A DNA stretch of 18,585 bases. Source: an uncultured Eubacteriales bacterium. GTDB taxonomy: Bacteria > Bacillota_A > Clostridia > Oscillospirales > Oscillospiraceae. Of this stretch, positions 1 through 18,585 are shown one piece after another (the first letter of the stretch is position 1; the number at the start of each line of letters is the position of its first letter). A program made the translations under genes and the position numbers. Location: NCBI GenBank assembly GCA_900319835.1, contig ONPY01000046.1, forward strand, positions 1-18,585, in the 5' to 3' direction. The notes under the pieces were generated by a model. It worked only from the letters and a program-made list of their open reading frames with translations, searched no databases and was not told the DNA's origin.

Positions 1-2118
1 GGCTTCAACGCATCGGATATTTTTGAAGCAGAGCCTGACGCCGGCCTCGGCAACGGCGGTCTCGGCCGTCTTGCCGCCTGCTATATGGACAGCATGGCCT
101 CTCTCGGTATCGAGGGCACCGGCTACTCCATCTGCTATGAGCTCGGGATTTTCAAGCAGCAGTTCCGGGACGGGAAACAGACCGAAATCGCCGACAACTG
201 GCGCACCGCCGCGGAAAGCTGGCTGATCCCGCGCTATGAGGACATGGTTGAGGTCCGCTTCGGCGGCCAGATCTCCCCGCACTGGGACAATCAGGGTCAT
301 TACTTTGCCGAGCATACCGGCTATACCTCCGTCATCGCGGTTCCCCGCGACATGCTGATCGCCGGCTACGGAGAAAACACGGTCAATACCCTCCGTCTCT
401 GGGACGCCAAGAGTCCCAACTCTCTGGACATGTATCTCTTTTCCGAAGGCGAGTACGTCAAGAGCATGGAGCAGCGCACCATGGCCGAGGTAATTACCAA
501 GGTCCTCTATCCCGCCGACGATCACATCGAGGGCAAAACCCTGCGTCTGAAGCAGCAGTACTTCTTCGTCTCCGCCAGTGCCCAGGACATCGTCCGCAAG
601 CACCTGAAGAAGTGGGGCGATATCCGCAGCTTCTCCAAGCATCATGTGATCCAGATCAACGACACCCACCCGACCATGATCATCCCCGAGCTGATGCGCA
701 TCTTCATGGACGAGTACGGCCTGGGCTGGGATGAGTCCTGGGACATCGTCAAAAACAGCGTGGCCTACACCAACCACACCGTCATGAGCGAGGCGCTGGA
801 GAAGTGGCCCCAGGATCTGATCCAGCAGCTGCTCCCCCGCCTGTGGGAGATCATGTGTGAGATCAACCGCCGCTGGTGCGATTATCTGGCCGTCAAGTTC
901 GGCACCGGCGACAAGCTGGGCCGCAACCTCATCATCCGCGACGGGCAGGTCCACATGGCAAATCTCTGTCTCGCCGCCTGCTACATGGTCAACGGCGTGT
1001 CCCGCCTCCACGGCGAGATTCTGAAGAACGATCTGTTCCGGGACGTGTACTCCATCCGGCCCGAGCGCTTTACCCACGTCACCAACGGCATCGACCACCG
1101 CCGGTGGCTTGCCCAGATCAACCCCGGTCTGCACGGGCTGATCACCGATCTGCTGGGCAATGACGACTACCTGCTCAAGCCCGAGGAGCTCGAAAAACTA
1201 GCCGCCTTTGCCGACGATGAGACCGTCCGCGCCCGCATGAACGAGATCAAGCACGAAAACAAGCTGCGCTTTGCCAGGTTTGCCAAGCGCAACGACAACT
1301 TCAAGCTCAACACCGACGCCGTGATCGACGTGCAGGTCAAGCGTCTTCACGAGTACAAGCGCCAGCTGCTGTGTGCCATGAACATTGCGGGTCTCCAGAT
1401 GCGGCTGCATGACAGCCCCAACATGGACTTTGTGCCCCGGACTTACGTCTTCGGCGCCAAGGCCGCCGCGGGCTACAAGACCGCCAAGCGCATCATCGAG
1501 CTGCTGCTGAGCCTGGCCAACGACGTCAACAACGACCCCGTCTGCAAGGACAAGCTCCAGGTCTATTTCGTGGAGAACTACCGCGTCAGCGCCGCCGAAG
1601 CCATTGTCCCCGCCGCGCAGGTGTCCGAGCAGATCTCCACCGCCGGCAAGGAGGCCTCCGGCACCGGCTGCATGAAGCTGATGATGAACGGCGCCGTGAC
1701 CATCGGCACCCTGGACGGCGCAAACGTCGAGATGTACGAGCGCCTGGGCGACGAGAACATGTTCCTCTTCGGTCTGCACACCGACGAGATCGCCAACTGG
1801 CGCGCCCACGGCTACGATCCCAACTCCATCGCCCAGAACGACCGGGAGCTCTACCGCATCGCCATGCGGGCCATGAACGGCTTTGCCGACGGAAAGAACT
1901 ACTCGGACATCATCTCCGGCCTGCTCTACGCCGGCGACCCCTACATGGTGGTGGCGGACTTCCGTCCCTATGTGGACTGCCAGCGGAAGCTCTACGAGCG
2001 CATCGCGGATCCCTCCGAGATGGGCCGTCTCTCCATCATGAACACCGCCGAGAGCGGCTTCTTCGCCGCCGACCGGGCCATCGCACAGTATGCCCACGAG
2101 ATCTGGCACATCAACTGA
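1..2118 (+). CDS. glgP: Glycogen/starch/maltodextrin phosphorylase, 5'-partial
   Basis: This PLP-dependent enzyme releases glucose-1-phosphate from alpha-1,4-glucans by phosphorolysis in the cytoplasm. The frame is open from base 1, so the gene enters from outside the window. 705 residues are visible; family members are usually about 790-820, so roughly 90-110 N-terminal residues are missing. The first visible residues carry the family block EPDAGLGNGGLGRLAAC (11-27), followed by THVTNGIDHRRWL and QVKRLHEYKRQL. The PLP-lysine block is EASGTGCMK, with the lysine at bases 1675-1677, followed by GTLDGANVEM. All signature blocks are intact and the C-terminus ends normally at TGA. No partner glycogen gene is visible; it would lie to the left. 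A terminator follows about 200 bp downstream, beyond a palindromic repeat. Family assignment is very secure; which glucan it prefers cannot be read from the sequence. Confidence 0.97.
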   Translation, partial: GFNASDIFEAEPDAGLGNGGLGRLAACYMDSMASLGIEGTGYSICYELGIFKQQFRDGKQTEIADNWRTAAESWLIPRYEDMVEVRFGGQISPHWDNQGHYFAEHTGYTSVIAVPRDMLIAGYGENTVNTLRLWDAKSPNSLDMYLFSEGEYVKSMEQRTMAEVITKVLYPADDHIEGKTLRLKQQYFFVSASAQDIVRKHLKKWGDIRSFSKHHVIQINDTHPTMIIPELMRIFMDEYGLGWDESWDIVKNSVAYTNHTVMSEALEKWPQDLIQQLLPRLWEIMCEINRRWCDYLAVKFGTGDKLGRNLIIRDGQVHMANLCLAACYMVNGVSRLHGEILKNDLFRDVYSIRPERFTHVTNGIDHRRWLAQINPGLHGLITDLLGNDDYLLKPEELEKLAAFADDETVRARMNEIKHENKLRFARFAKRNDNFKLNTDAVIDVQVKRLHEYKRQLLCAMNIAGLQMRLHDSPNMDFVPRTYVFGAKAAAGYKTAKRIIELLLSLANDVNNDPVCKDKLQVYFVENYRVSAAEAIVPAAQVSEQISTAGKEASGTGCMKLMMNGAVTIGTLDGANVEMYERLGDENMFLFGLHTDEIANWRAHGYDPNSIAQNDRELYRIAMRAMNGFADGKNYSDIISGLLYAGDPYMVVADFRPYVDCQRKLYERIADPSEMGRLSIMNTAESGFFAADRAIAQYAHEIWHIN

Positions 2119-2195
2119 TCCTGTTTTCTGATGAAAAGCAGACTTTTTTCATCGCAGTCCAGTATGCTCCCACCCTGCATGCAGTCCCCTCTCAT

Positions 2196-2295
2196 GTCAT
2201 CCTGAGCGAGCCCAAAGGGCGAGTCGAAGGATCTCAAACGTCGATCCCTGTACGGCGTGCGTCGTTTGCACGTCTTCGGCTCCCCTCGGGATGAC
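2196..2295. repeat. REP-like palindromic intergenic element
   Basis: The ends form an imperfect inverted repeat: GTCATCCTGAG (2196-2206) against CTCGGGATGAC (2285-2295), 10 of 11 positions pairing. Inside are a small GCCC-AAA-GGGC hairpin and a CAAACG/CGTTTG pair (2235-2240 and 2264-2269). It contains no plausible ORF. The opening GTCATYCYGAG also opens the repeat near 18516, which suggests a dispersed family. It lies between the glgP stop and its terminator, so it would be in the 3' end of the glgP mRNA. Confidence 0.6.
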
Positions 2296-2319
2296 CTGCT
2301 TCCGGATCGTATGCATACG

Positions 2320-2355
2320 AAAAGGCCGGCGTGAAAGCGCCGGCCTTTTGTTTAT
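2320..2355 (+). terminator. Rho-independent terminator after glgP
   Basis: AAAAGGCCGGC (2320-2330) pairs perfectly with GCCGGCCTTTT (2339-2349). The stem can be extended by two more pairs to close a GAAA loop, and is followed by TTTTGTTTATT. It most likely ends the glgP transcript. The stem is also 11 bp beyond the stop of the small minus-strand ORF at 2361-2417 and could serve that side, although the minus-side T-tract is weaker. Confidence 0.85.
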
Positions 2356-2360
2356 TCCTG

Positions 2361-2417
2361 TCACCGGCTGCTGGGACCGGGGTCCGCGTCGCCGAAAATC
2401 AGATCGTCAATGTCCAT
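2361..2417 (-). CDS. Putative 18-residue acidic peptide ORF
   Basis: On the minus strand a perfect-looking Shine-Dalgarno, GGGAGGG (2430-2424), sits 6 bases before an ATG at 2417. The ORF encodes MDIDDLIFGDADPGPSSR and ends in TGA at 2361. A strong hairpin terminator follows 11 bases later. The peptide is acidic with no membrane segment. No convincing consensus promoter is visible upstream; the best weak candidate is GTGATA-N17-TATTTT on the minus strand. I do not recognise the peptide. RBS, start, short ORF and terminator in the right order support a real gene, but an 18-codon ORF can occur by chance. It could also be a leader peptide or the coding part of a small RNA. Confidence 0.35.
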   Translation of the reverse strand: MDIDDLIFGDADPGPSSR

Positions 2418-2518
2418 CTTGATCCCTCCCTGTAAAGTCAACATACCGTCATTGTATGCGGGATGCCCGACAAAGATGACACCCGGCATAAAATAATTGT
2501 GAATGGGCCGATTATCAC

Positions 2519-2547
2519 TTGAATCGCGGCCCGGATTGGGTTATAAT
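2519..2547 (+). promoter_or_regulatory. Sigma-A type promoter of the foldase gene
   Basis: TTGAAT (2519-2524) and a perfect TATAAT (2542-2547) are separated by exactly 17 bases. Transcription would start near 2554, leaving a leader of about 55 nt before the PpiC-like gene. Confidence 0.8.
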
Positions 2548-2609
2548 ACACAAGTCTGCAAAAAAGAAACACTTTATTCCTATCAACACGCAAAGGATGA
2601 ATGACAGTC

Positions 2610-4133
2610 ATGAGTGCATCTACTGAGAGAAAGAACCGCCAGGCTGCCCGCGAGGCCGGCACTGACAAAAAGCAGCTCGCCCAGGAGAAGGCCGCGCAGG
2701 AGCAGGCCAAGAGCAAGCGCCGCTGGACCATCGGCACCATCGCCGTTGTGGTGGTGATCGCGCTGGTTCTGCTGCTCAACTCCCCCCTGGTCTACAAGAG
2801 CGCCGCCTATACCGTGGGCGACCGCAAATATTCCACCGCCGAGGTCAGCTACCGCTATGCCAACCAGTATCTGACCTTTGCCAACCAGTACGGCAACTAC
2901 GCCTCCATGTTCGGTCTGGATACCTCCGCCGGCATTCAGGGGCTGGACAAGCAGGATTGCCCCTTCAACGGCGGCAGTTGGAAGGATTACTTCCTGGAAG
3001 CCGCCAAGAATGAGATGCAGCAGACCACCGCGCTGCTGGACTACGCCGCTCAAAACGGCATCGCCCTGGACGAGAGCGAGCTTGCCGAGGTGGAGACCGC
3101 CTTCGACGGCATCGACGAGCGCGCCAAGTCCTACGGCTACGCCAATGCCGACAAGATGATGGCCGCCAACTACGGCGCGGGCGTGAACGTGGCCCTGGTC
3201 CGCAGCGCCATGCAGGAGTCCGCCCTGGCCAACAAAGCCATGGAGGCGCTGCAGGAGAGCTTCTCCTACACCGAGCAGGATCTGGAGGAGCGCTACCAGA
3301 GCTATGCGGGCATGCGCGACTATTTCGACTACAGTTATGTGACCGTGGAGGCCCACGGCGATGAGGACAGCGAGCCCACCGAGGAGAGCAAGGCGGAGGC
3401 CATGAAGACCGCCGAGGCCGTCAGGGCCGCCTACGCCGCCGCCAAGGGCGACGACTATGCCCAGCGTCTCAGCGACGCGGCGGAGGCCCAGGGCCTGAGC
3501 GCCAACCGCGGCCGCAGCACCATCGGCAGCGGCCTGGTGGCTGCCGGCGAGTGGATGATGGACGCGGCCCGCAAGGCCGGCGACGTGACCGTGGAGGCCG
3601 ACGCCGACGGCGACCACGTCTACGTGGTGCTGTTCATCAGCCGCAACGACAACCACTACTATCGCCCCTCCGTGCGCCACATCCTCATCAAGGCCGAGGC
3701 CGACGAAAACGGCGTCTACACCGACGAGGCCAAGGCGGCCGCCAAGGCCCGGGCCGAGGAGATCCTGGCCGAGTTCAATGCCGGCGACAAGAGCGAGGAC
3801 AGCTTTGCCACTCTCGCCAACCTCTACTCCGAGGACACCGGCTCCAACACCAACGGCGGCCTGTACGAGAACATCGTCAAGGGCACGATGGTGGAGGAGT
3901 TTGACGCCTTCTGCTTCGCAGGGCACAAACCGGGCGACACCGGCATCGTCTACGGGGAGAGCGCCACCTACGCCGGCTATCACGTGATGTACTACGTGGG
4001 CGAGGGCGAGGAGCTCTACTCCAGCTCCATCGCCAAGGACGACCTGCGCTCCACCGCGGTGAACGAGAAGCTCGAGGAACTGACCGCCGCCTACACTGTC
4101 AGCGAGGGCTTCGGCATGAAGTTTGTCGGCTGA
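2610..4133 (+). CDS. Membrane-anchored PpiC/PrsA-like peptidyl-prolyl isomerase
   Basis: Probable extracytoplasmic foldase that isomerises Xaa-Pro bonds in secreted proteins. The N-terminus is basic and charged (about 38 residues), followed by one membrane helix (about 39-57, VVVVIALVLLL) with no lipobox cysteine, so it is a type II anchored protein and not a lipoprotein like Bacillus PrsA. A SurA_N-like helical region follows, then a parvulin domain at about 350-470 beginning SVRHILIK and containing FATLANLYSEDTGSNTNGG and the GYHVMYYV strand. Two in-frame ATGs exist, at 2601 and 2610. The SD-like AAGGA (2593-2597) is only 3 bases from the first and 12 from the second, so 2610 (507 aa) is preferred only modestly. 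It has its own consensus promoter and a hairpin just after the stop, so it is probably monocistronic. The family call is secure; the clients are unknown. Confidence 0.9.
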   Translation: MSASTERKNRQAAREAGTDKKQLAQEKAAQEQAKSKRRWTIGTIAVVVVIALVLLLNSPLVYKSAAYTVGDRKYSTAEVSYRYANQYLTFANQYGNYASMFGLDTSAGIQGLDKQDCPFNGGSWKDYFLEAAKNEMQQTTALLDYAAQNGIALDESELAEVETAFDGIDERAKSYGYANADKMMAANYGAGVNVALVRSAMQESALANKAMEALQESFSYTEQDLEERYQSYAGMRDYFDYSYVTVEAHGDEDSEPTEESKAEAMKTAEAVRAAYAAAKGDDYAQRLSDAAEAQGLSANRGRSTIGSGLVAAGEWMMDAARKAGDVTVEADADGDHVYVVLFISRNDNHYYRPSVRHILIKAEADENGVYTDEAKAAAKARAEEILAEFNAGDKSEDSFATLANLYSEDTGSNTNGGLYENIVKGTMVEEFDAFCFAGHKPGDTGIVYGESATYAGYHVMYYVGEGEELYSSSIAKDDLRSTAVNEKLEELTAAYTVSEGFGMKFVG

Positions 4134-4152
4134 TCGAGCACAATAAAAAACC

Positions 4153-4184
4153 AAACGCCGCCGGGAAACCGGCGGCGTTTTGAA
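4153..4184 (+). terminator. Terminator after the foldase gene
   Basis: A perfect 12-bp stem, AAACGCCGCCGG (4153-4164) with CCGGCGGCGTTT (4169-4180), closes a GAAA tetraloop. On the plus strand the T-run is short (TTTT); on the minus strand the hairpin is followed by GGTTTTTT, so it may act in both directions. It lies 19 bases after the foldase stop and 20 bases before the tcdA start. Confidence 0.8.
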
Positions 4185-4199
4185 AAAGGAGAGACAATT

Positions 4200-4910
4200 A
4201 TGGAGGAGAGAAGCATACGCGCTGAAATGCTCCTGGGCCGTGATGCCATGGAGAAGCTCAGGCACAGCCATGTGGCCGTCTTCGGTCTGGGCGGCGTGGG
4301 CTCCTGGTGTGCCGAGGCGCTGGCCCGCTCCGGCGTGGGAGAGCTGACCCTGGTGGATCGGGACACCGTGGGCGCAAGCAACATCAACCGCCAGCTCATC
4401 GCGCTTGACTCCACCCTCGGCCAGTCCAAGGTGGCGGCCATGGCGGCAAGGCTGCGGGACATCAATCCCGCCATCCGCCTGCACCTGATCGAGGGCCACT
4501 ACGAGGCCGCCGACCGGGAGCGCTTTTTCGCCGATTACGACTTCGTGGCCGACTGCATCGACCTGGTCTCCTGCAAGCTGGATCTCATCATGAGCTGCCG
4601 GGAACGGGACATCCCCATTCTCTCGGCCCTCGGCACAGGCAACAAGCGGGACGCGCAGCAGCTGGAGTTGACGGACATCGCCAAAACCCGCGGCTGCACC
4701 TTTGCCCGCGTGATCCGCAAGGAGCTGCGCGAGCGCGGTGTGGCGCACCACCCGGTGGTCTACTCCCCGGAGGAGCCCATGGAGGCCGCCCAGTTTGAGG
4801 CGCCGCCCCCCGGGCGGCGGAGCGTCCCCGGCTCCCTGGTCTGGGTCCCCGCCAGCGCGGGCATGCTCATGTGCCAGTATATCGTGACAACGCTCTGTGG
4901 TTTGGCGTGA
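4200..4910 (+). CDS. tcdA: tRNA threonylcarbamoyladenosine dehydratase (ThiF/E1-like)
   Basis: TcdA (formerly YgdL/CsdL) uses ATP to cyclise the t6A base at position 37 of ANN-decoding tRNAs to ct6A. The 236-residue protein has the E1-like Rossmann motif GLGGVGS (29-35), then ELTLVDRDTVGASNINRQL (48-66), and the conserved lysine block GQSKVAAM (74-81). TcdA-specific features are CIDLVSCK, the GTGNKRDA segment and VVYSPEEP. The CxxC zinc pairs of MoeB/ThiF adenylyltransferases are not evident, which argues for TcdA over MoeB. The RBS AGGAGA precedes the ATG at normal spacing. It follows the foldase terminator and ends convergently against murC with no gap. Its membrane-associated C-terminal end (WVPASAGMLMCQYIV) is typical of the family. 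Confidence 0.93.
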   Translation: MEERSIRAEMLLGRDAMEKLRHSHVAVFGLGGVGSWCAEALARSGVGELTLVDRDTVGASNINRQLIALDSTLGQSKVAAMAARLRDINPAIRLHLIEGHYEAADRERFFADYDFVADCIDLVSCKLDLIMSCRERDIPILSALGTGNKRDAQQLELTDIAKTRGCTFARVIRKELRERGVAHHPVVYSPEEPMEAAQFEAPPPGRRSVPGSLVWVPASAGMLMCQYIVTTLCGLA

Positions 4911-6287
4911 TCAGCGCTCTTCCTTGACCAGGCGCTCGCCGATCTTGTAGACGTCGCCGGCGCCGACGGTCAGCACGATGTCGCCCGGGTGGGCGATGGC
5001 GCGCAGGGCGTCCTCGATGACGTCAAAGGTGGCGCAAAAGATGGAGCCGTCCACCTCCTTGGCCAGATCTGCCGAGGAGATGCCGATGGTGTTCTGTTCC
5101 CGGGCGGCGAAGATCTCCGCCAGAAACAGCACGTCGGGCCGGCGAAGCTGCTGGACGAAATCGTCAAACAGCGCCGCGGTGCGGGAGTAGGTGTGGGGCT
5201 GGAAGACCAGCACGGTGCGCTTGTGGTTGAGCTGCTCCACCGCGTCGAGCAGGACCTTCAGCTCGCCGGGGTGGTGGGCGTAGTCGTCGTAGACGTCGGC
5301 GCCGTTGTACTTGCCCTTGAACTCAAAGCGCCGTCCCGCGCCGTTGAAGCCCGCGAGACCGTACTTGACCGCGTTGGGCCGCACGCCGAGACTGATGCAG
5401 GCGGCGGTGGCGGCCAGGGCGTTCTTCACGTTGTGCAGACCCGGCACGTGCAGGGTCACGTCGGTAAACAGTCTGCCCTTGTAGAGAATGTCAAAGCGGG
5501 AGTTTGCGCCGCGGAACTCGATGTTCTCCGCGGTCACGTCCGCGTCCTTCCCAAGGCCGAAGGTGATGACCCTCCCGGCGATGTTCTGCACGACCTCCAT
5601 GGTGTTTTTGTCGTCCTTGTTGGCGATCACATAGCCGTCTGCGGGCACGCGGGCGGCGAACTCATGGAAGGAGTGCTTCACATCCTCCAGATCCTTGAAG
5701 AAGTCCAGATGGTCGGCCTCCACGTTCAGCACCACGGCCACCGTGGGGTGGAAGGAGAGGAAGGAGTTGTAGTACTCGCAGGCCTCCATGATGATGGTGT
5801 TGCCGTGGCCGACCCGGTGACCCGCCTTTAAAAGCGGCAGGGTGCCGCCGATCATGACGGTGGGGTCCTTGTCGGCCGCCATCATGATGTGGGTACACAT
5901 GGAGGTGGTGGTGGTTTTGCCGTGGGTGCCGCAGATGCACAGGGCGTTTTCGTAGTCCTTTGAGATGGCGCCCCAAGCCTGGGTGCGCTCAAAGACCGGG
6001 ATGCCCTTGGCTCTGGCGGCCATGATCTCGGGGTTGTCGTCGTGGACGGCGGCGGTGCGCACCACGAACTCCACCTCGTCGGTGATGTTTTCGGCGTGGT
6101 GTCCGATGAACACCCGAATGCCTTTGTTCCGCAGGGCCTCCACATTGGAGCCCTCGTTCATGTCCGAGCCCGTCACCAAAATGCCCATGCCGGCCAGCAC
6201 CTCCGCCAGGGAGGACATGGAAACGCCGCCGATGCCGATCAGGTGTCCCCTTCTGCCCGGGGAGAGGTAGTTGTCAAATTCAGCCAT
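4911..6287 (-). CDS. murC: UDP-N-acetylmuramate--L-alanine ligase
   Basis: Essential cytoplasmic peptidoglycan enzyme that joins L-alanine to UDP-MurNAc with ATP. The N-terminal UDP-binding motif is HLIGIGGVSMSSLAE (15-29). The Mur ligase P-loop is GTHGKTTTT (120-128). Further markers are NVEADHLDFF, YDDYAHHPGE and FQPHTYSRTAAL in the C-terminal domain. Start choice: an in-frame GTG exists at 6296, but the SD-like GGTGA overlaps that codon and lies about 5 bases before ATG 6287, so 6287 (458 aa) is preferred. The stop codon overlaps no gene, but it abuts the tcdA stop tail to tail as TGATCA. The 398-bp region upstream carries the hairpin-array element. No other mur gene is adjacent. The call is secure. 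Confidence 0.96.
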   Translation of the reverse strand: MAEFDNYLSPGRRGHLIGIGGVSMSSLAEVLAGMGILVTGSDMNEGSNVEALRNKGIRVFIGHHAENITDEVEFVVRTAAVHDDNPEIMAARAKGIPVFERTQAWGAISKDYENALCICGTHGKTTTTSMCTHIMMAADKDPTVMIGGTLPLLKAGHRVGHGNTIIMEACEYYNSFLSFHPTVAVVLNVEADHLDFFKDLEDVKHSFHEFAARVPADGYVIANKDDKNTMEVVQNIAGRVITFGLGKDADVTAENIEFRGANSRFDILYKGRLFTDVTLHVPGLHNVKNALAATAACISLGVRPNAVKYGLAGFNGAGRRFEFKGKYNGADVYDDYAHHPGELKVLLDAVEQLNHKRTVLVFQPHTYSRTAALFDDFVQQLRRPDVLFLAEIFAAREQNTIGISSADLAKEVDGSIFCATFDVIEDALRAIAHPGDIVLTVGAGDVYKIGERLVKEER

Positions 6288-6396
6288 ACAATTCACCGTC
6301 CAAAGTGTTCACAGATTCAACACAGTTCCCCCGCCTCCCACTCTTGCGGGACCGGGAAAAAGATGCTAAAATACTTTATATTTGATTTTGTCGTCT

Positions 6397-6413
6397 CGGC
6401 GGCGAGCCCGCCG
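6397..6413. other. Small GC hairpin upstream of murC
   Basis: CGGCGG (6397-6402) pairs with CCGCCG (6408-6413) around a five-base loop. No T-run follows on either strand. It lies in the murC leader or upstream region next to the larger hairpin array. The AT-rich stretch at 6368-6390 lies between it and murC; no consensus -35/-10 pair could be assigned there. Function unknown. Confidence 0.35.
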
Positions 6414-6424
6414 CTTGAAGATAT

Positions 6425-6635
6425 ATTATAATGATCATCGCATGGCGAAATCAATCGAGCACTCGATTGATTTCGCAGCCAAACGATAAGTTTGGCAGCG
6501 AATGATCCTATGAATCATTCGCGCGATGTTCATTGCAATGAGTATCTGGCACAGCAGATACTCTGCTGTGCTGAGCAGCAAAGCTGCTTGGCGTGAACGC
6601 CTTCTGGCGTTTCGCCATCAGATAGTCATTATAAT
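6425..6635. repeat. MITE-like multi-hairpin element with terminal inverted repeats
   Basis: A 211-bp non-coding unit. Its termini are perfect 10-bp inverted repeats, ATTATAATGA (6425-6434) and TCATTATAAT (6626-6635), which continue to 24 positions with 4 mismatches. The outer TA at each end is compatible with a TA target site, but because TA is palindromic this is not proof of duplication. Inside, hairpins follow nearly back to back: 15-bp stem 6445-6459/6462-6476; 7-bp 6478-6484/6490-6496; 9-bp 6498-6506/6514-6522; 5-bp 6523-6527/6532-6536; 9-bp 6540-6548/6555-6563; 6-bp 6574-6579/6583-6588; 6-bp 6596-6601/6606-6611. No credible protein is encoded. It could be a non-autonomous transposon or a structured RNA. 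Confidence 0.75.
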
Positions 6636-6685
6636 ACGCGGCCGGGGTTCTTGCAAGTGCTTCTTCCCGGCCCGGGAGAAGGACC

Positions 6686-7258
6686 ATGGATTCCTGGGAA
6701 AGTCTGAAACAAGAGTGCCTGAGCTGCCGCGGCTGCTCCCTGTGGGAGACGCGGCATGAGCTGGTCTTCGGCACCGGCAGCGAACAGGCCGAGGTCCTGT
6801 TTGTCGGGGAGGGCCCCGGCGAGCAGGAGGATAAGCAGGGCCTGCCCTTCGTGGGCCCCGCGGGGAAGCTCCTGGACGATATGCTGGCCATGATTGATCT
6901 GGACCGCTCCAGGGTCTATATCGCCAACATTGTCAAGTGCCGCCCGCCCGGGAACCGGGATCCCCTGAGTATCGAGCAGGAGGCCTGCCGCGGCTGGCTG
7001 GACCGGCAGATCGCCCTCCTCGACCCCAAAATCATCGTCTGTCTGGGCCGGATCGCGGCCATGGCGCTCATCAGCCCGGACTTTCGCATCACCCGTGAGC
7101 ACGGCCGCTGGTATGATGTTGACGGCCGGCGTCTCATGGCCACCTATCACCCCTCCGCCTTGCTGCGGGACGTCGCCAAGCGCCCCGAGGCATTTATGGA
7201 TCTTCGCAGTTTGAGAAAGGAAATCAAGGCTGTCTGCGGCAGCGTCTACGGTTTATGA
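6686..7258 (+). CDS. Family-4 uracil-DNA glycosylase (Fe-S)
   Basis: Removes uracil from DNA in base-excision repair. The 190-residue length is typical of the family. Iron-sulphur ligands of family 4 are visible as CRGC (C14, C17), KCRPPGN (C85) and EAC (C101); C11 is an extra cysteine. Motif A is GEGPGEQEDKQGLPFVG (41-57), and motif B is the HPS triad in TYHPSALL (H155). The ATG at 6686 has GGGAG at 7 bases. This RBS can pair with the preceding TTCTTCCC, forming a possible small hairpin (6659-6681). The stop overlaps the next start by ATGA, so it leads a three-gene operon. No clear promoter is seen between the hairpin element and the start apart from the TATAAT in the element's right end, which lacks a good -35. 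Confidence 0.95.
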   Translation: MDSWESLKQECLSCRGCSLWETRHELVFGTGSEQAEVLFVGEGPGEQEDKQGLPFVGPAGKLLDDMLAMIDLDRSRVYIANIVKCRPPGNRDPLSIEQEACRGWLDRQIALLDPKIIVCLGRIAAMALISPDFRITREHGRWYDVDGRRLMATYHPSALLRDVAKRPEAFMDLRSLRKEIKAVCGSVYGL

Positions 7259-8157
7259 TCGAGTTTCACGCCATCACTCTTCTGGACAAGCCCTGGGTGG
7301 ATCAGCACCTCAGGTGCGAGAACAGCCCCAGCGCGGACTTCAATTTCGGCAACATGTTTATCTGGGATGAGCACTACCGCCAGCTTATCTGCTGTTACGG
7401 TGACCGGACCCTGACCAAGGTCCGCCGCCACGGCGAGCCCTGCTTTGTCTACCCCATCGGCTGCGGCCCTCTGCGTCCCGCCATCGAGGCGCTGCGGGAG
7501 TATGCGGCGATGCGCGGCTTCCCCTTCCTGCTGCGCGGCGTCACCGCGTGCCAGCGCCAGGAGCTGGAGCAGACCTACCCCGGCCGCTTTGCCTTCACGG
7601 AGGACGAGAAGTACGCCGACTATATCTACGAGGCGGAAAAGCTCGCCACCTACTCCGGCAAGGCCCTGCACGGCAAAAAGAACCACTGCAACCGCTTCGA
7701 GGCCGAGCATGCGTGGGAGTTTGTTCCCCTGACGCGCGAGAACATCCCCGCCTGTCTCGAGATGCTGGAGGCCTGGACGAAAGACAACGCCGAGCGTCTG
7801 GATGACAGCATCGTCTACGAGCACGAGGCCATTGAGCGCGCCTTCACCCACTTTGAAGCGCTGGGTCTGGAGGGCGGCGTCCTGTATGCCGACGGGAAGC
7901 TGGTGGGCTTCTCCTTCGGGGAGATGACCAGCGAGGACACCTTTGACACCCATGTGGAAAAGGCCGATGCCGCCATGAACGGCGCCTATCCCATGGTCTG
8001 CCGGGAGCTGACGCGCATGATGTGCGAGAAACACCCGGAGCTGAAGTATATCAACCGCGAGGACGACATGGGTCTGGAGCCGCTGCGCATCTCCAAACTG
8101 TCCTACAAGCCCGTGTACCTCCTGAAAAAGTATATGGCAAGTTGGATCGATGGATAA
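7255..8157 (+). CDS. DUF2156 (phosphatidylglycerol lysyltransferase C-terminal domain-like) protein
   Basis: A 300-residue soluble protein matching the DUF2156/LPG_synthase_C type found in many Clostridia. This is a double-GNAT-like fold related to the catalytic half of MprF. Recognisable features are DFNFGNMFIWDEHY near the N-terminus (about 24-37), YIYEAEKLATYSGKALHGKKNHCNRF-type core (positions about 124-148, with the LHGKKNHCNRF block), and KYINREDDMGLEPLRISKLSY (about 263-283). There are no membrane helices, so it lacks the flippase part of MprF, and lysinylation of lipid should not be assumed. It overlaps the UDG gene by 4 bp and the following GNAT by 8 bp, implying translational coupling. 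Natural substrate unknown. Confidence 0.85.
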   Translation: MIEFHAITLLDKPWVDQHLRCENSPSADFNFGNMFIWDEHYRQLICCYGDRTLTKVRRHGEPCFVYPIGCGPLRPAIEALREYAAMRGFPFLLRGVTACQRQELEQTYPGRFAFTEDEKYADYIYEAEKLATYSGKALHGKKNHCNRFEAEHAWEFVPLTRENIPACLEMLEAWTKDNAERLDDSIVYEHEAIERAFTHFEALGLEGGVLYADGKLVGFSFGEMTSEDTFDTHVEKADAAMNGAYPMVCRELTRMMCEKHPELKYINREDDMGLEPLRISKLSYKPVYLLKKYMASWIDG

Positions 8158-8965
8158 TGTGATTTATCGGGAATACCGCCCCGGCGACGTGTCGGCCCTC
8201 TCCCTGCTGTGGCGGGAGGTCTTCGGCGACCCGCTGAGCTTCACAGCCAGCTTCTTTGCCCTGCTGCCCGACATGGGCTCCTTTGTGGTGGCGGAAGCCG
8301 ACGGCGTGCTTCTGGGCGGCGCCGGGATCCTCAACGGCTTTGAGTTGGTGACGCGGAAAAAGCAGCGGCCCATCGTGGCCTATCTCTACGCCGTCATGGT
8401 GCGCGAGGACATGCGCGGCCGCGGCATCGGCAAGGCCCTGTGCCTGGAGGCGGCGCAGCTTGCCCGCCGCCGGGAGTCGGAGATCCTCACCACTCTGCCG
8501 GCGGACCGGCCCCTCTACGGCTGGTATCGGAAGCTGCTGGGCCTGGAGTGCGTGCTGCACCGCAGGCGCTTTGAGACCGGCTGCGCCCCCCGCGAGTCCG
8601 TCATGGAGATGACAAGCACGGAGTATTTGCTCTGGCGGGACAATCTTTTGAAGGGCAGGGCCTATCTACGCCCCTCGCCCCCCACCATGGAGTTTGAGCG
8701 CCGCTTCTGCCAGTCCCTGGGCGGCGGACTCTACGCCTGCTCCAGCGGCATCTGCGCGGCCTACCGCGAGGGTGAGACCTGCGTCATCAAAGAGCTCATC
8801 ACAAACCAGCCGGAGGACGCGGCCCTGATCGCCGCCTCCGTGGGGGCGGAGCTCAAGGCCAAGGTCGCCGTGTGGTATCTCCCCGCCCGCGAGGGCGAGG
8901 CGTACCTCGCCGCAAAGCCCGGCTCCATCCCCGCCGACTGCGTGTGGAATTTGACCTTTGACTGA
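8150..8965 (+). CDS. GNAT family N-acetyltransferase
   Basis: A 271-residue acetyltransferase with an N-terminal GNAT domain. The acetyl-CoA pyrophosphate-binding motif A is VREDMRGRGIGKALC (about 83-97), preceded by the strand PIVAYLYAVM. The C-terminal half (about 150-271) is not standard GNAT and resembles the second, SCP-like or degenerate half seen in longer GNAT proteins; I cannot name it. The start ATG lies inside the 3' end of the DUF2156 gene (8-bp overlap), so the three genes form one operon. The substrate cannot be inferred. It is followed by a 200-bp gap with a terminator on each strand. Confidence 0.85.
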   Translation: MDNVIYREYRPGDVSALSLLWREVFGDPLSFTASFFALLPDMGSFVVAEADGVLLGGAGILNGFELVTRKKQRPIVAYLYAVMVREDMRGRGIGKALCLEAAQLARRRESEILTTLPADRPLYGWYRKLLGLECVLHRRRFETGCAPRESVMEMTSTEYLLWRDNLLKGRAYLRPSPPTMEFERRFCQSLGGGLYACSSGICAAYREGETCVIKELITNQPEDAALIAASVGAELKAKVAVWYLPAREGEAYLAAKPGSIPADCVWNLTFD

Positions 8966-9087
8966 TTTTACCAGAGGATTTTACAAAGCTGAAACAAATG
9001 TTGGCTGGTTTTCGAAACATCTTTCGGGTAACATAATACCTGCAAGCAACAGTTTTCATCTTTTTCATTTTGTCCTCATCATATACG

Positions 9088-9120
9088 AAGCAGAGCGGGT
9101 TGACCGCTCTGCTTTGTTTT
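9088..9120 (+). terminator. Terminator of the UDG-DUF2156-GNAT operon
   Basis: AAGCAGAGCGG (9088-9098) pairs perfectly with CCGCTCTGCTT (9104-9114) around GTTGA, followed by TTTGTTTT. It lies about 120 bp past the GNAT stop. The region 8966-9087 is AT-richer and shows no gene. Confidence 0.85.
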
Positions 9121-9126
9121 GATGCA

Positions 9127-9155
9127 AACAGCACCGGCTTAAAGCCGGTGCTGTT
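9127..9155 (-). terminator. Hairpin terminator of the purN-like gene
   Basis: AACAGCACCGGC (9127-9138) pairs with GCCGGTGCTGTT (9144-9155) around TTAAA. It starts 10 bases beyond the minus-strand stop at 9165. The following minus-strand tract (TGTTTGC) is only moderately T-rich. The hairpin sits back to back with the plus-strand terminator at 9088-9120, insulating the converging transcripts. Confidence 0.7.
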
Positions 9156-9164
9156 GTTCTCTCT

Positions 9165-9779
9165 TTACTTTTCGATGAAGACCCGGTTGCCGCGGACGGA
9201 GAGTTTTCCCGCGCAGTAGAGAGAAACAGCCTGGCTGAGGATGCGCCACTCCGCCTCCTCCAGCACGCGTCTGGCCAGCGTCTCGGGCGTGTCGTCAGGC
9301 TTGACCTCCACGGCGCGCTGGAGAATGATGCTGCCCACGCGGCCGTCCCCGTCGGCAAAGTAGGCGGTGGCGCCGGTGACCTTGATGCCCCGCTCCAGCA
9401 CAGCCCGCTGGATATCCCCCTCCGTATCCTCAAAGGCGGGATACAGGGCCGGAAAGGTGCCGATGATACGGTTTTTGAACTGATACGGGATGACCCCCAG
9501 CGGCAGCTCGTAGCCAGCCAGGATCACCAGCTCGATGTCCATGTCCCGCAACTTGTTGGCCACAGCCATGCTGTGGCTGGTCATATTGGGGAACAGCTCG
9601 GGATCCACCACGTAGGCCGGGACCCCCGCGTTGAGCGCCCGCTTCATGGCGTAGACGTCCTTGGCGGATGAAATCACCGCGACCAGTTCAAAGTCCGGTA
9701 TTTCCTTAAAATACATGGAGTCCAGAATCGCCTGGAGCTTTGCCCCGTCGCCGGACACCAGTGCCGCAGCTCTGACCAT
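9165..9779 (-). CDS. PurN-like protein with substituted catalytic residues
   Basis: A 204-residue homologue of phosphoribosylglycinamide formyltransferase (PurN). Recognisable parts are VSGDGAKLQAILDS (8-21, usual SGNGSNLQAI), ELVAVIS, ELVILAGYELPLGVIP (83-98), GIKVTGAT (131-138) and DDTPETLARRV with EEAEW (162-178). The block that normally reads NIHPSLLPAF is GTFPALYPAF (107-116), so catalytic Asn becomes Gly107 and catalytic His becomes Phe109. The usual catalytic Asp (DGGP context) aligns with Arg147 in DGDGRVGS. Asn13 of the phosphate loop is Lys14. Loss of all three catalytic positions makes ordinary transformylase activity unlikely. It stands alone, not in a pur operon. RBS AGAGGA precedes the ATG. 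It could be a pseudoenzyme or a formyltransferase-fold protein with another role; the frame is intact, so it is not an obvious pseudogene. Confidence 0.8.
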   Translation of the reverse strand: MVRAAALVSGDGAKLQAILDSMYFKEIPDFELVAVISSAKDVYAMKRALNAGVPAYVVDPELFPNMTSHSMAVANKLRDMDIELVILAGYELPLGVIPYQFKNRIIGTFPALYPAFEDTEGDIQRAVLERGIKVTGATAYFADGDGRVGSIILQRAVEVKPDDTPETLARRVLEEAEWRILSQAVSLYCAGKLSVRGNRVFIEK

Positions 9780-9828
9780 CTTGATCCTCTCACCCAGATC
9801 TGCGCGGCAAAACTGCCGCGCCCCTCTC

Positions 9829-9857
9829 TTGTCGAACGGGGAAAAACACGCTATAAT
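9829..9857 (+). promoter_or_regulatory. Promoter of the histidine phosphatase operon
   Basis: TTGTCG (9829-9834) and TATAAT (9852-9857) are separated by 17 bases. Predicted transcription start is near 9864, with a leader of about 77 nt. The site lies inside the 5' untranslated region of the opposing purN-like transcript. Confidence 0.7.
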
Positions 9858-9893
9858 AGCAGAAACGCGTTTGCCCGTTCCCCATTCTGATTT

Positions 9894-9922
9894 ATTATAC
9901 TTGATCCTGCGGCCACGGTCAA
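9894..9922 (-). promoter_or_regulatory. Promoter of the purN-like gene
   Basis: On the minus strand TTGACC (9922-9917) and TATAAT (9899-9894) are separated by exactly 17 bases. Predicted start is near 9887, giving a leader of about 108 nt that contains an 8-bp hairpin (9802-9809 with 9814-9821). It faces the plus-strand promoter at 9829-9857. Confidence 0.75.
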
Positions 9923-9940
9923 GCGTCAGGAGGCTCCGAT

Positions 9941-11077
9941 ATGACAGAAATTTATGTAATTCGACATGTGCAGGCCGAGGGCAACCTCTACCGCCACATG
10001 CAGGGCCACTGGGACGGGGACGTCACCGCCCTGGGCCGCCGGCAAAAAGACGCGCTGGCCGAACGCTTCCGGGACATTCCCGTGGACGCGGTCTATTCCA
10101 GCGACCTCTACCGCGCCCGCTTCACCGCCACCGCCGTGACCAAATATCACCCCCAGCTGAGCATCCGGCCTGACCGCCGCCTGCGGGAGATCAACGTGGG
10201 ACCCTGGGAGGCGGTGCCCTTTGCCAACGCCATCTGGGAGCAGCCGGAGCTGTTTGAGACCTTCATGCATGACCCGGAGCACTTTTATCTCGCGGGTGCC
10301 GAGACCTATCATCAGGTGCAGGCGCGGGCACTGGAGGCCTTGAAGGAGATCGCCGCGGCCCATCCCGACAGCACTGTGGTCATCACCACCCACGGCATCA
10401 CCATCCGCTGTATGCTGACGGGGCTGCTGGGTCTCTCCCTCAACGATACCGAGACCGTGCCCATCTTCGCCAACACAGGCCTGGCCCATCTGCTTTACGA
10501 GGACGGCCGCTTCACCGTGGACACGCTCAACGACGTGTCCCACCTGCCGCCGGAGCTCCTGAACAAGCCGGACCGCCGCCCGGCCCTGCGCCATATCTGC
10601 ATCGACCCGGCCCAGTACCGGGACTTCTACGAGCGCTGCTATGCCGACTCCTGGCAGAACGCCCACGGCGATCTGACCGGCTTCCGGGCCGAGACCTACT
10701 ATGAGGCGGCCCTGGCCCACCACCGGGCGGACCCGGAATCCGTGATGCTGCTGCTCATCGGGGACGAGCCCGCGGGCCTGCTGGATCTGGATCCGGAACG
10801 CGGAGCCCGCGCGGGCTACGGCTGGATCAGTCTGCTGTATCTGCTGCCGGAATACCGGGGACGGGGCCTGGGCGTGCAGGTGCTGGGCCGGGCCACGGCG
10901 CACTTCGAAAACCTGGGCCGCACGGCCCTGCGCCTGCACGCGGCGGAGGACAATCCCGCCGCGCTGGCCTTCTATAAAAAGTGGGACTTTGTCCCCCTCT
11001 CCTGGACTGAGGGGGCCAAGGGAAAGCTCTGGCTCATGGAAAAGAAACTGAGAGGGCACGGCCATGGGACTCTATGA
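9941..11077 (+). CDS. Histidine phosphatase-GNAT acetyltransferase fusion
   Basis: A 378-residue two-domain protein. Domain 1 (about 1-205) is a histidine phosphatase superfamily (phosphoglycerate mutase-like) domain. It has the phospho-acceptor motif as RHVQAEGN (R8, H9; usual RHG), SSDLYRAR (53-60), LREINVGPWE (81-90) with the acid/base Glu83, and the second histidine in TTHG (H151). Domain 2 (about 217-365) is a GNAT domain with motif A LLPEYRGRGLGVQVLG (301-316) and the C-terminal DNPAALAFYKKWDF (337-350). AGGAGG lies 7 bases before the ATG. The gene overlaps the next by 14 bp, giving a coupled operon. The pairing of dephosphorylation and acetylation in one chain suggests a small-molecule substrate, but none can be named. 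Confidence 0.9.
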   Translation: MTEIYVIRHVQAEGNLYRHMQGHWDGDVTALGRRQKDALAERFRDIPVDAVYSSDLYRARFTATAVTKYHPQLSIRPDRRLREINVGPWEAVPFANAIWEQPELFETFMHDPEHFYLAGAETYHQVQARALEALKEIAAAHPDSTVVITTHGITIRCMLTGLLGLSLNDTETVPIFANTGLAHLLYEDGRFTVDTLNDVSHLPPELLNKPDRRPALRHICIDPAQYRDFYERCYADSWQNAHGDLTGFRAETYYEAALAHHRADPESVMLLLIGDEPAGLLDLDPERGARAGYGWISLLYLLPEYRGRGLGVQVLGRATAHFENLGRTALRLHAAEDNPAALAFYKKWDFVPLSWTEGAKGKLWLMEKKLRGHGHGTL

Positions 11078-12173
11078 CAATCCGCCGCGCATCCTGCGGC
11101 CCGTGATCGAACCCGGGCGGCGGGTGCTGGTGATCTCCGACATCCACGCCAATCTCCCCTACTTTCACGGCGCCCTGCGGGAGGCGGGCTTCTGTGACGA
11201 CGATGTGCTGATCCTCAACGGGGACTTTCTGGAAAAGGGCGCGGAGAGTCTCAAGACCCTGCGGGAGGTCATGGCCCTGTGTGAAAAGGGCAATACCTAC
11301 GCCCTCATGGGCAACTGCGACGACTGGGCCGCCATCTTCCACGAGAACGGCAAGTGGGCCAAGAACATCCTCTCCTACATGCGCTGGCGCAAAAGCGGCC
11401 TGCTCTGGGACATGGCCCTGGAGCTGGGGCTGGACCCCGCCGGGATCGAGGATTTCGCGGCCTTCAAGGTCCTGCTGGCCGCGCGCTTTCCGGCAGAGTT
11501 TGCCTTTTTGGAGACGCTGCCCCACGCGCTGGAGTGTGGAAACTTCATCTTCGCCCACGCGGCAGTCTTTCCCGGCAAGCCGCTGGAGGAGCACACGATC
11601 GGAGAGCTGGTCAAGTGCGACGCCTTCTACCGCCTGGGCTATTCCTTCGACAAGTGGCTGGTCGTGGGCCATTACCCGGTGATGCTCTACGGGGACAACA
11701 TTGTCTCGGCCAATCCCGTCATCGATAGGGCGCGGCACATCGCCAGCATCGACGGCGGCTGCGTCCTGAAGGACGACGGGCAGCTCAACTGTCTCATCAT
11801 CCCGGACATCACCGGCGATGAGCTGGACTTTACCGCCTACGACCCCTTCCCGGTGCGCCGGGTATTGGAGGACCAGGCGGCCTCCGCCCGCTCGGCCTAT
11901 ATCCGCTGGGGCGACAGCCGCGTGCAGGTGCTCCGGCGCGGGGAGGAGTTCTCCCGCTGCCGCCATGTCCGCACGGGCTATGAGCTGGATATTTTGACCA
12001 AGTACCTCTTCACGGGCGAGGAGATCACCGACTGCAACGACTGCACGGACTATGTCCTCCCCCTGCGCGCAGGAGACGAAGTGCGCGTGGTGGAGACAAC
12101 GAGCCGGGGCTACTTTGTCAAGCACAACGGCGTCTCCGGCTGGTACTTCGGGAAGCTGGAGGGTGAGAGATGA
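11064..12173 (+). CDS. Calcineurin-like metallophosphoesterase with SH3-like C-terminal domain
   Basis: A 369-residue protein. Metal-ligand motifs of metallophosphoesterases are in order: SDIHAN (D26, H28), NGDFLEKG (D54), MGNCDD (N84), FAHAAV (H165) and VGHYPV (H203). The domain resembles ApaH/PrpE-type nucleotide phosphatases. GNCD replaces the common GNHD, a known variation. The C-terminal segment (about 325-366, LPLRAGDEVRVVE to VSGWYFGKLE) has the pattern of a bacterial SH3-like domain, yet there is no signal peptide or membrane helix, so this SH3 part is apparently cytoplasmic. Middle region has extra cysteines (C324, C327). It overlaps the upstream fusion gene by 14 bp and the downstream DUF1294 gene by 4 bp. 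Confidence 0.87.
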   Translation: MGLYDNPPRILRPVIEPGRRVLVISDIHANLPYFHGALREAGFCDDDVLILNGDFLEKGAESLKTLREVMALCEKGNTYALMGNCDDWAAIFHENGKWAKNILSYMRWRKSGLLWDMALELGLDPAGIEDFAAFKVLLAARFPAEFAFLETLPHALECGNFIFAHAAVFPGKPLEEHTIGELVKCDAFYRLGYSFDKWLVVGHYPVMLYGDNIVSANPVIDRARHIASIDGGCVLKDDGQLNCLIIPDITGDELDFTAYDPFPVRRVLEDQAASARSAYIRWGDSRVQVLRRGEEFSRCRHVRTGYELDILTKYLFTGEEITDCNDCTDYVLPLRAGDEVRVVETTSRGYFVKHNGVSGWYFGKLEGER

Positions 12174-12451
12174 GAGAGCATCTGGCTTTGATCGCCGCGC
12201 TGTGGCTGCTTCTCTGGAGCCTTATTCTCTTTGTCACCATGGGCCGGGACAAGAAAAAGGCCCGCCGGGGCGCCTTCCGGGTACCGGAAAAGACGCTCTT
12301 TCTCCTGGCCTTTCTAGGCGGAGCCACGGGCGGTCTGCTCGGCATGGAGGTCTTTCACCACAAGACCAAACACGGAACCTTTGTCTGGGGCTTCCGCATT
12401 TTGACCCTTCTGCAGCTTGCCGGTCTGCTCCGGCTGCTGTCCGGGCGATAA
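12170..12451 (+). CDS. DUF1294 small membrane protein
   Basis: A 93-residue protein with two to three hydrophobic stretches: an N-terminal helix (about 5-23), a Gly-rich one (about 43-60) and a C-terminal one (about 73-90). Between them are the DUF1294 hallmarks DKKKARRGAFRVPEKTL (27-43) and MEVFHHKTKHGTF (59-71). The function of the family is unknown. The ATG overlaps the metallophosphoesterase stop (ATGA), and the stop TAA is built into the A-run of the terminator hairpin. It is the last gene of the three-gene operon. Confidence 0.9.
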   Translation: MREHLALIAALWLLLWSLILFVTMGRDKKKARRGAFRVPEKTLFLLAFLGGATGGLLGMEVFHHKTKHGTFVWGFRILTLLQLAGLLRLLSGR

Positions 12452-12484
12452 AAAAACTGGAACACAAATGTGTTCCAGTTTTTT
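12451..12484. terminator. Bidirectional terminator between DUF1294 and CTLD genes
   Basis: AAAAAACTGGAACACA (12451-12466) pairs perfectly with TGTGTTCCAGTTTTTT (12469-12484). This gives A-run/T-run flanks suitable for both strands. It separates the convergent DUF1294 gene (plus) and the lectin-domain gene (minus, stop at 12497). Confidence 0.93.
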
Positions 12485-12496
12485 ATCGCAAGCGGT

Positions 12497-13210
12497 TCAG
12501 CCGTCCGCCTCAAACTCGCAGATATAACCCATGGTGCCGGAATAGAACTCGGGGTAGTCGGCGCAGGGGTCGTCCCGGTTGTCGTTGTAGGCCCAGCCGC
12601 TGTGGTTCCAGAGCATGATGTAATCCTCGGCCACGCGGTCGTTGGTGTCCACAAAGGTCGGCTCGTTCGGCGCCCAGCGGAAGATGCCCTCGCCCGTCTC
12701 CCAGACGTAGTCGCCGTTGACCCGGTGGCAGCCGATCCAGACGCGGCTGATGCCGGCCCCCTCGGCCAGGCGGATGATCTCCTGCAGCTCCGCTTCATCG
12801 TTGATGACCGCCAGATGGCCGCCCAGATCCGCGCACTTCTGCTGGGCCTGGGTCCAGCTCACGTCCTCCTTGAAGACCTGATAGCCGTGCTCCGCGGGCC
12901 TGACCGCCGGCGTGGCGGTCTCCTCAGGCGCAGCGGTCTCTTCGGGCGTTGGATCCGCTTCCTCGGGTGAAGCAAACTCGTCGGGCGCGGCAGGGGTCTC
13001 GGGCTGCGCGCTCTCCGCAGGCTCCGCGCTCTCCGGTTCCTCCTCGGGGGAGGCGTAGGGGTCTACCGCCACAGGCTCCACCAGGTTGTCCGGCTTGGCA
13101 CGCTTCTCTTCATAGTCCTTCAGCATGGCGTTCATCAAAATCGCCGCGATCACCATGACCGCGCACAGCACCAGGACGATGGGCAGCGGTCTCTTTTTCT
13201 GTTTGTTCAC
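12497..13210 (-). CDS. Membrane-anchored C-type lectin-domain protein
   Basis: A 237-residue protein with a short basic N-terminus, one membrane helix (about 9-29), a Pro/Glu/Ala-rich acidic linker (about 40-105) and a C-type lectin-like domain (about 108-233). CTLD markers are SWTQAQQKCADLGGHLAVI, RVWIGCHR, NEPTF and a C-terminal YICEF. The four cysteines C126, C161, C216 and C231 fit the two canonical disulphides. The acidic YNDNRDDP loop could bind calcium, but the classical EPN/WND set is not exact. The topology implies an external lectin domain. The start is GTG at 13210 because no ATG precedes the membrane helix; AAAGGAA lies about 12 bases upstream, a weak spacing. It follows the pseudokinase-CTLD gene by 41 bp, probably as an operon. 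The ligand is unknown. Confidence 0.85.
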   Translation of the reverse strand: MNKQKKRPLPIVLVLCAVMVIAAILMNAMLKDYEEKRAKPDNLVEPVAVDPYASPEEEPESAEPAESAQPETPAAPDEFASPEEADPTPEETAAPEETATPAVRPAEHGYQVFKEDVSWTQAQQKCADLGGHLAVINDEAELQEIIRLAEGAGISRVWIGCHRVNGDYVWETGEGIFRWAPNEPTFVDTNDRVAEDYIMLWNHSGWAYNDNRDDPCADYPEFYSGTMGYICEFEADG

Positions 13211-13251
13211 CTGTTACAGCTTCCTTTCTCTGCACGCCTGTGTCCGGCCGG

Positions 13252-14814
13252 TCAGTCGTAAAATTCGCAGATATAGCCCATGGTGCCGGAGTAGAACTCC
13301 GGGTAGTCCCGGCAGGGGTCGTCCCGGTTGTCGTTGTAGGCCCAGCCGCCGTGGTTCCAGAGCATGATGTAATCTTCCATAAAGCCCTCGTCCTCAAAGG
13401 TGGGCTCGCCGCGGGCCCAGAGGACATAGCCCTCGTAACCCGCATCCTTGCCGTCCCAGCGGTACTCGTCGCTGTCGCGGTTTGTCCGGTGCATGCCGAT
13501 CCAGACCCGGCTGATGCCGGCCTCCTCGGCCATGCGGATGACCTCCTGCAGTTCCTCCTCGTCATCGATGGCGACGAGATGGCCGCCCAGGGCCGCGCAC
13601 TTGCGCTGCGCATCGCTCCAGCTTCCGTCGTCCACCAGCACCTGGTAGCCGTGCTCATTTTCCGGGGGCAGCTCCACTTCGGGCACCGCCACAGGCTCCA
13701 TGGTCACGCTGGGCCCGGGCGTCGCGCTGTTGAAGGCCTCAAACGGGATGGGCGTCAGGCTCGGTTCCACCGGCGCGGTGGGCGTCGGGGGCATGAGATC
13801 GGTGCGCCGGGAGTTTCCGCCCAGGTCGCCGGGGAAGGCGTTGAACACCACCGCCGCCAGCAGCAGCAGTCCGCAGAGCACCAGGATCACCGCCAACGGC
13901 CGTCTGCGCCGTTTGCGGATCTCCTCCTGGATCTGCTTTTCCCGGTCCGCCTTGAGCTTGTACTGCACGGCGGGGGCCCCTCTCGAGAGCGTCACCGGGG
14001 CCAGATCGTCCTCCGCCCGGCCCAGCTTCGGGGCCGCGGGAGAGGATGTGCTCTTCATCTTCTGGGCAAGCATTTCCGCCTGGGAAGCGGAGAGCACGTC
14101 CTTCTGGGTGCCCTTGGGCGTGGGCTTGTAGACCTTCACGCCGTCCTCCGGCTCCTCCTCGGGGAAGTCCTCGGCGGTCTCGATGGCAATGTCCTCATCC
14201 CGCTCGATGATGCCCACCATCATCCGCTCGACCTCGTCCAGGTCGTCGTCGTTCTTTTGAAAGATCGCTTCCGCGCTCGGGACGCCGCTGAGATACAGGT
14301 TCTTGACGCAGCTGTCCACCACGGCGCGCAGCTCCTCGAGCGTCTGGTAGCGCTCGGAGGCCTTGAAGCGCAGGGATTTTTCAATGATCGTGCCGAGTCT
14401 GCGCCCGGCGTTTTTGGGGGCCTTGGGGTTGCCGCCGCCCATGCGGCGCAGCTGCGGATCCTCGCACTCCCCCTCCAGCGGCAGCTTGCCGCCGCTGACC
14501 GCGGCGTACATCATCAGGCCGATGGAATACACGTCCGAGGCGGCGGAGAGCTGGCCGTTCCAGTAGAGCTCCGGCGCGATGTACTGCAGCTCTCTCCCCT
14601 CCCAGGGGGCTTTGCCGGCAGGACCGATGGCAATGGCGCCGTCAGCGCCCACGCTGATGTTCTCCGGGTACAGTCCGCCCCGGCGGCCGCGTGAGCCCAC
14701 CTCGGCAACCACGGTGCGGCAGAGAGCCGAGACAAACATGCACAGCTCCTGCTTATCCATCTCTGCAATTTTTCCGCCCAGGGCTTTGCCCGGATCAAAT
14801 TCCGCCTTTGCCAT
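13252..14814 (-). CDS. Pseudokinase C-lobe-TM-C-type lectin fusion receptor-like protein
   Basis: 520 residues. Residues about 25-172 resemble only the C-lobe of a Ser/Thr protein kinase: GLYPENI (47-53, in place of HRDLKPENI), IGPAG (63-67, in place of DFG), the APE loop YIAPELYW (78-85), DVYSIGLMMY (94-103) and the terminal SERYQTLEEL (153-162). The nucleotide-binding N-lobe is absent and the catalytic Asp and DFG Asp are gone, so it should be inactive. An acidic/basic cytoplasmic linker (about 180-305), one membrane helix (about 306-326), a Pro/Thr stalk and a CTLD (about 387-519; C406, C501, C516) follow. WIGM replaces WIGC, so one disulphide is lost. Start: an ATG at 14862 lies upstream of the predicted transcription start, whereas ATG 14814 has AGGAGGA about 6 bases before it. 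It likely binds something outside and signals or scaffolds inside; this is inference. Confidence 0.85.
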   Translation of the reverse strand: MAKAEFDPGKALGGKIAEMDKQELCMFVSALCRTVVAEVGSRGRRGGLYPENISVGADGAIAIGPAGKAPWEGRELQYIAPELYWNGQLSAASDVYSIGLMMYAAVSGGKLPLEGECEDPQLRRMGGGNPKAPKNAGRRLGTIIEKSLRFKASERYQTLEELRAVVDSCVKNLYLSGVPSAEAIFQKNDDDLDEVERMMVGIIERDEDIAIETAEDFPEEEPEDGVKVYKPTPKGTQKDVLSASQAEMLAQKMKSTSSPAAPKLGRAEDDLAPVTLSRGAPAVQYKLKADREKQIQEEIRKRRRRPLAVILVLCGLLLLAAVVFNAFPGDLGGNSRRTDLMPPTPTAPVEPSLTPIPFEAFNSATPGPSVTMEPVAVPEVELPPENEHGYQVLVDDGSWSDAQRKCAALGGHLVAIDDEEELQEVIRMAEEAGISRVWIGMHRTNRDSDEYRWDGKDAGYEGYVLWARGEPTFEDEGFMEDYIMLWNHGGWAYNDNRDDPCRDYPEFYSGTMGYICEFYD

Positions 14815-14852
14815 GCTGCTCCTCCTGTCGGGATCGGGTGTTGCTGAACCAT

Positions 14853-14881
14853 ATCGTAGCACAGCAAAAGTGTTATGTCAA
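14853..14881 (-). promoter_or_regulatory. Promoter of the pseudokinase-CTLD operon
   Basis: A perfect TTGACA (14881-14876) and TACGAT (14858-14853) are spaced by 17 bases on the minus strand. Transcription would start near 14846, 32 bases before the ATG at 14814. This is downstream of the alternative ATG at 14862 and decides the start. Confidence 0.8.
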
Positions 14882-14901
14882 CGGAAAAACCGCGGGATTC
14901 C

Positions 14902-16506
14902 TCATTTTTCCATGGAATCCGACAGCTTGTCGATGGCCTTGGTGTACTGCTGCAAAACCTTGTTGGGATGCCCTTCCAGTCCCCGGCAGATACGCAGCAG
15001 ACGCTCCGCCGCGGCGATGAGCTCGGCAAAGAGCCGGGCCGCTTTTCCGCTGGGCGCGGCCTTGATCTCGATGGGTCGGGGCTCGGCGATGAAGTCAAAG
15101 TCGTCCCGCAGCAGATCAAAGCGGGTGCCGCTGTAGGGGGCGAAGGCGCGGTAGCCCAGCTCCTCATTGAGGCACCTGGCAAAGCACTCGGCGGAATCGG
15201 GGTCGCCGTGGTTGACGAAGACACGGGCGGGCTTGTTCTCAAAGCCCTTCAGCCAGGCCAGCAGCCCCATCTTGTCGGCGTGGCCGGAGACGCCGGGCAG
15301 CACGTCGATCTGGGCGCGGACCTCGATATCCTCGTTGAAAAGCTTGACCTTTTTGATCCCGTCCACCAGGATGCGGCCCAGGGTACCCTCGGCCTGGTAG
15401 CCGACAAAGAGGACACGGCATTCCGGCCGCCAGAGGTTGTGTTTGAGATGGTGGCGGATGCGGCCGGCGTCGCACATGCCGCTGGCCGAGAGGATGACCT
15501 TGGGGGTGCGGTTTTCGTTGATGGCCTGGGACTCCGCCTGCGAGACCGCGAGCTCCAGTCCCGGGAAGAAAATCGGATTGATGCCGGAGCGGATGAGCGC
15601 CTGCATGTCCTCATCCAGGAATGAGGTGTCGCACTGGAGGAAAATGTTGGTGGCCTCGATGGCCAGGGGGCTGTCCACATAGACGGGGAAATCCCCGTGG
15701 CCGGTGACAAGGCCCTTTTCCTTGATCTCACGGATGAAATAGAGCATCTCCTGGGTGCGGCCCACGGCAAAGGAGGGGATGACCACGTTGCCGTTTCGGT
15801 CCAGGGTCTCCTGGATGCGCTGGGCCAGGGCGGAGACATAGTCCACGCGCTCGTGGCGGTGGAGCCGGTCGCCGTAGGTGGACTCGATGACCAGGTAGTC
15901 GGCCTCTTTGACGAACTGGGGGTCGCGCAGGATGGGCTGGTCGGAGTTGCCGATGTCGCCGGAGAAACAGATTTTCCTGGTCGCCTCCCCCTCGTGCAGC
16001 CAGACCTCGATGGCGGCCGAGCCAAGCAGGTGGCCCACGTCGGTCAGGCGGATGGAGACGCAGTCGTTGACCTGGGTGATCTTGTCATAGGGGCAGGGGA
16101 TCATGTGGGACATGACGCCGTCCACGTCGTCCAGATCGTACAGGGGCTCCACCGCCGCCTCGCCGGCGCGCTGGGCTTTGCGGCTCTTCCATTCGGCCTC
16201 CTGCATCTGGATGTTGGCGGAATCGCGCAGCATGATGTCGCACAGCTGCACCGTGGCGGCGCTGGTATAGACGTAGCCCCGGAACCCCCGCTTCCACAGC
16301 AGCGGCAGCAGCCCCGCGTGGTCGATGTGGGCGTGGGTCAGCAGCACAAAGTCCAGCTCCTCCGGGGAGACAGGGATGGGCTCATTTTCAAAGAGATTGC
16401 GGCCCTGCTCCATGCCGTAGTCCACCAGACCCCGCTTATCGCCCACCTCGAGATAGGTACAGCTTCCCGTGACCTCGTGGGCCGCGCCGAGAAACGTGAT
16501 CTTCAT
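14902..16506 (-). CDS. MBL-fold beta-CASP ribonuclease-like protein
   Basis: A 534-residue metallo-beta-lactamase fold hydrolase with beta-CASP and RNA-specificity (RMMBL) regions, the type found as ribonucleases and CPSF-73-like proteins. The zinc motif is THAHIDHAG (57-65). Downstream are DVGHLLGSAAIE, CFSGDIG, the ESTYGD motif, PSFAVGRTQEML, SASGMCDAGRIRHHLKHNL and VSGHADKMGL, all in family order. The C-terminal tail (about 470-534) is extra to the core and helical. The reading frame extends to 16611, but ATG 16506 starts the family N-terminus (MKITFLGAAHEVTGSC) and has GGAGGTG at normal spacing. It has its own promoter and ends 88 bp before the pseudokinase start. Likely an RNA-processing nuclease; the actual substrate is unknown. 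Confidence 0.93.
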   Translation of the reverse strand: MKITFLGAAHEVTGSCTYLEVGDKRGLVDYGMEQGRNLFENEPIPVSPEELDFVLLTHAHIDHAGLLPLLWKRGFRGYVYTSAATVQLCDIMLRDSANIQMQEAEWKSRKAQRAGEAAVEPLYDLDDVDGVMSHMIPCPYDKITQVNDCVSIRLTDVGHLLGSAAIEVWLHEGEATRKICFSGDIGNSDQPILRDPQFVKEADYLVIESTYGDRLHRHERVDYVSALAQRIQETLDRNGNVVIPSFAVGRTQEMLYFIREIKEKGLVTGHGDFPVYVDSPLAIEATNIFLQCDTSFLDEDMQALIRSGINPIFFPGLELAVSQAESQAINENRTPKVILSASGMCDAGRIRHHLKHNLWRPECRVLFVGYQAEGTLGRILVDGIKKVKLFNEDIEVRAQIDVLPGVSGHADKMGLLAWLKGFENKPARVFVNHGDPDSAECFARCLNEELGYRAFAPYSGTRFDLLRDDFDFIAEPRPIEIKAAPSGKAARLFAELIAAAERLLRICRGLEGHPNKVLQQYTKAIDKLSDSMEK

Positions 16507-16537
16507 AAAGCGCACCTCCGTTTGTTTTTCTGCTTTG

Positions 16538-16567
16538 ATTGTACACCCTCCCGGGGGGTGGGTGCAA
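16538..16567 (-). promoter_or_regulatory. Promoter of the MBL/beta-CASP gene
   Basis: On the minus strand TTGCAC (16567-16562) and TACAAT (16543-16538) are spaced by 18 bases. The predicted start is about 25 bases before the ATG at 16506. The spacer holds a G/C-rich palindromic run (CACCC...GGGTG). Confidence 0.6.
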
Positions 16568-16633
16568 GGACGGGAAAAAAGATTTCCCTTTTCCTTTGAA
16601 GAAGGGTACAATGGAGAAAAAGGGGGTGGGGCG

Positions 16634-17557
16634 TTGGAACGCTATCGCAGTCTCAATTCGTATCTGCGGGAGACCTGCGGCGAAAAGCTCTACAAGCTGG
16701 CGCTGGACGGGGGCTTTACCTGCCCCAACCGGGACGGGACGCTGGGAAGCTCCGGCTGCAGCTTCTGCTCCGGCCGGGGCAGCGGGGATTTTGCCGAGAG
16801 CTGCCGTGACGGCGTCACCGCCGCCGTCCGCCGGGCCGAGAGCCGCGTCGCCCACAAGAATCCCGGTGGGCGCTATATCGCCTATTTTCAGAGCTTCAGC
16901 GCCACCTACGCGCCGGAGGAGCGGCTCCGTGCGCTCTATACCGAGGCGCTCTCCGTGCCGGAGGTGGCGGTGCTGTCCGTGGCCACCCGGCCGGACTGTC
17001 TGCCGGAGGAGACGGTCGGACTGCTTGCGGAGCTCAACCGCGTCAAACCCGTGTGGGTGGAGCTGGGACTGCAGACCATCCACGGAGAAACCGCCCGGCG
17101 CATCCGCCGGGGCTATCCCCTGCCGGTCTATGACGACGCGGTGCGGCGGCTGCGGTGTGCTGGCATCCCGGTGATCACCCATGTCATCCTCGGCCTGCCC
17201 GGGGAGAGCCCGGAGATGGTCTGGGACACCGTCCGCCATGTGGGCCATGTCGGAAGCTGGGGCATCAAGCTCCAGCTGCTGCACGTGCTGGAGGGCACGG
17301 ACCTTGCCGCGGAGTACCGCGCCGGCGCCTTTGAGGCGCTGACGCTGGAGGAATATCTGCCGCTGCTGGCCGGCTGTGTGGAGCGTCTGCCGGAGGAGAC
17401 GGTGATCCACCGTCTGACCGGAGACGGGGCCAAGCGGGAGCTGATTGCGCCGACATGGAGCGGAGACAAAAAGCGGGTGCTCAACGCCATCGCCCGCTAC
17501 TTTGAAGATCACAATGTCCGCCAGGGGGCAAAATGGCGGATTGAATCGCAAGGCTGA
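16634..17557 (+). CDS. TIGR01212 family radical SAM protein (YhcC-like)
   Basis: A 307-residue radical SAM protein of unknown reaction. The cluster cysteines are in the family-specific arrangement CPNRDGTLGSSGCSFC (C30, C42, C45, i.e. CX11CX2C). Further family blocks are YFQSFSATYAP, SVATRPDCL, WVELGLQT, HVILGLPGE and HRLTGDGAKRELIAP. Start choice: the frame is open further left into the opposing MBL gene, but no in-frame ATG exists there near the family start. TTG at 16634 is preceded by AAGGGGGTG at about 6 bases and gives the usual length. The nearby ATG at 16611 is out of frame. The last residues (about 297-307, RQGAKWRIESQG) differ from the usual C-terminus, consistent with a junction near the truncated gene that follows. 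Confidence 0.9.
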   Translation: MERYRSLNSYLRETCGEKLYKLALDGGFTCPNRDGTLGSSGCSFCSGRGSGDFAESCRDGVTAAVRRAESRVAHKNPGGRYIAYFQSFSATYAPEERLRALYTEALSVPEVAVLSVATRPDCLPEETVGLLAELNRVKPVWVELGLQTIHGETARRIRRGYPLPVYDDAVRRLRCAGIPVITHVILGLPGESPEMVWDTVRHVGHVGSWGIKLQLLHVLEGTDLAAEYRAGAFEALTLEEYLPLLAGCVERLPEETVIHRLTGDGAKRELIAPTWSGDKKRVLNAIARYFEDHNVRQGAKWRIESQG

Positions 17558-18092
17558 TTGCGGCATCCGCGTGACAAACCTGATTCAGGCCAGCAAGAGA
17601 AGGGGTCTCAAGTTCAACATGCTGCTCTGCTGGTGTATCGGGAAGGCCGCCGCTTCCGTCAAAGAGTTTTATCTTCTGCCGGTCGGTGACAAGCTGATGC
17701 AGTATGACAGCCTCGCGGTCAATACAATCATCAAAAACAGGCTCGGAGAAATCAGCTCCTGTGACATTCTGTTTTCCGATGATCTTGAGACCTTCAACCG
17801 CGAATATCAGGCATATACCTCACAGACGGCGGAGAGTTGTCAGGACCGGGATCTGTCCGCCGACTGTATGGTGATCGGCACCTCTGCCATTGTGGAAACG
17901 GAACTTGACGGGGCCGTCGGCATGAACAGTGGGATCTATAACAACCCCTTCCTGATCTGGGGCCGGACCAGAAAGAAGCTGTTTCGGTACGTTCTCCCGA
18001 TCTCGTTTCAATTTCACCACACCCAGATGGACGGAGCACATGCGGGCAGGTTCCTGGAAAACCTGCAAAGAGAAATTCTTGATTTGAGGTAA
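17541..18092 (+). pseudogene. 5'-truncated chloramphenicol acetyltransferase-like (CatA-like) gene
   Basis: The C-terminal 170 or so residues match the CatA-like trimeric acetyltransferase family: VTNLIQASKRRGLKF, FNREYQAYT, SADCMVIGTSAIV, GIYNNPFLIWG, LPISFQFHHTQMDG and GRFLENLQ. The catalytic HHxxxDG motif is present (HHTQMDG). Family members carry about 33-35 residues before VTNL; here that position is base 17571, 14 bases after the radical SAM stop, and the sequence to its left belongs to the radical SAM gene. No good RBS precedes the only candidate starts (TTG 17541, GTG 17571). It therefore looks N-terminally deleted and probably non-functional, although the remaining frame is intact. 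A 60-nt sample (17701-17760) is 47% G+C against 73% for 17101-17160. Whether the full-length relative acts on chloramphenicol is unknown. Confidence 0.65.
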
Positions 18093-18098
18093 TTGACC

Positions 18099-18431
18099 AT
18101 GAAACAATACATTGCCTATTGCGGCCTGGACTGCGAGACCTGTGAGGCTCGGATTGCAACAATCCATAACGATGACGCGCTGCGGGAAAAGGTCGCCAGG
18201 CTCTGGTCGGACCTAAACGGCGTGGAGATCACGCCGGAGATGATCAACTGCGTCGGCTGCCGGATCGACGGGGTCAAGACGCCTTACTGCGAATCGCTCT
18301 GTCCGATTCGTCCGTGTGCCATGAGCCGGGACCTGGAGACCTGCGGAGGCTGTAGCGAAATGGAGCGCTGCGAAAAGCTGGCGGCGATCACGAAGAACAA
18401 CGCAGAAGCTTTGAAACGCCTGCGATCATAA
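18099..18431 (+). CDS. DUF3795 cysteine-rich protein
   Basis: A 110-residue protein with the DUF3795 layout: N-terminal YIAYCGLDCETCEA (5-18), then NCVGCRIDG, YCESLCPIRPC, ETCGGCSEMERC. It has more than ten cysteines in CxxC-like pairs, suggesting a metal or Fe-S site; the family has no established function. Start ATG 18099 has GAGGT at 8 bases, lying within the last codons of the CatA-like remnant. A TTG at 18093 is possible but has poor spacing. It is co-directional with the radical SAM gene and CatA remnant and likely co-transcribed. Confidence 0.88.
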   Translation: MKQYIAYCGLDCETCEARIATIHNDDALREKVARLWSDLNGVEITPEMINCVGCRIDGVKTPYCESLCPIRPCAMSRDLETCGGCSEMERCEKLAAITKNNAEALKRLRS

Positions 18432-18461
18432 GCAAAGAGCCGAACTTTGTCGAGACCATAA

Positions 18462-18487
18462 ACGCGCCGCCCATTGGGGCGGCGCGT
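18462..18487 (+). terminator. GC-rich hairpin after DUF3795
   Basis: ACGCGCCGCCC (18462-18472) pairs perfectly with GGGCGGCGCGT (18477-18487) around ATTG, 30 bases after the DUF3795 stop. No T-run follows (CAATGTG), so intrinsic termination may be weak or factor-assisted. Confidence 0.55.
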
Positions 18488-18515
18488 CAATGTGTAGACA
18501 AACCTCAAATAACGC

Positions 18516-18553
18516 GTCATTCCGAGCCAGTGAGCACACTGGCGTGGGAATCC
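18516..18553. repeat. Palindromic intergenic repeat (REP-like)
   Basis: Opens with GTCATTCCGAG, then a perfect CCAGTG-AGCA-CACTGG hairpin (18527-18542), then CGTGGGAATCC. ATTCC (18519-18523) can also pair with GGAAT (18547-18551), giving one long stem-loop. The first 11 bases match the start of the element at 2196 in 9 positions. From general familiarity, repeats of this style are abundant between genes in Oscillospiraceae, but no second full copy is in this window. The remaining bases to 18585 show no gene. Confidence 0.55.
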
Positions 18554-18585
18554 GTTCTCCGGTGAAATGTCAGGAATCATGCGGC

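Follow-up and report, generated by a model that had tools for sequence, protein, structure and literature searches.

A Folded Element between murC and the Uracil-DNA Glycosylase Gene

The window investigated here, that is, the whole analysed stretch of 18,585 nucleotides from an uncultured Oscillospiraceae bacterium, contains two divergent genes with a highly structured element between them. A Mur ligase gene, taken as murC, lies on the minus strand (4911..6296; an ORF with the Pfam domains Mur_ligase, Mur_ligase_M, and Mur_ligase_C), and the gene for uracil-DNA glycosylase (UDG) lies on the plus strand (6686..7258; Pfam UDG, 125 bits). The nearest relatives of this UDG were found in Oscillospiraceae assemblies from rumen and gut, at no more than 86% amino-acid identity, and all genome comparisons were made on relatives of the window's host. 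Elsewhere in the window, positions 12512-12892 and 13261-13656 hold two long direct repeats (117 nt at 92%, 183 nt at 79%), which lie about 749-764 bp apart and are probably a duplicated domain or gene.

A reading of the sequence alone (hereafter the sequence-only reading), which also supplied the name murC, had described 211 bp between the two genes as almost entirely base paired and closed by terminal inverted repeats (TIRs), and both statements held. The folding energy of the segment 6415-6645 was -77.7 kcal/mol (z -12.4) when treated as DNA and -114.3 kcal/mol (z -11.2) when treated as RNA, none of 200 shuffles being as good in either case, and the arms 6424-6450 and 6610-6636 were 85% complementary over 27 nt. 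Conservation within the family placed the edges at 6428 and 6632 (ATAATGA...TCATTAT). The whole element, ATAATGATCATC...AGTCATTAT, thus occupies 205 bp (6428..6632, plus strand), with edges taken from 59 full-length copies and a covariance model match of 216 bits. The inverted repeat and the aligned TIR columns delimit a left TIR at 6428..6450 (plus strand) and a right TIR at 6610..6632 (minus strand).

The best-supported fold has two lobes, with hairpins 1-3 in the left and 5-7 in the right, each closed by AATGA/TCATT, and with TCATTGCAATGA between them. The left lobe (6429..6535, plus strand), seen in the minimum-energy fold of the window, consists of a closing stem (6429-6440/6524-6535, helix 1) around three hairpins; 96.1% of the cells of this stem were paired, and 3 of its 11 pairs showed two-sided changes. 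Such changes affected 11 of 13 pairs in hairpin 1 (6445..6476, 13-bp stem, helix 2), 5 of 7 in hairpin 2 (6478..6496, 7-bp stem, helix 3), and 9 of 11 in hairpin 3 (6498..6522, with an 11-bp stem in the family, helix 4), all on the plus strand. The right lobe (6537..6630, plus strand) likewise has a closing stem (6537-6548/6619-6630, helix 5; 93.5% paired, two-sided changes in 7 of 11 pairs) around three plus-strand hairpins, namely hairpin 5 (6549..6571, helix 6), hairpin 6 (6573..6589, helix 7), and hairpin 7 (6590..6616, helix 8), where two-sided changes were found in 6 of 10, 3 of 7, and 6 of 10 pairs, respectively. The central junction TCATTGCAATGA (6530..6541, assigned to neither strand) was recognized from consensus columns, and divergent families have a similar motif.

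In an alternative fold, this junction forms a central hairpin and the TIRs pair as one long terminal stem. The proposal that two mutually exclusive folds exist was borne out, and the terminal-stem fold was the minimum-energy fold of some copies. The long terminal stem was mostly unpaired at positions 9, 12, and 13 (paired in 25 of 87, 18 of 85, and 20 of 87 copies), and these steady mismatches make it less supported than the two-lobed fold. The count of seven hairpins did not stand: covariation favors six, the supposed fourth being the lobe junction.

Copies and Distribution of the Element

The element belongs to a multi-copy family of Oscillospiraceae from rumen and gut. Further copies were found at other places in loci L050, L031, L032, and L028. 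All nine whole genomes of a first set had matches, four of the nine having been picked because copies had already shown there. Among 49 relatives, which include distant genomes such as Treponema and Ralstonia (not matching), 17 genomes had matches. The matching pieces, a count that takes in fragments and opposite-strand self-matches, numbered 74 in genome G002, 33 in G046, 28 in G027, 26 in G036, and 23 in G028. In G002, the TIR pattern (at most three mismatches) occurred at 79 sites, versus 4 for the reversed control pattern. Copies were 135-252 bp long and non-coding. One G002 site with a copy (L116) has its counterpart at 9780-9940 of the window, where no copy is present. When genomes were drawn evenly from the family of G002, only 12 of 300 matched, four of them weakly, so the element family is patchy.

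The covariance model, applied with strict filters to 394 genomes of the order, found matches in 13, G002 included. The stems read differently in eight (G362, G471, G599, G519, G574, G607, G454, and G522), where the plan is nonetheless similar: the ends read ATAATGA or nearly so, and two sets of hairpins flank a TCATTnnAATGA-like middle (with a single hairpin on the right side in G454). A larger set of copies from these divergent families was gathered by requiring the end and middle motifs and is thus not independent evidence for them. By eye, the divergent families sit in AT-richer sequence. The match in G285 was without ATAATGA-type ends, and those in G590, G603, and G623 were weak. Across the class, an exact pattern of the plan was found in 1 of 391 genomes, G002 alone, the pattern being too strict to show the range. 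Neither phage and plasmid records searched with the element nor a viral search with the hairpin pattern gave a match. Carriage by viruses was rejected, as two near-identical matches to the TIR pattern (L207 was checked) and one match to the plan pattern lay inside reading frames and looked like chance.

Some copies depart from the common form. Several shorter ones are without one or more hairpins. In L205 (2330-2574), the hairpin 1 region is tandemly duplicated inside the copy, which is still almost fully paired. Mini copies of about 55-60 bp, with one hairpin between AATGA-like ends, occur at L212:2218, L221:4258, and L209:4471 and are perhaps solo right lobes.

Target Site and Nature of the Element

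Insertion was read from an empty site. Locus L027 reads GGT-AT-AGTGGG, while L031 (copy at 12032-12236) reads GGT-ATAATGAG...ATGATTAT-AGTGGG, with flanks 95-98% identical. Since L027 has exactly AT where L031 carries the element, insertion duplicated 2 bp, the base-precise duplication coming from this one empty site. No repeat of 3 bp or more adjoined the edges in 76 copies. By base counts, the flanks read YRYT|AT|ARYR, alike on both sides, and the AT is near-invariant in the copies. A longer duplication, TATA, was rejected: the inner bases were near-invariant, but the outer T stood in only 64 of 87 flanks on the left and 57 of 86 on the right (the latter read inward).

The murC-UDG locus itself is empty in relatives. 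Both flanks of the element were aligned to 14 orthologous loci, and the site was read in the ten whose right flank aligned to the edge (L002, L003, L004, L007, L008, L009, L010, L011, L013, and L022), L005, L006, L033, and L034 being left out. All ten were without the element (nhmmer) and read TTATAATACG, followed by TTGCAA at the same place.

The element has the features of a miniature inverted-repeat transposable element (MITE): it is short and non-coding, has TIRs, occurs in many dispersed copies, and shows a target duplication (2 bp, AT, at one precise empty site). The sequence-only reading had suggested a non-autonomous mobile element and a search for copies as its test, and the search, once run, returned many copies with conserved stems, compensatory changes, and empty sites. 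We therefore consider it probable, with good confidence, that this stretch is a copy of a mobile element that is MITE-like and non-autonomous. A trans-acting enzyme would recognize its ends, AATGA standing at four places, and would insert it at promoter-like sites of the consensus YRYT-AT-ARYR, sometimes exactly in a -10 box. Candidates for this enzyme are a DDE transposase that cuts with a 2-bp stagger and a serine recombinase whose core is AT, the latter of which would account for the near-invariant AT.

Predicted Promoters and Genomic Position

On the minus strand, the empty orthologous site reads TTGCAA-17-TATAAT, which is the predicted murC promoter (spacing by eye), and the element is inserted in its -10. 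In the window, the right element end and the flank restore TATAAT at 6633-6628, 17 bp from TTGCAA at 6656-6651. The predicted -10 (6628..6633, minus strand) takes ATAAT from the element and T from the flank and is the same as in the ten orthologous sites, which also keep the predicted -35 (6651..6656, minus strand). With (T)ATAATGA at its left end and TCATTAT(A) at its right, the element rebuilds the -10 hexamer on both sides. The TATAAT seen earlier as facing outward at both sides needed a correction: as a box, the flanking T plus ATAAT reads into the element, and in the window it reads outward too because ATTATAAT is a palindrome. For UDG, a promoter was predicted by eye upstream of the element (6344..6372, plus strand; TTGCGG - 17 bp - TAAAAT), with TTGCGG-17-TAGAAT in L003. 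With the -10 rebuilt, a struck promoter would keep its -35 and -10, and the gene would survive with the element as a long folded leader. In the window, the leaders of both murC (promoter 6656-6628, minus strand) and UDG (promoter 6344-6372, plus strand) would contain it. The two predicted promoters face each other, so that their leaders would overlap, and we estimate that the insertion lengthens this overlap to about 240 bp.

Across the family, 33 of 86 copies had a -35-like hexamer (at least four of six bases) at 16-18 bp from one end, compared with 9-24 copies (mean 17) at 12 control spacings. Most copies had no recognizable -35 at the right spacing, and hence the -10 target is shown for few sites. 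Insertion into a -10 box is likely for some sites and unproven for most.

The genomic positions of the copies were also investigated, with gene calls from a simple home-made codon scorer. The 83 element-bearing intergenic regions comprised 41 divergent, 37 tandem, and 5 convergent ones; in a previous tally of 76 copies, the numbers were 36, 33, and 6, with 1 open. For comparison, 313 intergenic regions without the element, each 60 bp or longer, were taken from the same loci; divergent regions made up 24% of their bases and convergent ones 14.7%. Divergent regions were thus in excess (binomial p 5e-7) and convergent ones in deficit (p 0.03). Among the copies examined, none lay inside a called gene.

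Conservation of the Fold

The stems of the element vary in sequence and keep their pairing. In 87 copies (84 distinct) aligned with the covariance model, 96.8% of pair cells paired and 50 of 80 pairs showed two-sided changes (338 cells), against a mean of 19.8 for shuffled and 13-27 for slid controls, although an alignment of this kind leans to structure. When the 59 full-length copies were aligned on sequence only, two-sided changes were found in 41 of 80 pairs, against 15.3 for shuffles and 15-20 for slid controls; the structure was drawn from the same 59 sequences, which makes the slid control generous to structure. Compensated internal stems are not required of a plain MITE, and this counts against the MITE reading.

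One alternative is a structured RNA, already offered by the sequence-only reading: a cis-regulatory leader or small RNA would have spread by duplication, with selection on the folded transcript. The strong two-sided covariation agrees with it, and so does the finding that, of 119 element ends facing a start codon, 68 are no more than 80 bp away from it. If one RNA strand were selected, G.U should be tolerated better, but in the 57 hairpin pairs of the 87 copies, G.T (73 cells) was as common as A.C (69 cells), so such selection was not seen. The balance was similar without the seven pairs whose mismatch type recurs in at least four copies (35 versus 38) and after collapsing copies at 95% identity (27 versus 31), while a single G.T pair common to 18 copies goes in the opposite direction. 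Moreover, the copies stand in both orientations at various genes, and no Rfam match above the gathering score was found in the window or in nine related loci; weak matches to STnc390 and P17, below that score, lie elsewhere in the window than the element.

Copies sharing one site could show the stems being kept in place. In the pair L085/L179 (genomes G005 and G013), where the element precedes a gene reading like rpsT in two species, 68 of 80 pairs were unchanged, and changes were compensated in 7, gave a wobble in 1, and broke 4. Of the 38 unpaired bases, 19 differed. This pattern speaks for a selected transcript. On the other hand, this divergence is as large as that between the copies of the window and L081, the sole different-site pair compared, so a replacement is possible there. 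The two other same-site pairs had no compensated change: L093/L151 showed 2 wobble and 3 broken pairs, and L084/L194 differed at 3 aligned positions, with flanks 93-95% identical. Maintenance of the stems in place is thus suggested by one pair, possibly a replacement, and the structured RNA as a whole seems quite improbable to us.

The arms may instead be kept by mutation. In quasi-palindromes, one arm can serve as the template for the other through template switching, which would make a two-sided change in one step. Many exchanges such as A-U to C-G occurred with almost no unpaired intermediates (for example, CG 43, AU 32, GC 6, UA 1, unpaired 1), and this, like the equality of G.T and A.C, agrees with such a process. 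Nevertheless, it leaves the two-lobed plan kept across divergent families unaccounted for, and we regard it as rather unlikely to be the explanation.

Search for the Mobilizing Enzyme

No autonomous relative of the element was found in the sequence examined, that is, among unpaired ends, matches of the TIR pattern in G002 and G062, and gene-sized end pairs. Many MITEs are without a related autonomous insertion sequence. The orphan ends in G002 and G062 were truncated or mini copies or chance-like matches. Ten gene-sized end pairs with equal 2-bp flanks were listed and five were opened (L203, L115, and L051 were left out). None of the five was an autonomous element, the enclosed genes being an SH3-domain protein in L119, a diacylglycerol kinase in L136, a glycosyltransferase and Mbeg1-like in L186, TraX in L123, and a hydantoinase and rhodanese in L192. 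The orphan matches L214 and L218 (3 and 2 mismatches), where the model finds no copy, were taken for chance. They sit at the end of a serine integrase gene beside a sigma-70 factor gene, and this integrase, seen in G002 and G062, is part of a different inserted element. There (L214:1758-3882 and L218:1809-3981; G002, G062), the large serine integrase gene abuts a sigma-70 family factor gene whose frame seemingly starts late, possibly an integrated element interrupting the sigma factor gene.

IS30-type elements and serine recombinases have a 2-bp duplication or a 2-bp core and a palindromic target. Halfway along the element, AATGA ends abut with a 2-bp spacer between them, which recalls a dimer or circle junction. 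However, the IS30 domain (HTH_38, PF13936) did not track the element: among 13 carriers and 8 non-carriers, it exceeded the cut-off in 4 and 2, respectively, and at E 0.001 it was found in 7 of each, the other 6 carriers being without a match. An IS630-type origin, which would go with a TA duplication, was rejected as well, since the DDE_3 domain (PF13358) was found in 1 of 21 genomes, a non-carrier, and so did not track the element.

The fold may also be needed as DNA, a folded single strand being handled by an HUH (Y1) transposase as in IS200/IS605 and RAYT/REPIN systems; excision in this form had been one of the initial suggestions. The hairpin-rich body and the absence of strand bias in the mismatches are consistent with it. 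Y1 matches were found in 8 of 11 carriers versus 4 of 10 non-carriers, and RAYT-like genes in 6 of 11 carriers (G002, G062, G046, G028, G048, and G243) and at least 1 of 10 non-carriers (G029), the latter count leaving out matches in G020, G024, and G030. In the four of these RAYT-like genes that were scanned, the NCBIfam model REP_Tyr_transpos scored 66-81 bits (cut-off 80). In contrast, a double-strand recombinase would better explain the 2-bp duplication and the symmetric target, and carriers G027, G036, and G471 had no Y1 match. IS200/IS605-derived elements make no target duplication and have no TIRs, and membership in that group was rejected because the element has both. Twenty Y1 genes were opened, most of them RAYT-like and four of classic IS200 type by eye (L282, L290, L291, and L292, with L290 confirmed), and no copy of the element lay in the 2.5-5 kb around them. 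Thus, RAYT-like genes track the element only partly, and handling by a Y1 enzyme appears unlikely.

By eye, the RAYT-like genes L274, L275, L286, and L289 adjoin a different repeat. In L274 (G002 contig 26), the 260 bp before the RAYT-like Y1 gene (1800-2309) hold an array of a GGGCGGCAGATTGCCGCCCCTACG hairpin repeat, and in L275, L286, and L289 the genes lie beside single hairpins ending in CCCCTACG or its reverse. These hairpins are a separate REP-like family in the same hosts, differing from the element.

Comparison with Known Repeats and Implications

The element family was not found in the literature searched (MITE reviews and work on BOX, bcr, and REPIN, with few subscription papers). 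The element behaves as MITE-like, and the two-lobed family itself appears to be new. The likenesses below follow excerpts of the published accounts. Like the element, BOX and RUP of Streptococcus pneumoniae are small multi-copy non-coding sequences that have TIRs and a target duplication and whose body, TIRs included, is tightly folded (excerpts of PMC3049150). According to the same excerpts, BOX, RUP, and SPRITE are over-represented between convergent genes, BOX being only slightly so between divergent ones (PMC3049150); the element, in contrast, is enriched between divergent and depleted between convergent genes. The repeats bcr1-bcr18 of the Bacillus cereus group resemble it as repeats of 100-400 bp, several of them mobile-element-like, and are described there as often lying in UTRs or operon gaps, with conserved secondary structures in bcr10 and bcr18 (parts of PMC6542083 and PMC3446304). 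Their mobility is linked in these parts to a TTTAT motif, whereas the element uses AT within TATA, and the two-lobed plan is absent from the bcr descriptions compared (PMC6542083, PMC3446304).

Correia elements of Neisseria are, in the portion of the account consulted, mobile miniatures that carry promoter sequences and map for the most part directly upstream of genes (PMC10969869). Those promoters are sigma-70-like there, whereas the element rebuilds only a -10 box at each end. REPINs, as far as the consulted parts describe them, are similarly hairpin-based and multi-copy (PMC3116915, PMC2817692, PMC3733652). RAYT-like genes were found in some of the genomes that carry the element. Unlike REPINs as described in those parts, the element has TIRs and a 2-bp duplication, no GTAG/CGTC tag in its consensus, and no copy near any of the opened RAYT-like genes; the missing tag and the empty 2.5-5 kb around the opened Y1 genes led us to reject membership in REPIN/RAYT.

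Returning to the MITE-like element, we tentatively entertain a joint reading, possible but short of probable, in which it belongs to a fold-defined superfamily of two three-hairpin lobes that targets and rebuilds -10 boxes and is moved by an enzyme reading its ends or its folded form. Each lobe would then be bounded by AATGA/TCATT, and the 2-bp spacer joining the lobes, equal in length to the outer 2-bp duplication, would resemble the fossil of a dimer or circle junction formed by two mini-elements. The enzyme would perhaps be a serine recombinase with an AT core. Insertion would leave the promoter alive with the element as a transcribed leader, and other genomes of the order would keep the plan with different stem sequences.

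Pneumococcal miniature repeats, as the excerpted account has it, tend to sit behind genes, the least harmful place, whereas this family shows the reverse preference and is found in promoter regions. At least at murC, with its predicted promoter, the element seems built so that the struck promoter still works. The conserved plan with changing stems offers a direct test between folded DNA, folded RNA, and a mutational palindrome process. If the arrangement is general, the family would have given new leaders to many genes of rumen and gut bacteria, here murC and uracil-DNA glycosylase.
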